64,000 nt of DNA. Source: a virus. The notes beneath the pieces are model-generated. The model was not told the DNA's origin and did no database searches. It saw only the letters and a program-made list of their open reading frames with translations. Both the position numbers and the translations under genes were made by a program. The stretch is from IMG/VR virus record IMGVR_UViG_3300009126_000274, positions 1-64,000 of that record. One strand, 5' to 3'. This document shows positions 1-64,000 of this stretch, piece after piece (the first letter of the stretch is position 1; the number at the start of each line of letters is the position of its first letter).

Positions 1-2
1 CG

Positions 3-1088
3 AATACCAATAATACAACATATAGTGGAAGTAACACGAATACCAACACCAATGCTAATACGAACACGAACACCAGCACAAGCTCTAATACGAATGTGAA
101 CACGAATAATAATATTAGTTCAGGTGGTTTGAATAATACAAATACAAATGTTAATACCAATAATAGCACGTCAAATAATACGAACACCAATAATAACACT
201 AGCACGAGTACAAGCAACAACACGAATAATAACACGAACACCAACACCAATAATAACACGAACAATTCAACAGTAAATTCAACATCAAATAATACGAATA
301 CAAATGTTAATACTTCAACTGTTGATCAAAATGTTAATAGTAATTCAACATCAAATAATACGAACACAAATAACAATAATAATACCAGCAATAGTACATC
401 AAATAATACGAACACTAACGTTAATAAAAGTGAAAGCACATCAGATAGTAATGTAACAACCAACAATACTAATAAGAACGAGAACACAAATAAAAATGAA
501 AATATCAACAAAACAGATCAAACAATTAAGCAGGAGATTACCACCAAGGCTCCTCCTGCTAGTGCTATTGCGCCTTCCATCGGCTCTAGCTACAGTCAGG
601 ACCTCTGTACCACTGGTGTATCCGGTGCTTTCCAAGGGCAAGTATTTGGTTTATCAGGCGGTAAAAGCGTTAGGGATATGAACTGTGAACGTATTAAGTT
701 ATCTAAAACAGTTTACGATATGGGTATGAAAGTAGCAGCAGTTAGTTTAATGTGCCAAGATGATAGAGTATTCCAGGCCATGGAGATGGCTGGAACGCCT
801 TGTCCTTACATGGGTAAGATTGGAGACGAAGCTACAGCAGCGTGGGAAGAAAATGCACAAGAAAGACCTGACTACAAGGACAATAAGAAGAAGATAAAAG
901 AACAAATTAAACGAAAAGAGGAAGAGATAGCTGCCCTGAAAGAGAAAGAAGAATATGAAGCAGACGCCCCACGTAGAGAGTTTATGGCAGAATGTAAGGG
1001 CTCTAGACATGAAGCAGGGAAACACAAAGGCAAAAGAAAGTCCAATGGCACTTGTAGGAAAGAATGGAAAGAATTAAGCAATTCATAA
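3..1088 (+). CDS. Asn/Thr-repeat protein, putative virion/fibre-associated (5' partial)
   Basis: The frame is open from base 3, so the true start lies before the window. About 180 visible N-terminal residues are almost purely Asn and Thr with some Ser and Val (NTN, NNT, NST units), rich in N-x-T/S triplets. Then follow a globular part with spaced Cys (CTTG, NCER, MCQD, TPCPY) and a Lys/Glu coiled region. The globular part resembles a conserved hypothetical of marine T4-like phages. The gene overlaps the next one by 25 bp. Structural role is inferred from the repeats and neighbours; no enzyme motif is visible. Confidence 0.75.
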   Translation, partial: NTNNTTYSGSNTNTNTNANTNTNTSTSSNTNVNTNNNISSGGLNNTNTNVNTNNSTSNNTNTNNNTSTSTSNNTNNNTNTNTNNNTNNSTVNSTSNNTNTNVNTSTVDQNVNSNSTSNNTNTNNNNNTSNSTSNNTNTNVNKSESTSDSNVTTNNTNKNENTNKNENINKTDQTIKQEITTKAPPASAIAPSIGSSYSQDLCTTGVSGAFQGQVFGLSGGKSVRDMNCERIKLSKTVYDMGMKVAAVSLMCQDDRVFQAMEMAGTPCPYMGKIGDEATAAWEENAQERPDYKDNKKKIKEQIKRKEEEIAALKEKEEYEADAPRREFMAECKGSRHEAGKHKGKRKSNGTCRKEWKELSNS

Positions 1089-4000
1089 TAGCAGGCCTTT
1101 TGTTATGTGCTAGCTGGGGTGTTAGTGCCGATAACAATTCAGATTGTGCAAACAGTCAAAGTTGTTATAATAGTGGAGTTTACATTTATGAAGGTAGTCA
1201 AGACCTTGTTGACCTTTATAATATGTCCGGCACTACTAACCTCAATGCTAGTGACGATAGTTGGTCTCCACAAGTTGATCTTGGTATGGAATGGGATAGG
1301 TGGGATCAAACTTGGGGACATGCTAAAATGTCTACCAATGGTTGTGTAAACTTTAGAGGTGGATCATCAGGTGGTAATAGTAATGTCTGTAATGACTACA
1401 CACCACAATCTCTACCTTATCGAAACTATACCTTATATCCAATGTGGACTGATTTAATTAGAGGAACAGCATCAGGTGGACAAACTTCCAAGATGTTATT
1501 TAAAGATTTCGGTGATTATGTTGTCTTTGGTTGGTATTACATGAAAGAGTTTAATAGAAATTCAAGTAATAGTTTTGAAGCAATACTATATGCTAATAAT
1601 TCATACGAATACAGATACAGAGAATTAGATATTATTAACCATGATGTTCTTATAGGCGAACAAGGTAATAACTCAACTACTCCATCAGATACAAAAACAT
1701 TTCTATACTATAATGATTATACACAAGCTTTAGGTGGGTGTCAGACTTTTGATATGTTTTTAGAGGGTGCATCTCAATGTAATACACAATATGGAAATGC
1801 TGGTGGGCCTGATTTAGAAAATGGTGGTTCATTATTCTCTGGTTCATTTGAGGATATGTGTGAACTTAATGCTTTATATAGTACAAATTGTTCAGGATAC
1901 GCAGCAGCTTACTTAGCTCAACAATGTGCTCTAGATGCTTTATATAATTCAGCATGTTCAGGATATGCAGCAGCTTATTTAGCTCAACAATGCGCTTTAA
2001 ATACATTGTATGATGAAGATTGTACAGGATACGCAGCAGCTTTATTAATATATGAATGTGATTTAGATGTATTTTATTCCACACAATGCGACGGATATGC
2101 TAGTGCATTGGCACAAGAAGAAGCTTTGTATGATGCTATATATGGGACAGACGAGGATTATGGATATGATGATGGTAGTGATGATGGAAGTGATTATGGT
2201 TATGATGAATATGGAAATGCCTACGCAGAAGAAGACATGTGGTATGATGAAGAATATGGTGAATATTTAGATCCTAATGATCCTTGTTATCAAAATGCTT
2301 GTGCAGACTTTACAGATGCTGATTGGTATGCACTAGACATAGAACAATTTGGGCAAGAGCAAGTTGACGAATGGTATGGCCAAGATGTAGAGTTCTCAGA
2401 CGAAGGTTATATAGACTACGGCACACAGACAGAAGAAGAGTATTGGACAAACATTGATGAGGGTATGGATGAATATGATCAAGAGCAACAAGAAATGTAT
2501 GATTCGTTTACAGAAGAAGATTGGTATGCTTATGATGTAGAGGAGTATGGCCAAGAACAAGTAGATGAATGGTATGGAACAGAAGTAGAATTTACTGAAG
2601 ATGGAACGTTTGCTTACGAAGAAGAACAATTTTATGAAGAAGAACAGTTTGAAGAACAATATAGTGAAGAAATTTATTTAACAGATGCTGAATGGTATGA
2701 AATAGACATAGAAGAGTTTGGCCAAGAGCAGGTAGATGAGTGGTATGGCGAAGATGTAACGTTTGATGAGGAAGGTTATATACCTGAAACCCATTGGGAA
2801 GAAATGTATGAAGAAGAGCTACTAGCACAAAACTTAACACAAGAAGAGATTTATATATTAGAAGAAGAAGTTGGTGTTGAAATATTCGTTGAAGAAGAGT
2901 GGGTACCTGAAGAAGAAAATGAGATATATGAGGAAGTGTTAGAGGATTATGAAAGAGAAGCTCTTGAAGAACAAGAAGAAGAGATATTCGAAGATTTTGA
3001 TGAAACGTATGACGAAGAAGAGCTTTACATAGAAGAAGATGAGGCATTCGAAGACTTAATAGATGAAGAAGAGTTAGAAGAACTTATTAATGAAGAACAC
3101 GAAGAAGAGTTCTTTGAAGAAGAGGAGCAACAAGAAGAAGAACAACAAGAGAGCAAACAAATATATGCAGGACCTACTAATTCAGGCCAGGGAACACAAG
3201 TAGCTCAACAAGAACTGCAGACCTTTACTGCACAAGTAGCTCAACAAGAACAACAACAAGAACAACAAACAATACAACAAGCAGTATCACAAGACTCGTC
3301 ATCAAGCAGTTCACAAGCAGTTGTTGCAGAGATAGATTTTGGTGGCACACAAGAAGAACAACAAACAGTTGCTGAAGTCATACAAGAACAGTTAGACGAC
3401 GGTTCAGGTAGTACCACAGGAGGCAGTTTTGACAGTAATTCATATTCAAGTGGTAGCAGTAGTAGTGGTAGTAGCGGTTTTGTAGCTAGTAGTAGTCAAC
3501 AGGAACAAATAACACAGTCTACAGGTAATTCATTTATTGCAGAACAGCAAGAACAACAAACAGGTCAATCACAGATACAAGTAGCAGAAGTAGAATCAGG
3601 GCCTGCAGTAACAGCTTTTGAAGTAGCAGAACAACAACAAGAAACACAAGAAGAACAACAAGAATTAACCTTTGATGATGGTTCTAACTTTACCGTAGCA
3701 GATCAGAACTTTGAAAGTTCGTTTGATGACGCTTTAGGGGCGGGACAATCAATAGGACAGTTTTTAAGTAACCAACAACCTAACTTTGCTAAGTTTGATG
3801 TTGCACCACCTACTGTTGACGAACAACAAGTTACATCAGCTGTTGAATCATTAGCAGATAGAATGGGATCACAAGTAGCAGCTCAAAACTTACAAACACA
3901 ATTAGATAACGTGCAACAAGGTGGAGGGTTTGATGTAGATCAAACAGCAACGGTTGCTTTTATAGGTTATAGTTCAGGGTTCAGTGATTATACTGGACAA

Positions 4001-4153
4001 GAACAATTATCAGATAAGGATGATTGGTACATATCTAAAACAATGTACCCTGGCAACAATGTTAAAGATAATGATTTAAGTTTTTATATGATGGCGGGTA
4101 GAACCCAAGGTAAATTACAAAAAATGATAGACAGTCAATATAATAGGGAGTAA
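1064..4153 (+). CDS. Very large acidic repeat protein with signal peptide
   Basis: 1029 residues starting MERIKQFIIAGLLLCASWG, a classic export signal ending near residue 22. Residues about 60-225 are Trp/Tyr/Asn-rich and globular, possibly nidogen-like. Residues about 266-353 hold four tandem 22-residue repeats with two Cys each and GYAAAYLAQQ-like cores. Three longer repeats with QEQVDEWYG cores lie near 418, 484 and 540. A Glu-rich stretch to about 700 is followed by Gln- and Ser-rich segments and a C-terminal domain from about 930. No catalytic motif is seen. An exported or surface protein is likely; the exact role is unknown. Confidence 0.8.
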   Translation: MERIKQFIIAGLLLCASWGVSADNNSDCANSQSCYNSGVYIYEGSQDLVDLYNMSGTTNLNASDDSWSPQVDLGMEWDRWDQTWGHAKMSTNGCVNFRGGSSGGNSNVCNDYTPQSLPYRNYTLYPMWTDLIRGTASGGQTSKMLFKDFGDYVVFGWYYMKEFNRNSSNSFEAILYANNSYEYRYRELDIINHDVLIGEQGNNSTTPSDTKTFLYYNDYTQALGGCQTFDMFLEGASQCNTQYGNAGGPDLENGGSLFSGSFEDMCELNALYSTNCSGYAAAYLAQQCALDALYNSACSGYAAAYLAQQCALNTLYDEDCTGYAAALLIYECDLDVFYSTQCDGYASALAQEEALYDAIYGTDEDYGYDDGSDDGSDYGYDEYGNAYAEEDMWYDEEYGEYLDPNDPCYQNACADFTDADWYALDIEQFGQEQVDEWYGQDVEFSDEGYIDYGTQTEEEYWTNIDEGMDEYDQEQQEMYDSFTEEDWYAYDVEEYGQEQVDEWYGTEVEFTEDGTFAYEEEQFYEEEQFEEQYSEEIYLTDAEWYEIDIEEFGQEQVDEWYGEDVTFDEEGYIPETHWEEMYEEELLAQNLTQEEIYILEEEVGVEIFVEEEWVPEEENEIYEEVLEDYEREALEEQEEEIFEDFDETYDEEELYIEEDEAFEDLIDEEELEELINEEHEEEFFEEEEQQEEEQQESKQIYAGPTNSGQGTQVAQQELQTFTAQVAQQEQQQEQQTIQQAVSQDSSSSSSQAVVAEIDFGGTQEEQQTVAEVIQEQLDDGSGSTTGGSFDSNSYSSGSSSSGSSGFVASSSQQEQITQSTGNSFIAEQQEQQTGQSQIQVAEVESGPAVTAFEVAEQQQETQEEQQELTFDDGSNFTVADQNFESSFDDALGAGQSIGQFLSNQQPNFAKFDVAPPTVDEQQVTSAVESLADRMGSQVAAQNLQTQLDNVQQGGGFDVDQTATVAFIGYSSGFSDYTGQEQLSDKDDWYISKTMYPGNNVKDNDLSFYMMAGRTQGKLQKMIDSQYNRE

Positions 4154-4156
4154 AAA

Positions 4157-4504
4157 ATGGCAGAAGAAAAACAAATAGCACTTAAAGAATCAAGCCAAAT
4201 AACTCTAGACGTAAAAAGTTTAATAGGCATACTTGCCATTATTCTATCAATAGCAGGTGTATATTTTACACTAACAGGATCGTTAGCAACAACAAAGTTA
4301 GATGTTATTAGAATGCAAGATGCTGTAGAAATGAACTCTGAGTTTAGAGTTAAATGGCCAAGAGGTGAACTCGGTGCTTTGCCTGATGATGCGGTTCAAG
4401 ATTTAAATATTGAGTATCTTCAAAAGGAGATGGATCAATTACAAAAAGAATTTGATGAACACATGAAGGCGCATAATAAAAATAGTAAGAAATTAGGAGA
4501 CTAA
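4157..4504 (+). CDS. Small membrane protein with C-terminal coiled coil
   Basis: 115 residues. A membrane segment lies at about residues 22-44 (IGILAIILSIAGVYFTL), followed by a charged helical tail rich in Lys/Glu/Gln ending KNSKKLGD. A GGGAG-like ribosome site (agggag) precedes the ATG, and it follows the acidic protein by 3 bp, so the genes are probably cotranscribed. The topology suggests an inner-membrane anchor with a cytoplasmic or periplasmic coil. Function unknown. Confidence 0.75.
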   Translation: MAEEKQIALKESSQITLDVKSLIGILAIILSIAGVYFTLTGSLATTKLDVIRMQDAVEMNSEFRVKWPRGELGALPDDAVQDLNIEYLQKEMDQLQKEFDEHMKAHNKNSKKLGD

Positions 4505-4505
4505 G

Positions 4506-4937
4506 ATGGCAGAAGTAGAATATAAAGGGCTTAAAATAGGAGGCAGTCAATGGCTTATTATCCTACCTTTACTAGGCTCTATAGTAGGTGGCCTCTGGGG
4601 AGGCTTTCAATTGTATGATAGACTTCTAGACGCAGAAGCAAAACTAGCAAAAGTTAATCCAGTTGCAATACAAGCAGAAGTAGAAAAGCTACAAGGTATA
4701 ACTGATGTAATAAGAGAAGAGTTGGCAGAAGATATAAGGGTATCTAGTCAACTAGCTCGAGATGTTGAAAAGTCCGCAGCAGAGACACAACGAATAATTC
4801 GTAACGATGTTTATGAGATGGAACGTGAAATGCAGTCCAGATTTAAAGAAATGGATGCAGACATTAGAGAAATGCGGGATGATCTAGAAGACAGGATACA
4901 AACGATACTTGAAAACCCACTTAACGATGTGGAATAA
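4506..4937 (+). CDS. Membrane-anchored coiled-coil protein
   Basis: 143 residues. A Gly-rich membrane segment at about 15-38 (WLIILPLLGSIVGGLWGGF) is followed by about 100 residues of heptad-like helix (EVEKLQGITDVIREELAEDI). A taggaga ribosome site lies before the ATG, 1 bp after the previous stop. It resembles the preceding small membrane protein in topology and may act with it. No known family recognised. Confidence 0.75.
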   Translation: MAEVEYKGLKIGGSQWLIILPLLGSIVGGLWGGFQLYDRLLDAEAKLAKVNPVAIQAEVEKLQGITDVIREELAEDIRVSSQLARDVEKSAAETQRIIRNDVYEMEREMQSRFKEMDADIREMRDDLEDRIQTILENPLNDVE

Positions 4938-5016
4938 GCTACCCATTTGGGTTATAGGTACACTCGTTTATGGTATAGGCGGGTTTTGTATGTATATGAT
5001 TATGTTTTGGACTTAA
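4927..5016 (+). CDS. 29-residue membrane microprotein
   Basis: The ATG lies 11 bp inside the end of the preceding gene and the frame encodes MWNKLPIWVIGTLVYGIGGF plus nine more mostly hydrophobic residues before TAA. One transmembrane helix covers most of the peptide. The position directly after two other membrane proteins on the same strand supports translational coupling. It overlaps the convergent NAD synthetase gene by 17 bp. Function unknown; no independent ribosome site is obvious. Confidence 0.55.
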   Translation: MWNKLPIWVIGTLVYGIGGFCMYMIMFWT

Positions 5017-5761
5017 ACGTACAAACAGGTATTGGCTTCATTTTGTGTATGTTTGCTTCTCTTAATTCCAAATATCTCTCATATACTTTCTCAGATAAAG
5101 GATCTGAAGGTGTTAAATTATTTTCTGCCACATTCATTGCCCATTCTAATTCAGAATAACTTATTCCTAACTGATCTTCATCAGTTCTTCCATCAGCCCA
5201 CAAACCATCTGTAGGTGCTGCATCTATTATGTCTTGATTGACACCTAATTTTTCTGCCAAATAATATACTTCTGTTTTTAATAGATCTCCTATAGGGCTT
5301 ATATCAACTCCACCATCTCCATACTTAGTAAAGAACCCTACTCCAAAATCTTCTACTTTATTCCCTGTACCACATACTAGCATATTATTAGCTTGTGCTA
5401 TGTGATATAACGTTAGCATACGGAACCTGGCTTTAGAGTTTACTAATGCTAGCTCATTGCCACAACCCACCCTCGCCATCATTAGCTTAAAATTGTGCAA
5501 TAATTGATTCAGTTCTACAGTTTTTGATCTAATATTATCGAAACGAAGACCTAATTCGTGCATATGAGTTTCTGCTAGTGTAACGCCCTTCTTATTGTGG
5601 ATTTCAGGCATAAAAACTACTATCGTTGGTCTACCTGTCATAGCGCATAGAGTTGATGTTACTGCAGAGTCTACACCCCCTGATATTCCTACAACGAAGC
5701 CTTTATCTGAATAGGCTTCTAGCCAGCTAATGATTTGCGATATTTTGTCTTGTGTTTCCAT
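5000..5761 (-). CDS. nadE: NH3-dependent NAD+ synthetase (NadE-like)
   Basis: 253 residues, close to ordinary NadE (about 275). The PP-loop ATP-pyrophosphatase motif SGGVDS is at residues 27-32. Later come GTGNK and FFTKYGDGG, the NadE adenylate and deamido-NAD binding segments, and DAAPTDGLW with TDEDQLG near the C-terminus. The expected reaction is amidation of deamido-NAD+ using ATP and ammonia. It overlaps the upstream nucleotide-sugar dehydrogenase by 35 bp, so it may boost NAD+ for that NAD-dependent enzyme or act more generally. Assignment to the family is firm; role in infection is inference. Confidence 0.85.
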   Translation of the reverse strand: METQDKISQIISWLEAYSDKGFVVGISGGVDSAVTSTLCAMTGRPTIVVFMPEIHNKKGVTLAETHMHELGLRFDNIRSKTVELNQLLHNFKLMMARVGCGNELALVNSKARFRMLTLYHIAQANNMLVCGTGNKVEDFGVGFFTKYGDGGVDISPIGDLLKTEVYYLAEKLGVNQDIIDAAPTDGLWADGRTDEDQLGISYSELEWAMNVAENNLTPSDPLSEKVYERYLELREANIHKMKPIPVCTFKSKT

Positions 5762-7019
5762 AATGAATGACTTTTAATTTGTCATTTTTATATTCTCTCC
5801 AGGGATCAACTACAATGGCATCTATATTTAGTTTACAATATAGTTCTGGATGAGCTAATAGGACGACAGCACTATGTGGTCCTTGGAAGAACCTATGATC
5901 CATTGCTAAAGGATCTACTTCTATTACTTCATGTCCTAATTCTTTAACATAATGACCTACCAACAATGAATAGCTTCCTGCTGTGTAACCAACTCCTGGT
6001 TTGTATGATATTCCGTTAAGTAGTATAGGTAATCCTGCTTGCTCTGCTTCACTAACTAAAAACTTGGCTAAATTCTTAGCTTGTATCTCACGAGCATTCA
6101 TAATAGCATCAAAGATGTCATATTCTAATCCTAAGTTCTGTGCCATGTAACGTAGAGCTATATTATCCCTTGGGTGACATGCTCCACCATCTCCCATGCC
6201 GGCCTTCATGTATGCTTTGCTTACAATACGTTGTCTGCTACTAGCTAATGCGTTTGTAACAACATCTACATTAATGTTACCTTGTTTCTCAGCAACATCT
6301 TGTATCATATTAACTAAACCTATTTTCATACTGATAAATGTATTGTAAAATACTTTAATACATTCACATTCGTCCCAAGTGCCTATATGATATTCAGGAT
6401 TGTTTTCCATAATAGTATGATAGAACTCAACTAACTGATTAGCATCTGCTGTTCTCTCGCCGTCTTGTGTACCTATCATTACCATATCAGGATTAACCAT
6501 ATCCCAGCCTACTGTGCCCATGGCAATTAAATAAGGGTTATATACGAACCTTGTATTAGTTACTAAAGGAATAAACTCTCGTCTAACTGTACCTGGCAAT
6601 ACTGTGCTTATTAACACGAGTAGTTGGCTATCGTCCATGTACTTATTTGCTTCTGTTAATACTTCTTGAACTATTTTATAGTCAAAGTCTTTAGGTTCTA
6701 AGTGAGCTGTAGGAGCTTTACCATCGTAAGCAGGATCGTGAGGTGTGGGTACTGCTACAAAGACTATTTCTCTGTCTGCAACACATTCTGCTATGGTATC
6801 TTTTTGTATAACGTTTTGTGTAAGAACTTTAACAACATCATAACCTGTAACGTCATGTTTCTTTGCTATTACCTCAGCACAAGGAAGGCCTAGTTTGCCT
6901 AGTCCTATAAATCCTATTTTACTTGATTGGGTTTGTAGGAGTTGATCTATATCTCCAAATGTTTCTAGTTTGCTTGACGGTGTGATTGTTATCGCCTCGG
7001 CTCCACTATACGACTTCAT
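5727..7019 (-). CDS. Nucleotide-sugar (UDP/GDP) dehydrogenase
   Basis: 430 residues. The N-terminal Rossmann fold has GLGKLG at 39-44, the central helix has EKQGNI, and the conserved catalytic segment reads GDGGACHPRDN with Cys281, matching the G-F-G-G-x-C-x-P-K-D signature of UDP-glucose/UDP-mannosamine dehydrogenases. A C-terminal domain is present, so the length is normal. It oxidises a nucleotide sugar to the uronic acid with NAD+. It overlaps NadE downstream and the cytidylyltransferase-cupin upstream, forming a three-gene sugar cassette. Substrate cannot be read from sequence. Confidence 0.85.
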   Translation of the reverse strand: MKSYSGAEAITITPSSKLETFGDIDQLLQTQSSKIGFIGLGKLGLPCAEVIAKKHDVTGYDVVKVLTQNVIQKDTIAECVADREIVFVAVPTPHDPAYDGKAPTAHLEPKDFDYKIVQEVLTEANKYMDDSQLLVLISTVLPGTVRREFIPLVTNTRFVYNPYLIAMGTVGWDMVNPDMVMIGTQDGERTADANQLVEFYHTIMENNPEYHIGTWDECECIKVFYNTFISMKIGLVNMIQDVAEKQGNINVDVVTNALASSRQRIVSKAYMKAGMGDGGACHPRDNIALRYMAQNLGLEYDIFDAIMNAREIQAKNLAKFLVSEAEQAGLPILLNGISYKPGVGYTAGSYSLLVGHYVKELGHEVIEVDPLAMDHRFFQGPHSAVVLLAHPELYCKLNIDAIVVDPWREYKNDKLKVIHYGNTRQNIANH

Positions 7020-7755
7020 AATCTCTCTCTATATCTTCTTCACTCATTTGCTCTCCATACTGTATTTCAATAATGTGGCAAGGTTTGCTACTGTTATTTG
7101 TTATTTGGTGCCACTCTTCAGCTCGCACCGTAAATACATCATCCTCTTTTAGGACTCTTAATGTATATCTATATTTATCAGTTTTAGCATGCTTCACCAT
7201 GCATTTTCCTTTACTTATAAACCAAATTTCGGATCTTTTAAAATGTCTTTGATAACTAATCTCTTCTCCTGGTGCAATTATAAGTTCTTTCACTTTAACC
7301 TTACCATCTCGGAAGATAACTCTATAAGAACCCCAACGTTTTTTGGTTATTTGTAATATCTTAGAACTGCTGTTTTCTTTCTGATATCCACCTACACCAT
7401 ACACGAAGTTAATGCCTTTTACAAAGACTTCAGGGATATTATCACCTAAACGATCACCACCATTACAAAATATAATGGTATCGTCTTTATTAAACTTGAG
7501 TAGGTAATTTAGGCCAGCTATGGCTGAATTATCTTTGTCATCAAATGATTGTACTTCATCTACAAATTCAAGTGCTTTTAGTATAGCTGCTCTTTCACTG
7601 AATGGCATAAAAGGACTGCCTTTCTTACGTTTTAACCATTCATCGCTATTAAGGAGAACAACGAGTTTGTCTCCCATTTCACTTGCTTCTTTTAGTAGTC
7701 GTAAATGTCCTGAATGTAAGGGATCGAAGCCACCGCTTACTACGGCTATCTTCAT
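7006..7755 (-). CDS. Fused cytidylyltransferase-like and cupin protein
   Basis: 249 residues with two domains. Residues 1-120 are a HIGH-type nucleotidyltransferase (GGFDPLHSGH at 8-17, HSGH being the signature), like glycerol-phosphate or sugar-phosphate cytidylyltransferases. Residues about 125-240 resemble the type II mannose-6-phosphate isomerase/WbpL-type cupin (ELIIAPGEEISYQRHFKRSE, WHQITN). The gene overlaps the dehydrogenase by 14 bp. The likely role is activation of a sugar or polyol phosphate for a surface glycan. The exact substrate is unknown. Confidence 0.8.
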   Translation of the reverse strand: MKIAVVSGGFDPLHSGHLRLLKEASEMGDKLVVLLNSDEWLKRKKGSPFMPFSERAAILKALEFVDEVQSFDDKDNSAIAGLNYLLKFNKDDTIIFCNGGDRLGDNIPEVFVKGINFVYGVGGYQKENSSSKILQITKKRWGSYRVIFRDGKVKVKELIIAPGEEISYQRHFKRSEIWFISKGKCMVKHAKTDKYRYTLRVLKEDDVFTVRAEEWHQITNNSSKPCHIIEIQYGEQMSEEDIERDYEVV

Positions 7756-8018
7756 TTCTTCTTAGGTGGAAAGTAACCGTTATGCCAATGCTTAGGTTCT
7801 ACCAATCTCTGACCCGGTTCTCCATCCTCTTCCCAACCGTTAAGTAGATCACCCTGGAAGCCCTTAGGTTCATCATCCTTTCCCATAGCGTCTATAAGCA
7901 TAGCTCTATAAGTTCCAGGAAAACCATAAGACGATATCTCATCAGGTTTAATCTTTTCTTTTACGTTCTTGGTTTTAGGACGACGAAGTTTACGCAGTAA
8001 GTTAGTTAAGAAAGCCAT
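7752..8018 (-). CDS. Conserved hypothetical phage protein
   Basis: 88 residues from ATG at 8018 (MAFLTNLLRKLRRPKTK); a longer frame exists but starts inside the neighbouring gene. Distinctive segments are SYGFPGTYRAMLIDAMGKDD and NGWEEDGEPGQR, which I associate with a hypothetical protein of marine T4-like phages. The N-terminus is basic and amphipathic. It overlaps both neighbours by a few bases. No function assigned. Confidence 0.65.
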   Translation of the reverse strand: MAFLTNLLRKLRRPKTKNVKEKIKPDEISSYGFPGTYRAMLIDAMGKDDEPKGFQGDLLNGWEEDGEPGQRLVEPKHWHNGYFPPKKK

Positions 8019-8145
8019 ATATACCACACCATATATTAAGTATCGTCCATTCAAGGGGCACATAAAGTATCGGAACGAGGACGAGGCCTACCAATACGAT
8101 CAACAACCGATTATAATTATCACCTTCACTAAGCCAATTTCTCAT
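8002..8145 (-). CDS. 47-residue membrane microprotein
   Basis: The start is chosen at 8145 because a ggagaag ribosome site lies just upstream. The peptide begins MRNWLSEGDNYNR, then a strongly hydrophobic helix (LLIVLVGLVLVPILYVPLEW). It overlaps the next gene by 17 bp. It fits the series of short membrane peptides found through this genome. Function unknown. Confidence 0.6.
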   Translation of the reverse strand: MRNWLSEGDNYNRLLIVLVGLVLVPILYVPLEWTILNIWCGIYGFLN

Positions 8146-8146
8146 T

Positions 8147-8443
8147 TCACACACTTCTCCTATATTCAAGCTCTTTAGCATACCGCCACATATTATAATC
8201 TTCTTCAAAGCCCTCGAAATGCCTATCTATGCTAGGATAGGGGTTATATATCGGAGGATATTCGCCAGGTACTGGCTCGGGATATGTGGGTGGATACTTT
8301 ATTAATAAAAACAGAATTCCGGATAAAAATGAAATCCCTAAAATAACGATACCAATGTTAGATAATTTTCTAAGTAGTTCTTTCACTATAATCTGATGTC
8401 CTATTGTCATGTTATTTATATAATAACGTAAAAGATTAACCAT
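8147..8443 (-). CDS. Small membrane protein with Pro/Tyr-rich tail
   Basis: 98 residues. A membrane helix lies at about 30-48 (IGIVILGISFLSGILFLL), followed by a Pro/Tyr-rich linker (YPPTYPEPVPGEYPPIYNPY) and an acidic-basic tail. Start is uncertain: ATG at 8443 overlaps the upstream microprotein, and ATG at 8410 follows a TATAAATA sequence by 2 nt. Neither has a clear ribosome site. Function unknown. Confidence 0.6.
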   Translation of the reverse strand: MVNLLRYYINNMTIGHQIIVKELLRKLSNIGIVILGISFLSGILFLLIKYPPTYPEPVPGEYPPIYNPYPSIDRHFEGFEEDYNMWRYAKELEYRRSV

Positions 8444-8535
8444 GGGATAATAACAAATATTGTGAGTAATATTACCAAAGTTCCAAGGGTAATCTGTTCT
8501 TCTTGTAGTATTTCTTTAAAACGACGTATCAACAT
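8416..8535 (-). CDS. 39-residue membrane microprotein
   Basis: The ATG at 8535 has a ribosome site (aggaaaa) 4 nt upstream. The peptide starts MLIRRFKEILQEEQ and continues into one hydrophobic helix (GTLVILLTIFVIIPWLIFYV). It overlaps the gene before it by 20 bp and the one after by 28 bp, a layout repeated elsewhere in the window. Function unknown. Confidence 0.55.
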   Translation of the reverse strand: MLIRRFKEILQEEQITLGTLVILLTIFVIIPWLIFYVII

Positions 8536-8785
8536 GTGGTTTTCCTATATTATAATCAAAAGGCTTACTAATATTCATAAACGTAGGTCTTTTGTCTTTG
8601 CCAACCCATGTAAACCATTTACACATCATGGCAGGAGTAGGATTGTCATAATAATTTAATATAGCTTTCTCATCTCCCAATACACCATTCATGCAATAAA
8701 GCTCTATTTCTTCTACATTAGAGGCAGCAATATACTCAATGGTTCCATTTATGTCCTTACACGAGGCAAATATTATGTTATTCAT
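8516..8785 (-). CDS. Hypothetical protein, early-type promoter
   Basis: 89 residues beginning MNNIIFASCKDINGTIEYIA, no recognised domain; two CM/MCK Cys-Met pairs and a C-terminal Lys/Pro-rich part. It follows directly after a sigma70-type promoter (TTGTAT-17-TATAAT) whose predicted start lies close to the ATG, so the leader is extremely short. It begins a run of small minus-strand genes. Confidence 0.6.
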   Translation of the reverse strand: MNNIIFASCKDINGTIEYIAASNVEEIELYCMNGVLGDEKAILNYYDNPTPAMMCKWFTWVGKDKRPTFMNISKPFDYNIGKPHVDTSF

Positions 8786-8791
8786 GCTACT

Positions 8792-8820
8792 ATTATACGG
8801 TACGAACGACCATAATACAA
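8792..8820 (-). promoter_or_regulatory. Sigma70-type promoter
   Basis: Read on the minus strand: -35 TTGTAT (8820-8815), 17 bp spacer, -10 TATAAT (8797-8792). It precedes the gene starting at 8785. The following bases ATAGTAGCATGA resemble those after the promoters at 9587 and 24520. The -35 is the weakest of the set. Confidence 0.55.
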
Positions 8821-8830
8821 GAGGCCTCTA

Positions 8831-8868
8831 TACCAAAAGACACGAAAAGGGTTAAAGGTTTTTTGGTA
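8831..8868. repeat. 8-bp inverted repeat upstream of promoter
   Basis: TACCAAAA at 8831-8838 and TTTTGGTA at 8861-8868 are perfect inverted copies separated by 22 bp, just upstream of the -35 of the promoter serving the gene at 8785. It could be an operator or a hairpin; nothing shows which. Confidence 0.4.
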
Positions 8869-9305
8869 CCGGAATTTCGCCTTTTTCATACTAGCGCGTT
8901 TTCTCTAGTTTTTGGCAAGATTTCTACCACCCTTTTTTGAACACTTTTTTGGCGCAAAAAATTTAAAAGAAAAAGAGATGTGGCCTATATACCCTTATAC
9001 GCTGGACCAGAATATACGATTTTCATAGCTCACCTGAGGGTTCTTAGGCCTGATGCTAGGGTATGGCTCTCTGTACGCGCTAGCCCCTCTGCGTACGCGC
9101 GTGACTGCTCTATCTCTATACTCGTGGTCTCTGTCTCTATTAGAGCTGGATTAGGTCTTATCGGGGCGGGCGGGTCAGGCCTGCTGGGGCGGAATCAGGG
9201 TGGAGGGTCTTAGAGGGGCTTAACTGCTTTTGGTGGTCTTAGTGCTTGACACGTCACTCATGGCTATCAGAGGCTCTTTTCTAGGGTCTCTGAGTGCTTC
9301 TTAGT

Positions 9306-9557
9306 TTAGTACGGACAGTCAGGCCATTCTTCAAACCTCTTGGTGCCTACTTTGTCAAGCAGTTCATCATGGGTGAATATGTCATAGCCTGTGTACAAAA
9401 TCTCTTGTCCTACGCTAGGTTCTGGAGTATCTGCAAATGCTTTAAGGCCTAAAGCGTCTATGGGCAGGTCTAATTCCTTCGCTAGTTCAGTAGTGGTGAG
9501 ATTGCATATGTCGTCGCCTATCTGATCTAAGATCATGTCATTAACTGGGTGGCTCAT
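9306..9557 (-). CDS. Hypothetical acidic protein
   Basis: 83 residues starting MSHPVNDMILDQIGDDICNL, acidic, ending FEEWPDCPY. No known domain seen. An aggaaa ribosome site lies upstream and the gene has its own promoter with a perfect TTGACA -35 box, so early expression is likely. Confidence 0.65.
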   Translation of the reverse strand: MSHPVNDMILDQIGDDICNLTTTELAKELDLPIDALGLKAFADTPEPSVGQEILYTGYDIFTHDELLDKVGTKRFEEWPDCPY

Positions 9558-9586
9558 GTGCTGTTTCCTCTATTATTCATACTACT

Positions 9587-9615
9587 ATTATGACACCTTT
9601 GGAACCATTTGTCAA
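9587..9615 (-). promoter_or_regulatory. Strong sigma70-type promoter
   Basis: Minus-strand -35 TTGACA (9615-9610), 17 bp spacer, -10 CATAAT (9592-9587). The initial transcribed sequence AGTAGTATGAATAATAGAGG closely resembles that of the promoter at 24520. It serves the gene starting at 9557. Confidence 0.75.
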
Positions 9616-9810
9616 GAGATTTATGACACGAACGACATATAGAGCACCTAGCATCTCTTAGCACCTCTGCCCTCGCCATCGCCTGGCGCCCTGATCTGGT
9701 GGCCTCTGGGCTTGACTTTTGGTTCCGGCCTGGTTACATCTACGCTCTTAGGTATTATCCCTAAAACAGCTATTCAAGTATAGGATTACACACAATTACA
9801 CACTCTGACC

Positions 9811-10098
9811 CTAAATTAGATGCCAAATAAGTGCAAATGTGAGATAAATCCCTGCGCAAGTCCACAGAGGGTACCTATATATGCTATCTTTGAGTATTAA
9901 TCCTACTATAAACGCAGCTAAAACGACTGAAATGTCGAATAGGAACATACCAAATTGGGCTATATACACACCAAACACCTCTGCGCTGTTGTTATAGACT
10001 AGCTCTTTCGCCACTAATTCGTCACTAAACTGTTTCGGATATGCTGTAATTAAATGGAGTTGTTGAACAGGCTGCTGTGGATCGTTTCTCCGCCTCAC
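9811..10098 (-). CDS. Two-helix membrane protein
   Basis: 95 residues from ATG 10098. A soluble N-terminal third is followed by two hydrophobic helices (FGMFLFDISVVLAAFIVGLI and YPLWTCAGIYLTFALIWHLI). It overlaps the upstream gene by 74 bp, which is unusually long here; a GTG start at about 10014 would remove the overlap and keep both helices. Two short helices are compatible with a holin-like or other small membrane role, but nothing specific supports that. Confidence 0.5.
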   Translation of the reverse strand: MRRRNDPQQPVQQLHLITAYPKQFSDELVAKELVYNNSAEVFGVYIAQFGMFLFDISVVLAAFIVGLILKDSIYRYPLWTCAGIYLTFALIWHLI

Positions 10099-10267
10099 TG
10101 ATGTACGGATGCGTTACACAAACTACATCTGTTGGCCTGATTGTTCTTACTACCGTTTGTTTAGATCGTTGTAATATCTCTACTACCAGATTACTCTCGT
10201 TTAGGAGATCTATCAGCTTATCATAATTCTTACTGTCTATCTCTACTGTTACTAGCTCGTTGGCCAT
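10025..10267 (-). CDS. Hypothetical protein
   Basis: 80 residues starting MANELVTVEIDSKNYDKLID, an alternating beta/helix pattern with no recognised family. The ATG at 10267 follows agagagaggcaaaaacc, a purine-rich leader. Its 3' end overlaps the membrane protein gene by up to 74 bp. Confidence 0.55.
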   Translation of the reverse strand: MANELVTVEIDSKNYDKLIDLLNESNLVVEILQRSKQTVVRTIRPTDVVCVTHPYISEAEKRSTAACSTTPFNYSISETV

Positions 10268-10283
10268 TGGTTTTTGCCTCTCT

Positions 10284-10490
10284 CTAAGGGTTTAGGATAC
10301 CTAGTACATAGTTCTCTGCTACGTCTTCTGCGTATCGTTCTGCATGTTTATATACATCTACACGCTTAACTAGGTCTTTATTCTCATAGCATTTGACGTA
10401 AAATCCCTCAGCATTCTTCAGCACTATTGCTTTCCTGCTTGAGTATTCGTCAGATCCATGAAATCTGTGATGTTCTTTATTCATATTCAT
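10284..10490 (-). CDS. Conserved hypothetical phage protein
   Basis: 68 residues, MNMNKEHHRFHGSDEYSS, then KAIVLKNAEGFYVKCYENKD, a beta-hairpin-like core that resembles a small protein of marine T4-like phages, and an Ala/Glu-rich helix. A weak ribosome site (ggag) precedes it. Function unknown. Confidence 0.65.
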   Translation of the reverse strand: MNMNKEHHRFHGSDEYSSRKAIVLKNAEGFYVKCYENKDLVKRVDVYKHAERYAEDVAENYVLGILNP

Positions 10491-10584
10491 CCGCGTACTC
10501 CGTACTTCTTTTAGTTATACTCTGTGCGTTAGAGTAATGGTCTAATAGTTTCTATATTTATTTATCCTATGCGTTTGTAATCTG

Positions 10585-10764
10585 TTAAGTGGTTTTCTTG
10601 GCGTCTTCTGCTGCTTGGCCTTGAGTTAAATTTACTAGAGCTGCTCGTTGTTTGCCCTTTCGTGTATATTTAGTTCTGTCCCTATGTGTCCTGGGCTTAT
10701 GCAGTTGATCCATTGCCTTCTTAACAGGCGATCTCTTCTTTATTGTCTTAGAACGTTTTTTCAT
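10585..10764 (-). CDS. Small basic protein (59 residues)
   Basis: ATG at 10764 with agg-type ribosome site, overlapping the end of the FG-GAP protein gene by 17 bp. The sequence is very basic (MKKRSKTIKKRSPVKKAMDQ, KPRTHRDRTKYTRKGKQR), with an Ala/Gln-rich end. Such short Lys/Arg-rich proteins often bind DNA or RNA; that is inference. Overlap and ribosome site support translation. Confidence 0.65.
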   Translation of the reverse strand: MKKRSKTIKKRSPVKKAMDQLHKPRTHRDRTKYTRKGKQRAALVNLTQGQAAEDAKKTT

Positions 10765-12775
10765 AACCTAACCTAAATCGTATGTCGTTGTTATTGTGCT
10801 TATAATTAAGGCCGTTAAACCCTATCTTATTACTTCCTACTGACGTGTAACTAGACACACCAGCATAGAATCCTTTGTGATGTACGTCTACAAAGAACTC
10901 CATGTCTTGTAAATGAAAAGGATCTACTGTGACATTATATCTGCTGCCTAATTCCGTAAATCCATCCACCTCTGTTAAATAGTATGCTAGGCCAAAGCGC
11001 ATTTTGTTCCACAGGTGCTCAGCATATACTTGCCACGTTTCCATGTGTATAGTTGCTTGTCCTGTGCCAAAATATACCGTTTGATTGTGCGCTTTTCTAT
11101 TGTTTCGAGCATACCCAACACCCAGATGAGTATTCCCTAATTCAATATCAAACCCTAGCATACCGTTGTTCGTTATAATTAAATCGTTATTGCCGTCTAA
11201 CTGTGCATATCTGAGATTGTTAAATAACAGCTTGTTCATTGATGCAAACTCTGCATAGCCTGATGGTTTCGTTAATATGTCTTTCGCCATTTGTGCTGGC
11301 GGATCTAATACCTGATAAAATGTATTGATAGACGTGTCGCCGTCATATACCTGATGTCTACCTATAAAATCGTAGAAGTATTTGCCGTCTATCTCGACAG
11401 GGTAGAACGTTCTTTCACTACCTACTCCTGGAAAATCACTGTATATCTCATACTCGTTATCAGTATTGATTAGTACATAGGTGCCGTCAACGACATCTAC
11501 AATATCAGTATCACCGTCGTGATCGAAATCTAATAGCATCATCTCGCCGTCGCCATGGCCTGATTCAAATGTCTTTGCCTCTGTAAATGTGCCGTCTCCC
11601 ATATTTTGAAAGAACTGTATAGCTCTACCATCATAATAGGGCTCGTGTGTTGTGCTTGCTAGCAGTATATCTAAATAGCCGTCGCCGTTGAAATCAAATA
11701 CTTCCATGTCGTTAGCATTGCCATTAGTGCCAAAATAGTTAGGAGGAAGGTCAACTCTAAAATCTCTCCAGTCGTTGTTGCCGTTGTTATAAAATACAGC
11801 TCCTGCGCTATCTATAGGATTAAACCATCCTACTGCTACATCTCCATGGCCGTCGTTGTTAAAATCTCCTATTGCTGCTGTTGTTGCCCACAAGCTAGGC
11901 TCATAATTGAAATTGTGGTTAGGTGTAAATACTCCATGGCCGTCGTTAAACATCATCGTCCAGCCCACACTCTCGTCTGTGTATATGCCAAATATATCTA
12001 AATCGCCATCGTTATCTACATCACCAGCATAATTGTCGTGTGTCCAAGCGCCTGATAAGTCTCCTGGTTGTTCGTGATATTGTGTAAATTGGAATTCAGG
12101 TAATTGGAAACTCTTGTTCTCATGGCCGTTGTCACCACTAAGATATAGTATAGATGTCTTATAAAAATCGTCTATGCCGTCGCCGTTAAAATCTGCTACT
12201 ATAGGTCGTTGCAAATGAGATACAAAACCACATGTATGATAAGGATCTGTCTTATAATCTAAATCACCATAGCCTATACACCCCATCTTCTCAGGTGTAA
12301 AAGATCCATTACCGTCGTTATAAAAGGCCCACAAATAGCTGTTGGGTTGATCATCTCTAGAGCCTTCCCATCTCTCTTCGTAAAAGAAGTCTTCCCACCC
12401 GTCGCCATTTAAGTCTGCTTTAATTATTTGTCCATCCTGATCCCAGGGCTGTGATGGTAAATACTCATCATCGTTCCTGTGTTGTCCGTCGTGCAAACCT
12501 TCTGCTGTTATTTGAAAGAAACCATAATCCTCTATCTTATATTTGTCTGTTCTATCAAAATTCTCAGGTGGTTGATACTCTCCTCTACTGTATATTACTG
12601 TCGTTTCCACGCCTTCTAAATCGTAGACATGCTTTTCTTCTATTGGTGCAGGTGATACAGCTGATACCACTACCACACCACTATAAGGCATAGAGGGCTG
12701 TGACATCTCACTTGTTGACTTGCATCCGTATATAAAGAATCCACAAATAACTATCAGTATAAATTTAAACTGCAT
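10748..12775 (-). CDS. FG-GAP/VCBS-repeat lipoprotein with barrel-like C-terminus
   Basis: 675 residues. A lipoprotein signal ends at the lipobox (FFIYGC, Cys18). Six calcium-binding FG-GAP-type loops of the form D-x-N-G-D-G-x-x-D lie at about 121, 195, 252, 304, 361 and 416, indicating a beta-propeller. The last ~150 residues alternate polar and hydrophobic residues and end in Phe, like an outer-membrane beta-barrel terminus. A surface adhesin or exclusion-type lipoprotein is likely. The gene overlaps its neighbours by 11-17 bp. Confidence 0.75.
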   Translation of the reverse strand: MQFKFILIVICGFFIYGCKSTSEMSQPSMPYSGVVVVSAVSPAPIEEKHVYDLEGVETTVIYSRGEYQPPENFDRTDKYKIEDYGFFQITAEGLHDGQHRNDDEYLPSQPWDQDGQIIKADLNGDGWEDFFYEERWEGSRDDQPNSYLWAFYNDGNGSFTPEKMGCIGYGDLDYKTDPYHTCGFVSHLQRPIVADFNGDGIDDFYKTSILYLSGDNGHENKSFQLPEFQFTQYHEQPGDLSGAWTHDNYAGDVDNDGDLDIFGIYTDESVGWTMMFNDGHGVFTPNHNFNYEPSLWATTAAIGDFNNDGHGDVAVGWFNPIDSAGAVFYNNGNNDWRDFRVDLPPNYFGTNGNANDMEVFDFNGDGYLDILLASTTHEPYYDGRAIQFFQNMGDGTFTEAKTFESGHGDGEMMLLDFDHDGDTDIVDVVDGTYVLINTDNEYEIYSDFPGVGSERTFYPVEIDGKYFYDFIGRHQVYDGDTSINTFYQVLDPPAQMAKDILTKPSGYAEFASMNKLLFNNLRYAQLDGNNDLIITNNGMLGFDIELGNTHLGVGYARNNRKAHNQTVYFGTGQATIHMETWQVYAEHLWNKMRFGLAYYLTEVDGFTELGSRYNVTVDPFHLQDMEFFVDVHHKGFYAGVSSYTSVGSNKIGFNGLNYKHNNNDIRFRLGYEKTF

Positions 12776-13328
12776 CTAATTGGCCTCTCATAATTAAATC
12801 TCTCCATTGAGGAATTGTTAGTTCCATCTTGTTCTCTCTAATATATTCGTATGCTGTTATCTCATCTGTAATATCAAACATCTGTCCTGCTGCCATTGCT
12901 GGTGGCGGTGGTGGTTGATAGTCAAGCAAATAACCAGATATCTTTTCAAATGGTATATAAAAATCAAAGTCTGCCTTATAAACTGTCATCAAATGTGGCT
13001 GCAAATGTGTGCTATAAAACATATTATCTCTCTTTTGATTTATGCTGTGTAAGCTCATGCCATGTAAATATGCTGCGTGTTTGTGCTGTTCCATAGGATC
13101 TCTCAATACCAACACATGTTCCTTCTTTTCAAATTGATTTGTTAGCGCTCGCCAGTGGAATGGTTTGATAAAGGCCATCGTTGTCCGTGTACCTACATTT
13201 ACAAAGAAATTCTCAAAACACTGAACACCAATAGGTCCGTGCATGTATATCGTCAGGTTTGCTGTCTCTAAATATGTGTTTAGGACTTCTTGATCGTTAT
13301 ATCTCTCAGGCGCTGTCGTCATCCTCAA
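12765..13328 (-). CDS. Sulfotransferase-like or unknown protein
   Basis: 187 residues. A central stretch (KKEHVLVLRDPMEQHKHAAY) resembles the R-D-P region of sulfotransferase-type folds, and a Pro-rich loop (DYQPPPPPAMAAG) follows. The amino-terminal P-loop typical of sulfotransferases is not clear, so the assignment is weak. It overlaps the upstream gene by 23 bp and the lipoprotein gene by 11 bp. Confidence 0.5.
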   Translation of the reverse strand: MRMTTAPERYNDQEVLNTYLETANLTIYMHGPIGVQCFENFFVNVGTRTTMAFIKPFHWRALTNQFEKKEHVLVLRDPMEQHKHAAYLHGMSLHSINQKRDNMFYSTHLQPHLMTVYKADFDFYIPFEKISGYLLDYQPPPPPAMAAGQMFDITDEITAYEYIRENKMELTIPQWRDLIMRGQLDAV

Positions 13329-13554
13329 GGTCCTTTGTCAATGCGTCTAATACCAATTTATCATACGTCAATGGATCTAAAAAGTGTATATTCTTTCCGT
13401 GAAAGTGTATAAGAACTCTGCCGTTATGTTTTTTAGACAGTTTCTTGCAATGCTCTATATACCTATCAATACCTTCTCTTATGCCTATTTTGTATGCTCT
13501 CCATGACATACCTATAGCACATATTCCTAATATAATTAAATGTCCTTCATTCAT
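13306..13554 (-). CDS. Small N-terminally anchored protein
   Basis: 82 residues. An N-terminal hydrophobic segment (HLIILGICAIGMSWRAY) is followed by a basic helix and an acidic tail ending DLEDDDSA. Its start overlaps the radical SAM gene by 8 bp. No domain recognised. Confidence 0.6.
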   Translation of the reverse strand: MNEGHLIILGICAIGMSWRAYKIGIREGIDRYIEHCKKLSKKHNGRVLIHFHGKNIHFLDPLTYDKLVLDALTKDLEDDDSA

Positions 13555-15172
13555 CTTTCCACTCCAGTTTCTTTTGCTTATACTCGTTAATTATTTGCTT
13601 GTGTAAATCTATCTGGCTCTTGCCTAATGGATCTATCTCATCAAATGTCTTTTCCATATCCTTTAAACTATATCTACCACCTGTTAAATATCTGTGGTAA
13701 TAAAATATCCCAGGAGCCAGCTTGCTGGGTAGTACAGGATTAGCTGCTACTTCTGAAAATAGTTTCCACGCTTCCCATACATTCATCGTCTCGTGTTGCC
13801 AATTGGCCACACCTGTTGAATTCATATAAAACTGCACAACCTCTTTTAATTGTTCAGGTATCTCATCATAGTTGACACCCATCTCTTCGTGTGTTTTCTT
13901 TGTAAATACTCCTGACGTCCAGGCTGTTCTATCAAATTCACTAGGATTTGTTGCCATAGCATTTAAGTCTCCATCTGCTACCATTAATGGTGCAAAGCTA
14001 TAACTATGGCCAGGCATGTTGTCCATAACCCAATCCCTTCCTTCTAAAAATGTTTCTCTTGTTTCATAAGGAAGTCCTACGATCATAGATATTGTAGCTC
14101 TAAACTTTCCTTTATTGTTAAACCAATCTTGTACTTCTAATAATCCATCTTTAAGTCTATCTGGGTTCATGCCTTTGCCTACAAACCTAGCTGCTTTGTG
14201 ATTAAAACTCTCTATGCCATAAAAGTGAGACCATAAACCCATATCCCAAATGTCTTCCCACGTATCTGGTTTGGCCACTAATAAGTCTCCTCTTAAATAG
14301 CCTGCCAAGTTTACTTCAAAGGGTAATGACCTAACTACGTCTGCTACTTTCTTAAGTTTCTCAGGGCTATCGTTTATTGTCTCATCTGAGATCGTGTATG
14401 TGTTAATACCCCAGCGTTCATAATTATCTGTTAATTCTTCTCTTAAACTATCTGCACATCTACTGTGATCTCCCTTCACTCCTAAAACTGTAAATGAACA
14501 GAACTTACACTCAAATATGCAACCGCGTCCCATTTCAATAGTTGGTACTTCATCAGATCTCATAAAGTCTCGATCCTGATACTTCACATGTGCATTAGGA
14601 AAAGGCCAAGCTGGATAATCGTGTCTACATTCCACTACCTTGCGTGTTGCACCCCAATATTCTCTCTCATGAACGATACAATTATGTGTCTGTCCTGTTA
14701 TCATCTTTAATAATTCTATAATGCCGTACTCTGCAAAGCCACCCACATAATAATCTAATGGGTATCCTAGTGTAGCAGATATGTTTTGTGAGCCTCCAAT
14801 GAACACTAAATCAGGATATAACGATTTAATATATCTGAGATTCTCTATAATCTCTGCTACTTTCTCCTGGTTCTTCTTGCCTGCTCCTCCTAGTGGAAAC
14901 ATAGCAGACAGCCCTACCCAAATTGTGTCTTTCTTTACTCTTGTTTCAAACAGCTCTACGAGTTCTTCACGTGACCATGCAGGCCAAAAGTCTATAACCT
15001 CTATATCCCATTCGTTCTCTCTTAGCCATGTGGCTATTCTGTGTGCTCCTGCTGATCGTTTGATGCTTGGCCAAAAGTCTGGCCTATCTTTAGTGTCTTG
15101 GTGTACTAATTGATTTCTAGTTTCGCTAGTGTCTTCTCGTTCAAGTATTCCACCTAGTATAATTCCATGCAT
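13547..15172 (-). CDS. Radical SAM enzyme with cobalamin-binding-type N-domain (paralogue 1)
   Basis: 541 residues. The [4Fe-4S] motif is C-IFE-C-KF-C at Cys218, Cys222, Cys225. The N-terminal 170 residues have the layout of a B12-binding Rossmann domain (HGIILGG, WVGLSA, FIGGSQ), though the DxHxxG cobalamin ligand motif is not visible. The barrel contains DETINDSP and HFYGIESFNHKAA. A close paralogue lies at 37616-39160. Enzymes of this class do radical methylation or rearrangement; the substrate is unknown. Confidence 0.8.
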   Translation of the reverse strand: MHGIILGGILEREDTSETRNQLVHQDTKDRPDFWPSIKRSAGAHRIATWLRENEWDIEVIDFWPAWSREELVELFETRVKKDTIWVGLSAMFPLGGAGKKNQEKVAEIIENLRYIKSLYPDLVFIGGSQNISATLGYPLDYYVGGFAEYGIIELLKMITGQTHNCIVHEREYWGATRKVVECRHDYPAWPFPNAHVKYQDRDFMRSDEVPTIEMGRGCIFECKFCSFTVLGVKGDHSRCADSLREELTDNYERWGINTYTISDETINDSPEKLKKVADVVRSLPFEVNLAGYLRGDLLVAKPDTWEDIWDMGLWSHFYGIESFNHKAARFVGKGMNPDRLKDGLLEVQDWFNNKGKFRATISMIVGLPYETRETFLEGRDWVMDNMPGHSYSFAPLMVADGDLNAMATNPSEFDRTAWTSGVFTKKTHEEMGVNYDEIPEQLKEVVQFYMNSTGVANWQHETMNVWEAWKLFSEVAANPVLPSKLAPGIFYYHRYLTGGRYSLKDMEKTFDEIDPLGKSQIDLHKQIINEYKQKKLEWKDE

Positions 15173-15642
15173 CGTTTTTCCACTGATTTAACACGTCGTA
15201 CAGTATTTCCTGTGTCTCTTATAAAACTATGTGCAAGCTCTTCCTGCATATCCCATGCTTCTCGTTCCCAAGGTTGTTTAGGACCCATACTGCTGTTGCT
15301 ATTCGTATCTCTATGTTCTTTGCCTTTCCAAAATTGTCGTAAATGCTTCTCTGTAAGTTCTCCCCTTACACCTTGCTTGACGTGTACCATCTCATGACAC
15401 GTGGTGAGTATAAGATCGTAAACCTTTTGAAACTTGTCTATTTCTAATGTGTAGAAGTTGTGATCGTTTTGATAACAATAACCAAGGACATTGTCTTCGC
15501 TTAAGTTACGGAAATCTATTTCAATCCATAAGGATCGATGTCTAGGTAATAAGGTAGTTATACAATGAGCTGCAACATGTTCTGCGATTACTCGCTGTTT
15601 CGCTAGCCCACCGGATACCTTAATGGTATTGCCTGGGTGCAT
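15154..15642 (-). CDS. SprT-like zinc metallopeptidase
   Basis: 162 residues. HEMVH at 83-87 matches the HExxH zinc motif, in the context LILTTCHEMVHVKQ. The remaining zinc ligand is not obvious, though later His and Glu residues (KEHRDT, AHSF) are available. Size and fold suggest the SprT/WSS1-like domain, perhaps acting on DNA-bound or virion proteins. It overlaps the radical SAM gene by 19 bp. Confidence 0.7.
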   Translation of the reverse strand: MHPGNTIKVSGGLAKQRVIAEHVAAHCITTLLPRHRSLWIEIDFRNLSEDNVLGYCYQNDHNFYTLEIDKFQKVYDLILTTCHEMVHVKQGVRGELTEKHLRQFWKGKEHRDTNSNSSMGPKQPWEREAWDMQEELAHSFIRDTGNTVRRVKSVEKRCMELY

Positions 15643-15645
15643 TTT

Positions 15646-15867
15646 TTAGTCCTCTGACGGTACATCATTAACTCTTAAAAGCGGATTATCTCTTTCCCTC
15701 ATTTCATATTCTAAAATGGGATAGAGCTTATCTGCCATGTGATCGTCTGCCAATATTCTACATAACTCCACAAGTTGAGGACTGCTTAATCTTTTAATAA
15801 TTTCTGCTATCCTGTCTACTTCTGGCTCTGGTGTAGATATCACTGTAAAATCCGATTGCATGTTCAC
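15646..15867 (-). CDS. Hypothetical protein
   Basis: 73 residues if GTG at 15867 is used; an ATG at 15861 gives 71. It has helical segments (IAEIIKRLSSPQLVELCRIL) and acidic ends. A CATAAATA sequence lies just upstream within the end of the preceding gene. No family recognised. Confidence 0.55.
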   Translation of the reverse strand: MNMQSDFTVISTPEPEVDRIAEIIKRLSSPQLVELCRILADDHMADKLYPILEYEMRERDNPLLRVNDVPSED

Positions 15868-15869
15868 GA

Positions 15870-16118
15870 TTATTTATGCCTCATATCTGCTGCTACTCTC
15901 ATCATTTTATCCAGAAGAGATTGTCTTGTGGCTCTCGCTCTGTACCACTCTTTCTTTCCTTCTTTAGGGCCTCGGGTATATTCATATAAAATATCGCCAT
16001 TATTGTATTTGGTTTCAATACAGCCGTTATTAGCATGTATATACTTAACCCCTTTGGAAAATTCATCTAGTTGTTGTTGCAGTCTAACTGCTTCAACTTT
16101 TTCGGTATATTCTGTCAT
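15870..16118 (-). CDS. Hypothetical protein under an early-type promoter
   Basis: 82 residues from ATG at 16118, chosen because tggagaaac lies 4 nt upstream; a longer frame would run through the promoter. The protein starts MTEYTEKVEAVRLQQQLDEF, helical, then has NNGCIETKYNNGDILYEYT. Function unknown. Confidence 0.65.
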   Translation of the reverse strand: MTEYTEKVEAVRLQQQLDEFSKGVKYIHANNGCIETKYNNGDILYEYTRGPKEGKKEWYRARATRQSLLDKMMRVAADMRHK

Positions 16119-16140
16119 TGTTTCTCCAGTTTCTATATAC

Positions 16141-16169
16141 ATTATGACAGAAATAGGACCTAAAGTCAA
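16141..16169 (-). promoter_or_regulatory. Sigma70-type promoter
   Basis: Minus-strand -35 TTGACT (16169-16164), 17 bp, -10 CATAAT (16146-16141). The start sequence GTATATAGAAACTGGAG closely matches those of the promoters at 49567 and 50029, ending in the ribosome site of the gene at 16118. Confidence 0.75.
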
Positions 16170-16209
16170 CTACGAATAGCCCCTTTTGGTCCTATTGATC
16201 TGTCTGTAA

Positions 16210-16380
16210 TTATTCGCCTTTAACTAGCGTCCATATACCGTAGCCTAAAGCTACCCAGGCTGCAACTTTTGCAAGTCCGCCAAACAATATGATTGCTAGA
16301 GAAACAGCTATAATCACACCGCCGTCCCAGCTGGTTCGCTCGGCAATGCGGTCTTTTACGAATTGAATTGCTGTATTCAT
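16210..16380 (-). CDS. 56-residue membrane protein
   Basis: ATG at 16380 with a strong ggaggaaa ribosome site 4 nt upstream. Begins MNTAIQFVKDRIAERTSWDG, then a hydrophobic region (VIIAVSLAIILFGGLAKVAA, then WVALGYGIWTLV) forming one or two helices, and ends KGE. It resembles a small protein of marine T4-like phages. Function unknown. Confidence 0.75.
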   Translation of the reverse strand: MNTAIQFVKDRIAERTSWDGGVIIAVSLAIILFGGLAKVAAWVALGYGIWTLVKGE

Positions 16381-16394
16381 GCGTTTCCTCCTAT

Positions 16395-17165
16395 TTAGTT
16401 TTTGGTATCATTTTCTAAATGCTGAATATAATCTTTTATATTATGGTCAGCCACAAAATCCAATCGACCCTTCAATATCGTCTTTAATAAACTCCAACCT
16501 TTGTCCCTTATTCGCTCTGTAGACCATCGTCTTAAGCGAGTAACTTCTCCAGTTGATTTTATATAATAACAGTCTCCTGTATGCCTATACCATATCCAGC
16601 TAGGTACACAAGGAACCACGTCATTATTATTAACGAATCTTTGATGATTAAGATGTTTATCACACCATGCTCTAAATTGTGGCCCGCCTGCTCGAGGTGA
16701 ACCAAAGGTGTACAATGTGTCGACATCATGTCCACCTGTGAACTCTAATCTTTGAGCTAGAATAGTAGCCATTGCGCCTCCTAAACTATGTCCTGTTGCC
16801 CATATCTTTTTGCCATGTGTTATTCTATCAATAAGCGATTCAACATGATCATAAATCTTATCTACTTCTTCCTTGAATCCCTGGTGGATTTTATTACCAG
16901 AGACAGAGTCGGATTTAAAAACTTGCAAATCTGCTATGATATCGTTCATCGCTCCATGGCCTTTTTGTGTGCCTCTGCATGCTATAACGATATCATCCTT
17001 ATTGTAATATACATAGCACTGGGCGCCTTCTATGTCAAAGAAACTGTGTTTGTTAAATCCTTTACGTTTGCCGGATTTAGCTCCTGTTTTCTCTGGATAG
17101 TAAGCGTACTGTGCAAATTTAGCAAAGAGGACTCGCCTCTCCTTTTCTGACATACTACTAATCAT
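16395..17165 (-). CDS. Class 3 lipase/phospholipase-like esterase
   Basis: 256 residues. The nucleophile elbow GHSLGG (Ser127) sits after a beta strand (IWATGHSLGG), followed by FGSPRAGGPQF and NNNDVVPCVP carrying the expected acid (about Asp189), with a later His (ADHNI) as candidate base. No signal peptide. The likely target is membrane lipid or another ester. A late box lies exactly 5 nt before the ATG, with no ribosome site, so late leaderless expression is predicted; an alternative ATG at 17153 also lacks one. Confidence 0.8.
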   Translation of the reverse strand: MISSMSEKERRVLFAKFAQYAYYPEKTGAKSGKRKGFNKHSFFDIEGAQCYVYYNKDDIVIACRGTQKGHGAMNDIIADLQVFKSDSVSGNKIHQGFKEEVDKIYDHVESLIDRITHGKKIWATGHSLGGAMATILAQRLEFTGGHDVDTLYTFGSPRAGGPQFRAWCDKHLNHQRFVNNNDVVPCVPSWIWYRHTGDCYYIKSTGEVTRLRRWSTERIRDKGWSLLKTILKGRLDFVADHNIKDYIQHLENDTKN

Positions 17166-17170
17166 GTCAA

Positions 17171-17178
17171 TATTTATA
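17171..17178 (-). promoter_or_regulatory. Late promoter box (T4-type)
   Basis: TATAAATA on the minus strand, 5 nt before the ATG of the lipase gene at 17165, so the predicted start is the A of ATG. It forms a back-to-back pair with the plus-strand box at 17180. Confidence 0.65.
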
Positions 17179-17179
17179 A

Positions 17180-17187
17180 TATAAATA
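17180..17187 (+). promoter_or_regulatory. Late promoter box (T4-type)
   Basis: TATAAATA followed by CTG, the T4 late consensus, predicting a start near 17193 and a 24-nt leader containing aaggaga before the gene at 17217. With the minus-strand box 1 bp away it forms a divergent promoter core. Confidence 0.75.
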
Positions 17188-17216
17188 CTGTAAAGAGTTT
17201 AACAAGGAGAGATAAT

Positions 17217-18611
17217 ATGGCAACAATGGCAAAAGCAGACTTTCTTAAATATGCTGGTTTCAGGCCTGGCGTATTTCTAGACAAATGTTCTGCATCTGAA
17301 GGACATTCCTTAAGTGGGTATGCAACTGATCAGGTTATCATTGGAGTAATGACAGGACAAAACGCAAAAACAGCTAAACAAACATCAATTACCTCATTAA
17401 TGAGTCTTCCAAATCCAGGCCAGGCTTTGGTAAGACTTATCCAGAGTGGATCTTATAACCAATTAATACTACAAGATAAAACGCTGGTGCCTCTTGGCAA
17501 ATTAGAAAAAACAGAGGAGTATCAACTTAATGGAAGAAAGAACCACAACAAGGGAAACATAGCAGAAATAATATTCTCTGCTGCTATAGTAGCTCGCTTT
17601 AAAGCAGGATGTGGCACACATACCAGGATCGGTGAGACAGAGATTAAAGCTATAATGGATCTGTGCAAAGTGAATGATAGCACTATCAAATTGGAGTCAC
17701 CCAATAAGGGAACGACGATAAAAGATGATCTCGTCTTTACATATCAAATAGGCGAGCCTCATTGGCGCGCTGTCAAAAACCCCAAGCTATGGCCTCTGTG
17801 GAGTCAAATTATAGATGCTTCCATCAAATATGCTAACTCAGTCAATGTAGTAGATATGGTTGCAGAAGTGTGGGGCAATGGTGTTAAAAATAGTATCATT
17901 GTGCTATCAGACGGCGAAACAGATCAAAAAGGAACAAAGGTAGATGTAAGAGTACAAGTCACAGACCATGCTGGTGATTTATCAGGACCTGATTTCCTAA
18001 AGATATCACTTAAAGTAGATGGTGTAAAACAATTTGGCCAAATGGGAGGCACAACCTTAGATGTACAAAAGAAACTCTGGAAAGACGCATTTGGTATTGA
18101 TGTTGCAATGACTCAGCTATCTTATGATAAGCTTAAGGGAGGAATAGAACATTTCAAAGATACCGCCAATGCCATAATGGCAGTCTATAAGGAAGTGGCA
18201 CCGAAAGTGCCTGACGCTCTACTAACACAATCAGGTGTAAGGGCCTTCAGTAGCTTTGTACAATACCACTTCTCAAAACGTGAAGAAGGCATGCTACTCG
18301 TAGACTTAAAAGGAGACCAGGCAATTCAATATGATGCAAGTAACTTAGAGGAGGCTTTTAACGGTTTAGAACTTGAATCAGAACTAGGAATATCAGAAGC
18401 CCAAAGGGTAGGTGGCAAAGTGGTAAAAGAGAATTTGCCTAAGTTAATGATCTACGGCAAAGGACATAAACTAACAACCAAAGAGCCTCTGATAGAGATA
18501 AGAGTAAAACGTGGAGAGAGAAGCGCTGACGGCACACCATACTATCGTAATGTTTTTGAAAAACAAAAAGGATTTACAATACTCTTTGCACAAGCTATTG
18601 AAATAGATTAA
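17217..18611 (+). CDS. Late-expressed protein with PD-(D/E)XK-like signature
   Basis: 464 residues beginning MATMAKADFLKYAGFRPGVF. A conserved helix (GNIAEIIFSAAIVARF) followed at distance by KVDVRVQV and ISLKVDGVKQFGQ fits the E...D...K pattern of PD-(D/E)XK nuclease folds (Glu in the helix, Asp in the strand, Lys in SLK). This is a visual match only. It is one of few plus-strand genes in the central window, has its own late box and an aaggag ribosome site, and leads a three-gene plus operon. Confidence 0.6.
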   Translation: MATMAKADFLKYAGFRPGVFLDKCSASEGHSLSGYATDQVIIGVMTGQNAKTAKQTSITSLMSLPNPGQALVRLIQSGSYNQLILQDKTLVPLGKLEKTEEYQLNGRKNHNKGNIAEIIFSAAIVARFKAGCGTHTRIGETEIKAIMDLCKVNDSTIKLESPNKGTTIKDDLVFTYQIGEPHWRAVKNPKLWPLWSQIIDASIKYANSVNVVDMVAEVWGNGVKNSIIVLSDGETDQKGTKVDVRVQVTDHAGDLSGPDFLKISLKVDGVKQFGQMGGTTLDVQKKLWKDAFGIDVAMTQLSYDKLKGGIEHFKDTANAIMAVYKEVAPKVPDALLTQSGVRAFSSFVQYHFSKREEGMLLVDLKGDQAIQYDASNLEEAFNGLELESELGISEAQRVGGKVVKENLPKLMIYGKGHKLTTKEPLIEIRVKRGERSADGTPYYRNVFEKQKGFTILFAQAIEID

Positions 18612-18612
18612 T

Positions 18613-19572
18613 ATGGATAGTGTCTACAAATACGGTTATTGTCATCGCTACAGGCCTGGCAAAGGAAATCAACATACAAAAGCAGATGGCACCCCCGAGC
18701 CAATGGGTGTGCAACAATGGTCTGATGGATTTTCAACAAGGTGGTGTCCTTCTGACATTAGGCAAAATTTCGATAATAGGAAAGAGTTAGCAGAGCAACT
18801 AGGTTGGTCAGATAACAATGTCAAGTATAGATTTAATCAGTGGGGTTTTAGACATCAAGGAGATTTTGTAGAGAATAAAAATGCTCTAGTAGCATTAGGT
18901 TGTAGCATAACATTTGGTATTGGAGTTAATTATGAACAGACATGGCCTTATTTTGTAGCACAAGAGTTAGGACTAGACTGTGTAAATTTAGGCCAACCAG
19001 GAACAGGTATTCAAGCATCTTATCGTGCTGCTAAAATGTGGTTGCCTGTTATAAAACCTAAAGCTGTAATGTTCTACGTTCCAGATCCTCATAGAATTGA
19101 ACTCTGGCCTTATCCAGATGATAGAGAGGAAGATAACTACGCAGATTCTGTAAAATCCATAGGACCTTGGCATAACTCCGGCACTTCCGATAAGAAATGG
19201 AGAGACCATTTTGAAATGAGCATGTCAAGTCGTGAAGTCGCTATTAGACGAGAGGCCTATATGGATGCCATGAGACATATCTGTAAAGAATCTAAGTTCA
19301 TAGATATACCAAGCACAGAACAAACAGCAGGTAGACCTTCTAAAACGGACAATATAAATGATATGATAGTTATTGATAAAATACATAATATTGCTGAAGA
19401 GACTAAAGAAAAACTTAATCATACCCTGAGAGAACAGAACCCGAATGCTGAGTTTACGGCTTGCCTTAATACTGACGAGGCAAGATGGGCAAGGGACATG
19501 GTACATCCAGGACCAAGGGTGATGAGAGATAATATAGCTCCAATGTTTATAAGGAAATACCGTGAGAGCTAG
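18613..19572 (+). CDS. SGNH/GDSL-like hydrolase
   Basis: 319 residues. Block I reads ALGCSITFGIG (GxSxTxG replacing GDS), then NLGQPGTGIQASY, the conserved Gly/Asn block II-III region, and near the end ARDMVHPGP supplies the D-x-x-H pair. Acts as an esterase on sugar or lipid O-acyl groups in this family. It starts 1 bp after the previous gene. A second SGNH-like gene occurs at 39172. Substrate unknown. Confidence 0.75.
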   Translation: MDSVYKYGYCHRYRPGKGNQHTKADGTPEPMGVQQWSDGFSTRWCPSDIRQNFDNRKELAEQLGWSDNNVKYRFNQWGFRHQGDFVENKNALVALGCSITFGIGVNYEQTWPYFVAQELGLDCVNLGQPGTGIQASYRAAKMWLPVIKPKAVMFYVPDPHRIELWPYPDDREEDNYADSVKSIGPWHNSGTSDKKWRDHFEMSMSSREVAIRREAYMDAMRHICKESKFIDIPSTEQTAGRPSKTDNINDMIVIDKIHNIAEETKEKLNHTLREQNPNAEFTACLNTDEARWARDMVHPGPRVMRDNIAPMFIRKYRES

Positions 19573-20092
19573 TCTATTCTTTTTGTTTAATCACGGCGGT
19601 GAATTATATATCGTTGACAATAATCATGTACAAGATGTTCCTAAACCTCGTGATCTAATCAGACGTTTTTCACAAATAGAAGCTATTAGAGAGCATGCGT
19701 TACATCTAGGTAGGCCAATAGTAATGGATTCTGCTCGAGATCGTACAAAGAAACACACCCCAGAAGGAATAGAAAGAATAAGACAAGCGAAACTAGGAGA
19801 CAATCATCCTAGCAGAATACATGGTGTCTCTCCAGAACATAAGGAAAAGATATCTAGGACTATGACAGGGACAAGACACGGCGAGAACAATCCTATGTAT
19901 GGTAGAACACACTCAAAAGAAACTAGGATTAAAATGTCTGAGGCTTCTTTTTATAAGGAGAGGCGTCGTTGGGTAGTATCGCCTGAAGGTAAGACAACAA
20001 CCATACCTATTAGTGAGCCTAGGCCAGAAGGCTGGCAATGGGGCAGGTTCTATGATCCTTATAAGCCTGATACAGATCCATTCAACGTATAA
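19562..20092 (+). CDS. NUMOD3-motif protein (homing-endonuclease associated)
   Basis: 176 residues from GTG at 19562 with aaggaaat upstream. Residues about 75-130 contain NUMOD3-type DNA-binding repeats (LGDNHPSR, GENNPMYGRTHSKET, RIKMSEASF). A complete GIY-YIG or HNH catalytic domain is not visible. The C-terminus has RPEGWQWGRF, a segment often following such motifs. It may be a DNA-binding remnant of a homing element or an independent regulator. It overlaps both the upstream gene and the convergent SDR gene. Confidence 0.65.
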   Translation: MRASLFFLFNHGGELYIVDNNHVQDVPKPRDLIRRFSQIEAIREHALHLGRPIVMDSARDRTKKHTPEGIERIRQAKLGDNHPSRIHGVSPEHKEKISRTMTGTRHGENNPMYGRTHSKETRIKMSEASFYKERRRWVVSPEGKTTTIPISEPRPEGWQWGRFYDPYKPDTDPFNV

Positions 20093-20556
20093 ACCTTTCC
20101 GCTTTCCACTTTATCCAATAAAGCTACTACCTGTTTAGCAGGAGTTTCGTAATGGCCTTCTATTAAATGTCCTGGATCTACACCAAAGTATATCTCAGGT
20201 TTAAGATGTGCATAATAGCGCATAATATGAAGATTCATTGACTTATAAGCAAAGTATGGAGCATATTCTGGGTGATCTTTAGCACCTATACCACTGCTAA
20301 ACATCCAACCTACCTTGTTGGCCTTGTTGTTGCTTAGTATGTCTATACAAATAAGACAATTCATATGGTAGCTCACTTGATCAAAACCTTCTGGCATAAA
20401 ATGGTGGTTAAAAAAGATTAGATCATACTCGTTCTGTGTAAAGGTAAATGTGCTTAGTTCATCTCTTGGTATAACTGTGACATCGTAGGTCTTTGCTAGT
20501 TCACTAGACAAACAGGCTCCAAATTTACTACTACCTCCTGTTATCAGCGCTTTCAT
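20059..20556 (-). CDS. Short-chain dehydrogenase/epimerase-like protein
   Basis: 165 residues, shorter than usual SDRs (about 250). The N-terminal TGGSSKFG loop binds NAD(P) and FSSG...YFAYKSMN holds Ser with the Y-x-x-x-K pair. It overlaps the radical SAM gene upstream by 26 bp. Probably modifies a sugar or similar small molecule. The short C-terminus is a possible reduction. Confidence 0.65.
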   Translation of the reverse strand: MKALITGGSSKFGACLSSELAKTYDVTVIPRDELSTFTFTQNEYDLIFFNHHFMPEGFDQVSYHMNCLICIDILSNNKANKVGWMFSSGIGAKDHPEYAPYFAYKSMNLHIMRYYAHLKPEIYFGVDPGHLIEGHYETPAKQVVALLDKVESGKVYTLNGSVSGL

Positions 20557-21667
20557 ATATCTTTTCCATTATAGGTGTAGGTCCACAAACATCATAACAC
20601 TCTAATATTCTATTACCTTCCCATCTCTCATAAACAGGACGAAAAGGATCACTATCTAATATCTCTTTTAATGACATCTCATTTAGATTATTATGTACAT
20701 CTTTAAAAACATCTTCCATTTGCCACTGCTGTATTCTACCTACTATCCTGTTCTTTAAATACTTTTTACTCAAGTGGCCAAAGAAACTACATGGCCAGAC
20801 AGAGCCATCACAATTAATTCTCAGCTCGTTGCCTCCTCCTAGTGAGTGATTAGCAGCACAAGTGATACAGCCTGGTTTATCTTTATATAATGTTTCTACT
20901 CTATCCTTATAGTCTGCGTAGTCTAATGTGTCTGTATTAATTAGATTTATAAAATCAACAGACCTCTGTGGAATCTCGTTTATATCTCTGCCTGTTGCTG
21001 GAAAGATCTCATATTCTATATTATAATCCTTATCCCTAGCAGGCATAGGGCCTCCTTCAAAGCCATTAGGATTTTTAAATCTTATCTCAAATCCCAACCA
21101 GTCTGCCATCTCTTTAGCTTCTTTTAACTGATGTTCGTTGTGTTTAAACTTTAGAAACTCCCATATACCTGTAGCTCCTGTCTGTGAGTAGGAGTACATG
21201 TTATTTCTAACCTTATTCCACTTTACATTCCTTCTGTATATGTGATTAGTATCTTCTAGGCCATCTACTGAGAATATAACATATCTGCTGTGGTTCTTTT
21301 CAAATAACTCGCCTAAAGATATCCAAAAAGGTGTCGTTTTCATACCACCATTGGTATTAATTTGTATAGCGGAGTCAGGTCGTACTTCTGTGATATGTTC
21401 GAGAATAGGAAGAAGTTCTGGACATGTGCAAGGGTCACCATAATCTCCTGCAAATGTCCAGAAGTTTATTTGTTTTATAAAGTCCTTAGGAAAGTGATCC
21501 TTGAATCGTTGAAGGGTGTAAGCCTCTTCAACGATATTGGGATTAAGATTGGGCGAGAAGTTGTTGTACCTAGGACACCAAGGACATATAGAATTACAAA
21601 GAGTTGATACTTCTAAATGTACAGCACGGATATTTTCGTATATCCAATGTTTATTGGGTGAAGTCAA
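20531..21667 (-). CDS. Radical SAM/SPASM-type protein
   Basis: 378 residues. Cys24, Cys28 and Cys31 form C-NSI-C-PW-C; the C-terminal region (CITCAANHSLGG, INCDGSVWPCSFFG, CYDVCG) has spaced Cys like a SPASM/twitch auxiliary cluster domain. Such proteins modify peptides, sugars or act as sulfatase maturases. It sits between the SDR and a DUF6433-like gene. No precursor peptide is evident nearby. Confidence 0.8.
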   Translation of the reverse strand: MTSPNKHWIYENIRAVHLEVSTLCNSICPWCPRYNNFSPNLNPNIVEEAYTLQRFKDHFPKDFIKQINFWTFAGDYGDPCTCPELLPILEHITEVRPDSAIQINTNGGMKTTPFWISLGELFEKNHSRYVIFSVDGLEDTNHIYRRNVKWNKVRNNMYSYSQTGATGIWEFLKFKHNEHQLKEAKEMADWLGFEIRFKNPNGFEGGPMPARDKDYNIEYEIFPATGRDINEIPQRSVDFINLINTDTLDYADYKDRVETLYKDKPGCITCAANHSLGGGNELRINCDGSVWPCSFFGHLSKKYLKNRIVGRIQQWQMEDVFKDVHNNLNEMSLKEILDSDPFRPVYERWEGNRILECYDVCGPTPIMEKIYESADNRR

Positions 21668-22184
21668 CTTTAGCCTTCAACTCTTCCATCTTTTTGGAAA
21701 CGTCTTTGGCTTTATAGCTTTTCTTTTTAGGTTTAACATATTCTGTTATGCCTAAATCTCCTAAGATACCTTCTAACTTAGGATATAATGCTATCAGTTG
21801 CTGATCTTTCACTGCTGTTATAAACTCAGCTTCTTTATGATGTACACCTTCTATAATTGACATCCAATTCATCTCTTGTTTCCAAGGTGGGAGGTTCTTA
21901 ATGTTGGCATTAGGATCTGTGAACTGTTTAATTCTACGAAATTCTAATGTCAGTGTTGTTTCACCCATACCATCAGGTATATCATCTTCTATCTTTGTAG
22001 CGTCTGGTTTGCCTTCTGGTAGACCCCAATCAATTTGTTCAGCTCCTACACCCCATCTTACAAATGGGACGATAGTTTGATTGCCTGCTGCAATCTCTTT
22101 AATTCTATCTACTTGGTTCTTTTTGCCTCTAGCTTCAAAGACCCAATCAAAAGCCTCATTGAGTTGTCTGAATTTCTGTGCCAT
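21651..22184 (-). CDS. DUF6433-like phage protein
   Basis: 177 residues beginning MAQKFRQLNEAFDWVFEARG; contains FVRWGVGAEQIDWGLPEGKP, the arrangement I associate with a T4-like phage family (DUF6433). The C-terminus is Lys-rich. Members are often near late genes; function unknown. Overlaps the radical SAM gene by 17 bp. Confidence 0.65.
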   Translation of the reverse strand: MAQKFRQLNEAFDWVFEARGKKNQVDRIKEIAAGNQTIVPFVRWGVGAEQIDWGLPEGKPDATKIEDDIPDGMGETTLTLEFRRIKQFTDPNANIKNLPPWKQEMNWMSIIEGVHHKEAEFITAVKDQQLIALYPKLEGILGDLGITEYVKPKKKSYKAKDVSKKMEELKAKVDFTQ

Positions 22185-22185
22185 G

Positions 22186-22455
22186 TTACTTTGCCTGTTT
22201 GATAAATGCGTCTATCATTTTAGCTTTCGTTTCTCTGGCATCCAATTTAATACCTTGTGCAGCAGCTGTATCATCTATCTGCTTTTTAGTAAGCTTCTGA
22301 AGATCTGTTTTGCTGGGTGCAACATTGTCTATTGGTTTGGGAGTTGGTTTTACAGCTTTGACCGTAGCTTTCTTCACTACATCAGGTTTATTATAACCTA
22401 GTATCACTGCTAAAACTATTACTCCAATAAAGATATATAGAGCTATATTTTCCAT
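22186..22455 (-). CDS. Membrane-anchored protein with small helical domain
   Basis: 89 residues. An N-terminal helix (IALYIFIGVIVLAVILGY) anchors it, followed by a Lys/Pro linker and a TKKQIDDTAAAQGIKLDARE segment that looks like a SAP/HeH-type helix-extended helix. A tataaata box lies 118 nt upstream inside RNase H. Function unknown. Confidence 0.65.
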   Translation of the reverse strand: MENIALYIFIGVIVLAVILGYNKPDVVKKATVKAVKPTPKPIDNVAPSKTDLQKLTKKQIDDTAAAQGIKLDARETKAKMIDAFIKQAK

Positions 22456-22474
22456 TTTGTATTACCTTTCATTA

Positions 22475-23377
22475 TTAAAAATCATCTATTACGTCAATCA
22501 ATCCTTTCATTTTATGTTCAATAAAATAGTTTAATAACTGACTTCTATCACCACCGCGTTGTGTGGTGTAATTATTTATAATAGCTTCTTTGATGTCTTC
22601 TGGTGTTTTGGTTAAGTCAATTAGCAAAGAATTACGGTTATAACCGTGTGCCATGTGTCCTTTTACAAATTCTTCTGGTTTCTGTGCTTTCCACTCTGCT
22701 AATTTGGTCTTTCTAATAGGGCTTTGACGTTGGCCTTTCACAAACACATCATCTGCTGATAATATATTAGGTACTCCGTCACCCTTATCACCTCTAATAA
22801 TATGTTCTAATAAGACTTGATGTGCTGGCTCGTTAATCTTAACCCATTTCTTTTGTGCTGGTGCCCATTGTTTAACATTAGCCCATTTCTGTAGTTGTTT
22901 AAAGTCGTGATCGCCTGAGACTATAAGAAAAGGATCAGGTATATGTTCATCAAATGGTAACTGTCCACTTTCCTCTGGACTTGTGCCGTGTGTTTGACTG
23001 TATTCTGCTAGTGTACCTATAATATCATCTGCCTCAGCTCCGTCTACATCTATAACAGGATAAGGAAATACTTCTGCTAACTCATCTCTAACCAAGTTGA
23101 GTGCGTCAAATATCATATTCCAATCTAATTGACTAGCTTCCCGTGATGATTTTCTGTTTGCTTTATAATAAGGAAATACTTGCCGTCTCCAATAATGTCT
23201 GTTATCACATGCTATTACTAGCTCGCCATATTCACTCCCCCAACGCTTCTTATAAGAGCGTATGGTGTTTAATATCATATGTCTAAGCAAATCTAAATGT
23301 ACTTCAACATCAGGACGTCCTCTCGTCTCTGCCATAAACGAACCTATTGCTGTTTGATTATAGTCTACAACAATCAT
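22475..23377 (-). CDS. rnh: RNase H (T4 Rnh-type 5'-3' exonuclease)
   Basis: 300 residues, close to T4 RNase H (305). FEN-family acidic residues appear in DYNQTA, ACDNR, DGAEADDIIG and SGDHDFKQL, then GDKGDGVPNIL, the helix-three-turn region with K+/Mg2+ ligands. Removes RNA primers on the lagging strand. It directly abuts the downstream reading frame of the 370-residue gene (shared base 23377). Confidence 0.9.
   Translation of the reverse strand: MIVVDYNQTAIGSFMAETRGRPDVEVHLDLLRHMILNTIRSYKKRWGSEYGELVIACDNRHYWRRQVFPYYKANRKSSREASQLDWNMIFDALNLVRDELAEVFPYPVIDVDGAEADDIIGTLAEYSQTHGTSPEESGQLPFDEHIPDPFLIVSGDHDFKQLQKWANVKQWAPAQKKWVKINEPAHQVLLEHIIRGDKGDGVPNILSADDVFVKGQRQSPIRKTKLAEWKAQKPEEFVKGHMAHGYNRNSLLIDLTKTPEDIKEAIINNYTTQRGGDRSQLLNYFIEHKMKGLIDVIDDF
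22573..22580 (-). promoter_or_regulatory. Late promoter box inside rnh
   Basis: TATAAATA on the minus strand, inside the 3' part of rnh. It is about 118 nt upstream of the membrane protein at 22455, after which comes the DUF6433 gene. Switch from early to late expression is possible; a chance match cannot be excluded. Confidence 0.4.
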
Positions 23378-24489
23378 TAGATAGCCTTTAAGATTAGCAT
23401 GTGAGGATTAATACGGGTTTTAACTTTCATTTTCTTACCTCGTATCTTATCTACATAAGGACTGATAGCCTTAGGTCCTAGTTTCATAAATCCTTTTAGT
23501 TGTTCTTCATGCTTCCTTAGTGTTTTCTCATAAGATAATTCTGTATCATAGCCTGTAATAGACGTTCCTTTAACACCTAAACCACCTGCCATTCCAGATG
23601 TGTAGAGTCCTAGACGTTTTCTTTTTGTGTCATATACCCATACTTCTGTGCTACCTAATATATCTACAGGATTAATAGATGCTATATTCAAGTCTTTATT
23701 AGCTTTCATATGTCTTAAGCGAGAAACAATCTTACGTGGATCTTGTGGCTTCTTACGTCTAACTGCCTTCTTCGGAGTTGCTCCTAATTGCAACATGTCT
23801 AATAGTTCTTTTAAATGCTCTACGATCTTTCTGGCATTAGGTTTATTAATATGACTATAACCTTCGACTAACTGTTCATCCCAGTCTGATCTATCTCTAA
23901 TATTACGAACTCTAACAAGCTCTACGAACTCATCATAAACATATGATATTTCCTTATGAGCCTGACTACACTCTTCCTTATTAAGATTAAGAGATCTAAG
24001 TAATGACTCATTCTCCATTACCTTTTTACCTGTACTTAATCTATCTACTATCTCATCAATAGCACCTATGAATATTGGTAGCTCATTCCTTATTGGAACG
24101 ACTGTCATAACCTTTCTATGTTCTTTTTCTTTTTTATATTTTTCAGCAGTCTGGTCAAAGTATGGTAATTTGCTGTAAATGTATTCCCTTTGAGATTCTA
24201 ACATCCAACCCACTTTAAGAGCCCACCAAGTATATTTTGAAATAGTTAAAAAGGCCCAATCAGGAGCTGCCAATGTTCTTTTAATCTCATCTTTAGTCCA
24301 GCCGGATTCTTTTTTAACCCATTCCCTAAAAGACTTATAACATTCTTTATTAGGTATTTCTTGATGTATGAAGTAATCAGCTTCTTTATATATCTTAGCT
24401 CTGTCTTCTTCGGTTACTGCGAGGCTTGCTTTGCCCCAATTAGGTTCAGGTAACAGATATACCTGACGTTTACGTTTAGTTCGTGCCAT
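23377..24489 (-). CDS. Conserved hypothetical phage protein
   Basis: 370 residues starting MARTKRKRQVYLLPEPNWGK, mainly helical, basic. Contains YKSFREWVKKESGWTKDEIK and a C-terminal beta-rich part with LGLYTSGMAGGLGVKG. No family assigned; I think similar proteins occur in marine T4-like phages. It has its own strong promoter and ribosome site (aaggag), suggesting early expression together with rnh. Confidence 0.65.
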   Translation of the reverse strand: MARTKRKRQVYLLPEPNWGKASLAVTEEDRAKIYKEADYFIHQEIPNKECYKSFREWVKKESGWTKDEIKRTLAAPDWAFLTISKYTWWALKVGWMLESQREYIYSKLPYFDQTAEKYKKEKEHRKVMTVVPIRNELPIFIGAIDEIVDRLSTGKKVMENESLLRSLNLNKEECSQAHKEISYVYDEFVELVRVRNIRDRSDWDEQLVEGYSHINKPNARKIVEHLKELLDMLQLGATPKKAVRRKKPQDPRKIVSRLRHMKANKDLNIASINPVDILGSTEVWVYDTKRKRLGLYTSGMAGGLGVKGTSITGYDTELSYEKTLRKHEEQLKGFMKLGPKAISPYVDKIRGKKMKVKTRINPHMLILKAI

Positions 24490-24519
24490 GAAAGGACTCC
24501 TTTATTAATCATACTACTA

Positions 24520-24548
24520 ATTATAAGACCTCGTGAAGTAAAGGTCAA
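24520..24548 (-). promoter_or_regulatory. Strong sigma70-type promoter
   Basis: Minus-strand -35 TTGACC (24548-24543), 17 bp, -10 TATAAT (24525-24520). Followed by TAGTAGTATGATTAATAAAG, almost the same as after the promoter at 9587. Confidence 0.75.
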
Positions 24549-24564
24549 CGGTCTAGAGTACCAA

Positions 24565-24906
24565 TTATTCTGAGCTTTCTTCTTGCCAGGTAGATGTTTG
24601 TGGTTTGGGTGTTGTTGTTTCACCTAAGAACTTCCAGTTAAGGACTCTGTCATATGTGACTGTCCTCCAACCTTCTGCATCCACATCATATACTACTAAC
24701 TGCCCTGGTTTTGATCTAGACACTTGCGTGGTACTTAATTCAGGAATAACACCAGGCTTTAAAGTGCAATTCATTTCTCTTACACTTCCATCCACCTTAT
24801 GAAATCTAAACTGTCCGTACCCTAATTTTAACAACCCTTCTACCTCTTGGCGGTAGTCGTCATCGTTACGTCTAGGCTCATACCCTTTCTCTTCTATGTT
24901 AGGCAT
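24565..24906 (-). CDS. DUF2693-like SH3-fold protein
   Basis: 113 residues. The segment FHKVDGSVREMNCTLKPG and later LVVYDVDAEGWRTVTYDRV match the phage SH3-beta-barrel hypothetical family around DUF2693. Function unknown; commonly found in T4-like phages. It overlaps the membrane coiled-coil gene by 8 bp. Confidence 0.7.
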   Translation of the reverse strand: MPNIEEKGYEPRRNDDDYRQEVEGLLKLGYGQFRFHKVDGSVREMNCTLKPGVIPELSTTQVSRSKPGQLVVYDVDAEGWRTVTYDRVLNWKFLGETTTPKPQTSTWQEESSE

Positions 24907-26467
24907 CTTTCTTCTCCTTCAATTTTTGATCTATTAACCATTGTAATTCTTTCTCTTTAACTGGGTCCATCTTAGATTCTTCACCGTATTTTGCTGGTAG
25001 CCAATCGTCTTCTGTTGGTTTAAAATTATCTAGCACTTGATTCTCTTCTATTTCTTGCCACTTCAACGTTCCTTTCATCTGCTCTGGTTCTAATGTAGTA
25101 TCTTCTTCTAAGAACATATCGATATGCATGTCTTCTGTTACTTTAACAGTTTCTGGACCTAGCTCGTAATAGTCTCCTCTATCTACTGATCCTTTAGCTT
25201 GCCAGGACTCTGGGTCAGGCTTGTCTGTTGATGATATACCTACTTCTGGCACTGATTCCTTCTCAACAACATCGTCATCTAATCTTACAGGTGTTATCCT
25301 TCCACCCATTCTCTCTTTTATACTAAGGTTTGCTGCTATAACTAGAATTATAGCTAATGGGTCAAATACAAATATTAATAATAGTATAAGGATTACTACA
25401 GCTCTATCAATATTTTCTGTTGTATCGTCGCCGTAAAGAAATTGTGCTACATATCTCACAGGGCCAACTTCCTTGTCTAAATCTCTTACAATAGCTCGTT
25501 CCTCAAACAAGTCCTCATTGTATGCTCCTATTTGGTCGTATGCCTCGTCAATAGTGGCCTGGATCTCATCTATTTGTATGTCTCTAGTTGCTGAACTCTG
25601 ACTCTCATTTTCCCTTAACCTGTTTATCTCATCATTAGCTCTGTCTATGTCGCCTTGTGTGGTTTCTCTATATTGTACAATTTGGTTACGATAACCTGCT
25701 ATTTGTTCCTCAGCATAACGTCTAAGTTCAACTATATCTGCGTCTATCTTTGCTCTTTCCTCTCTTTGGCTCTCTCTTACTTGTAAACCTAATGCCACAT
25801 TGTCAACAGTCTCGTCTCTTCTAAAAGCTCCTGTGTCTGTTGTCGTAGTACCTTGGTTAGTATAAGATGCAACTATAGCGTCTAAACCGTCAAGTTCTTG
25901 TTGTTTTTGTGCTAAATCTGTGTCCAAACTAGCCCTAATTTTGTCTATTTGTTCCTCAGAGTACTCTATGTCGCCTTGTATTCTTTCCCATGCCGTATCT
26001 CGTATCTCTTCCTGTTGACGTATGCTTTCTGTTACATCAAGAGTAGAACCTTGTTGGATTCTTAGTATTCTATCCTCAGCTGCTGCTATTTTGCCATTTT
26101 CTCGTTCTATTAGTTGTTCAACGCGCTCTACTTTTGCTTGTGCATCACCTGAAACTGCTGCCTGATCTAAATGTGCTTTAGATAGGAACCCGAATATACC
26201 TATTGATGTTATGATGGATAGCACTACGACAGATGTAACCATGTAGCTCTTCATTAAGAGACTGGTGCGTTGCCAATACTGATATATCCATGATGCTGTA
26301 ACAAGTTTAGCAATTTCTAATACAACACCCATAGATAAAATAGCCATAGGTAGTGCTGAGAATATAGCCATAAGTCCTACGATGGAGAAGTACGCAGCTA
26401 CTGCTGATACAGCTAGTGCTGAGAATACTGTTCCTATAATAAATGTCATACTTCTAGTCTGAAACAT
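24899..26467 (-). CDS. Large membrane protein with long coiled coil
   Basis: 522 residues from ATG 26467 (MFQTRSMTFIIGTVFSALAV), chosen because gggag lies 8 nt upstream and the ATG overlaps the prior stop as TAATG. N-terminal hydrophobic segments (about 4), a ~200-residue coiled coil rich in Glu/Gln/Arg, then another hydrophobic hairpin near 370-400 and an acidic C-terminal tail. I associate this layout with marine phage membrane proteins. Role unknown. Confidence 0.75.
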   Translation of the reverse strand: MFQTRSMTFIIGTVFSALAVSAVAAYFSIVGLMAIFSALPMAILSMGVVLEIAKLVTASWIYQYWQRTSLLMKSYMVTSVVVLSIITSIGIFGFLSKAHLDQAAVSGDAQAKVERVEQLIERENGKIAAAEDRILRIQQGSTLDVTESIRQQEEIRDTAWERIQGDIEYSEEQIDKIRASLDTDLAQKQQELDGLDAIVASYTNQGTTTTDTGAFRRDETVDNVALGLQVRESQREERAKIDADIVELRRYAEEQIAGYRNQIVQYRETTQGDIDRANDEINRLRENESQSSATRDIQIDEIQATIDEAYDQIGAYNEDLFEERAIVRDLDKEVGPVRYVAQFLYGDDTTENIDRAVVILILLLIFVFDPLAIILVIAANLSIKERMGGRITPVRLDDDVVEKESVPEVGISSTDKPDPESWQAKGSVDRGDYYELGPETVKVTEDMHIDMFLEEDTTLEPEQMKGTLKWQEIEENQVLDNFKPTEDDWLPAKYGEESKMDPVKEKELQWLIDQKLKEKKDA

Positions 26468-26814
26468 TAGTTTACTCCCCAATTTCTCCAAGTGGCCTGG
26501 TCTCTTGTTTTAGGCGACCATTCAATTGGTTGGAAATCTTTTAAGTGGCTGGCTCTTAATCTAACATGTAGCATATCATTAACACAAAACTCATCATCTC
26601 TTTGTTGCCATTGCAATAAAAACTCTTGCATCTTCGCAGGTGCACGTGATGAATATTCTGCTATGATTTCTTTTGTTAATGTCTGCGTACATTCTTTAAC
26701 AACCTTTGAACTACCAAAGTATTTCTCAAATAGTTTATCTGTCTTGCAGGAATATCCAATATAATATCTTCCGTCTGGAAAATAAGTACAATATACTCTA
26801 TGTTTTTTAGCCAT
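26467..26814 (-). CDS. GIY-YIG-like small nuclease-type protein
   Basis: 115 residues from ATG at 26814. The start (HRVYCTYFPDGRYYIGYS) matches the GIY...YIG pattern of GIY-YIG nucleases, including the spacing; a later Arg/His/Glu set is plausible but not clear. No ribosome site is seen; a CATAAATA box lies 5 nt upstream. May be a nuclease or a degenerate relative. Confidence 0.6.
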   Translation of the reverse strand: MAKKHRVYCTYFPDGRYYIGYSCKTDKLFEKYFGSSKVVKECTQTLTKEIIAEYSSRAPAKMQEFLLQWQQRDDEFCVNDMLHVRLRASHLKDFQPIEWSPKTRDQATWRNWGVN

Positions 26815-26818
26815 ATGA

Positions 26819-27151
26819 CTATTTATGTGTTCTTTTACCGTCGAAAACACAGACAAAGTATAGATCTTCAGTACCGTCGTTAATAACTTGATGAAAGTCT
26901 CCATCCTCTATTAACTTAATATCACCTGCTTTGACTGGCCATTTAGCCTCTTCTATCTTTATTTTGCCTTCGCCTTCCACAAAAATATAAACTTCTTCTT
27001 GCCCAGGATGTGTATGTCCTGTTGTTCGTTTGCCTGGATACAGTCGTGTACTGCTTAATACCAAGTTGTTTAAGTGTGTATTGTCTTTTACTTCATAGGT
27101 ATCGTTTGATTTAACGACCACACCACCTACGTCACTAATTGTTTGCTTCAT
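26819..27151 (-). CDS. Cupin-domain protein
   Basis: 110 residues from ATG 27151, chosen for the gaggaag ribosome site. Cupin metal-binding residues are in GHTHPGQEEVYIF and the second motif in DFHQVIND. A single beta-barrel, fitting small sugar-binding or isomerase-type cupins. It overlaps the zinc-ribbon gene by 17 bp. Substrate unknown. Confidence 0.75.
   Translation of the reverse strand: MKQTISDVGGVVVKSNDTYEVKDNTHLNNLVLSSTRLYPGKRTTGHTHPGQEEVYIFVEGEGKIKIEEAKWPVKAGDIKLIEDGDFHQVINDGTEDLYFVCVFDGKRTHK
26820..26827 (-). promoter_or_regulatory. Late-box variant 5 nt before ATG
   Basis: CATAAATA, one base off TATAAATA, placed 5 nt before the ATG of the GIY-YIG-like gene at 26814 and inside the end of the cupin gene. 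Same geometry as at 17171, 39166 and 46044. Confidence 0.4.
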
Positions 27152-27314
27152 ATTCTTCCTCATATATATCTTTCATTTCAAATGATTGCTCTTGTTCCAA
27201 TTCTTCACCACAAAATGGACAGAACTTTAAGACGTAGAAGTGATGATCGTGATCATTTTCTAAATGACCAACACCCTCACATTTCATACATTCAAATCGA
27301 TCTCTACCTTCCAT
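27135..27314 (-). CDS. Small zinc-ribbon protein (59 residues)
   Basis: ATG at 27314 with ggggag upstream. CMKC at residues 9-12 and CPFC at 32-35 form two C-x2-C knuckles of a zinc ribbon, flanked by acidic residues. Overlaps nrdB by 11 bp and the cupin by 17 bp. Probably binds zinc; partner unknown. Confidence 0.7.
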   Translation of the reverse strand: MEGRDRFECMKCEGVGHLENDHDHHFYVLKFCPFCGEELEQEQSFEMKDIYEEEYEANN

Positions 27315-28305
27315 TCTTTGCAGCTCCCCAAACCTCTGACCAATCTCCTGTTAGAGCACCACGAGCATAATCGGTAGCTCTGTTCTCAAAGAAGTTTGTA
27401 TGAGTAGGAGCGTTAATCATCTCCTCTACCCACAACAAAGGATTTCTTTTATGTTTAAATATGCCTTTCATTCCCATTGCTATTAGCCTTCTATCTGCTA
27501 TATATCTAATATATTTCTTAACTTCTTCTGGCGTCAAGTTCTCCATTGGACCCATAGCAAATGCTAGATCAATAAACTTATCTTCTAGTTCAACCATCTT
27601 CTCTGCTATGTCGTAAATTTCTTTCTTTAATTTGTCCTTCCACAATTTTCTGTTCTCTTTTATATACTGTCTGAATAGTTTTATCATAGATTCAGCGTGC
27701 ATTGTTTCATCTACGATGCTCCATGTTATTATTTGTCCCATGCCCTTCATCTTACCGTGACGTGGAAAGTTTAGTAGCATTATAAAAGATGAGAACAGTT
27801 GCATGCCTTCAGTAAATGCTGAGAATGCTGCTATATTTGTAGCTACAGACTCTGGTGTGCCGTTAGCATTAGCTAACTCCATGAAGTATTCATGTTTATC
27901 CGCCATAGATTGATATTCTAAAAACTCACTATAGGTAGACTCAGGCATTCCTAATGTCTCGATTAAGTGACTATAAGCTGCTATATGTAGTGCCTCCCGT
28001 GCTGCAAATCCTGATAACATCATACGAATTTCAGGTTGTGGAAAGTATGGAAGATAATTATTAACGTAACTACCTGCTACATCTATATCTCCTTGTGTAA
28101 AGAATCTAAATATATTTGTAAGGAAAGCCTTCTCAGGATCTGTTAGTTTGTCCTTCCAGTCCTTTACATCATCTGCCATAGGTACTTCTGTATGTATCCA
28201 ATGTGATTGTTCGTGTTTAAGCCATGCTTCATACGCCCAAGGATAATTAAATGGTTTAAAATATGTTCTCTCTTCTGTTAATCTTGCTTTTCTAGGCCGT
28301 GCCAT
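27304..28305 (-). CDS. nrdB: Ribonucleotide reductase class I small subunit
   Basis: 333 residues. Diiron ligands are in the segments TEVPMADD, EALHIAAYSHLIE and DETMHAES, with the typical beta-subunit helices between. Works with NrdA at 29561 to make dNTPs. Two other genes intervene. Start at 28305 (caggagag ribosome site). Overlaps the zinc-ribbon gene by 11 bp. Confidence 0.9.
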   Translation of the reverse strand: MARPRKARLTEERTYFKPFNYPWAYEAWLKHEQSHWIHTEVPMADDVKDWKDKLTDPEKAFLTNIFRFFTQGDIDVAGSYVNNYLPYFPQPEIRMMLSGFAAREALHIAAYSHLIETLGMPESTYSEFLEYQSMADKHEYFMELANANGTPESVATNIAAFSAFTEGMQLFSSFIMLLNFPRHGKMKGMGQIITWSIVDETMHAESMIKLFRQYIKENRKLWKDKLKKEIYDIAEKMVELEDKFIDLAFAMGPMENLTPEEVKKYIRYIADRRLIAMGMKGIFKHKRNPLLWVEEMINAPTHTNFFENRATDYARGALTGDWSEVWGAAKNGR

Positions 28306-28945
28306 AGTCTATCTCTCCTGCTTCTTTAAACCCCCATTCTCTTTCCTTACACCAAAAACATTCACCACATCTTCCACGTATTAACTCTACGCAGCTATGT
28401 GAGAAACGACTTATATCATTCAATACATTAAATTCTTTTGCTAATAAGACTATTTGATCTTTAGTTAAGTCTGCAAAAGGTTGTAAATATATCTCACTTA
28501 TAGGTGTTCCTTCGTGTTTATAATCAGAATCTCTAGCTAATAGCCTGGGTCCTGGTGTGTGATAAGAACATAAGCTCTTATAATTAGGTGGATATTCATT
28601 TACTCCATTAAATAGAACATCTGCATAGCCATTGACTATTACTTCTTTCATTCCACCTAGTAATTGTTGTTGTACTTCTTCTCCTTGATAATCTTGTTCC
28701 CTATTCCAGTCTACACCATCTGAGTTTATTACCCAAGGATGCAACTGTTTTGTTCCATAATAATCACAAGACCACTCTAACATTCTAGTAGCGTATGTTA
28801 ATGCTCCATCTACTTTAGGTACTGTGAATGGAATACACTCTTGATTTCGTTCTAAACATTCTCCATAGACTATATGCCACAGGATAGAACTATCTAATCC
28901 TCCTGAGACCACAACACCTATCTTTTTATCCCTAGGTATTTGCAT
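28292..28945 (-). CDS. queC: QueC-like PP-loop ATPase
   Basis: 217 residues. SGGLDSS at 14-20 is the PP-loop. The C-terminus has four Cys (SHSCVELI, RCGECFWCKER), the zinc site of 7-cyano-7-deazaguanine synthase. The usual middle is partly diverged. May make a deazaguanine precursor for DNA or tRNA modification, or perform a related amide formation. Neighbouring QueD/QueE/QueF homologues are not in the window. Overlaps nrdB by 14 bp. Confidence 0.7.
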   Translation of the reverse strand: MQIPRDKKIGVVVSGGLDSSILWHIVYGECLERNQECIPFTVPKVDGALTYATRMLEWSCDYYGTKQLHPWVINSDGVDWNREQDYQGEEVQQQLLGGMKEVIVNGYADVLFNGVNEYPPNYKSLCSYHTPGPRLLARDSDYKHEGTPISEIYLQPFADLTKDQIVLLAKEFNVLNDISRFSHSCVELIRGRCGECFWCKEREWGFKEAGEIDYGTA

Positions 28946-29561
28946 TTACAAATTTAACTCCTTCAAAATAACTATAATCTTCTTCATAAAAATTCATTAC
29001 TGAATCAACTGTTTCTTCCCATGTCTTATGCAGTAAAAAATTCTCTGGCATACGGTTTAATTTATATTTTAACCAGTCATAAGCTTTCTCATGATCTTCA
29101 TCTACGTAGGCAAATCCTAATTTTTGTTTATACTCTAAAACTCCTGGCTCATGCCACAATTCAGGTTGACTAATAGGATTGATTCTTTTATGACGCCGTA
29201 ACCAATACCTATACATCTTCTCGCCTATTAATATTTCTTCTACGACATTTCTGTTATAAAGATAAACTCTTGCTAACTTCACGTCTATCATACTTACACA
29301 ATCTTTCTGAAAGGTAAAGTGAGGGTCTTCAAAACTTTCAGGAATATCATCTGAACCGCTGTCCACAACCATATTAATTGCACTCATCCAACGACTAAAT
29401 GGATCTCTATATATTAAGAAACATTTATGAGAATCTGTTAGTCCTGCATTACCTATCTCATGGTCTTCCATTACATATTTCATGGTCTGTGAAGCATTTT
29501 TATATATCCATAAAAAATGCTTGTCATAGTGAGGCGAATAGTATGTATTACCATTCATCAT
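28932..29561 (-). CDS. Sulfotransferase-family-like protein
   Basis: 209 residues. IYRDPFSRWMSAINM resembles the 3'-phosphate (PAPS) binding R-D-P-x-x-R-x-x-S motif, preceded by a LWIYKNASQTMKY segment in the P-loop position. Sulfotransferase or sulfotransferase-fold glycan modifying enzyme is plausible. Overlaps nrdA by 1 bp and the QueC-like gene by 14 bp. Confidence 0.6.
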   Translation of the reverse strand: MMNGNTYYSPHYDKHFLWIYKNASQTMKYVMEDHEIGNAGLTDSHKCFLIYRDPFSRWMSAINMVVDSGSDDIPESFEDPHFTFQKDCVSMIDVKLARVYLYNRNVVEEILIGEKMYRYWLRRHKRINPISQPELWHEPGVLEYKQKLGFAYVDEDHEKAYDWLKYKLNRMPENFLLHKTWEETVDSVMNFYEEDYSYFEGVKFVNANT

Positions 29562-31357
29562 TAACCCTCACAAGCTAGACATTCACCATCAGCCACGTCT
29601 CTCATATCTAATTCCTGTATTATCTCTCTTTCTATTCGTTTAGAAACTTTATCTGCCTTTCCTAACTTCTCTGAACGGCAATAATATAACGTTTTAATAC
29701 CTGACTTCCATGCTAAAAAGTGAACAGCATGTAGATATGCTATATTTGCGTCAGGCCTGAAGAAAAGATTTAAAGATTGTGCTTGATCTATGTACTCTTG
29801 TCTATCTGCGCCATGTTCAATTAACCATCGTTGATCTATTTCCATAGATGTTTTAAATAAGCTCTTCTGTTCGTCAGATAATATTTTTAAGTGTTGTACA
29901 GAACCATCGTTGCTTATGATCGACGACCAAATATCGTCATAATTCGTTCTCGGATGTTTTTCACAATACTCTGTGATGATTGCATCCAGGTATTTATTTT
30001 TGTTGAGGTATGCACCCGATAAGGTATCTTGCCTGTAAGCATTAGCTCTAAACGGTTCAATAGATGGCGAAGTGTTCCCCATAATAATACTACTGGAAGC
30101 ATTAGGAGCAATAGCCATAACATGGCTAAAACGAACCCCTCTTCCTTTAGCATCTGGAGCCTCTCCTCTTTCTTTCCCGAGCCTTTTGTTTGCTTCATCT
30201 AATTTTCCTCTAATGTATCTAAATATTCTCAAGTTGGCACCACGTGCTTGTGCACTTTCCCATGCAATACCATTCTTTTGAAGGTAGGCATGAAATCCTA
30301 AAGCTCCAACCCCTATGCTCCTTTCACGACTAGCAGAGTATTGTGCTCTTCTAACCTGTGAGGGTGCGTTATCTATAAAATATTGCAAGACATTATCTAA
30401 CATCTCTGCAACATCGTCTAAAAATTTTGGATCTCGAACCCAGGCTGCGTAATGCTCTAGGTTCACAGACGATAAACAACATACTGCTGTCCTTTTTTCG
30501 TCTGTTGGTAAAATAATCTCTGAACAGAGATTACTCTGATTAATTCTTAACCCTAATTCCTTTTGGAATTCAGGCATCTGTCTATTACTTGTATCTATAA
30601 AATGTAGGTATGGTTCCCCTGTTTCCATTCTAAGTTCTAGTATCCTTTGCCATAATCCTCTGGCTGATACTGTTTCTGTTACTGCTCCTGAATGTGGGTC
30701 TGTCAAATTCCAGCCATCATCAGCATCATCATCTACCATACACCGTTCTATTATTTCCATAAAACGATCAGTTATATTAATTCCATGATGAAGGTTAAGA
30801 CATCTCATATTAGGATCGCCTGTTGCCTTTCTCATTTCTAAAAACATTAACACATCTGGATGGGAGATATCTAGGTATGTAGCATACGAGCCTCTTCTTG
30901 TTTTGCCCTGTCTATATGCTAAACAGGACGCATCGTATGTTTTTAGGTGGGACATAACTCCTGTTGATTTATCATCAGAACTCCTTATGCCAAATCCTAT
31001 ACCTACACCTCCACCTAACATTGACAACCAATTAGTCTCAGACAGGTTTTTTACTAATCCTTCTGCTGTGTCATCAATATAATTTAAGAAGCATGATATA
31101 GGCATACCACGATTAGAGCGTCCATAGGAAAGAATAGGAGTGCTGTATGAGAGCCAATGCTTACTGGCGTATTCATATAGTCTTTGTGCATGTTCTGGAT
31201 TGCTAGCAAACTGTGAACTTACATAAGCAAAACGTTCTTGAGGAGAGGTTTCCTCGTCCTTCATGTAACTTTCTCTTAATCTTTGTAATCCTAACTCATC
31301 AAATAGAGTATCACGATCCCTGTCAATTTGTATGCCTAAATAATCTTCCCTTGCCAC
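29561..31357 (-). CDS. nrdA: Ribonucleotide reductase class I large subunit
   Basis: 598 residues from GTG 31357 (aaggaata ribosome site), shorter than E. coli NrdA (about 760), lacking an ATP cone. Active-site N-x-C-x-E is in QSNLCSEI; SYATYLDISHPD and PNMRCLNLHHG carry the conserved thiyl and substrate regions. The C-terminal ECLACEG is the redox C-x-x-C. Reduces NDPs with NrdB. Confidence 0.9.
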   Translation of the reverse strand: MAREDYLGIQIDRDRDTLFDELGLQRLRESYMKDEETSPQERFAYVSSQFASNPEHAQRLYEYASKHWLSYSTPILSYGRSNRGMPISCFLNYIDDTAEGLVKNLSETNWLSMLGGGVGIGFGIRSSDDKSTGVMSHLKTYDASCLAYRQGKTRRGSYATYLDISHPDVLMFLEMRKATGDPNMRCLNLHHGINITDRFMEIIERCMVDDDADDGWNLTDPHSGAVTETVSARGLWQRILELRMETGEPYLHFIDTSNRQMPEFQKELGLRINQSNLCSEIILPTDEKRTAVCCLSSVNLEHYAAWVRDPKFLDDVAEMLDNVLQYFIDNAPSQVRRAQYSASRERSIGVGALGFHAYLQKNGIAWESAQARGANLRIFRYIRGKLDEANKRLGKERGEAPDAKGRGVRFSHVMAIAPNASSSIIMGNTSPSIEPFRANAYRQDTLSGAYLNKNKYLDAIITEYCEKHPRTNYDDIWSSIISNDGSVQHLKILSDEQKSLFKTSMEIDQRWLIEHGADRQEYIDQAQSLNLFFRPDANIAYLHAVHFLAWKSGIKTLYYCRSEKLGKADKVSKRIEREIIQELDMRDVADGECLACEG

Positions 31358-31854
31358 TCTTTTATTCCTTGTACTACTTCTTCAAATGTTTTGTCTTTAA
31401 ATGATATCCTGGCCATTACTCTTTGTTTGTCAGGATTCACCCTATGTAATATACTTGTATTCAACACCGCTGCTTCATAAGTAAATTTTCCTTCTTCATA
31501 CTCTACTGCTGTAAATTGTCCTTCTAAAATAATGTTTATTGCACACTTTACACCTTTACGATTATATTGACTTTTTGTTATTTCATTATCAACATGCCAA
31601 GGATAATCAGATTCTATCCACATATATGCAGTCGTAAACTCACCCCAATCTGTTGGGTAGTGTTCTAAAAAACTCTCTCTAAACTTTGCCAATTCAGGAG
31701 TAAAATCATTATATGGTAATGCAGTTATTACTCCATAATCCTTGCCTTTATATGTGTAAGGAATTTTATATGCTTTGTCTTTTACGTTGATTGCTTCAGT
31801 TCTAAGCTTTTCAGAGTCCCAAAAGGACTTCAGTAAAGGATAGACTGGGGTCAT
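31336..31854 (-). CDS. 2OG-Fe(II) oxygenase-like protein (aspartyl-hydroxylase type)
   Basis: 172 residues. Proximal H87-x-D89 in WHVDNE, distal His in ILHRVNP and Arg in RVMARISF fit the double-stranded beta-helix iron site. Resembles aspartyl/asparaginyl hydroxylase-type phage proteins. Substrate unknown. Overlaps nrdA by 22 bp. Confidence 0.65.
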   Translation of the reverse strand: MTPVYPLLKSFWDSEKLRTEAINVKDKAYKIPYTYKGKDYGVITALPYNDFTPELAKFRESFLEHYPTDWGEFTTAYMWIESDYPWHVDNEITKSQYNRKGVKCAINIILEGQFTAVEYEEGKFTYEAAVLNTSILHRVNPDKQRVMARISFKDKTFEEVVQGIKEWQGKII

Positions 31855-32075
31855 TTCAACTTCAACTTGTTCTTCAGCTCTGCGTTCTCTGCGTTTAACT
31901 CATTAATGCGTTTATATGCGCTAGTGAGTTGGCCTTGCATAGTATTTACTTCACCTTTAAGTAGGGTAATCATGCCATTTAGGGCTTCATCTATTTGTAC
32001 TAACTTTCGTCTGTACACTTCAGCTTGTCCACCCAGGGAGATAGCATCTTCTTCAGATGTCATTGGTTTAACCAT
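31851..32075 (-). CDS. Small coiled-coil protein
   Basis: 74 residues from ATG 32075 (ggaggaag ribosome site). MVKPMTSEEDAISLGGQAEV, then a long heptad-containing helix ending NAELKNKLKLK. Ends within the start of the 2OG gene. Its start codon overlaps the primase stop. Function unknown. Confidence 0.65.
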   Translation of the reverse strand: MVKPMTSEEDAISLGGQAEVYRRKLVQIDEALNGMITLLKGEVNTMQGQLTSAYKRINELNAENAELKNKLKLK

Positions 32076-33091
32076 TAACACTTCCTCCAACTAATAAATT
32101 TAAGTTCAGCTTCCAGATTTTGGAACACATTATTACTTATAATATCTTCCATATTGACTGTCTGAACACCAGCCAACACCATTTCATTTATATCTTTTTC
32201 CAGAATGTTGTCAGGCCATATTACGACCCTTTTACCAGACTTAATATATCTGTCAACGATGTTACAGACTTCTTTATTCTTAGGCTGATTATCTACGATA
32301 ATAATACTATCCTCTGGAAGATTTAATGTTTCTATTTTATTAAACGAAGTGCCTGCGCATGCTATACAATTATCTAAAAACAAACTGTCTAAAGGTCCTT
32401 CAACAATTTTTACAGGCTTACTTTTACTTATACAATCTAATCCAAAAACTGTTGGACTATCTTCATTTATTTTAACCAATATGTACCTTAATGGTGAGTT
32501 ACCATATGATCTTAATGTGACTGCTGTTAGGATACCTTCTTCATTAAAGAATGGTATTGCCAACCTAGATTCGTCTGACTTTATCCTGTCTTTATATTTA
32601 GGATTTAACTGACATATATCTTTAATGTTCTCTATGTGATATAACCTGTGCCATTGATCTTTAGGTATCTGTCTTTGGGTACAATACTCTACTGCCATAT
32701 GACTAGCATCTAACGTATCAACTCTATCCATAAGTTTGTCAATCAATCTATCAGGAGCACCAAATTCTGGTGTCTTAAATTCAAACTCAGGTTCTTTATT
32801 GGCGCGAGGAGCTGCTACACCCTCTGAATATCTTTCCAGAATGTACTGTTTATGTAATAATGGATCTGTTATTTTTAATAACCCACCAAAGGTCTTACCG
32901 GCGTCACAATTATGACACTTGTAGAACATGTCGTTCTTTTTACGGTAAATATATCCTCGCGCCTTGTTCTTTTTCTTTGAACTGTCGCCACAGATAGGGC
33001 AACGGAAGTTAAATAGGTAATCGTCCTTACGTTTGAATCTATCAAACCGGTGTGAGATCATCATTATATATTTCAAGTCTAAGTGTAGCAT
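32075..33091 (-). CDS. 61: DNA primase (T4 gp61-like)
   Basis: 338 residues, the same size as T4 gp61. The zinc-finger Cys are C31, C34, C59 and C62 (CPICGD...CHNC). The TOPRIM core has KIVEGPLDSLF and later IIVDNQ and IWPDN acids. Primes lagging-strand synthesis with helicase gp41. Start could also be the ATG at 33064 or 33061; a promoter lies directly upstream and would give a 5' leader of only a few nt for 33091. Confidence 0.85.
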   Translation of the reverse strand: MLHLDLKYIMMISHRFDRFKRKDDYLFNFRCPICGDSSKKKNKARGYIYRKKNDMFYKCHNCDAGKTFGGLLKITDPLLHKQYILERYSEGVAAPRANKEPEFEFKTPEFGAPDRLIDKLMDRVDTLDASHMAVEYCTQRQIPKDQWHRLYHIENIKDICQLNPKYKDRIKSDESRLAIPFFNEEGILTAVTLRSYGNSPLRYILVKINEDSPTVFGLDCISKSKPVKIVEGPLDSLFLDNCIACAGTSFNKIETLNLPEDSIIIVDNQPKNKEVCNIVDRYIKSGKRVVIWPDNILEKDINEMVLAGVQTVNMEDIISNNVFQNLEAELKFISWRKC

Positions 33092-33100
33092 ATAGTCATA

Positions 33101-33129
33101 ATTATAGTAGATCCCGAACCTGGAATCAA
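33101..33129 (-). promoter_or_regulatory. Sigma70-type promoter for primase
   Basis: Minus-strand -35 TTGATT (33129-33124), 17 bp, -10 TATAAT (33106-33101). It lies in the 67-bp gap ahead of gene 61. Confidence 0.65.
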
Positions 33130-33158
33130 ATAGAATTATACCGTTTTGGTGTTCTTTA

Positions 33159-33617
33159 CTACTGTGCTAATAAAGACACAATCTTACCCATATTGGGGAA
33201 GAGTGCAGATCCAGCGATCAAGGCTCCTAATAAGACCCATTTCCACTTCTCAAGTTGATCTATACGTTTTTCCAGATGTGCTTGTTCTTTATCTATATGT
33301 GTGCGAAGTTTTTCAATAGCTAATAATATCTTTTCGTTATGGTCTTTTAATGAGTCGGCTGTTTCCCTGGATGCGGTTGTAATTCTAGAGTGTAACTCTT
33401 TCACTACTGCGTCTGATTCTTTTCTTCTTTCCATTCGATCTCTTTCCGATGTGTCAAGGCGTTCTTCATGCACTGCAATAGTTGCTGCTATCACCGAACT
33501 TGCCTCTCCAATTTTATCCAAAGTATTATCTAATTTACCAAGCATATGGCCTAATGAGGCGATGTCTGCTTTGATAGTAGCTATTTCTCTGTCAGTTTTA
33601 CTTGCTGCTGCTGGCAT
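33159..33617 (-). CDS. Coiled-coil protein with C-terminal membrane anchor
   Basis: 152 residues; long charged coiled coil (about 10-120) and a C-terminal hydrophobic segment (WVLLGALIAGSALFPN). Found before the primase gene in a late-type cluster. Could be a tail-anchored membrane protein; function unknown. Overlaps the upstream gene by 20 bp. Confidence 0.65.
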   Translation of the reverse strand: MPAAASKTDREIATIKADIASLGHMLGKLDNTLDKIGEASSVIAATIAVHEERLDTSERDRMERRKESDAVVKELHSRITTASRETADSLKDHNEKILLAIEKLRTHIDKEQAHLEKRIDQLEKWKWVLLGALIAGSALFPNMGKIVSLLAQ

Positions 33618-34173
33618 TTTTCTTTATCTTCTTATTTATTTTCGCTTTCCGTCTAAATAAACTAGGCATTCCGATACCTGGATATGGCCATTTTGCCAAT
33701 GTTCTTACACCTGGCTCACCTCTAGGGCCTATTCCGATAGCGTCAATACCACCATGTCCTACAGCATTAGCTGCTACTTCTTCTGTAAAATAATCTTTAA
33801 ATGATATAAGATTATGCTCTAATAACTTTGCGTTCTGTTGAACGTGTTCATCGTTCATATAAAGTTCTAACAATGTTGCTACATCTTCAAAAGTGTCTTG
33901 TTCTTCATACTCCCTCATCAGTGCTAACGCTGAGGCAAAAGATAATAATCTTTTACCCTGATAGTTAGCTGAATGATTAAGAGCATGTTGTACTTTATAT
34001 ACGAATTTCTGAAGCATTGAATACATGTTTAACTCTTGTGTTCCTGATGGTTCACGAAGTTTCTTTCCTGTCTTATCTACAATGCCTGCTTTAAACGCTT
34101 CCGACTTTTCAATCGGTGTGGCCATCATCTTTAAGATTCTTAATGCTACTATTGCGTCTAATGCTCTGGACAT
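33598..34173 (-). CDS. Conserved phage protein with Gly-rich C-terminus
   Basis: 191 residues: helical N-terminal half (MSRALDAIVALRILKMMATP), then a Gly/Pro segment (GHGGIDAIGIGPRGEPGVR) and a Lys-rich end. I associate this with marine T4-like phage proteins adjacent to neck/head genes; role unassigned. Ribosome site ttaaggaaa. Confidence 0.65.
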   Translation of the reverse strand: MSRALDAIVALRILKMMATPIEKSEAFKAGIVDKTGKKLREPSGTQELNMYSMLQKFVYKVQHALNHSANYQGKRLLSFASALALMREYEEQDTFEDVATLLELYMNDEHVQQNAKLLEHNLISFKDYFTEEVAANAVGHGGIDAIGIGPRGEPGVRTLAKWPYPGIGMPSLFRRKAKINKKIKKNASSSK

Positions 34174-34560
34174 TTATATTTTCCTTAAAACTTCTATTAA
34201 CTCATCATTCAATGGAACATCTGTTTCTATATTCTTTGGTAGGTTAGCGGAATAAACTACTTCCTCTGGAATCCTATCTAAAAATACTAAAAACGTTTTC
34301 AAATTACTCCAATATTTTTCCTCTAGTTTGAAAAACAACATTTCTGTCGTTGCATTTCCAAACACATTATATAAAAGAACGAGATGATTTATAATCAACC
34401 TTTCATTTGGATCGCCTGTCTTTTCATATCTGTTAAACAAGCGTTTCAAATATTTAAATCGTTTTAAATCATCTTCTAATTCCGACATTCCCGTACATGA
34501 CGGGTTGTCGTAATGTTTAATGGCAAAAATCAAAAAATTATCATTATTTAGTTCAGTCAT
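34174..34560 (-). CDS. Conserved T4-like phage protein (DUF7207-like)
   Basis: 128 residues from ATG 34560. NDNFLIFAIKHYDNPSC and FKYLKRLFNRYEKTGDPNER, then LLYNVFGNATTEMLF, match a small helical protein I know from T4-like cyanophages; the family name is from memory. Lies right after a stop as TAAtaATG. Function unknown. Confidence 0.65.
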   Translation of the reverse strand: MTELNNDNFLIFAIKHYDNPSCTGMSELEDDLKRFKYLKRLFNRYEKTGDPNERLIINHLVLLYNVFGNATTEMLFFKLEEKYWSNLKTFLVFLDRIPEEVVYSANLPKNIETDVPLNDELIEVLRKI

Positions 34561-34562
34561 TA

Positions 34563-35009
34563 TTAAGCCACGGTTGCTGTCCCTCCAATGAAGTACCATT
34601 TTGCTAACCCTGTATCATATAATAATGTGGCTGAGTGTCCAGCCTGGCTAAAAGATATACTATTAGCCGTATTTGAATTTGCTAAGGTTACTGTATGGCC
34701 ACCGGCATTGGAAGACATTATAATAATTTTTATCTGTCCATCCGATCCAGCAGCTAGAGTACATTCTCCTGCTGCTGAAACATCATTGATCCATGTAACA
34801 TTAGTGGTTAATTGTATAGCTGCTGCTGCAGTAATTGTATCGTGATCTCCTATTGAAATCTTATCATTAAATACTGCGGGAGTTGCTATGTTTCCAAATA
34901 ATGCTGCATTTGTAAGTGATTTAGAGTCTGTACCCTGAACCAAATACAATTTATCGGCAGCGGCTGCATTTGTTGCAGCCGTAAGATCTGATACTTTACT
35001 ATCTGCCAT
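34563..35009 (-). CDS. Putative virion protein (Thr/Ala-rich)
   Basis: 148 residues, beginning MADSKVSDLTAATNAAAADK, typical of T4-like marine phage structural proteins. Beta-rich C-terminal half (GHTVTLANSNTANSISFSQAG, here shortened) fits a jelly-roll or fibre-attachment role. aggagtt ribosome site. Confidence 0.65.
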   Translation of the reverse strand: MADSKVSDLTAATNAAAADKLYLVQGTDSKSLTNAALFGNIATPAVFNDKISIGDHDTITAAAAIQLTTNVTWINDVSAAGECTLAAGSDGQIKIIIMSSNAGGHTVTLANSNTANSISFSQAGHSATLLYDTGLAKWYFIGGTATVA

Positions 35010-35021
35010 TAGTAACTCCTA

Positions 35022-35606
35022 TTACGCTACGACTGTTATTGTACCAGCTGCTGTACCTATACTTGCTGCACTTGTGATAGTGGAAGCTGTGTTAGTTCCA
35101 TTATCTTTAATTGTGCCTGAATTTAATGCAAGTGGATTGGCTCCAAAGCTTAATACGTCATTGGCGTTTGTAGCTGCGTTTGCTGCTGCAATAACAAGTG
35201 AGAACACTAATTCATTGGTACCTGTACCACTAGCGTATGATAATACATGTGGTCCACGGCCTGAACCAGAACCTTGGTTACCATTGGTAACTGATAGTTG
35301 TGGTGTTCCTGTTACTGCTACTTCTTCATTGAATCTTACTCTAGCTGAAAGCGTAAAGCCTGCTGACTTATCTGCTGCTGTTGTAATCCATTCAATTTCT
35401 GTTATATCTGCTGCTCCAAGATTAGTTGTTAGAGAAGACATGGCTACTAGAACTTCTGGATCAGCGCCTGTACGGCCATTTCCTGTCATAGTAGATCCTG
35501 CTTCAACTACCCAACCTTGAGTGCTAGCATATACTTCTTTTTTCTGAGCAGTTGTTAACCATTTAGGCTTACTTTCATCTGCGTCTGTTGCTCCCCAATT
35601 TGGCAT
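35022..35606 (-). CDS. Putative virion decoration protein, Ig-like
   Basis: 194 residues beginning MPNWGATDADESKPKWLTTA, a start seen in marine T4-like structural proteins. The C-terminal half (SARVRFNEEVAVTGTPQLSV, ELVFSLVI) resembles SwmB/Ig-like repeats. A virion surface protein is likely. ggagaaaa ribosome site. Confidence 0.7.
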   Translation of the reverse strand: MPNWGATDADESKPKWLTTAQKKEVYASTQGWVVEAGSTMTGNGRTGADPEVLVAMSSLTTNLGAADITEIEWITTAADKSAGFTLSARVRFNEEVAVTGTPQLSVTNGNQGSGSGRGPHVLSYASGTGTNELVFSLVIAAANAATNANDVLSFGANPLALNSGTIKDNGTNTASTITSAASIGTAAGTITVVA

Positions 35607-35616
35607 TTTTTTTCTC

Positions 35617-37575
35617 CTATTCTACGTGTTTTTTAAAATTGTCATGTGATGCATGAGCGTGATCTTGCATCTTTAGTTTATCTGCCGGCTTGTGCTTCAT
35701 ATATCTATCTAAAAATTTATGTGCATGTGCCGAACTCACTTTATGAGTCTTTCCGTCTTTAAACTTGACTCCATCGTGCTTATCACCTAATGATACTGCC
35801 TTTCTCATTTGAGCGACAATATGTTCTGGGCCTTTATTCTCAGAACCATCATGTTTACTTTTTCCAGGCTTTGGGTCCTTTTTAACAGGAGCCATTCCTC
35901 TACCCGAATCTTGTTTAATATCTCTTAAGGCATCCTGTTTGGCGCCTTCTTGGACATCGTTATATAATCTGTCTGTTTCCTTTTGAAGTTCTACATTAGG
36001 ATCTATTACTAAAGGATCAGGACTTAATACGTCTCTAACTGTTTTGTGAACATCTCTAATCGCCTGATTAGGTGTCTTAGGCAATGGATTTTCCTCTTCG
36101 CCATCTGTTTCTGTTTCTTCTCTTGTGTATGTAGTCTTTCCGCCGTATCCTGTAACTTTGCCGTCTTTGTTTTTAGAAACAAATCGTTGGCTAGATTTGA
36201 CTTTAAGCCCCATACTCTTTTCCATAGACTTGACTGCTTTTGAAGCGTCTTTTAATTTAACTGCTCCACCAATTCCACCTTCTTCTAACTCGGATTCTTT
36301 TAGTTTAAGTTTTTTCTCTGCTCTTTCCAAATTCTTCGTATCTTTAGGCCATTGAACATTGGCATTGCCAATTCTTTCTTGTTTAGCCTTCTTATAACTC
36401 TTTAAAGTCTTTGGTGAAAGTTCAGTCAAATCCTGTTCTTTAACTACCTTCTTTTTCTTAGCATAAGAAATAGTTTTCTTACTAGCTGCTTGTTTAGACA
36501 ACCAGTTAGGATCTTTTCTCTTTGCTCTACCTTCACTGCTGTCATCAAAGTATCCATGACCTAAAGCATAATCTTTAAGTCTACCTTCTTCTAAAGGATG
36601 TTCTAATTCTTCGTTGGCATGTTTTAGATGTTTCTGAGCTTCCGGATGATCTGATAGGCCTTTCTTAACCTTTTCCATTGCTTTGGCTGCTCCGGAATAA
36701 TTACCACCTTTGTATCTCTTATCAAAAGCTATACCCTTTGCCATCTTAAGATGTTTTTTGGTTATTGTTTCATCTAAATCGTTAAAAAATTCTTTTTTCT
36801 CTTCTTGAGGAATATCTCTGATGTTCTCGACGCCTTTATCTTCTAATGACTTATTAAGGTGCTCTTTGTAAGCCGCGTTAAACGCTAAAATATCTTTGGT
36901 TATTTCAGACTCTCTTACACTTGACTTCTCTTTTTCTTTTCTCAGAGACTTAGGTAGGTCTGATAAATCACGTTTCCTACGTTTAAATTTCTTATCAATT
37001 AAACCTTCTCCAAGTTTTGGCCTCTTGTCTGTTCCTTTAGTCTCTTCTACATCAGGTTTGCCTGACTGTTTAGGACCATCGGTAATTTCTGGGACTACTG
37101 AACCGCCTTGTTTAGGTGACTCTTTATCTCCCTCATGTTTGTCTGCTGGGCGATTAGCGCCTCTTGCATGTTCTTCTTTCATGTCTTCTTCCTCTGCATT
37201 AGATTGGCCGAGTCCATTTGTGTCTTTAAGTTTTTTGCCAGAAGCTTTCTTTTTGACCTTCTTGTCTCTTTTAGCTTCTTGCTCATCTTTGTTGCCATCA
37301 TATATGATGACATCTTCTTCACTTATCACGCCTGTTTCCTCGGTCTGATATTTAGTCTTTTGAGTGTGTAACCTAGCTCTATTATATGTAATGTCGTCTC
37401 CAAATTGAAACCCCATCATTGAATCGAGCAACTGTCTCAAAGCTTGTCTTTCATAAGGTGTTAAAACCTTACCCATTTTAATACTCGCCAAAGCTCTGTG
37501 TAATATGGGTAACTGTCTAGCTGGCATCATGCCTTGCCTAATCAGTCTATCTAGTCTTTGATTAATACTTTCCAC
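35617..37575 (-). CDS. Large charged protein, probable head/scaffold component
   Basis: 652 residues, starting MESINQRLDRLIRQGMMPAR. Mostly Lys/Glu/Asp-rich, with a His-rich C-terminal part (KVSSAHAHKFLDRYMKHKPAD). It has a late box 21 nt upstream and aagaggaaaa ribosome site. Position among virion-type genes and composition suggest an internal head or portal-associated protein; no family verified. Confidence 0.7.
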   Translation of the reverse strand: MESINQRLDRLIRQGMMPARQLPILHRALASIKMGKVLTPYERQALRQLLDSMMGFQFGDDITYNRARLHTQKTKYQTEETGVISEEDVIIYDGNKDEQEAKRDKKVKKKASGKKLKDTNGLGQSNAEEEDMKEEHARGANRPADKHEGDKESPKQGGSVVPEITDGPKQSGKPDVEETKGTDKRPKLGEGLIDKKFKRRKRDLSDLPKSLRKEKEKSSVRESEITKDILAFNAAYKEHLNKSLEDKGVENIRDIPQEEKKEFFNDLDETITKKHLKMAKGIAFDKRYKGGNYSGAAKAMEKVKKGLSDHPEAQKHLKHANEELEHPLEEGRLKDYALGHGYFDDSSEGRAKRKDPNWLSKQAASKKTISYAKKKKVVKEQDLTELSPKTLKSYKKAKQERIGNANVQWPKDTKNLERAEKKLKLKESELEEGGIGGAVKLKDASKAVKSMEKSMGLKVKSSQRFVSKNKDGKVTGYGGKTTYTREETETDGEEENPLPKTPNQAIRDVHKTVRDVLSPDPLVIDPNVELQKETDRLYNDVQEGAKQDALRDIKQDSGRGMAPVKKDPKPGKSKHDGSENKGPEHIVAQMRKAVSLGDKHDGVKFKDGKTHKVSSAHAHKFLDRYMKHKPADKLKMQDHAHASHDNFKKHVE

Positions 37576-37596
37576 TCATTTTCCTCTTATTACTTG

Positions 37597-37604
37597 TATT
37601 TATA
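37597..37604 (-). promoter_or_regulatory. Late promoter box (T4-type)
   Basis: TATAAATA, in a 40-bp gap, 21 nt before the ATG at 37575, with predicted start about 37591 and a leader of about 16 nt holding the ribosome site. The cleanest conventional late promoter in the window. Confidence 0.75.
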
Positions 37605-37615
37605 CATTCCGGCCA

Positions 37616-39160
37616 CTAGATAGCCAATTTCTTTTGTTTATACGTTTCTATAAAGTTCTTTGCATATTCACTTGGTATTGGTAACTCGCTTTGTAGTTTG
37701 GACATATCTTCCCATTTATATTGTGGATCTATTAACCAATTATGATAGCCAAATGGCAATGGTGGCTGATCAGTTCCCGTTGTGTACCACTCATGTTCCA
37801 AAAAGTTTATTACTTCATACAAATCTAGAGTATCTGATTTCCAGTTCATAAAAGATACTTCTTCCTGGAATGTGCTTTCTTCTGTTTTATATACAGTTTT
37901 ATTAGGATTTTCTTCTCTTTTCTTAAGAGCTTCATACATTTTGCCATATCTTTTTTGAGGACCATCTTTCCATGTTCTATTGCCTATAATAGTTTCTGTA
38001 AATCCGTATTTTGCTGGGTCTTTTGAAAATCTGCTTTGTTCATCGTATGGTCTTGGGTCACTAGGTATCCACAAAGGATTGATTAAAGCAGTTTGGCCTT
38101 GCCAATTATTTTCTAACCATCTTTTTGTTTCCCTTAGAGTATCTAAAGTTTCATATGGTAAACCAGCAATTAAATTTATATGTCCCTGAAAAAATCCTTG
38201 CTGCTTAGCCCAATGTTTGTAATTTAAAAGACCATCTTGTAGTTTAACAGTTTCCATGCCCTTTCCTACCGACTTTCCTGAAGGTCTATGGAAAGATTCA
38301 ATGCCATAGAATTGAGAATTTAATCCTAAATCATGTATCATTTGCCAGTCATCTGGTTTAGAAACTAATAAATCTCCTCGAATATAACCTGCCATATTAG
38401 GTTTAAAGGGTAGTTTTTTAATTTGATTAGCATATCTGTATAGCTTTTCTGTGTAATCGTTTACTGTTTCGTCTGCTATTGAGTAGTTAGTTACACCCCA
38501 TTTTTCATAATTTGTAAGTAATTCATTATATAAATTGTCCTCTGCTCTGCTGTGATCTTCTTTAATTCCTCTATGGGTTAGTGTACAGAAGTGGCAATTA
38601 AATATACAACCACGGCCAAACTCTACTGTAAGGACCTCCTGTGGCTGGATATGATCCCTATCTTCGTAATAAGTAGATAAGTCTTTTAATTGTGCTGCAG
38701 GATAATCATGTGTTGCATCTATACGACGGTAAGGATGTCCATTAAGCCACATGTGATCTGAATACTTTGGATTGCCTTTAAGAATAGCAGTTATGGCCAA
38801 TTCTCCGTAACCGTGTACCACATAATCAATTGGTAATCCTTCTACATTATATAATGATTGAGAGCCTGCTACGATTAAAACGTCAGGATATTCTTTTTTA
38901 AACCAGGGTACAAATTTATATAGATGTTTAAATCTAATTGAGAATGTAGCGCTTAGGCCTAAGAATTTTGTTTTGTTTGTTACTCGTTGGCGGGAGAACT
39001 CTTTTAACTCATCTAGAGTCCAAGAGTTTACAAAGTCTAGAACTTCTATATCCCAACCTTCTCGTCTTAAGTGTGTTGCTATTTTGTGAGCTCCTGGAGC
39101 TCTTTTGATTGAATCATAATAATAGTCAACCACACCACCCATAATAATACCGTGGTTCAT
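37616..39160 (-). CDS. Radical SAM enzyme with cobalamin-binding-type N-domain (paralogue 2)
   Basis: 514 residues; Cys185, Cys189, Cys192 form C-IFN-C-HF-C. Aligns along its length with the 541-residue protein at 13547-15172 (HGIIMGG, FGRGCIF, DETVNDYTEKL, QFYGIESFHRPS). Lacks about 25 residues near the N-terminus. A late-box variant lies 5 nt before the ATG, and no ribosome site is present. Confidence 0.8.
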   Translation of the reverse strand: MNHGIIMGGVVDYYYDSIKRAPGAHKIATHLRREGWDIEVLDFVNSWTLDELKEFSRQRVTNKTKFLGLSATFSIRFKHLYKFVPWFKKEYPDVLIVAGSQSLYNVEGLPIDYVVHGYGELAITAILKGNPKYSDHMWLNGHPYRRIDATHDYPAAQLKDLSTYYEDRDHIQPQEVLTVEFGRGCIFNCHFCTLTHRGIKEDHSRAEDNLYNELLTNYEKWGVTNYSIADETVNDYTEKLYRYANQIKKLPFKPNMAGYIRGDLLVSKPDDWQMIHDLGLNSQFYGIESFHRPSGKSVGKGMETVKLQDGLLNYKHWAKQQGFFQGHINLIAGLPYETLDTLRETKRWLENNWQGQTALINPLWIPSDPRPYDEQSRFSKDPAKYGFTETIIGNRTWKDGPQKRYGKMYEALKKREENPNKTVYKTEESTFQEEVSFMNWKSDTLDLYEVINFLEHEWYTTGTDQPPLPFGYHNWLIDPQYKWEDMSKLQSELPIPSEYAKNFIETYKQKKLAI

Positions 39161-39165
39161 ATTGT

Positions 39166-39173
39166 TATTTATT
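39166..39173 (-). promoter_or_regulatory. Late-box variant 5 nt before ATG
   Basis: AATAAATA on the minus strand, one base from TATAAATA, 5 nt before the radical SAM ATG at 39160. Same geometry as the boxes at 17171 and 46044. Confidence 0.4.
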
Positions 39174-40041
39174 ACACTTTTAGAAAACTATATATCATGT
39201 CGGCATAATCGTCATGTGAGTTCTGGCCAGGGTGGGCATTGTCCATAGGGGCTCTGTCATGCCATTCCCATCTAGGTAATGATACATCAGGATAATCTTT
39301 CAGGAGGCCAAATGATACATCTCTTGCATAACCACCCATTGCCAATTTTATTTTCTTTTGTCTAGCTATTCTTGCTATGTTATCTACATGTTTCCATAAA
39401 AATAATTGTAATGGCACTCCTTCCTTACCTGCTTTAATTTCATCATTTAGTTCGTCGTATTGTTTCTCATCAAAATTACAAAGTAACTGAACCCACTCCT
39501 TACTGTGCGGAACGATATTTGTTAGTGCTCCTAATACCTTAAACTGCTGATCTCTAAAAGATAATAATTTAATCTCAGGGAATGAAACTATTGCTATATC
39601 AATATCCATTAAATGAGTTACTAATTGGAATTTCTTGTGTACGACTAACATGTTGGCTCCTGCCGAACCAAAATTATATACACCGTAATTAGGAGGTAGT
39701 TTTTCTTGTAGTCTCTTAGGAAAACTATACTCTACACCCGCTCCCATAACATCACTAGAGCCAAAGCATCCTACCTTAATCTTTCTTTCTAAAGGAAAAT
39801 CATCTCTATGATTGTATTTGTTAATTTGATAATTCCAAGGATAATCTTCCCAACCGTATAATGTAGATGTTTCTACAGGGCCTTTAAAATCTTTTAATAT
39901 ACCATAGGGTGCTAGATCATCTAATGTTTTAAAGTCTTTGAAATTTTTTGCTATAAATTGTTCACTAGCGTAGTTGTTTTTCAGCGAGTCTTGAGATAAA
40001 ACCTTCTTCAACCATCCTGAATAAGTCACTTTGTCTGCCAT
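39172..40041 (-). CDS. SGNH-hydrolase-like protein
   Basis: 289 residues. Block I GCFGSSDVMGAGVEY carries the Ser, VYNFGSAGAN the block II Gly/Asn area, and NAHPGQNSHDDYADM the C-terminal Asp/His. Resembles the plus-strand SGNH protein only in these motifs. Probable O-acyl esterase or transferase; substrate unknown. Separated from the upstream gene by 4 bp. Confidence 0.65.
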   Translation of the reverse strand: MADKVTYSGWLKKVLSQDSLKNNYASEQFIAKNFKDFKTLDDLAPYGILKDFKGPVETSTLYGWEDYPWNYQINKYNHRDDFPLERKIKVGCFGSSDVMGAGVEYSFPKRLQEKLPPNYGVYNFGSAGANMLVVHKKFQLVTHLMDIDIAIVSFPEIKLLSFRDQQFKVLGALTNIVPHSKEWVQLLCNFDEKQYDELNDEIKAGKEGVPLQLFLWKHVDNIARIARQKKIKLAMGGYARDVSFGLLKDYPDVSLPRWEWHDRAPMDNAHPGQNSHDDYADMIYSFLKV

Positions 40042-40045
40042 GATA

Positions 40046-41944
40046 TTAGCCTACTGAGAAACTGAACGCTTTATATGCTTTTGATTTTCCTTTGAGTGTT
40101 GGTCCACCAGTACCAATACGTGATTTGAATTTTTTAGGTTTAGGTGCTTTGTACTTGCCTGGTTTTTTAATTGCGTATTTTTTAGCTTTTTTTCCAGAAG
40201 CACCACGTATTGGTTTGGCTGCTTTAAATTTCTTACTGACTGTTGCACTTCTTTTGCCTCTATTTTTCATACGATTAATTTCGTTCTTTCTTAACTGAGG
40301 CATTAATTTAACAGAAATACGACTAACTAACGGCTGGAATCTTTTTATCATTCTTTCTAAACGTGCTTTCTCTGCTGGTGGTAGAGTGGATCTGTCCCTG
40401 CCTCTTAATAGACGTTTATAAACCATAAGTCTTGCACCACGTGTTGCCCTACGTTTTAATCTATCTGGAGTAGAGCCACGTCTAAGTGCTATACCACGTG
40501 CTACTTTTAATTTTTGTCTATTACGTCTAGCAGCAAAACGTCTTTTCATACGTCCTTGTACGGATAATTCTTCCGTAACTGCAATATCATTTAAAGAATC
40601 ACCATCAAAGTCATCATAAGCTAATTCATCTGGATCATATAATCCCATTTTAACTTCTTGATCAAATGTTATGTTCTCTGCTTCTTTATCTAATGCTTTA
40701 ACATCTTCCCAAGTAATTTCTCCACCTTCATATGCTCCTGTAAGGATGCCATCTAAGTTTGATTGCCATTGTGCATTTACTGCATTGTCTTCAGGGTATT
40801 TTTCTTTGGAGTATTCAGCCTGTAATGGATTTATTTGATCTAAATTAAACCCTTTATCTTCTGTTACTTTAACACCCTTCTCATCTTGTGGCTTTCTTGC
40901 TTTAATGTTTAAGGGTTTAATGGGATCATTTGCTGGATTGTCTTGTCCTGGTGTTAGCTTTTTAAAATAATCTCTTCCAATATCTGTGCCCCACTCATGA
41001 CTGCCAGGACCCATTGCTGCTTTATATTCTGCTGTTTCAAAGATCCAACCTATCTTACTATTAATAGAATCGCCTGCTGCTAATGCTTTTTGTCCTATAG
41101 ACCATGCTGGCTTAGGATATCTTTTTAAATTTTTGCCGATCCATTTGCCCTTAGGCTTATCGGATTTTAACGTGTAGGAACCTATTACGTTAGACTTAGG
41201 ACTTGAAAAAACAAACGCTCCATCTTTACCGCTGTCTTTTTTCTTAACTTTTTTAACTGGTTTTTTAATAGGACGACCAGAAGCTGCGTCTTCTCTCTGT
41301 ATCTGTGGGTGATGACTATCTTGTCCTACTCCCATTGACGGCCCTTTCCTAATCTTTTTTTTTGTCTTTTTAGCATAATGCTTAGCCATTTGATCTAGCT
41401 CTTTATCTGAAGGTCGTTTACTCCAGCTCTTAGGTGGATCGTAGTCTTTAGGAAATTTAATATCTTCTGCAAACCTAGCTTTTAATGCTGTCCTGGCATG
41501 CCTCATTTTCATTTCTTTTTTCCAATCACCCTGAGGGCCTGGCTTCAATCCCAATTTCTTTCTAATTTTGTTTTTAATTCTTTGTTTACCTTCTGTATAT
41601 TCAGGCTCAAATTGTTGTGTAAAGGTTCCTTCTGCATAGGCCTTTTTGGTTGAATGTTTCCCTTTACCCCACATACTATTTTTAACATCTTTCATAGTGG
41701 GTGTAGGTTTTCTTGTAGACGATATTACTTTTTTACTTAATATTTTTTTACTTAAAGCTTTGGTTGCTTTAATTTGTTTGTGTTTTTGACTCCAGCCCTT
41801 GTCTTGTCTTTCTAGATAATCTGCTGTTTTATAAACTGGATATTGTTCGTTAAAATCTTTCCACGCTGTTGCGTAAGCTATAGATTTTTCTCTTTTGGTG
41901 AGTTTGCCGTCCTTGGCGTAACTCTTTTTGATGTGTTTGACCAT
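40046..41944 (-). CDS. Large basic virion-type protein
   Basis: 632 residues with very basic C-terminal third (MKRRFAARRNRQKLKVARGI, KKAKKYAIKKPGKYKAPKPK). The middle is acidic and flexible. The C-terminal RMIKRFQPLVSRISVKLMP segment resembles T4-like marine phage proteins of unknown function. Basic tails may contact packaged DNA. Followed by another basic protein gene. Confidence 0.65.
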   Translation of the reverse strand: MVKHIKKSYAKDGKLTKREKSIAYATAWKDFNEQYPVYKTADYLERQDKGWSQKHKQIKATKALSKKILSKKVISSTRKPTPTMKDVKNSMWGKGKHSTKKAYAEGTFTQQFEPEYTEGKQRIKNKIRKKLGLKPGPQGDWKKEMKMRHARTALKARFAEDIKFPKDYDPPKSWSKRPSDKELDQMAKHYAKKTKKKIRKGPSMGVGQDSHHPQIQREDAASGRPIKKPVKKVKKKDSGKDGAFVFSSPKSNVIGSYTLKSDKPKGKWIGKNLKRYPKPAWSIGQKALAAGDSINSKIGWIFETAEYKAAMGPGSHEWGTDIGRDYFKKLTPGQDNPANDPIKPLNIKARKPQDEKGVKVTEDKGFNLDQINPLQAEYSKEKYPEDNAVNAQWQSNLDGILTGAYEGGEITWEDVKALDKEAENITFDQEVKMGLYDPDELAYDDFDGDSLNDIAVTEELSVQGRMKRRFAARRNRQKLKVARGIALRRGSTPDRLKRRATRGARLMVYKRLLRGRDRSTLPPAEKARLERMIKRFQPLVSRISVKLMPQLRKNEINRMKNRGKRSATVSKKFKAAKPIRGASGKKAKKYAIKKPGKYKAPKPKKFKSRIGTGGPTLKGKSKAYKAFSFSVG

Positions 41945-41970
41945 ACGCTCGTGTTTAGCGGATGGTGGCG

Positions 41971-43062
41971 CTACTTCGCTAATCTTTTTTTTTGGGGGCG
42001 ACCAAAAGAACCTATTTGGCCTATTGGGTTTTTGCTAGCATCTACTGATAACCCTGTACGTTTCTCTGCTGCTTTAATGGATTTTCTTGCTTTTTCTAAA
42101 CCACCAGACATTAATTTGGATAGGCTTTCTACCACTCTTTCTTGTTCATGAACCAAGCCTACAGTCTTGCCTTTCTTGTCTTTTACTGGTTTTCCTGTTT
42201 TTGAATATTCTTTTTTAAATATTTGCTTACCAGCTCTTCTAATATTCTTCATCTGTTTAGAATCTAACTCATGAGGTGGTGTATCAGAAAGAACTTTATG
42301 TGTATATCTTTTTAATGTAGCAGGCGATAGTTCTTGTAAATCGTTAAACTCTCTAAAGTGACGTGCATATGGACCATACTTCTTTTTTAATCTTGCTTTA
42401 GCTTTTTTGGCATCAGCATCTGAAATTCTAAATCCGCCTGTATCATGCTTTGCTCTTTCTAACTTTCTTTGTTTTTCGTCTTGTCTTTCTGCTTTTGATT
42501 TTTTAGCTGCGTCCTTGTTACCTTTTAGTAAAAGAGATGATGGGTACTTCTCTTCTTTTTGAACATGATGTCTTTTAGGTGAACCACAGCTTCTACATTG
42601 ATCACTTCTATTTTTCTCTGCGCCACAATCTCCACAGTCCCAACCTGTTTTGGCTGCTCTGCCACCGTCGTACATTTTTCTGGCTTCTCTAATATCTTCT
42701 ACAACATTTTCAGGTATATCTAAATACTCTGCTGTTTCCTTTACAGACCAATTAGTTTTAATACCTTTCTTTTTCATTTCTTTTTCTATTCTTTTATTGT
42801 GTAGCGCCATTGTTTTCTTATCAGTGTCTCCACCTGGGTCTGATTCAATAATGTTTGAAATTCTTTCATAAAGTCCACGATCACCGGAAAGTCTTCCTCG
42901 TTTACTAACCTTTCTTAAATCGTCTTTTGCCACTCTTCTTGCTCCTTTAGAGCCGGCTCGTTTACTTTGTTTAGCTGCTGCTGGAGAATAACCACCGGAA
43001 GTTCGGCCCCATGTGCCTGCTTTAAGTCTTCCAATTTTTTTGTCAGTATTACTGTTAGTCAT
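41971..43062 (-). CDS. Basic protein with zinc ribbon
   Basis: 363 residues. CGDCGAEKNRSDQCRSCGSP (about 142-161) is a four-Cys zinc ribbon inside a Lys/Arg-rich protein (KIGRLKAGTWGRTSGGYSPA at the N-terminus). The end has GRPQKKRLAK. Possibly a nucleic-acid-binding head or packaging factor. A late box lies 30 nt upstream inside the spanin gene. Confidence 0.65.
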   Translation of the reverse strand: MTNSNTDKKIGRLKAGTWGRTSGGYSPAAAKQSKRAGSKGARRVAKDDLRKVSKRGRLSGDRGLYERISNIIESDPGGDTDKKTMALHNKRIEKEMKKKGIKTNWSVKETAEYLDIPENVVEDIREARKMYDGGRAAKTGWDCGDCGAEKNRSDQCRSCGSPKRHHVQKEEKYPSSLLLKGNKDAAKKSKAERQDEKQRKLERAKHDTGGFRISDADAKKAKARLKKKYGPYARHFREFNDLQELSPATLKRYTHKVLSDTPPHELDSKQMKNIRRAGKQIFKKEYSKTGKPVKDKKGKTVGLVHEQERVVESLSKLMSGGLEKARKSIKAAEKRTGLSVDASKNPIGQIGSFGRPQKKRLAK

Positions 43063-43450
43063 CCTCTACGCCAATTTGTGCCTTATATTCATTATTTATA
43101 CTTTTTTCATAGTAGACAATGATAGTTTTCTGCTGTTCTATATATCTTTTTAATTCTCCCATGTTTAGGGATAGATTTTCATAGTCAGGGACACTAATAG
43201 CGAAGAAAACAAAGTCTCCGTAGTCTTTTTCAAATTTTTCTTTAAATTCTTCGAAGTTATCTGCTGTTACAGCATAAAACTGTACAGGATATAGATTAAC
43301 ACCCTGTGGGTGACCCATTATAGGTATGTTTCTCTCTACAAACTTTGTCTGTACCTGTACTTCTTTTGGTAATAAACTACAGCTACTCAGGCTTATCAGC
43401 AGTGGTAGCAGTAGAATCTTCAAAGTCTTCGAATAACTTTTTTGTTGCAT
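43055..43450 (-). CDS. Lipoprotein, probable outer-membrane spanin subunit
   Basis: 131 residues with a lipobox (LLISLSSC) after a short basic hydrophobic leader, then mixed alpha/beta sequence. Its start lies inside the end of the next upstream gene, overlapping it by 68 bp, an arrangement like Rz/Rz1. It is longer than typical o-spanins (about 60), so the assignment is tentative. Confidence 0.55.
   Translation of the reverse strand: MQQKSYSKTLKILLLPLLISLSSCSLLPKEVQVQTKFVERNIPIMGHPQGVNLYPVQFYAVTADNFEEFKEKFEKDYGDFVFFAISVPDYENLSLNMGELKRYIEQQKTIIVYYEKSINNEYKAQIGVEDD
43093..43100 (-). promoter_or_regulatory. Late promoter box inside spanin gene
   Basis: TATAAATA on the minus strand, 30 nt before the ATG at 43062, with predicted start near 43087 and a plausible leader of 25 nt. 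Confidence 0.5.
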
Positions 43451-43763
43451 TATTTACTCTCGTTTCTATTAACCCAGGTTTCCTCAGGGTTAGCATTGTT
43501 AAATCATGTGATCTTAATTTTTCTTGTAAGGCATCGCCATATTCTTCTGATGCTTGTAATTTTACTTTCAATTCATCGTTGGCTAGTTGGAAAGCTCTAT
43601 TATCTAGCGTCATTTGATCTATTGTTTCTTGGTTAGTTGTTGCTGCTATTGCTAATGCAGCATTATTTTCTGTTAGTCTTTCTATCTTTCTTTCTGACAT
43701 CCAATAATAACCGCCAAAAGCTAGTATCATCGCAACTATTATTCCTATGAGTATTTTACTCAT
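43383..43763 (-). CDS. Probable inner-membrane spanin subunit
   Basis: 126 residues. An N-terminal helix (ILIGIIVAMILAFGGYYW) followed by a coiled-coil periplasmic part (ERLTENNAALAIAATTNQE), the i-spanin topology. It overlaps the lipoprotein gene by 68 bp and the small gene upstream by 8 bp. Lysis by outer-membrane disruption is the expected role; inferred from topology and layout. Confidence 0.55.
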   Translation of the reverse strand: MSKILIGIIVAMILAFGGYYWMSERKIERLTENNAALAIAATTNQETIDQMTLDNRAFQLANDELKVKLQASEEYGDALQEKLRSHDLTMLTLRKPGLIETRVNNATKKLFEDFEDSTATTADKPE

Positions 43764-43995
43764 TTATTTTCCTCTCTAACTCGTCTATCTTGTTTGCGAG
43801 TAAGGGATAGTCCCTTCTCCATTTAACTTCTTTTTTGGCCACTTCTATATCATATTTTTCAGACAAATAATTCATAAATTTATCTACCTTTAACTGAAAC
43901 CATTTGCCTGCTTTAGTATTTAAAAACCATTTAGCAAATGCTGTACCAAAGGTAGCAGTTGCCATTGATATTAATAATCTATAAACTATTAACAT
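43756..43995 (-). CDS. Small membrane-associated protein next to spanin pair
   Basis: 79 residues: hydrophobic N-terminus (LIVYRLLISMATATFGTAFA), then a charged helix. Located just before the spanin pair, it might be a holin or antiholin, but only one short helix is visible. No family recognised. Confidence 0.5.
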   Translation of the reverse strand: MLIVYRLLISMATATFGTAFAKWFLNTKAGKWFQLKVDKFMNYLSEKYDIEVAKKEVKWRRDYPLLANKIDELERKINE

Positions 43996-44615
43996 TTAAA
44001 TTCTTCCGCAAGTAGGAATCTTTTAAAGTCTTTATATCCTGTTTCGCCTTCGTTTAACTTCATGCCTTCTCTTGTTGCTTTATATAATTTTTTAGCATGA
44101 TCGTCAGCATGGTTAGTATGTAACCCTGCTTTAAACGATTTGTAATCACCATTTCTAGCGTGGTCTCTCATTTTTGTACCACTAATTCCTGCTACACCTG
44201 TAGCATCAGGGTCTCTTTGGCCTGCTGAAAGTATATGTATTTTCTTATAATTGTATTCTTTTCCATTATACTTTTTAGCTAATGATTTAAAGTCTTTTAC
44301 TCTATCACTACCAACTACCATTGTTGCGTGTGTATGTCCTTCTTGATTAAACTTCTTTAATTGGGCTAAGAAATGTGGGTGATCTTTTGTTGAATGCTCA
44401 AAATTAACATCTGGATGCACATGTCTTAAAAATTCTTTTTTATGTTCGTGGTGTAAAGGGTCTGCCTTATGATGTTGTTTATGACTCACTATTACAGCAT
44501 GATTTGCCCCTATCTTATCTGCATGTGACTTAACTTTATCTACGACTTTGCTATGGCCAGCAGTAGGTGGGTTCATACGGCCGTATGAAAATACAATATG
44601 TTTGTCTTCTGCCAT
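43989..44615 (-). CDS. HIGH-type nucleotidyltransferase
   Basis: 208 residues. GRMNPPTAGHSKV at 12-24 is the T/HxGH signature of adenylyl/cytidylyltransferases, and GISGTKMRDH matches the ISGTKxR C-terminal motif seen in NadM/NMNAT-like proteins. Substrate unclear (NMN, glycerol phosphate or similar). Known as a conserved protein of T4-like marine phages. Next to a ligase-like protein. Confidence 0.7.
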   Translation of the reverse strand: MAEDKHIVFSYGRMNPPTAGHSKVVDKVKSHADKIGANHAVIVSHKQHHKADPLHHEHKKEFLRHVHPDVNFEHSTKDHPHFLAQLKKFNQEGHTHATMVVGSDRVKDFKSLAKKYNGKEYNYKKIHILSAGQRDPDATGVAGISGTKMRDHARNGDYKSFKAGLHTNHADDHAKKLYKATREGMKLNEGETGYKDFKRFLLAEEFKC

Positions 44616-44616
44616 A

Positions 44617-44667
44617 TTAATTGCTACAAGTACATGGATCGCATTTACAGCTTTCGCATTTGCACAT
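44617..44667 (-). CDS. 16-residue Cys-rich metallothionein-like peptide
   Basis: ATG at 44667 with a near-perfect aggaggc ribosome site 7 nt upstream. Product MCKCESCKCDPCTCSN has six Cys in C-x-C and C-x2-C spacing, like metallothionein clusters. It ends 1 bp before the next gene's start. The combination of strong ribosome site, regular Cys spacing and position argues for a real gene. Metal binding is inferred. Confidence 0.6.
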   Translation of the reverse strand: MCKCESCKCDPCTCSN

Positions 44668-44681
44668 GATTGCCTCCTGTT

Positions 44682-44882
44682 TTATTCTTCATCTAATAAC
44701 TCTTGTATTTCTTCTTCTAGACGATACCATTCCATACCTTTGGTTACTTCTTGCTGTTTTCTCAATTCTTCTATTCTTTGTTTCTTTCTTCGATACTCTT
44801 TTCCTTCTTCAAGCATCTTGTCAACTACTTTCTGCAACTTTTTAAAGTCTTCGTCCCCCATGGTTAACATATCCCAATACAT
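44682..44882 (-). CDS. Small acidic coiled-coil protein
   Basis: 66 residues, MYWDMLTMGDEDFKKLQKVV followed by Lys/Glu helix, ending LLDEE. aaggataagg ribosome site. Lies between the ligase-like gene and the Cys-rich peptide. Function unknown. Confidence 0.6.
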   Translation of the reverse strand: MYWDMLTMGDEDFKKLQKVVDKMLEEGKEYRRKKQRIEELRKQQEVTKGMEWYRLEEEIQELLDEE

Positions 44883-44886
44883 ATCC

Positions 44887-46038
44887 TTATCCTTTATTAA
44901 AATTAGCAGCGCTAAATTCTTTTCTGTCTACAAATTTAGAAGGTCTGCCATTTCTTATAGCTACAAATCCTTCTGGTTTACTCTCTGCTCCTGCTATCTC
45001 ATGCCCCCATTGTGACTTCTGAGATAGAGTGTTGGTTATAATATTCTTGGCCGATTGCAAATGTTTGTGCATATTCATAGGGCCTTCAAAGTGCTCTTTA
45101 TTCTTATTTATGTGATCTATTGTATTATCTTTGGTTGTTTGATGCCTGGCCTTAGCTGCGTCAGTTTTTACACCATCTATTTTCTTTTGATGTGTAGCTG
45201 AATGATGTTCTACAAAACCTTCGTGGGAATGTTCTGTCCCTGTTCTTACCGTGTGGTTTATATACGTTTTTAAAGCAGTAGAGTGCTTACCTACTGTGTC
45301 GTGATGTTCGTCTGGTGTGTTTTTAAAGTGTGCTACTGCTTGTTGTAGGTGATGATCTACTTGTTTCCTGTCCTCTAAGGAGTATCTATTTTGAGATGTA
45401 TCGTGTGTAGTATCCATCAAATGAACGTCCTTATGCCCCTTAAAATGGCTCATATCAGGGTTATGTACTGCCTTTAATGACTTAATGTCCTTGCCTTCGT
45501 ACTGTGTATGTACTGCTAATCCTAGCTTAGCTTTCGATGCTTTTTTACCGTGTTCTGAATCTGCCGGGGCGTGATATGTAATTGTATTAGGTGTAAATTC
45601 TACTCTATTTCCGTTCTGCTTTACCCCTGTGTGCATAACATCTGCTTGATATATGCCTTGTGGTTTAATTTTATGTGCGTGATCTAATGATGCTTTAAGT
45701 TTTTCTACTAAACCTGGCGCATGGCCGTGATTCTTTTCTATATCTTCAGGTGTGTAGTTTATCTTAGGAGTTTTATTGAATGCTGATTTAGATGCTACAA
45801 AGAACTTCTTTGTTTCAGGATGCTCGCCGAATACAATAGCAGGACTGCCATCGTATTTCATTGTAACAGCTGTGTCCTTACCACCCTTTCCAGATAGCTT
45901 TTTGTGCATATCATTAACGGTGTGAAAGGCATGTCCAAACCCTTTTTTGCCTGCATGTATGACGTGATCTTCGACATGCTCTAGGTGTTTGAGTTTGTCC
46001 TCATCTTGTTGTTCAGTTAAAAATTCAGTAAACCTCAT
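44887..46038 (-). CDS. DUF6267-like protein with ligase-type KxDG motif
   Basis: 383 residues, His-rich. VTMKYDGSPAIVFG places Lys61 in a K-x-D-G nucleotidyl-lysine motif, as in RNA/DNA ligases. The N-terminus (MRFTEFLTEQQ) ends at an L-x-E type site like T4 prohead protease targets. A late box sits 5 nt before the ATG with no ribosome site. Ligase or nucleotidyltransferase activity is suggested, not shown. Confidence 0.65.
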   Translation of the reverse strand: MRFTEFLTEQQDEDKLKHLEHVEDHVIHAGKKGFGHAFHTVNDMHKKLSGKGGKDTAVTMKYDGSPAIVFGEHPETKKFFVASKSAFNKTPKINYTPEDIEKNHGHAPGLVEKLKASLDHAHKIKPQGIYQADVMHTGVKQNGNRVEFTPNTITYHAPADSEHGKKASKAKLGLAVHTQYEGKDIKSLKAVHNPDMSHFKGHKDVHLMDTTHDTSQNRYSLEDRKQVDHHLQQAVAHFKNTPDEHHDTVGKHSTALKTYINHTVRTGTEHSHEGFVEHHSATHQKKIDGVKTDAAKARHQTTKDNTIDHINKNKEHFEGPMNMHKHLQSAKNIITNTLSQKSQWGHEIAGAESKPEGFVAIRNGRPSKFVDRKEFSAANFNKG

Positions 46039-46043
46039 ACCAG

Positions 46044-46051
46044 TATTTATA
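46044..46051 (-). promoter_or_regulatory. Late promoter box 5 nt before ATG
   Basis: TATAAATA on the minus strand, 5 nt before the ATG at 46038, so transcription is predicted to begin at the start codon. The same geometry occurs for the lipase gene at 17165. Confidence 0.65.
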
Positions 46052-46817
46052 ATAATTTAATGAACGGAAAATTTAATCTCTTCTTTACCGTTCCTTTTAG
46101 TTTTCTAACCTCTGACTCTCTTAAAGGAACATAAAAGAACTCATCATCTATATATTTTGTCTTTGACTCGTCACCTTTTACTATTCCATGTCTCCCTAAT
46201 CTATCTAAAACAATAGAAGTTTCTGTATATGTTACGTCTGCTCCTGTATCTAAAACTCTTTCTATGAATTCCTTATCACCAAAATGGTGGCCTGTGAAAG
46301 ACTCATCATAACCTCCAGCTTCCCAGAACGTTTCTTTACCTATTACAAAGCAATTTCTATGTCCTGGTTGTTGCATTACTGTTTGTTTGGCTGGTACATA
46401 AGCATGATGATAATATAATTTGCCTTCTTCAAACTTTTTCCTTTTTAATCTAGCAATATCAGGAGCGTACATACGCATATCCATATCAAAAAATGCTATG
46501 AAATCTGTTTCTGCGTAGTGTGCTATTAAATTTCTACAACCATGTGAGTTGAACCCTAGGTTTCTAGTGCATTTCCATAGCTGTATGGTGGGTCCTGAAT
46601 CAGGTATCCAAACATCTTTTAGTATTTCGTATGCTTGAAATATCTCTGAACCATCATCGACGATAAATATATCTATTTGATCTGGCCAAGTCTGCCAAAC
46701 TTTGATTTGTTCTTCTAAACGCTCCGGTTCTTGAAAATAAGTATAACCTGCTGTAAACCTATTCTTCAACCTGGATGTTCGTGATGTCTTCTGCGGGAAA
46801 GTCAATTGCGTCTCCAT
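46047..46817 (-). CDS. Glycosyltransferase family 2-like
   Basis: 256 residues. FIVDDGSE and FFDMDMRM (D-x-D) are the nucleotide-sugar binding motifs of GT-A enzymes; PGHRNCFVIGKETFWEAGGY and GDKEF follow. No membrane segment. Likely transfers a sugar to a phage or host glycan or protein. Overlaps the upstream gene by 59 bp. Confidence 0.8.
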   Translation of the reverse strand: METQLTFPQKTSRTSRLKNRFTAGYTYFQEPERLEEQIKVWQTWPDQIDIFIVDDGSEIFQAYEILKDVWIPDSGPTIQLWKCTRNLGFNSHGCRNLIAHYAETDFIAFFDMDMRMYAPDIARLKRKKFEEGKLYYHHAYVPAKQTVMQQPGHRNCFVIGKETFWEAGGYDESFTGHHFGDKEFIERVLDTGADVTYTETSIVLDRLGRHGIVKGDESKTKYIDDEFFYVPLRESEVRKLKGTVKKRLNFPFIKLL

Positions 46818-47088
46818 ATCTTAACTGGAAATTTTCGTTATGTGTCAAATTATTTTGTTCATAAACTTCATGACCTGTTATAACTTCAATAACTGTGGGA
46901 GTAATTCTTCCTTCTAATATATGTTGAAGTGAAGTTATCATTGCACCGATTTCCTCTAGTGTAGGAACCTTGTTGGTTCTGCCTACAATGTATTCTCTAC
47001 TACCAACTGACTGCCACATAGGAAAGTCTCTACTCTCTCCTTTGGACTCCCAAATGTTAGTGCATGCTACGACCTTCAGTTGAGGCAT
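46759..47088 (-). CDS. Hypothetical protein
   Basis: 109 residues starting MPQLKVVACTNIWESKGESR. No domain recognised. Overlaps the glycosyltransferase by 59 bp and the upstream gene by 32 bp; alternatives for the downstream start exist. Confidence 0.5.
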   Translation of the reverse strand: MPQLKVVACTNIWESKGESRDFPMWQSVGSREYIVGRTNKVPTLEEIGAMITSLQHILEGRITPTVIEVITGHEVYEQNNLTHNENFQLRYGDAIDFPAEDITNIQVEE

Positions 47089-47254
47089 CGTATATCTCCA
47101 GTTTATCTTTTACGTCAGCTATATCTATATTGTTTTTAACAGCTAATGTCTCAGCTGTATGTTTCCAATATGCTCTAAAGCTGGGTTCCATAGTTCTATT
47201 TTCTGCTTTTAAACAGTTAATCACTCTTTGTAGTGCTGTTGTTTTCATTTTCAC
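47057..47254 (-). CDS. Small hypothetical protein
   Basis: 65 residues (MKMKTTALQRVINCLKAENR), helical, with ATG at 47248 as an alternative start. A tgagtgaaa-like purine run precedes. Overlaps the TagD-like gene by 38 bp. Confidence 0.5.
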   Translation of the reverse strand: MKMKTTALQRVINCLKAENRTMEPSFRAYWKHTAETLAVKNNIDIADVKDKLEIYDASTEGRSMH

Positions 47255-47681
47255 TCCTTGCGGTTCTACTTCTGAGATCAGTTGTGCTAAACGAATGATC
47301 TCTTTTATTATAAATTATTTCAATTTTTCTTTGATGGCATATTGCCTTTGCTGTAAATTCCTTACTTTTATATTCTTCACCTATAATTCTTACATTTAAA
47401 GGTAAGGTTAAAAATAAGTCCTCTAAGTCTTTTTCAGTATTGTACATGACTATCTCATCTACAAATTTTACACCTGCTAATTGTATTTGTCTTTCTACAA
47501 TACTTTGGACAGGATAATTCTTCTCTGATCTATCGATGGTTGGGTCTACTTGTAAAGCTGCTATTAAATAATCACAATGTCTTTTGGCTTCTTCTAACAT
47601 TACAATATGGCCAGCATGTAGAAAATCAAACGTGCTACATGTTATTCCTACCTTGCCAACATCCTTATAATCTAATCGCAT
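47217..47681 (-). CDS. Glycerol-3-phosphate cytidylyltransferase-like (TagD type)
   Basis: 154 residues. TFDFLHAGHI (HAGH at 22-25) and FSTTDLRSR match the HxGH and S-S-T-x-x-x-R signatures of TagD-type enzymes (about 130 residues). Would make CDP-glycerol or a related CDP-polyol from CTP. With the glycosyltransferase and other sugar genes it points to a phage-encoded glycan pathway. Confidence 0.8.
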   Translation of the reverse strand: MRLDYKDVGKVGITCSTFDFLHAGHIVMLEEAKRHCDYLIAALQVDPTIDRSEKNYPVQSIVERQIQLAGVKFVDEIVMYNTEKDLEDLFLTLPLNVRIIGEEYKSKEFTAKAICHQRKIEIIYNKRDHSFSTTDLRSRTARSENENNSTTKSD

Positions 47682-48169
47682 ACTTCCTTACCCCATCTCT
47701 CGATTTCGTCTGTTATATAGTCTGGCAAATCTGAAGGATCACCATCTATTTTATCATGTTCTATTTTAAACCAACCACCACTCTCTTCTCTAATGTCTAT
47801 ATCTTCATCTCTCCACCAATAGACACCAGCAAAATTATAAAACTCATCCACATAAGTCATGGTTAATTTAATATTTGGATCTAATCCGGATAAGTCTTCT
47901 GATAATATTCTAAAGAAATTGTTAGGCGAAATCCAGGCGGAAGTAATACTTACTTCTGTTCCCATGAATTCAGTGACGTTAGCTTTTCTAGGACCTATGT
48001 TGAATTCCATAAATTCAACGTCAGCATATTCATCATCAGGTAAGATGTGAGAATATTCTAGTCCTGTTTCACCGATTTCTTCCAACCAGTTAAATACATC
48101 TAGAAATGCTTCTTCTGACTCTTTGTTGCCTGATACGAATTTTATGGTGCTATAGACGTTGTTTGCCAT
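47672..48169 (-). CDS. Hypothetical protein (Api92-like fold)
   Basis: 165 residues starting MANNVYSTIKFVSGNKESEE, resembling DUF1281/Api92-like phage proteins: ferredoxin-like first part, GVYWWRDEDID later. Acidic. Overlaps both neighbours by 10-20 bp. Function unknown. Confidence 0.55.
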   Translation of the reverse strand: MANNVYSTIKFVSGNKESEEAFLDVFNWLEEIGETGLEYSHILPDDEYADVEFMEFNIGPRKANVTEFMGTEVSITSAWISPNNFFRILSEDLSGLDPNIKLTMTYVDEFYNFAGVYWWRDEDIDIREESGGWFKIEHDKIDGDPSDLPDYITDEIERWGKEVCD

Positions 48170-48380
48170 TTTTCTTCCTTTGGTTGACGAATTCTTTTGC
48201 CATTTCTTTAGAGTACTCCTCTCCTACTTTTTTATCTGGATTAAATACAAAGTTCGTAAAAACTTCTTCTCCATCTCTAATATATGTTACCTTGTGCATA
48301 TGTTCTCCACAGCTTTCTCTACTGTATTCAACATTTGCGCCTAAAAATTCGTCTCCAAAAGAAGCAACTAGCACATTCAA
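48150..48380 (-). CDS. Hypothetical protein
   Basis: 76 residues, MNVLVASFGDEFLGANVEYS; mid part HKVTYIRDGEEVFTNFVFNP, beta-rich, and Lys-rich end. No family recognised. Overlaps neighbours by 4-20 bp. Confidence 0.6.
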   Translation of the reverse strand: MNVLVASFGDEFLGANVEYSRESCGEHMHKVTYIRDGEEVFTNFVFNPDKKVGEEYSKEMAKEFVNQRKKNGKQRL

Positions 48381-48583
48381 TCCTTGCGGAAATGTTTATC
48401 AATTGCTAATAGTTTATCTTCTGCCTCAGCAATCTTTATTAATTCTCCATCGATTGCTGCTATAATATCTGGGTGCTCTCCTATTCCTGCTGGATTTGTC
48501 AAGTAGACTATTATGTTAGCTTTGGCAGAGCCTATCTCACCATTGTATTTTGCTACTAAACCTTCTATTAATTGTTGTTTCAT
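48377..48583 (-). CDS. Conserved hypothetical phage protein
   Basis: 68 residues, MKQQLIEGLVAKYNGEIGSA, then KANIIVYLTNPAGIGEHPDI, similar to small proteins of marine T4-like phages. aggaaag ribosome site next to the tRNA end. Function unknown. Confidence 0.65.
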   Translation of the reverse strand: MKQQLIEGLVAKYNGEIGSAKANIIVYLTNPAGIGEHPDIIAAIDGELIKIAEAEDKLLAIDKHFRKD

Positions 48584-48596
48584 ATTCTTTCCTGTC

Positions 48597-48672
48597 TGGA
48601 GCTAGAGATAGGACTTGAACCTACGACCTGAGGTTTACAAAACCCCTGCTCTACCATCTGAGCTACTCTAGC
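48597..48672 (-). tRNA. tRNA-Thr (anticodon UGU)
   Basis: Complete cloverleaf on the minus strand: 7-bp acceptor GCTAGAG/CTCTAGC, D-arm GCTC/GAGC, anticodon loop TTTGTAA with UGU, T-arm with GGTTCAAGTCC, and encoded CCA. Reads ACA/ACG-type threonine codons, useful in an AT-rich genome. It lies in the early transcript started by the promoter at 48895, upstream of three small genes. Confidence 0.9.
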
Positions 48673-48894
48673 ATTTAAATCTAGTAGGCCTTTTATTTTT
48701 GTTACAGTAGTCACGCATGCGCTTGTTATATACCTAGGACTCTGTTTATTTATCATAGTTTTTTCTCATCATAGTTATTTGTGGTGTTTTAGCACTGACG
48801 CAAAGGCAAACCACATACCTGTCTCACCTATTCTGTTGCCAATCCAGGTGGCAGATCCGAATCTAAGTCAAAATGTGCAGGGATACAGGAAAAA

Positions 48895-48923
48895 ATTATC
48901 AAACTATATCCCTCCACGGTCAA
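48895..48923 (-). promoter_or_regulatory. Sigma70-type promoter for the tRNA transcript
   Basis: Minus-strand -35 TTGACC (48923-48918), 17 bp, -10 GATAAT (48900-48895). Directs an RNA with a leader of about 210 nt before the tRNA; that leader has a GTGGT...ACCAC inverted pair near 48790-48823 and no convincing gene. Confidence 0.6.
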
Positions 48924-48929
48924 GCATCC

Positions 48930-49184
48930 TTATGAAAAGCTAACGTTAGCTGCGTGTGCTGCTGCTACCATAGCTCGACTTGGGGTGCCAAGGCGATAAG
49001 TTGTATTACCTGCCTTGTTCACGTTGGTATAAATTGCATACCCTGCAGCTCTGAGTTCTGAAACTCTAGCTGGGAGTTGCTGAATACCAAGACGTGATCT
49101 AGCTTGTCCAATAGACAAGCTTTTGCCAGTGTTCAAAAAATTCAAGATTTTTTGAGGCTGACTTACCACTTTACGAGTTCCCAT
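48930..49184 (-). CDS. Helix-turn-helix protein
   Basis: 84 residues from ATG 49184 (ggagg upstream). SLSIGQARSRLGIQQLPARV is a winged-HTH recognition-type segment followed by a beta wing (YAIYTNVNKAGNTTYRLG). Resembles HTH proteins of T4-like marine phages that may regulate transcription. Sits directly upstream of the tRNA promoter. Confidence 0.7.
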   Translation of the reverse strand: MGTRKVVSQPQKILNFLNTGKSLSIGQARSRLGIQQLPARVSELRAAGYAIYTNVNKAGNTTYRLGTPSRAMVAAAHAANVSFS

Positions 49185-49210
49185 GTTATAGGCCTCCATA
49201 TTATTGGTTA

Positions 49211-49540
49211 CTAAAGCGTCCCTTCATTTACAATCGTGTCAGATGAAACAGCAGGTGCTGCTACATTAACAGTTCTTGTAGACTTAGGAACATTACGATA
49301 CACAACCTTTTGCAATGCGTCCCTTACTTCAAATTGAGAAGATAACTCCTCATTTTGTAATAAGAATTTGGATGCGTCTTGCTTGGTCATGGCTTCCGGT
49401 AATTCACAAAACCAAGTATCGGTGTTGTCATTAGCCGTAAGTTTTTTAATACGAGAAACCATATCATTACCAAATCTAGCCTTAGTCTGGCCGGATGCTG
49501 TAACGCTATAGCCTGCGTATGTAAATAATTGTTCAGTCAT
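49211..49540 (-). CDS. Hypothetical early protein
   Basis: 109 residues from ATG 49540, with ggagaaa 8 nt upstream. MTEQLFTYAGYSVTASGQTK then a helical C-terminal part. Has its own strong promoter. No family recognised; expression with the HTH gene is likely. Confidence 0.65.
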   Translation of the reverse strand: MTEQLFTYAGYSVTASGQTKARFGNDMVSRIKKLTANDNTDTWFCELPEAMTKQDASKFLLQNEELSSQFEVRDALQKVVYRNVPKSTRTVNVAAPAVSSDTIVNEGTL

Positions 49541-49566
49541 AACAAATTTCTCCATTTAACATATAC

Positions 49567-49595
49567 ATTATAGACTCATACTAAGTATAAGTCAA
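49567..49595 (-). promoter_or_regulatory. Strong sigma70-type promoter
   Basis: Minus-strand -35 TTGACT (49595-49590), 17 bp, -10 TATAAT (49572-49567). Initial sequence GTATATGTTAAATGGAG resembles those after 50029 and 16141. Confidence 0.8.
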
Positions 49596-49619
49596 CTACC
49601 AATAGGACCAAAAAGCTAA

Positions 49620-49997
49620 TTAAGCAGCTTGTCTTAAAAGCCTCTCTATGAGTGGCTCTTTAGAATAAGATATACGATTTTTAAAACAGTAATAACCTGG
49701 GTCCTGGTCTGCATCATTAGCATCCATGTCCCATCTTAAGGCTGTTGGTATATCCCTAGCGCCCATTTGAACAAGTCCACGTAGGTGTGCTTTCCACGCT
49801 TTAAACGCTTCGGCTTCCATTACCCTTTCTTGCTCAAATATTTCATCGGCTTCTTTGGAAAGTCTATCATATGAGTCTCTGGCGTCTTCAACAGTTTCCC
49901 AGTCAGGGCAAAACCTACTACCATATGCGCTCTTATGTAGATCGCTATAATAGACTTGGATCTGTTCTAACTCTGTTAATTCGTCCCATTCTTTCAT
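49620..49997 (-). CDS. Hypothetical helical early protein
   Basis: 125 residues from ATG 49997, chosen because a promoter and purine-rich leader lie just upstream; a longer frame would cross both. Acidic, helical (LEQIQVYYSDLHKSAYGSRF, LIERLLRQAA at the end), contains PDWETVEDARDSYDRLSKEA. Function unknown. Confidence 0.65.
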   Translation of the reverse strand: MKEWDELTELEQIQVYYSDLHKSAYGSRFCPDWETVEDARDSYDRLSKEADEIFEQERVMEAEAFKAWKAHLRGLVQMGARDIPTALRWDMDANDADQDPGYYCFKNRISYSKEPLIERLLRQAA

Positions 49998-50028
49998 ATT
50001 CTTTACCTTTTTTCCAATTTGTACATAC

Positions 50029-50057
50029 ATTATGCACTCTGGCGAACCAAAAGTCAA
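50029..50057 (-). promoter_or_regulatory. Sigma70-type promoter
   Basis: Minus-strand -35 TTGACT (50057-50052), 17 bp, -10 CATAAT (50034-50029). The -35 overlaps the stop of the 2OG gene. Initial sequence GTATGTACAAATTGGA matches the group at 49567 and 16141. Confidence 0.75.
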
Positions 50058-50650
50058 CCTTTTTCTGGTGTTATATCCTCTTGATTTGATTGTTTTTCTG
50101 CATAATGTAAGTAGGTAGTTAGTACATATTTGTCTGAATTTGTTGGATTTTTGCACTGATAAGGGTATTCCCACGTGGGTGGAAACACCACAGCTCTCCC
50201 TTTTCTGGGTTCAACTCCAACAGCTTGTCTTGGAAATTCTGTGTTGCCGTCATTATCTGACAGATACACTCTAAATGCTACGGCTCTAATAGAATCTGAA
50301 TTATCCATCACATCTATATGGCCTGCATAACTGTCCTCTGAATTTGCTCGGAACCTGGTAATAAGAATCTCTTCCATTCCCTGGTGAGCTATTAAATTTG
50401 GTATCTCTAGTTCTTCTAGATATTTGCCATAGAGTTTGGCAATTTGTTCAACTATTCCATTATGAAAGTCTTCTTCAAAATGGTATCTTGTGTATTCATA
50501 TCCGGTTGCTGTTAACCCTTGTTCATCTTCAACAGACTTATGAAGGTCTAAATTTAATTTAAATATGTTGATAAGGTCTTCACAGTTAGAGTCTGAAAAG
50601 ACACCATCAAATATTCTAAGGGCTCCTAATCTTGGGTTTGTTTTTTCCAT
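50054..50650 (-). CDS. 2OG-Fe(II) oxygenase-like, altered distal ligand
   Basis: 198 residues. GHIDVMD provides H111-x-D113 and the beta-helix core (AVAFRVYLSDNDGNTEFP, RKGRAVVFPP). Where the family usually has H-R-x-x-P, this has YPYQCKNPTNSDKY, so the distal His appears replaced by Gln. It may have reduced or different metal use. Early-type neighbours. Confidence 0.6.
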   Translation of the reverse strand: MEKTNPRLGALRIFDGVFSDSNCEDLINIFKLNLDLHKSVEDEQGLTATGYEYTRYHFEEDFHNGIVEQIAKLYGKYLEELEIPNLIAHQGMEEILITRFRANSEDSYAGHIDVMDNSDSIRAVAFRVYLSDNDGNTEFPRQAVGVEPRKGRAVVFPPTWEYPYQCKNPTNSDKYVLTTYLHYAEKQSNQEDITPEKG

Positions 50651-50856
50651 ACTATTTTCACTCCACGTCTTACCAATTCATTAACATATTGTTGTCGTTT
50701 TTTTGGCTTTGTGTTATCATTATTTATAGCATCAAATAATGTCTTCTTTGATTGACATTTTAAATAATAGTGTTCTTCAACAGACCTATTTGTTGATCTT
50801 CCTGTTACTGGATCTTTGAGCCATTTCCTTCCACTGGGTTTAAATTTAGCTGGCAT
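50626..50856 (-). CDS. Small basic conserved phage protein
   Basis: 76 residues from ATG 50856 (aagga upstream). MPAKFKPSGRKWLKDPVTGR, later KKTLFDAINNDNTKPKKRQQ and ELVRRGVKIVWKK; similar to small proteins in marine T4-like phages. Overlaps the 2OG gene by 25 bp. Confidence 0.65.
   Translation of the reverse strand: MPAKFKPSGRKWLKDPVTGRSTNRSVEEHYYLKCQSKKTLFDAINNDNTKPKKRQQYVNELVRRGVKIVWKKQTQD
50721..50728 (-). promoter_or_regulatory. Late promoter box inside small basic gene
   Basis: TATAAATA on the minus strand, 70 nt before the 2OG oxygenase ATG at 50650. It lies within coding DNA, and one such 8-mer is easily found by chance in AT-rich DNA. Confidence 0.3.
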
Positions 50857-50941
50857 TATTTTTCCTTCTTTCGTCCCAACGACCAATATAGTATGAAACT
50901 ATACTCACTATTATAAAGTTCATTATCATATAATATTCCAT
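50846..50941 (-). CDS. 31-residue membrane microprotein
   Basis: ATG at 50941 overlaps the previous TGA stop (TGATG) and has aggagaag upstream. Peptide MEYYMIMNFIIVSIVSYYIG then charged tail. One transmembrane helix. Overlaps the next gene by 11 bp. Function unknown. Confidence 0.6.
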   Translation of the reverse strand: MEYYMIMNFIIVSIVSYYIGRWDERRKNNAS

Positions 50942-51348
50942 CACTTCTCCTTCATATTCTTAATTGCATTACCATTCTTTTTAATCTCTTCATCTTGAAG
51001 AGCATCTATAATTTTCTGTGCCTTCTCTTGTTTGGTATCAACATGTAAGTCCTCGTCAACTATTTTCTCTAATTTGAGAAATGCTATTCTTTCATTCTGT
51101 ACATATCTCCATGTATAACCGTCTGTTCCATATACACCAAATACCGTTTCTGTAATCCCTATCTTAACTATAAGTGCAGGGCAACCGTCTAATATTACTT
51201 TATCACCCTCTGCAAATGCTGGACTCATTTTAAATTTAATCCCTTTAACAAAGGACGTAGCCCAATCTCTTAATGCCAGCGCAACAATGAGCGTAAAGAC
51301 TGCTCCTAAGAATTCTACATAGAATTGACTTAGTTCTATATCAGGCAT
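50941..51348 (-). CDS. MscS-like beta-domain membrane protein
   Basis: 135 residues. N-terminal helix (FLGAVFTLIVALALRDWATS) then KGIKFKMSPAFAEGDKVILDG, IGITETVFGVYGTDGYTWRY and NERIAFLKL, matching the beta-domain of MscS-type mechanosensitive channels. The channel-pore helix region is not evident, so this is a partial relative. Possible role in membrane tension or anchoring. Confidence 0.7.
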   Translation of the reverse strand: MPDIELSQFYVEFLGAVFTLIVALALRDWATSFVKGIKFKMSPAFAEGDKVILDGCPALIVKIGITETVFGVYGTDGYTWRYVQNERIAFLKLEKIVDEDLHVDTKQEKAQKIIDALQDEEIKKNGNAIKNMKEK

Positions 51349-51707
51349 TATTTTTTCGTGTGATGTTCTGTTGATGTACTATTAACATATAAGCCAAACC
51401 AAGCTGCTCCTGCTCCTACTAACACTGATATTAAACCAGATTGTGCTACAGTAGGATCTGGCAATGCCATGAACCAATTTGCTGACTGATATAACAAGTA
51501 GATATACATCGTGATAAACACTCTAGGAAAAATTCTCCATCTACTAAAATATTCTGGTGCAACCCACATCCAGCCTCTCTTGTCAGGCTGTGCCCACCAA
51601 GGTCGTAAGTTGGGATCTGTACCGTCACCGTCTGCAGCAGTTTTCAGTGCATTGTAATCAGCTAAACTTATGCTAACATGATCGTCTGTTCTATTCTGTT
51701 CTGCCAT
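51348..51707 (-). CDS. Putative holin-like two-helix membrane protein
   Basis: 119 residues: a soluble N-terminus, then IFPRVFITMYIYLLYQSANW and SGLISVLVGAGAAWFGLYVN forming two helices, with a His/Lys tail. Class II holin topology. A late box sits about 70 nt upstream in the preceding gene. Lysis role is inferred. Confidence 0.6.
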   Translation of the reverse strand: MAEQNRTDDHVSISLADYNALKTAADGDGTDPNLRPWWAQPDKRGWMWVAPEYFSRWRIFPRVFITMYIYLLYQSANWFMALPDPTVAQSGLISVLVGAGAAWFGLYVNSTSTEHHTKK

Positions 51708-52437
51708 TTGTAAATAACTCCGTATAATTTTTATGTCTAATCTTCACTTTCAATAAATGCTGGATTAGATCACTACTATTTATATTAGTTTTGAGCTTAG
51801 CAAAAGGGATATAACCCAATCTTAACCCTGGATCTTCAAAATCTGGTAAGTCTAACCTATCTTTTAATTTTCTATGAATAATTCTAGCTCTTTTCTTAAA
51901 TCCTATACCATCTATTTCAGGGCCGAGCCAAACATTAAATCCTGTTCTGGCGATAGTTTGTGGATGATATTGTTCTTTTTTAACACTTACATCACCAGAG
52001 AATACTATCTCTGCAAAATGTTTCCCTACATGTGGATAATTTATATACAAGTAACCAGGCTTCCTTGTTACAGTAAACTCCTCATAATCTGCTGGAAACA
52101 ATTCCATAAAACTAGGTCCTGATTCATAACCCCACCTAGGTGGATAACCAGCATCTACCAATTCATAATAATGAATAAGATGATTAAGCCTTGACATTTC
52201 TGGATCGTCTTCATGATCTGCAAAATATTCATGTAATTTATTGAGATCGTCTGTTGGTTCTTGCCCTAACATGTAGACTATTTTGTCTATTTCACCTTTG
52301 ATTTCTTCTTTTGTTTCGCCTAAATAAAAGAACTCTTTGGATTCATGCCTATGATCTTCTAAAAATTTCGTATATCTTTTGGCCACTACTGTTGGAAGTG
52401 GTTCCCATTCAATATCATTTATATTTAAAGTCGTCAT
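51691..52437 (-). CDS. Hypothetical protein
   Basis: 248 residues from ATG 52437, preceded by gaggagaac; the longer frame begins inside the helicase gene. MTTLNINDIEWEPLPTVVAK, acidic, with PPRWGYESGPSFMELFPADY and YINYPHVGKHFAEIVFSGD; no known domain. Overlaps both neighbours. Confidence 0.65.
   Translation of the reverse strand: MTTLNINDIEWEPLPTVVAKRYTKFLEDHRHESKEFFYLGETKEEIKGEIDKIVYMLGQEPTDDLNKLHEYFADHEDDPEMSRLNHLIHYYELVDAGYPPRWGYESGPSFMELFPADYEEFTVTRKPGYLYINYPHVGKHFAEIVFSGDVSVKKEQYHPQTIARTGFNVWLGPEIDGIGFKKRARIIHRKLKDRLDLPDFEDPGLRLGYIPFAKLKTNINSSDLIQHLLKVKIRHKNYTELFTNGRTE
51777..51784 (-). promoter_or_regulatory. Late promoter box upstream of holin candidate
   Basis: TATAAATA on the minus strand, inside the 248-residue gene and about 70 nt before the ATG at 51707. 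Would allow late expression of the holin candidate from within an early region. Confidence 0.4.
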
Positions 52438-53794
52438 ATTTGTTCTCCTCTCTTCCCTTTTCAAATACCGGAACTTCAATGTTTGCATCTGTTAATTGTT
52501 GTTGTGCAGACGGGTCTAAATCAAATAATTTCATTTTTGCTCTGTCTACACCTATCATAAATCTTTTATTTCTTGTGGGGTCTGCATATCTATTTTTTAA
52601 TTGTTTAATCATAAACTGGCCCATCTGTTCTAATTCTTCTGTACTTATCATAGCAAACATTAAGTCTGCTGTTGCTGGTAATCCAAAACTTTCTGATGTA
52701 TCTGTCAAATCTATATCACTACTAGAAAACCCTGATCTTGTTGTCTGTGTTGCACTAAGAATAGGAACATTTTGTTCTACTGCTAATCCTCTTAATTCTT
52801 CTGCAATACTTTTAATAATAACATAAGTATTGGCCTGACTGCCTGGTCTAAATCTTTGACTCGTACATATATTTAAATAATCTATGAATATGATATCAGG
52901 AAAGAAATTTCTCTTTAACTTTAATTCATTTATTAATGCTTTAAAATGTCCTGTATGTGCTGATGCTGTAGGATATTCTTTTATAATAAGTCTGCCTTCT
53001 ATCTTTTTATTAATCTTATCTATCCTGTTATCAAACATCGCCTTGGATAAATCTTTTAACTCCATAATAGGTATATTCATTAGATTAGCGTCTATACGTT
53101 CAGCTATTCTTTCTTCTGCCATTTCTAGGGTAATATAGAGTACATTTTTACCCTTAGAGATGCAACTAGACGCCATATGGCACATAAAAAGGGATTTACC
53201 TACACCCGTGCCTGCTAATAATATGTTTAATGTTTTATTAGATAACCCGCCTTCTGTTATTCTATTAAACATATCTAAATCAAACTCTACTTTCTCTTCT
53301 AACCTATGATAATAATCATATCTTTTATTTGCGTCTTCTATAAAGTCATGTCCAATATTTGTATCAAATCCTACTGCCAGTGCTTCTGATAATATCTCAG
53401 GTAACGCATCTCTGCCTTGCTCTTTATTCTTTCCATCAAGTATTTGGATACTATCCATAACACCTAAGTATAATGCTTTATCCTTACAGAACTTTTCTGT
53501 TTCATCTACTAACCATTTCGTATCAGGCTTATCTTCTGTTAAAGAATTAACTAAATCTAAACAAACTTTATGAGTCTCTTCGTTTAAAGTCTTATCCTCA
53601 TTTAAGCTAAGAATTACAGCCTGTTTGTTTGGTGGATTATTATACTTTTCTACAAAATCACGAATAATTGTAAAAACTTTTTGGTCTTCATTATTCATAA
53701 AGTATTGAGCTTTCAGAAAGGGCATAACCTTCCTGACATACTGTTCAGAATGTATTAGGTTTTCTATTATTACTTGTTCAATTCTGTCCTTCAT
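52415..53794 (-). CDS. 41: Replicative DNA helicase (T4 gp41-like, DnaB family)
   Basis: 459 residues (T4 gp41 is 475). Walker A GTGVGKS at 195-201, Walker B near 302 (IIFIDYLN), and the C-terminal ILSATQTTRSG, DLTDTSESFG motifs of DnaB helicases. Unwinds the fork and partners with primase gp61 and gp43. Overlaps the zinc-ribbon gene by 17 bp. Confidence 0.9.
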   Translation of the reverse strand: MKDRIEQVIIENLIHSEQYVRKVMPFLKAQYFMNNEDQKVFTIIRDFVEKYNNPPNKQAVILSLNEDKTLNEETHKVCLDLVNSLTEDKPDTKWLVDETEKFCKDKALYLGVMDSIQILDGKNKEQGRDALPEILSEALAVGFDTNIGHDFIEDANKRYDYYHRLEEKVEFDLDMFNRITEGGLSNKTLNILLAGTGVGKSLFMCHMASSCISKGKNVLYITLEMAEERIAERIDANLMNIPIMELKDLSKAMFDNRIDKINKKIEGRLIIKEYPTASAHTGHFKALINELKLKRNFFPDIIFIDYLNICTSQRFRPGSQANTYVIIKSIAEELRGLAVEQNVPILSATQTTRSGFSSSDIDLTDTSESFGLPATADLMFAMISTEELEQMGQFMIKQLKNRYADPTRNKRFMIGVDRAKMKLFDLDPSAQQQLTDANIEVPVFEKGREENKYDDFKYK

Positions 53795-53954
53795 CCATTT
53801 CCTTTACATACTCATTATATACTTCTGCTACACAATTTCCACAGATGTATGTCTCCTCCATATCATCATTATGGAAACAATATGCTTTGTCTTCTTCTAG
53901 ATTTAGTGCTTTCTCACACCTATCACACTTTGTCGTATTCTTGCTCAATGTCAC
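53778..53954 (-). CDS. Small zinc-ribbon protein, non-ATG start
   Basis: 58 residues if GTG at 53954 is used (TTG at 53948 is the alternative), starting inside the end of uvsX. CDRC and CGNC give two C-x2-C pairs with a Cys/His between (YCFHND). Acidic C-terminus. The only ATG start upstream would overlap uvsX by more than 100 bp. Confidence 0.5.
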   Translation of the reverse strand: MTLSKNTTKCDRCEKALNLEEDKAYCFHNDDMEETYICGNCVAEVYNEYVKEMDEGQN

Positions 53955-54990
53955 TATCTGAAAACTCTTTTTGCATGTCTCCAGCTCCCAAACTATATCT
54001 ATTTTCAACCCATTTGTTGAATCCTTCATCCTCTAACAAAGGTATCCAAAAATCACTACCCATGTCTTTAAGTCTAACTTTCACTTCAGGAGCGATTTCT
54101 CCTGTTTCGGGATTCTGTTTTTGATACCATCCAACAGTAGGTTTAATAACATATCCAGATTCTAATCCCATTTCTAATAAACCAGACCAAGGACTAATAC
54201 CCTCTTCCCAGGAAACTTGCACAATTATCTTAGACTTCTCTCTAACAAATCTAGACTTTTCAACATTTATTACAAATTCATAACCTGTAACTTCTGTTCC
54301 TGTTTTTTGTTGCCTTCTGCCTATAATATAAATGTTGTCTGCTGAATAATATATACCTGTTCCACCACTTACAACGTCTTTAGGAAACAATCCTATTTCT
54401 TTATATGTGTGATTAACCACAATCGCTGGTATATCTTTTATAGTTAAATGAGGTGTAATCATTCTAAACAGTGACTTCATTTGTTTAGCTCTTGTCATAT
54501 CTGCTACTGATTTACCCTCTAAAGCATCTTCTACTTCTTTTTTACTTGCCAAGTTACCCACACTATCAACAATAATCATTACATGGTCGTCTCTTTCTAA
54601 ACCATTCAACTGTTGCATAGCATCGTGTTTTAATTGTTCTATGTCTGATATTGGACTGTGGATTACCCTATTGGTGTCTATTTTAAATGTATCAAAATAT
54701 GCCTGTGGTGCTCCAAACTCACTATCATAAAACAAAATAACACCATCTTTATATTTGTCTAAATATGCTTTAGCCAACAACATAGCAAATGCTGTTTTAA
54801 AATGTTTACTTGGTCCTGCAAATACAGTTAATCCTGTTGTAAGACCTCCGTCTAATTTTCCACTCAACGCAACATTAACTGCAGGTACAGATGTCTGTAT
54901 TATATCCTGTTCGTTAAAAAATTTGGAATCAGTTAAGACTTCAGATTGTTTAATCGTCGTGTTTTTCTTTAATTTATCTATTAGGTTCAT
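53923..54990 (-). CDS. uvsX: UvsX recombinase (RecA family)
   Basis: 355 residues. Walker A GPSKHFKT at 59-66, Walker B and MIIVDSVGNLAS follow, then NHTYKEIG and ADNIYIIGRRQQKTG. Promotes strand exchange and recombination-dependent replication in T4-like phages. Acidic C-terminal tail. A sigma70-type promoter lies upstream inside the preceding gene. Overlaps it by 17 bp. Confidence 0.9.
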   Translation of the reverse strand: MNLIDKLKKNTTIKQSEVLTDSKFFNEQDIIQTSVPAVNVALSGKLDGGLTTGLTVFAGPSKHFKTAFAMLLAKAYLDKYKDGVILFYDSEFGAPQAYFDTFKIDTNRVIHSPISDIEQLKHDAMQQLNGLERDDHVMIIVDSVGNLASKKEVEDALEGKSVADMTRAKQMKSLFRMITPHLTIKDIPAIVVNHTYKEIGLFPKDVVSGGTGIYYSADNIYIIGRRQQKTGTEVTGYEFVINVEKSRFVREKSKIIVQVSWEEGISPWSGLLEMGLESGYVIKPTVGWYQKQNPETGEIAPEVKVRLKDMGSDFWIPLLEDEGFNKWVENRYSLGAGDMQKEFSDSDIEQEYDKV

Positions 54991-55780
54991 TACCTCTCCT
55001 TATTCTGTTTGCATCTACCGCAACTTTTAAAATATTATCACTATTATAGCACAGCGACGAAGTGTGAGTCAAGTCTTTAGGTAAACAAGTACCACCAAAT
55101 CCTACCTTTCCGTCTGGTCCTGGTACTGCCCAATGTGTTTTACCCAAATTAGGATCATTACTAAAAAAGTCTGAAATCACATCGTAATCCATATCCCAAG
55201 CATCACATATATTTTTAAATTCATTTGCTAAACCTACTTTAACAGCAAGTGCTGCATTTCTTGCTATTTTTATCATTGCTGCTTCTTCTGGTTTAATATG
55301 ACACCATATATTTTTGTGGCATTCAATAGTTTCTATAAAATGATCCATTTGATACCCACCTACTACCAATGGTAACTCTGGGTTATCAATATCTTCTTTC
55401 CAATGCCTTTCTCTTAAAAACTCTGGCCATATAATTGCTCCATAACTTTTAGTGTATTGAGCTGTTTGATCAGGACCAATTGTGCTCCTTATAACTATTC
55501 TATTTACTTTTTTATAGACGTTCTTACATACTTCATCTATTATAGAAGTATCTAATTTACTAGGCCAAACTGCTGATCCTGTTTTTTCTTTTTCAGGATC
55601 AACCAACAGATTTGTAGGAACACATATAATAGCATAATCTATGCCCCACCAATCTTCTATTCTTTTATCTAGAGCAGGATCATGAATTAATACACCAGGA
55701 CTTCCTTTAACATGATTCTTAAAGAAATACTCTGTAGCTTTACCTACAAAACCATAACCTACTATCGCTATTTTAGCCAT
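54974..55780 (-). CDS. Nucleotide-sugar dehydrogenase, short form
   Basis: 268 residues from ATG 55780. GYGFVG binds NAD at the N-terminus and VGFGGTCLPKDL holds the catalytic Cys. It ends shortly after, lacking the C-terminal UDP-binding domain of full-length enzymes (about 390-440). May use a different substrate or need a partner. A second member lies at 5727. Promoter for uvsX is inside its end. Confidence 0.75.
   Translation of the reverse strand: MAKIAIVGYGFVGKATEYFFKNHVKGSPGVLIHDPALDKRIEDWWGIDYAIICVPTNLLVDPEKEKTGSAVWPSKLDTSIIDEVCKNVYKKVNRIVIRSTIGPDQTAQYTKSYGAIIWPEFLRERHWKEDIDNPELPLVVGGYQMDHFIETIECHKNIWCHIKPEEAAMIKIARNAALAVKVGLANEFKNICDAWDMDYDVISDFFSNDPNLGKTHWAVPGPDGKVGFGGTCLPKDLTHTSSLCYNSDNILKVAVDANRIRRGNEPNR
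55043..55072 (-). promoter_or_regulatory. Sigma70-type promoter for uvsX
   Basis: Minus-strand -35 TTGACT (55072-55067), 18 bp, -10 TATAAT (55048-55043), inside the 3' end of the dehydrogenase gene. Predicted start about 55036, 46 nt before the uvsX ATG. Confidence 0.65.
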
Positions 55781-55958
55781 TCTTAATTCTTCGTTCAAGT
55801 ATTTCAATTTGACTATCCTTTTTCTTTTGCCAGGCGGTCTCATTTCTATCTTTACCGTTACTCATCTTTTTAGCTGTAAATTTGGAAGCTTTTAATCTTT
55901 CTAAAGCTCCTTCTCTTCTTTCCTTACGGCCAAACTTTCTATCTTTTCCGTGTCTCAT
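55773..55958 (-). CDS. Small basic protein (61 residues)
   Basis: ATG at 55958 follows ggagagaag closely. MRHGKDRKFGRKERREGALE and later KKDSQIEILERRIKNG. Basic and helical; perhaps nucleic-acid binding. Overlaps the dehydrogenase by 8 bp and the microprotein by 20 bp. Confidence 0.6.
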   Translation of the reverse strand: MRHGKDRKFGRKERREGALERLKASKFTAKKMSNGKDRNETAWQKKKDSQIEILERRIKNG

Positions 55959-56058
55959 CTTCTCTCCAAAAATCATTTTCAAAAGCAACTTGAATACCAA
56001 CATATATCGCCGTATTGACAAGTATTAATACTAAAAACATAACCCAACCTGAAATCAT
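55939..56058 (-). CDS. 39-residue membrane microprotein
   Basis: Begins at ATG 56058, overlapping the methyltransferase stop as ATGA. MISGWVMFLVLILVNTAIYV then an acidic/basic tail (WREDETRKR). One helix. Its ending overlaps the next gene's ribosome site and start. Coupled translation likely. Function unknown. Confidence 0.6.
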   Translation of the reverse strand: MISGWVMFLVLILVNTAIYVGIQVAFENDFWREDETRKR

Positions 56059-56711
56059 TTAATAAAAACTCCTAACCAAAAATCTTTTTTATCTGACATA
56101 TCAACTCCACCTGCATAAGTTTGTACAATCCAATCATCCATATTTTCTGTTCCTCCGTATCCGCCTATTGGTACCATCTCAGAAAACTCTTCTCGTTTCT
56201 TTGAATACTCATAAAATTTATCTAATTTCATAGGTGTAGTTTCTATTGCTTTAATAACATCTGCTCCCTTAGGACCACAATTAACCTGAAGAGGATATTC
56301 TATGCCTATATCAGAGTGAGCATTACCTGACATAGCCCAATCTATTTCTAATGATGTACCACTTGTTTCTTTTCTTAAACTTTCCACAATTAATACCTTT
56401 GGTTTAGATATATTGATAATCTGTTCCAACAAATGAAATGGACTATGCAAATGATATAATAATCCCATACACAGAACAACATCAAATTCATGGCCGAGCC
56501 ATTGTTTATAATAATCATTAGCTGTGCCATAAAAATCTGGTGTAATATCTCCACTTGGATCATATCTTATATGTGGGTCTACTGTAAATAAACTGTCTGC
56601 ATATTCATTAACAAGTTCTGAGTGAACACCAGTAGAAGCGCCAAATTCAATAACACTTTTATTTGATGCATACTTTTCAAATACCTCTCTCAGAAAAGTA
56701 GAATACTTCAT
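56055..56711 (-). CDS. Class I SAM-dependent methyltransferase
   Basis: 218 residues from ATG 56711. VIEFGASTGVHSELV is the SAM-binding motif I and VVLCMGLLYHLHSPFHLLEQ resembles the post-III region of small-molecule or sugar methyltransferases. Start is coupled to the 25-residue microprotein by ATGA. Could act in a glycan pathway with the nearby dehydrogenase. Substrate unknown. Confidence 0.75.
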   Translation of the reverse strand: MKYSTFLREVFEKYASNKSVIEFGASTGVHSELVNEYADSLFTVDPHIRYDPSGDITPDFYGTANDYYKQWLGHEFDVVLCMGLLYHLHSPFHLLEQIINISKPKVLIVESLRKETSGTSLEIDWAMSGNAHSDIGIEYPLQVNCGPKGADVIKAIETTPMKLDKFYEYSKKREEFSEMVPIGGYGGTENMDDWIVQTYAGGVDMSDKKDFWLGVFIK

Positions 56712-56785
56712 ACTATATAATTCCACACAAGGATTGCAATAAACGCTCCAAACAGTATATTATAAATTATAATATCTAAATTCAT
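56708..56785 (-). CDS. 25-residue membrane microprotein
   Basis: ATG at 56785 overlaps the gp43 stop as ATGA and has ggag 8-9 nt upstream; stop overlaps the methyltransferase start the same way. Peptide MNLDIIIYNILFGAFIAILV then WNYIV is a single helix. Its exact coupling to both neighbours supports translation. Function unknown. Confidence 0.55.
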   Translation of the reverse strand: MNLDIIIYNILFGAFIAILVWNYIV

Positions 56786-59277
56786 CCAAATAACTCCTCT
56801 AATGATGCTTGTGGCTCTGTATGCCAACCCAATGGATTTAAAATATGCTCCAAGGGATCAACAAATGCCTTTTGAAAAATTAAATCATAATCAATATATT
56901 TTTCTAAACCAAATTCTGTAGGGAGTTTTGTAACAAATGCTATCGTATTTTCCTTTAAAGGATTAGGTTCTTTTAAATACAAAAACTTAATTTTATCTCC
57001 CTCTTGGATTTTTTCATATTTTAATCCTAAATCAAGTTTACCTAAATAATGATTATATAATAATCCACCCCTAACATGAATAGGAGTACCTTTACCATAT
57101 ATGTCTGCTGTACTTCTATATTTACTCATATTATTACAACCCCTAGGGAACGCAATTAGTTCTGCTGACTTAGTGAGAAAGTCCTTTTTGGCGTCTGCTA
57201 CGTAGGTTTGTAAAGTATCTTGATCGCTAGTAAGTATTAAACGTACGGCCTCCCTTAGAGACTCTCTAATTACGCCAGGAGTGCTTGATCTCACTATCTC
57301 TAAACCCATTACCTTTAATTTAGGGGCTTGTAACCGCAATCCTTCATCGTCATATACATTCAAAGCATAACGTTTCTTAGCTACAAATATGCCTTTGTCT
57401 GCTATTATCTCCCTTTTAAAATCTATTTTCTTTTCAAAAGCATTAGTATAATTAGCTAACCTTTGCATTGCCTGATCTATTGCTGGTTCTATTTTCTCTG
57501 ATGCCACCTTGTCTATTAAACTAATAACTTTTTGTCTAGACTTATCAGGGAAAAAGTTTTGAACCATATTGTCTAATGTAACATAACAAGAATCAGTATC
57601 ACTATAAAAAGAATAAGTTTTATCTTCTGTGCCACAGACTTTATTAACATACTTATCAATTTCCTTTGCTGTATCTCTAATTACTAATTGTCCTGTCATT
57701 GTAATACCTTCTGCAATTCTATCATCATAGAATCTAAAGTATTGGTTTGCCAGGGCACCATATAAACTATTTAATTGGATCTTTCTTGCCATTTGGAAGT
57801 TATTATATTTACTAACTTCATTCTCATAAACTTTAGCTCCTGTTTCTTGGAACTTCCTCTGAGAATCTTGCATAAGTCTTTTATATCTTAATCTATCATT
57901 AAAAAACTTCTGTACTATCTCAGGAAACAGGCCTTGCTTTTCTCTTGTGTAACAAGATCCATTAGCTGCCATAGCGTAATTCTTTTCTTTTAATTTGTCT
58001 AACTTATACCTATCTAACAAATCATCTACTTTTACTTCATATTGAAAACCAGGAACAATAGTTTCTGGACTCATATTGTATTGCATAAGTATAGAAGGAT
58101 ATAGACTTGTGGCATCAAAACTAGCCACCCAATCATAGCCACCTGGTACAGGCTCTTGTACATAAGCCCCTTCGATTGTTCTCTCTTTCCTACCACCACC
58201 CTGATGTAAGACAATTTTCTTCTCCCACAAATGATTATATAATAAACTATCCCAAGTTCTAACTGCAGAATATACATCGTTATAATTACATTTAGCATCG
58301 TATGCCATTGTAACTGCCAGTTCAATAAGTTTCATCTTATCTTCTAACTCATCAACAAGAACTGTATCAATAATATTATACTCTACAAATCTATTCCAAT
58401 CTTTTTCATAAAACTCTTTAAATGTCTCATAACCGCTTTCAAGTTTGTTTTTACCTAACTCTGTTTCAGCAATAAAATCTAATCTATAAGATTCCCTAGT
58501 AACATAAGTAAATTTTCTATACAAATCTAAATAGTCTAAATTTGCAACACCTGTTATTTCATATGCTGTCACTTCTTTTTGCATAAACCTAACTTTTCTT
58601 TTATTAACCAAGCCAAATGGAGAAAATCTTTTATGCTCTCCTTCTCCTAATATTCTCTCTGTTCTGGATAGTAAATATGGTATATCAAATAAATTACTAT
58701 TCCAACCTGTAATAATATCTGGACAGTTTTCTTCCCACCACTCTAAAAAGGTTTTAAGAAGATTATATTCGTCTGTACAATTAATATAATCTATATCATA
58801 ATCTGCTACTTCTGCTGATGGTGTAAACTCCCCAAGTCCGAAAGTTGTTATCTTCTTGGTGTTGTTGTTTTGAAGTGTGATAACTAAAACTTTCTCGCTT
58901 GGAGAGTCTACGTTAGGAAATCCACCCTCTGATGTTGTTTCAATATCAATAGAGTAGATAGCCATTTTTTTAGCATCCCATTCGATATCTCCAGGATACT
59001 TTTCTGTTATGTATTGATAGGCATAATAGTTCTGTCCAAATATTGGAAAATTAGAAACGTCTTTATACCTATTAAAAAATTCTGTTGCTTCTTTATTAGA
59101 ATCAAATTGTATAGGAGATACGGTCTCTCCATAAATGCTTTTGTATTCTGAGGGTTTGTCTGATTTGACAAATAGGGTGGGTCTAAAATTATGTCGTGAT
59201 GTAAAACGTTCGCCGTTCTTTACTCCGCGAACTAGAATTTTGTCACCATAGTGACGTGCATAAGTATAAAAATTCAT
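56782..59277 (-). CDS. 43: Family B DNA polymerase (T4 gp43-like)
   Basis: 831 residues (T4 gp43 is 898). Exonuclease acids are in SIDIETTSEGG (near 110) and GWNSNLFDIPYLL; polymerase motif A SFDATSLYPS (near 395), motif B QLNSLYGALANQYFRF (near 510), motif C YSDTDS (near 567). Main replicative polymerase with 3'-5' proofreading. Own promoter upstream; ATGA-coupled to a microprotein downstream. Confidence 0.95.
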   Translation of the reverse strand: MNFYTYARHYGDKILVRGVKNGERFTSRHNFRPTLFVKSDKPSEYKSIYGETVSPIQFDSNKEATEFFNRYKDVSNFPIFGQNYYAYQYITEKYPGDIEWDAKKMAIYSIDIETTSEGGFPNVDSPSEKVLVITLQNNNTKKITTFGLGEFTPSAEVADYDIDYINCTDEYNLLKTFLEWWEENCPDIITGWNSNLFDIPYLLSRTERILGEGEHKRFSPFGLVNKRKVRFMQKEVTAYEITGVANLDYLDLYRKFTYVTRESYRLDFIAETELGKNKLESGYETFKEFYEKDWNRFVEYNIIDTVLVDELEDKMKLIELAVTMAYDAKCNYNDVYSAVRTWDSLLYNHLWEKKIVLHQGGGRKERTIEGAYVQEPVPGGYDWVASFDATSLYPSILMQYNMSPETIVPGFQYEVKVDDLLDRYKLDKLKEKNYAMAANGSCYTREKQGLFPEIVQKFFNDRLRYKRLMQDSQRKFQETGAKVYENEVSKYNNFQMARKIQLNSLYGALANQYFRFYDDRIAEGITMTGQLVIRDTAKEIDKYVNKVCGTEDKTYSFYSDTDSCYVTLDNMVQNFFPDKSRQKVISLIDKVASEKIEPAIDQAMQRLANYTNAFEKKIDFKREIIADKGIFVAKKRYALNVYDDEGLRLQAPKLKVMGLEIVRSSTPGVIRESLREAVRLILTSDQDTLQTYVADAKKDFLTKSAELIAFPRGCNNMSKYRSTADIYGKGTPIHVRGGLLYNHYLGKLDLGLKYEKIQEGDKIKFLYLKEPNPLKENTIAFVTKLPTEFGLEKYIDYDLIFQKAFVDPLEHILNPLGWHTEPQASLEELFG

Positions 59278-59306
59278 TATATATCCAACACCATAATATA
59301 CTACAC

Positions 59307-59335
59307 ATTATAGACTCTTACGAACCTATAATCAA
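59307..59335 (-). promoter_or_regulatory. Sigma70-type promoter for gp43
   Basis: Minus-strand -35 TTGATT (59335-59330), 17 bp, -10 TATAAT (59312-59307), in the only gap between gp43 and the SNase gene, followed by GTGTAGTATATTATGG. Confidence 0.75.
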
Positions 59336-59788
59336 CTAATCTTCTTTAAAAAAGGTACGATTAATTAAATGTTCTTCTGCTATTTCTTGTTTTGAACGTC
59401 CATGATATTTGACTGCATGATGTGTCTCAATCATATACTCATTTACGTTATGCCTATATTTAATAGGTTCAACCGGCGCACCATTAGCATCTGTTCCGCC
59501 TTCTGTTTCTTTTATAGTAATAAACTCACCGAGGATTCTTCCATATTTACCTTTTCCATCAAGCCTCGTTTTGAGTATAGCTCCATTCTTGAGTTGGTCT
59601 TTAAGGAATTCTTTAGCCATGAGTCCGAACTTTTTCTCGTCGAGGTCACGGGTCCTACTCTCGGGAGTATCAATCCCATACAAACGTACTCTCTGCTTTT
59701 TGAGCCAGACACCGAAACCGAGGTCGATATCAACATCTACTGTATCTCCGTCTACTACTCTTACAATTTTACTTCTATATTCGTACAC
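59336..59788 (-). CDS. Staphylococcal nuclease-like protein
   Basis: 150 residues. VVDGDTVDVDIDLGFG and RVRLYGIDTPESR match the SNase fold with catalytic Arg and Asp/Glu, and GKYGRILGEF the second Arg/Glu segment. No signal peptide, so it acts in the cytoplasm. May degrade host or damaged DNA or RNA. Starts just after the Sm-like gene. Confidence 0.85.
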   Translation of the reverse strand: MYEYRSKIVRVVDGDTVDVDIDLGFGVWLKKQRVRLYGIDTPESRTRDLDEKKFGLMAKEFLKDQLKNGAILKTRLDGKGKYGRILGEFITIKETEGGTDANGAPVEPIKYRHNVNEYMIETHHAVKYHGRSKQEIAEEHLINRTFFKED

Positions 59789-60127
59789 TTAATTCTTAGT
59801 TATTTCGTTTAGTACCTTTTTATTTATAAAGTCTGGTTGTATAAGACCAGATCCAAACTTAGAATTATAAGCATTTAATAAATTTTTATCAGGATCGTAA
59901 ACTGAAATTATATGATTAGGAAATATAGGAACTTTGTGCTGTTTTGCAAAGGGAGCGTAAGGAGCTAGGCCTACACCAAACTCATCTTCACTACCTGGTT
60001 TAGGCATCATTAGGATAACTGCTGGTTTCTCTACAAGTAAAAATGCTTTACCATCTATTTCTGTATCTGAAACCTGCCCTATAATGTCCTCACCTGAGGT
60101 TAGTTTAATAATCTGAACGTTTGCCAT
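59789..60127 (-). CDS. Sm-like (LSm/Hfq-type fold) conserved protein
   Basis: 112 residues. MANVQIIKLTSGEDIIGQVS is typical of Sm-type beta barrels in marine phages; PNHIISVYDPDKNLLNAYNS follows. Perhaps RNA-binding. Conserved next to DNA polymerase in marine T4-like phages, from memory. A late box lies inside its end. Confidence 0.6.
   Translation of the reverse strand: MANVQIIKLTSGEDIIGQVSDTEIDGKAFLLVEKPAVILMMPKPGSEDEFGVGLAPYAPFAKQHKVPIFPNHIISVYDPDKNLLNAYNSKFGSGLIQPDFINKKVLNEITKN
59821..59828 (-). promoter_or_regulatory. Late promoter box inside Sm-like gene
   Basis: TATAAATA on the minus strand, 32 nt before the SNase ATG at 59788, inside coding DNA. Predicted start about 59815. Confidence 0.4.
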
Positions 60128-60142
60128 GCTCCTTCTCCTGCA

Positions 60143-60601
60143 TTATTTAGTTTTTATTTCAATTGATTTAGGCTTTTTGGCCTCTGGTATTTCATTTACC
60201 AAAGATACTGTCAAAACCCCGTCTTTTAACTTGGCACCTTTTACTACTACGGTGTCAGCCAAAGACCAGGAGCGCGTGAATTTACGTTCAGCTATTCCTT
60301 TGTGTATAAAGTTGTCAGGTGTGCCGTCTATGCAGCCCTGAAGTTGATCTCCCTTAATAGTAAGTGTTCCATCCTCTACTGTAACATCTAGATCTTCTTC
60401 TTTGAAACCAGCAAGTGCTAGTTGTATTTCAAATTTCTCGTCATCTATTTTTTGAATGTTAAAAGGTGGAAAGTTATTATTTACCGGCTCAAAGTCCTTT
60501 TGAAGTAAATCAAAGACTCTGTTGAATCCGATAAATTGTCTTTCTATTTGTGGGAAGGTGTGGACGAAATTGTCCCAATTCGCTGTGGTTAGTTTTACCA
60601 T
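60143..60601 (-). CDS. hsp20: Hsp20 small heat-shock protein
   Basis: 152 residues with an alpha-crystallin domain: IQLALAGFKEEDLDVTVEDG and GTLTIKGDQ, then KFTRSWSLADTVVVKGAKLK and GVLTVSL, the conserved A-x-x-x-n-G-v-L motif. ATP-independent chaperone, known to be conserved in T4-like marine phages near gp43. aaggagaaaa ribosome site. Confidence 0.9.
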   Translation of the reverse strand: MVKLTTANWDNFVHTFPQIERQFIGFNRVFDLLQKDFEPVNNNFPPFNIQKIDDEKFEIQLALAGFKEEDLDVTVEDGTLTIKGDQLQGCIDGTPDNFIHKGIAERKFTRSWSLADTVVVKGAKLKDGVLTVSLVNEIPEAKKPKSIEIKTK

Positions 60602-60625
60602 TGTTTTCTCCTTATTAAGCGAGTT

Positions 60626-60653
60626 AAAAAATGGACACCCTTTCGGCGTGTCC
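60626..60653 (-). terminator. Rho-independent terminator
   Basis: On the minus strand GGACACGCC, a GAAA loop and GGGTGTCC form an 8-bp stem with one bulged G, followed by A and six T. It lies 25 bp before the Hsp20 start, so it ends RNA coming from upstream and isolates Hsp20 or its shared ribosome-site region. Confidence 0.75.
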
Positions 60654-60806
60654 TCTTAGGATGATCAGGGGGTGCAGTTTCAAAGTCTTTAGCGTTAAAA
60701 CTAATTCATCTTCAGTTTTCCCCCCATCACAAACTGCTGGTCTCATTTCAATCCATCCAGTAGCGCCTGTTTAACCAAGCATTCCTGCGTTGTTTTTCGA
60801 CTTCGC
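60626..60806 (-). ncRNA. Candidate small RNA between late box and terminator
   Basis: A late box (60819-60812) predicts RNA from about 60806 to the terminator at 60626, about 180 nt. Inside are GCAGTTT...AAACTGC (perfect 7-bp pair) interleaved with GGGGGG...CCCCC, a possible pseudoknot, and an AAAACT...AGTTTT hairpin. Two tiny ATGA-coupled reading frames (21 and 40 codons) also exist, so it might encode peptides instead. No known RNA family recognised. Confidence 0.5.
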
Positions 60807-60810
60807 ATTT

Positions 60811-61488
60811 TTATTTATACGCAGAAGAATTTCTAGACACCATTTTATCCCTAATTTGGTCCTCTATGGGTAAATTTCTGAACCATAAGTTCATTGCGTA
60901 CTTCTCTCCTGCTAATACCGGTTGTGCTTGATGCATTGTTTTAGGATCAGGAACCTGTGTTCCTATGACTGTATTGCTAAATACCACACATCTACCTGCT
61001 TTGGGTTTGACCCCCTTACCTAACTCTGTAAATACTGTGGCACCACCATCTGTCACATCATTACAATATAAAAGAACCGTTGCTACTCTATTTCCTTTTG
61101 TTCCATGTGGTCCTGTGTGGGCTCGTTCTGTATTTATAGGAAAAGCATCTAAGTGGGCATCATATTCCTCTCCTAATTCGTAATGTAATGCTTGCACATT
61201 TTCTGCTTGTGTGTGATGTAATTGTGTTAATTGAGATGCTCTCAATAAAAAGTGAACGGCTGTTACGCTTTTCCTATAATCCAACCAGCCCATTTGATTT
61301 GTTCTTGCATAATGTTCGTAATCATCACCTTCCTTTCCTTGTGTGACTCTGCCACGAGTCCATTCAACATTATCTTCCATATCTTTTATCAGTTGCTTAC
61401 ATTCAGGCTTACTCATAAAATTATCCCAAACCATAATCGTTGGGTTGAATAAACTAATTACCTGTTTTAATTCTGCCATAAAATCCAC
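60811..61488 (-). CDS. 2OG-Fe(II) oxygenase (prolyl 4-hydroxylase type)
   Basis: 225 residues. H112-x-D114 in YDAHLDAF, distal His in TMHQAQP and Lys in AGEKYAMNL form the iron and 2-oxoglutarate site. Similar proteins occur widely in marine T4-like phages. Would hydroxylate a protein or peptide. Overlaps the radical SAM gene by 35 bp; ATG at 61479 is an alternative start. Confidence 0.85.
   Translation of the reverse strand: MDFMAELKQVISLFNPTIMVWDNFMSKPECKQLIKDMEDNVEWTRGRVTQGKEGDDYEHYARTNQMGWLDYRKSVTAVHFLLRASQLTQLHHTQAENVQALHYELGEEYDAHLDAFPINTERAHTGPHGTKGNRVATVLLYCNDVTDGGATVFTELGKGVKPKAGRCVVFSNTVIGTQVPDPKTMHQAQPVLAGEKYAMNLWFRNLPIEDQIRDKMVSRNSSAYK
60812..60819 (-). promoter_or_regulatory. 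Late promoter box at 2OG gene end
   Basis: TATAAATA overlapping the oxygenase stop codon, predicted start about 60806, directing the candidate small RNA. Confidence 0.55.
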
Positions 61489-62767
61489 CTAGTTCAGGAA
61501 AGGTTTTTATAAAATCTGTTCCCCTTCTCCTGTCATGTTCATCTACAAAGCTAACAAAATCGTTTCTTTGTACTTCTAATTCTTTTCCTTTAAATCTATT
61601 TGCTTTAATCCAATCAACTGTTCTTTTAAATTTCATTATTTCATAAGTTTGATATATATGATCGAAGTCTCGCATAGTTTCTAAACTATTGTCTAACATA
61701 CTTATAACATTATCGTCTGCAATCCTAGCAGTTAGGTGTAATGGTTCAACCATATTAGGCATATCTACTGTAATTAAATCACCATAAGTATTTTTCAATT
61801 CTGCTACTTTAAATATGAACTCATCAAAGTTAGGAATAGATAAGAAACAAAAAGTACACATGATTCCTACAGGTATGCCTGCTGCTAAAACTCTATGTAG
61901 GTTCTGTTCAAACCTATTCATTTTTAAACCATTCCTTATATACTCTGCTTGGTCGCCCCAGCTGTCTATACTGACATAACATTTTTGGCCAGGCAAATCT
62001 GCAACTAACCTGATGTATTCTAAAACTCTCCTTTCAGTCACCATCAAATTTGTGCTTATTTCGAAAGATAAGTTCTCTTTAGGATGCTCTTTAACATACT
62101 CCAATAGCTTAAACGTATTATTGTCTAATAAGGGTTCTCCACCCGTCAAGCGTATAGTATTTAGGTGTGGATATGCCTCAGGCAACCACTTCCAAAACTT
62201 CTTAACGTCGGGGTTCTGTGAGGGTGCTAGAATGTCATTTCTTGTTTGATACTTATCGTGATTTGGCTTGCTTTTTAAGTCATATGTTCCATACTTGTCT
62301 AACTCCTTTTGCCATGTAGAACTCTTTCCTGCCCCACAATAACTACATGACATTTGACATTTATTAGTGAAACTAACCGTCAAATACCTTGGCCATACAT
62401 CTTCCTCAGGAGGAATTGATGCTGTTTTTGCTATTAAGTCTGGATCGTCTTTTAAAAACTGTACAGCGAGCATTTGTCTGTCGCTAAAGTTTCCTGTTTT
62501 TTCTATATTATAACAATAAGCGTCTTCTGCGGGTTTACCGCCTTCTAACATTTCTTGTCTTACTGCTTTGGTATAGGGTGTGTTGTGTAGATCGCTTTGT
62601 GAAGGGATTTTATGTTGGGGACAATGATAGCATGAATGCTTTAGTCCTTCTGCTAAACTCAATTCCAAATAATACCACTTTAATAAACAGAATCCTGGAC
62701 CTATCTCGTCCAAATCATTTTTTATTTTACTTAACCAGTATTCCTGATTATTTAATTTTCTTGCCAA
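61454..62767 (-). CDS. Radical SAM protein with twitch-type domain
   Basis: 437 residues. C137, C141 and C144 give C-QMS-C-SY-C; N-terminal CYHCPQH and YCYNIEK add Cys for an auxiliary cluster, as in twitch-domain radical SAM enzymes of T4-like phages. IRLTGGEPLLD is the SAM-binding GGEP. Substrate unknown. Overlaps regA by 20 bp. Confidence 0.85.
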   Translation of the reverse strand: MARKLNNQEYWLSKIKNDLDEIGPGFCLLKWYYLELSLAEGLKHSCYHCPQHKIPSQSDLHNTPYTKAVRQEMLEGGKPAEDAYCYNIEKTGNFSDRQMLAVQFLKDDPDLIAKTASIPPEEDVWPRYLTVSFTNKCQMSCSYCGAGKSSTWQKELDKYGTYDLKSKPNHDKYQTRNDILAPSQNPDVKKFWKWLPEAYPHLNTIRLTGGEPLLDNNTFKLLEYVKEHPKENLSFEISTNLMVTERRVLEYIRLVADLPGQKCYVSIDSWGDQAEYIRNGLKMNRFEQNLHRVLAAGIPVGIMCTFCFLSIPNFDEFIFKVAELKNTYGDLITVDMPNMVEPLHLTARIADDNVISMLDNSLETMRDFDHIYQTYEIMKFKRTVDWIKANRFKGKELEVQRNDFVSFVDEHDRRRGTDFIKTFPELGGFYGRIKTGN

Positions 62768-63173
62768 TGTTGTATTTGGGGATCAATTCCCACTCACCTT
62801 TTTCTTTAAATGATATAATTTTTATCTGACTTAAAGGTGCAAATTCCTTTGGCTCTGTTATTAAAACTACTAAATCCCAATCGGATAGTAATTTAGCTAT
62901 GGTGTTTCGTCTCTCTAAGTCGTTGTCTTGGAAGTCTGCCTCCTTGCCATCTAATGCAAACAATTCTTTAAAATGTGTTATAAAGTATCTGCCTTTCTTA
63001 TGTAATATATGGCACGACTGATAAAGGACTTTTTCTTTTTTCGAAGCAACACCTATTCGAGATAGGGTTTCCCTGACTTTCAGGAAATCTTCGGGGTCCT
63101 TCAAAGAAACTTCTAAGGGTGAATACCCAGGATAGTCAATGTTGAAGTAATTGTCTTGATCACTCATTCTCAA
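62748..63173 (-). CDS. regA: RegA translational repressor
   Basis: 141 residues; ATG at 63173 or 63167. Strong likeness to T4 RegA: PEDFLKVRETLSRIGVASKK, VLYQSCHILHKKGRYFITHF and EWELIPKYNIG. Binds early mRNAs at start codons and represses translation. An N-terminal ~15-residue extension is unlike T4. Placed between gp62 and the radical SAM gene. Confidence 0.9.
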   Translation of the reverse strand: MRMSDQDNYFNIDYPGYSPLEVSLKDPEDFLKVRETLSRIGVASKKEKVLYQSCHILHKKGRYFITHFKELFALDGKEADFQDNDLERRNTIAKLLSDWDLVVLITEPKEFAPLSQIKIISFKEKGEWELIPKYNIGKKIK

Positions 63174-63213
63174 TACGCCTTTCGTGTATCATATAAATTA
63201 TTAGGTTACCAAT

Positions 63214-63221
63214 TATTTATA
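63214..63221 (-). promoter_or_regulatory. Late promoter box before regA
   Basis: TATAAATA on the minus strand, overlapping the end of gp62, 40 nt before the regA ATG at 63173. Would place regA under late control in addition to read-through from gp62. Confidence 0.4.
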
Positions 63222-63681
63222 CTTTACCGCCTTTAGACGTATTAAGGTATAGTTTTATAACATCAATATCAGTGTCTGATAAAAGTCTTAAAGCTTCTTT
63301 TGCTTTATTAAAACTATATCCAAAAAAGCGCTGTATCGCGTCAATGTTCTCCTCTTCAGATTTTAACCACTTATTATATCTTTTTGCTTTTCGTACTACT
63401 TCTCTTAAGAAATCGTACTGCAATTTTTTATCTAGATGAGATCTAGAATTCATTTCATTGCCTGCAATAACTGTATCAGGCCCCATTCCCATAGCTCTAT
63501 TTACAATAAAAGCATTATATTCATTCTCAGTTCTCTCATCAACTATTAAATCTTCTTTACTAAAATTAATGGAATTCACAAAGTCAAAAGGAGAAATCTT
63601 CTTCAATTTCTCCTGGAATTGATCTTCAACGATCTCCTCTACGGGATCGCCAAACCCTTCTAATATTGCTTTATCAACCAT
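63217..63681 (-). CDS. 62: Sliding-clamp loader small subunit (gp62-like)
   Basis: 154 residues. Resembles T4 gp62 in layout: FDFVNSINFSKEDLIVDERT, EYNAFIVNRAMGMGPDTVIA, REVVRKAKRYNKWLKSE and AKEALRLLSDTDIDVIKLYL. Works with gp44, probably just upstream of the window, to load clamp gp45. TATAAATTAGTAGTATGG surrounds the start. Confidence 0.8.
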   Translation of the reverse strand: MVDKAILEGFGDPVEEIVEDQFQEKLKKISPFDFVNSINFSKEDLIVDERTENEYNAFIVNRAMGMGPDTVIAGNEMNSRSHLDKKLQYDFLREVVRKAKRYNKWLKSEEENIDAIQRFFGYSFNKAKEALRLLSDTDIDVIKLYLNTSKGGKV

Positions 63682-63755
63682 ACTACTAATTTATAAGTGA
63701 AATAAGCTAATCCACCTATAAAAAACCAAATTGTAAAATTATAAAAAAATTCCAT
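63660..63755 (-). CDS. 31-residue membrane microprotein
   Basis: ATG at 63755 overlaps the lipoprotein TAA as TAATG. Peptide MEFFYNFTIWFFIGGLAYFT, then YKLVVWLIKQY; one helix. Overlaps the gp62 start by 22 bp. Function unknown. Confidence 0.55.
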   Translation of the reverse strand: MEFFYNFTIWFFIGGLAYFTYKLVVWLIKQY

Positions 63756-63934
63756 TAATCAAATAAAGTTTCTGCTCTACAGACATTATTCCTTCTGCAA
63801 ATTTCTAAATTGTGTTGAAATACTACTGGCTCAACCCACTCAAAACGGGGCATACCTTCTTCGTACCAATAAGGAACATAATCTGTCGTACTACACCCTA
63901 CTAGGAATGTTATCATTAGCAAATATCTAGTCAT
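63755..63934 (-). CDS. Small lipoprotein (59 residues)
   Basis: ATG at 63934. MTRYLLMITFLVGC holds a lipobox-type Cys14 after a hydrophobic core, then STTDYVPYWYEEGMPRFEWV and a Cys pair (CRRNNVC). Start overlaps the stop of the upstream frame as ATGA. Likely exported lipoprotein; role unknown. Confidence 0.6.
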   Translation of the reverse strand: MTRYLLMITFLVGCSTTDYVPYWYEEGMPRFEWVEPVVFQHNLEICRRNNVCRAETLFD

Positions 63935-64000
63935 TTTGTTTCTCTCTTTCCTCTAATTAAATCCAAAATCATTCTCTTTACTCTCTCTGTAACTTTCGAG
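63931..64000 (-). CDS. 3' end of an upstream gene (partial)
   Basis: A frame open to the window edge ends at TGA 63933-63931, encoding VTERVKRMILDLIRGKRETK at its end, and overlaps the lipoprotein start by ATGA. In T4 the gene before 62 is 44; this end cannot be matched to it securely. Confidence 0.4.
   Translation of the reverse strand, partial: SKVTERVKRMILDLIRGKRETK

Follow-up and report, generated by a model that had tools for sequence, protein, structure and literature searches.

Genes and promoter boxes at the locus

The window analysed here is the opening 64 kb of a linear IMG/VR virus contig 89.5 kb in length, whose DNA polymerase shares 48% identity with the polymerases of Synechococcus T4-like phages and in which the genes for NAD synthetase and UDP-glucose dehydrogenase adjoin, as they do in Pelagibacter phage HTVC008M. 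A search of known phages at the DNA level returned no match. An earlier note had recorded four minus-strand genes in which the 8-mer TATAAATA, or a one-base variant of it, is followed by exactly 5 nt and then by ATG (an arrangement designated N5 below, with other spacings named likewise), and all four, with starts at 17165, 46038, 26814 and 39160, were found as described:

17171..17178, minus strand: putative late promoter box TATAAATA, followed by the spacer TTGAC and the lipase ATG at 17165
16395..17165, minus strand: lipase/esterase-like gene (phrog_21992, E 4e-26), ATG at 17165, predicted leaderless
46044..46051, minus strand: putative late promoter box TATAAATA, followed by the spacer CTGGT and ATG at 46038
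44887..46038, minus strand: phrog_455 gene (E 1e-85; DUF6267-like in the earlier note), predicted leaderless
39166..39173, minus strand: putative late box variant AATAAATA, followed by the spacer ACAAT and ATG at 39160
37616..39160, minus strand: gene named radical SAM 2 in the earlier note, 514 aa, predicted leaderless
26820..26827, minus strand: putative late box variant CATAAATA, followed by the spacer GTCAT and ATG at 26814
26467..26814, minus strand: gene named GIY-YIG-like in the earlier note, 115 aa from ATG 26814, predicted leaderless

The accompanying claim that none of these genes has a Shine-Dalgarno (SD) sequence was borne out as well, since the SD is missing at all four sites and the box fills its place. 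The 514-aa radical SAM 2 protein had no match in a comparison with PHROG. The frame of the GIY-YIG-like gene contains a second in-frame ATG upstream, at 26904, from which a 145-aa ORF without a match in PHROG would be read; however, 26814 is the likely start, as the box-N5 ATG of relatives aligns with it. A fifth NATAAATA-N5-ATG in the window, at 29985 on the minus strand, falls within the coding sequence for ribonucleotide reductase and seems to be fortuitous.

Placement of the box relative to start codons

The earlier note had roughly estimated that such exact placement is very unlikely by chance, and the counts agree with it. In the 89.5-kb contig itself, two of 17 TATAAATA boxes stand at N5 before a gene ATG (P = 4e-4), and the pooled and per-relative values are far smaller. 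Eight related contigs together contain 188 TATAAATA boxes, of which 24 are separated from a gene ATG by exactly 5 nt, while no more than two occur at any other spacing from 0 to 16; the leadered genes are found at spacings from 17 upward. Since the pooled contigs are partly akin (G001, G003 and G005 are kin), these counts are incompletely independent, and the single-genome tests weigh more. In a 170-kb relative (G001), 7/47 boxes are at N5 (P = 4e-12), and two shorter relatives contribute 4/23 and 4/12; the corresponding counts are 5/21 in HTVC008M and 2/25 in the Methylophilales phage Melnitz. When the starts annotated by the depositors of HTVC008M were used, nine of 45 NATAAATA boxes fell at N5 (P = 2e-20), whereas none of 600 other shifts, all within 300 nt, gave more than two.

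Searches that were less bound to the full 8-mer gave the same spacing. The pattern ATAAATA-N5-ATG occurs 38 times in six genomes, compared with four occurrences of the reversed-pattern control, and in the annotated stretch of phage Mosig that was examined, six of seven matches coincide with annotated starts. An unbiased scan of 6-mers and offsets before ATGs recovered SD motifs, and TAAATA at N5 was the top signal not resembling an SD (39 observed, 4.3 expected, P = 5e-24). The class has limits: TATAAATA is absent from N0 to N12 before gene ATGs in T4, Syn9 and P-HM2 show neither an N5 peak with TATAAATA nor an N5 gene start with the exact box, and XG4, C48C1 and relative G002 contain zero N5 gene starts with exact TATAAATA.

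It could be argued that the arrangement arises by chance in AT-rich DNA, or that it reflects start-codon context or a gene-junction pattern without any transcriptional role, given that TATAAATA is composed only of A and T and that, at the phrog_455 gene, the gene upstream (46047-46817) terminates at the TAA of the box. This is extremely improbable. For 55 anagram 8-mers of TATAAATA, the mean number of N5 sites is 0.29 and the maximum four, against 24 for the real box, and the shifted positions in HTVC008M give no more than two against nine; chance or composition as the cause of the N5 class was rejected on these two controls. An upstream stop-codon pattern was likewise rejected, because the stop at 46047 falls within the box 46044-46051, yet at many other sites the upstream stop lies outside it. 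Moreover, a single-mismatch scan at N5 found that the first position of the box (-13) alone is free to vary, and the box also precedes leadered genes, where it has an identical +1 signature.

Box identity and the predicted transcription start

The freedom at -13 is informative in itself, since this base is reported to be degenerate in the T4-like phages RB49, KVP40 and S-PM2 (PMC1524935); with -13 as the only free position, the one-base variants in the window are not arbitrary. The late boxes of T4 span -13 to -6 (PMC1524935), so that +1 corresponds to the sixth base after the box; at N5 sites, this base is the A of the start codon. Among boxes without an N5 start, a purine occupies position 6 in 138 of 164 cases, as opposed to approximately 60% at neighbouring positions (P = 1e-11), and T4 boxes display their purine peak at the same position (26/32). 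In the N5 class, the base at -1 is a pyrimidine in 22/24 sites compared with 51% of starts generally, and an SD is found in 0/24 compared with 47-68% of genes by a permissive count. The triplet at the predicted +1 is ATG in 28 cases, GTG in three, CTG in one and TTG in none. The earlier note had placed +1 on this A and suggested leaderless late mRNAs; the N5 peak agrees with that proposal, as do the purine preference six bases after the box, the pyrimidine bias at -1 and the missing SD.

The contig also encodes a homolog of the late sigma factor gp55 (86306-86803, minus strand), with 51% identity to the late sigma factor of HTVC008M. The co-activator gp33 was found in G001 only, with no match in the present contig, which is incomplete. 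In HTVC008M, N5 boxes stand before orthologs of T4 late (virion) genes, among them gene 2, one for a gp25-like baseplate protein, the baseplate tail tube cap gene (19456) and other annotated virion genes.

A separate motif was noted in the same region of these genomes: TATATT immediately 5' of ATG is strongly enriched in the eight related contigs (32 observed, 2.9 expected), which is partly attributable to the spacer that follows an SD.

Conservation of the spacing among relatives

The box-N5 placement is a class in a family of marine T4-like phages, of which the sites in the window are one case. The earlier note had suggested searching related phages for conservation of the arrangement; it is conserved for the phrog_455, radical SAM 2 and GIY-YIG-like genes, whereas for the lipase gene it does not extend beyond close relatives. 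For the phrog_455 gene (46038), 19 N5 and two N6 arrangements were counted among 21 boxed contexts, the most distant of them at about 47-57% protein identity, and in relatives that have gained an extra ATG codon, N5 is maintained relative to the first ATG. For radical SAM 2, all eight boxed contexts are NATAAATA-N5-ATG. The GIY-YIG-like gene has N5 in seven contexts, while in distant relatives the box-to-ATG spacing is 19-31 nt. In those distant relatives (L229-L256), a conserved inverted repeat, GTTCAC...GTGAAC, lies between box and ATG with GGAG beside or inside it, and this repeat could fold over the ribosome site.

The lipase gene, the lead case of the earlier note, has N5 only in the two closest sequences (e.g., L083, with 93% aa identity); in more distant relatives the box stands at N8, N10 or N11 or is missing. 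Elsewhere in these phages, gene 2, the DNA end protector, has N5 in HTVC008M, Mosig, Melnitz and G001 at 31-39% identity. The gp25-like baseplate gene has its box at N5-N9 in 41/41 contexts examined, and elsewhere at N16 with an SD in Melnitz, N20 in C48C1 and N26 in P-HM2. The lipase relatives without N5 and the N5-N9 range of the gp25-like gene suggest that strict leaderlessness is not kept in every relative.

Leadered genes and a natural switch

Other genes of these phages are preceded by the same box with a leader, the distance from box to ATG being mostly 16 nt or more and many having an SD. Three features in the window illustrate the leadered arrangement:

17180..17187, plus strand: putative late box TATAAATA serving the leadered gene at 17217, with AAGGAG before the ATG
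17217..18611, plus strand: 464-aa gene (phrog_3560), leadered contrast, with SD and 29 nt from box to ATG
37597..37604, minus strand: TATAAATA box of a leadered gene (start 37575, AGAGG SD), with AAT and not ATG as the +1 triplet

Between 17171 and 17187, two opposite-strand boxes of the late type stand back to back with one base between them, the minus-strand one predicted to give a leaderless mRNA and the plus-strand one a leadered mRNA with an SD.

The gene at 37575 is of particular interest. Its ortholog in G005 (25843, minus strand) starts exactly at the N5-ATG, whereas in G001, G002, G003 and the window the box and the A at +1 are kept, the triplet is ATA or AAT and the start lies downstream, with an SD in the window. 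Judged from these sequences, the pair shows a natural switch between predicted leaderless and leadered states.

Proposed mechanism and alternatives

What is observed for the class is a spacing of exactly 5 nt that exceeds chance expectation and is conserved, together with the base signature at +1 and -1 and the absence of SD. These features are best explained by gp55-type late promoters that yield leaderless mRNAs, or mRNAs with leaders of 0-6 nt, a reading to which we assign a probability of roughly 0.8. The boxes would be T4-type late promoters, in which gp55 is the sigma factor that recognises the -10-like element. As infection enters its late phase, a holoenzyme of the gp55 type would initiate transcription at the A of the start codon, and the resulting late mRNA would have neither a 5' leader nor an SD, so that the ribosome would start by recognising the 5'-terminal AUG. 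We infer both steps, transcription from the A of ATG and translation of these mRNAs without a leader, from the sequence. In related genes, the spacing may slip from N6 to N11, which would correspond to leaders of approximately 1-6 nt.

Such slippage bears on the possibility that the start of transcription is displaced from the A by 1-3 nt, or varies in position, leaving tiny leaders or an mRNA that has lost its AUG. The spacings of N6, N7, N8 and N9 in gp25-like relatives and of N8-N11 in lipase relatives would be compatible with this, and the +1 position is itself read from base preference. Nevertheless, boxes without an N5 start prefer a purine most strongly at position 6, both here and in T4, and N6-N11 spacings are rare genome-wide (3/188, against 24 at N5), which makes a displaced start quite improbable.

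The surroundings of the N5 sites raise a different question. At most of them, the stop of a co-directional upstream gene lies 4-24 nt before the ATG, and in such junctions a promoter and a start would fit where a leader could not. For the same reason, read-through mRNAs may carry these genes too, and polycistronic transcription is known for many late genes of T4-like phages. The N5 boxes might then be real late promoters while the protein is made mostly from read-through mRNAs via translational coupling, the leaderless mRNA being minor or poorly translated. We consider this rather unlikely: the lipase gene of the window and the gene at 17217 are divergent, with 51 nt separating their starts, HTVC008M gene 2 is also divergent from its upstream neighbour (gap of 26 nt), and neither has a co-directional partner; in addition, coupling leaves the fixed spacing of exactly 5 unexplained.

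If gp55-type promoters do produce leaderless late mRNAs, the box-N5-ATG arrangement might furthermore act as a late regulatory switch. The ORFs would hardly be translated from early or middle read-through, because they are without SD and close behind an upstream stop, and they would be turned on once gp55 yields an AUG-first mRNA; the late ribosome pool may favour such mRNAs. This extension of the promoter reading is tentative and, in our judgement, less likely than not.

Relation to known systems

The boxes share with the T4-type late promoters (gp55/gp33/gp45) the same 8-mer TATAAATA, the free -13 position, a gp55 homolog and the purine at position 6. They differ in that the late boxes of T4 are at least 13 nt upstream of the gene, typically with an SD in the leader, whereas here a subset has the start codon at the predicted +1. 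Among the cyanomyoviruses, which belong to the same family, Kyanoviridae, and have the same motif, NATAAATA late promoters have been described in S-PM2 and Syn9 (PMC2984593). The arrangement TATAAATA-N5-ATG was found in none of S-PM2, P-SSM2, S-WAM1 and S-MbCM7. The late promoters of pelagimyophages went undetected by an earlier method (PMC7029224).

Leaderless mRNAs have a precedent in phiYS40, a phage of Thermus that is not T4-like. Most of its middle and late mRNAs are leaderless, and a shift in IF2/IF3 has been reported (PMC3594737). The two cases are alike in that a lytic phage has middle or late mRNAs without a leader, which is predicted here from sequence, and unlike in that most of these mRNAs are leaderless in phiYS40, while only a subset is predicted to be so here. 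Leaderless phage mRNAs and T4-type late promoters are thus each known, and no description of the two combined, as leaderless late mRNAs made from T4-type promoters, was present in the literature searched; the Syn9 infection transcriptome lies outside that scope.

Implications and host context

Pelagimyophages infect SAR11, which is among the most abundant marine bacteria. The fixed position of a late box against the start codon would make it simple to annotate late genes in uncultured phages and to place their starts correctly. The N5 placement is conserved in cultured phages and directly testable, and SAR11 or OM43 infected with the cultured phages HTVC008M, Mosig and Melnitz would be a ready system for studying leaderless translation in streamlined marine bacteria. 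Furthermore, ortholog pairs that are predicted to be leaderless or leadered depending on the phage could serve as natural experiments on the gain and loss of mRNA leaders.

Ribosomal protein S21 was considered as a helper of the N5 mRNAs. Homologs are encoded by HTVC008M (91228-91431), Mosig (9947-10141, minus strand) and Melnitz-2 (35458-35637), and none was found in the present contig or in G001; the presence of phage S21 therefore does not follow N5 use, and it was rejected in this role. On the host side, approximately 400 kb of one SAR11 genome (L496-L515) showed no sharp spacing between a -10 box and ATG at crude starts. The same crude first-ATG starts carry an SD-like motif in 37 of 373 cases (~10%), as against roughly half or more of the starts in the phages, where the count was more permissive.
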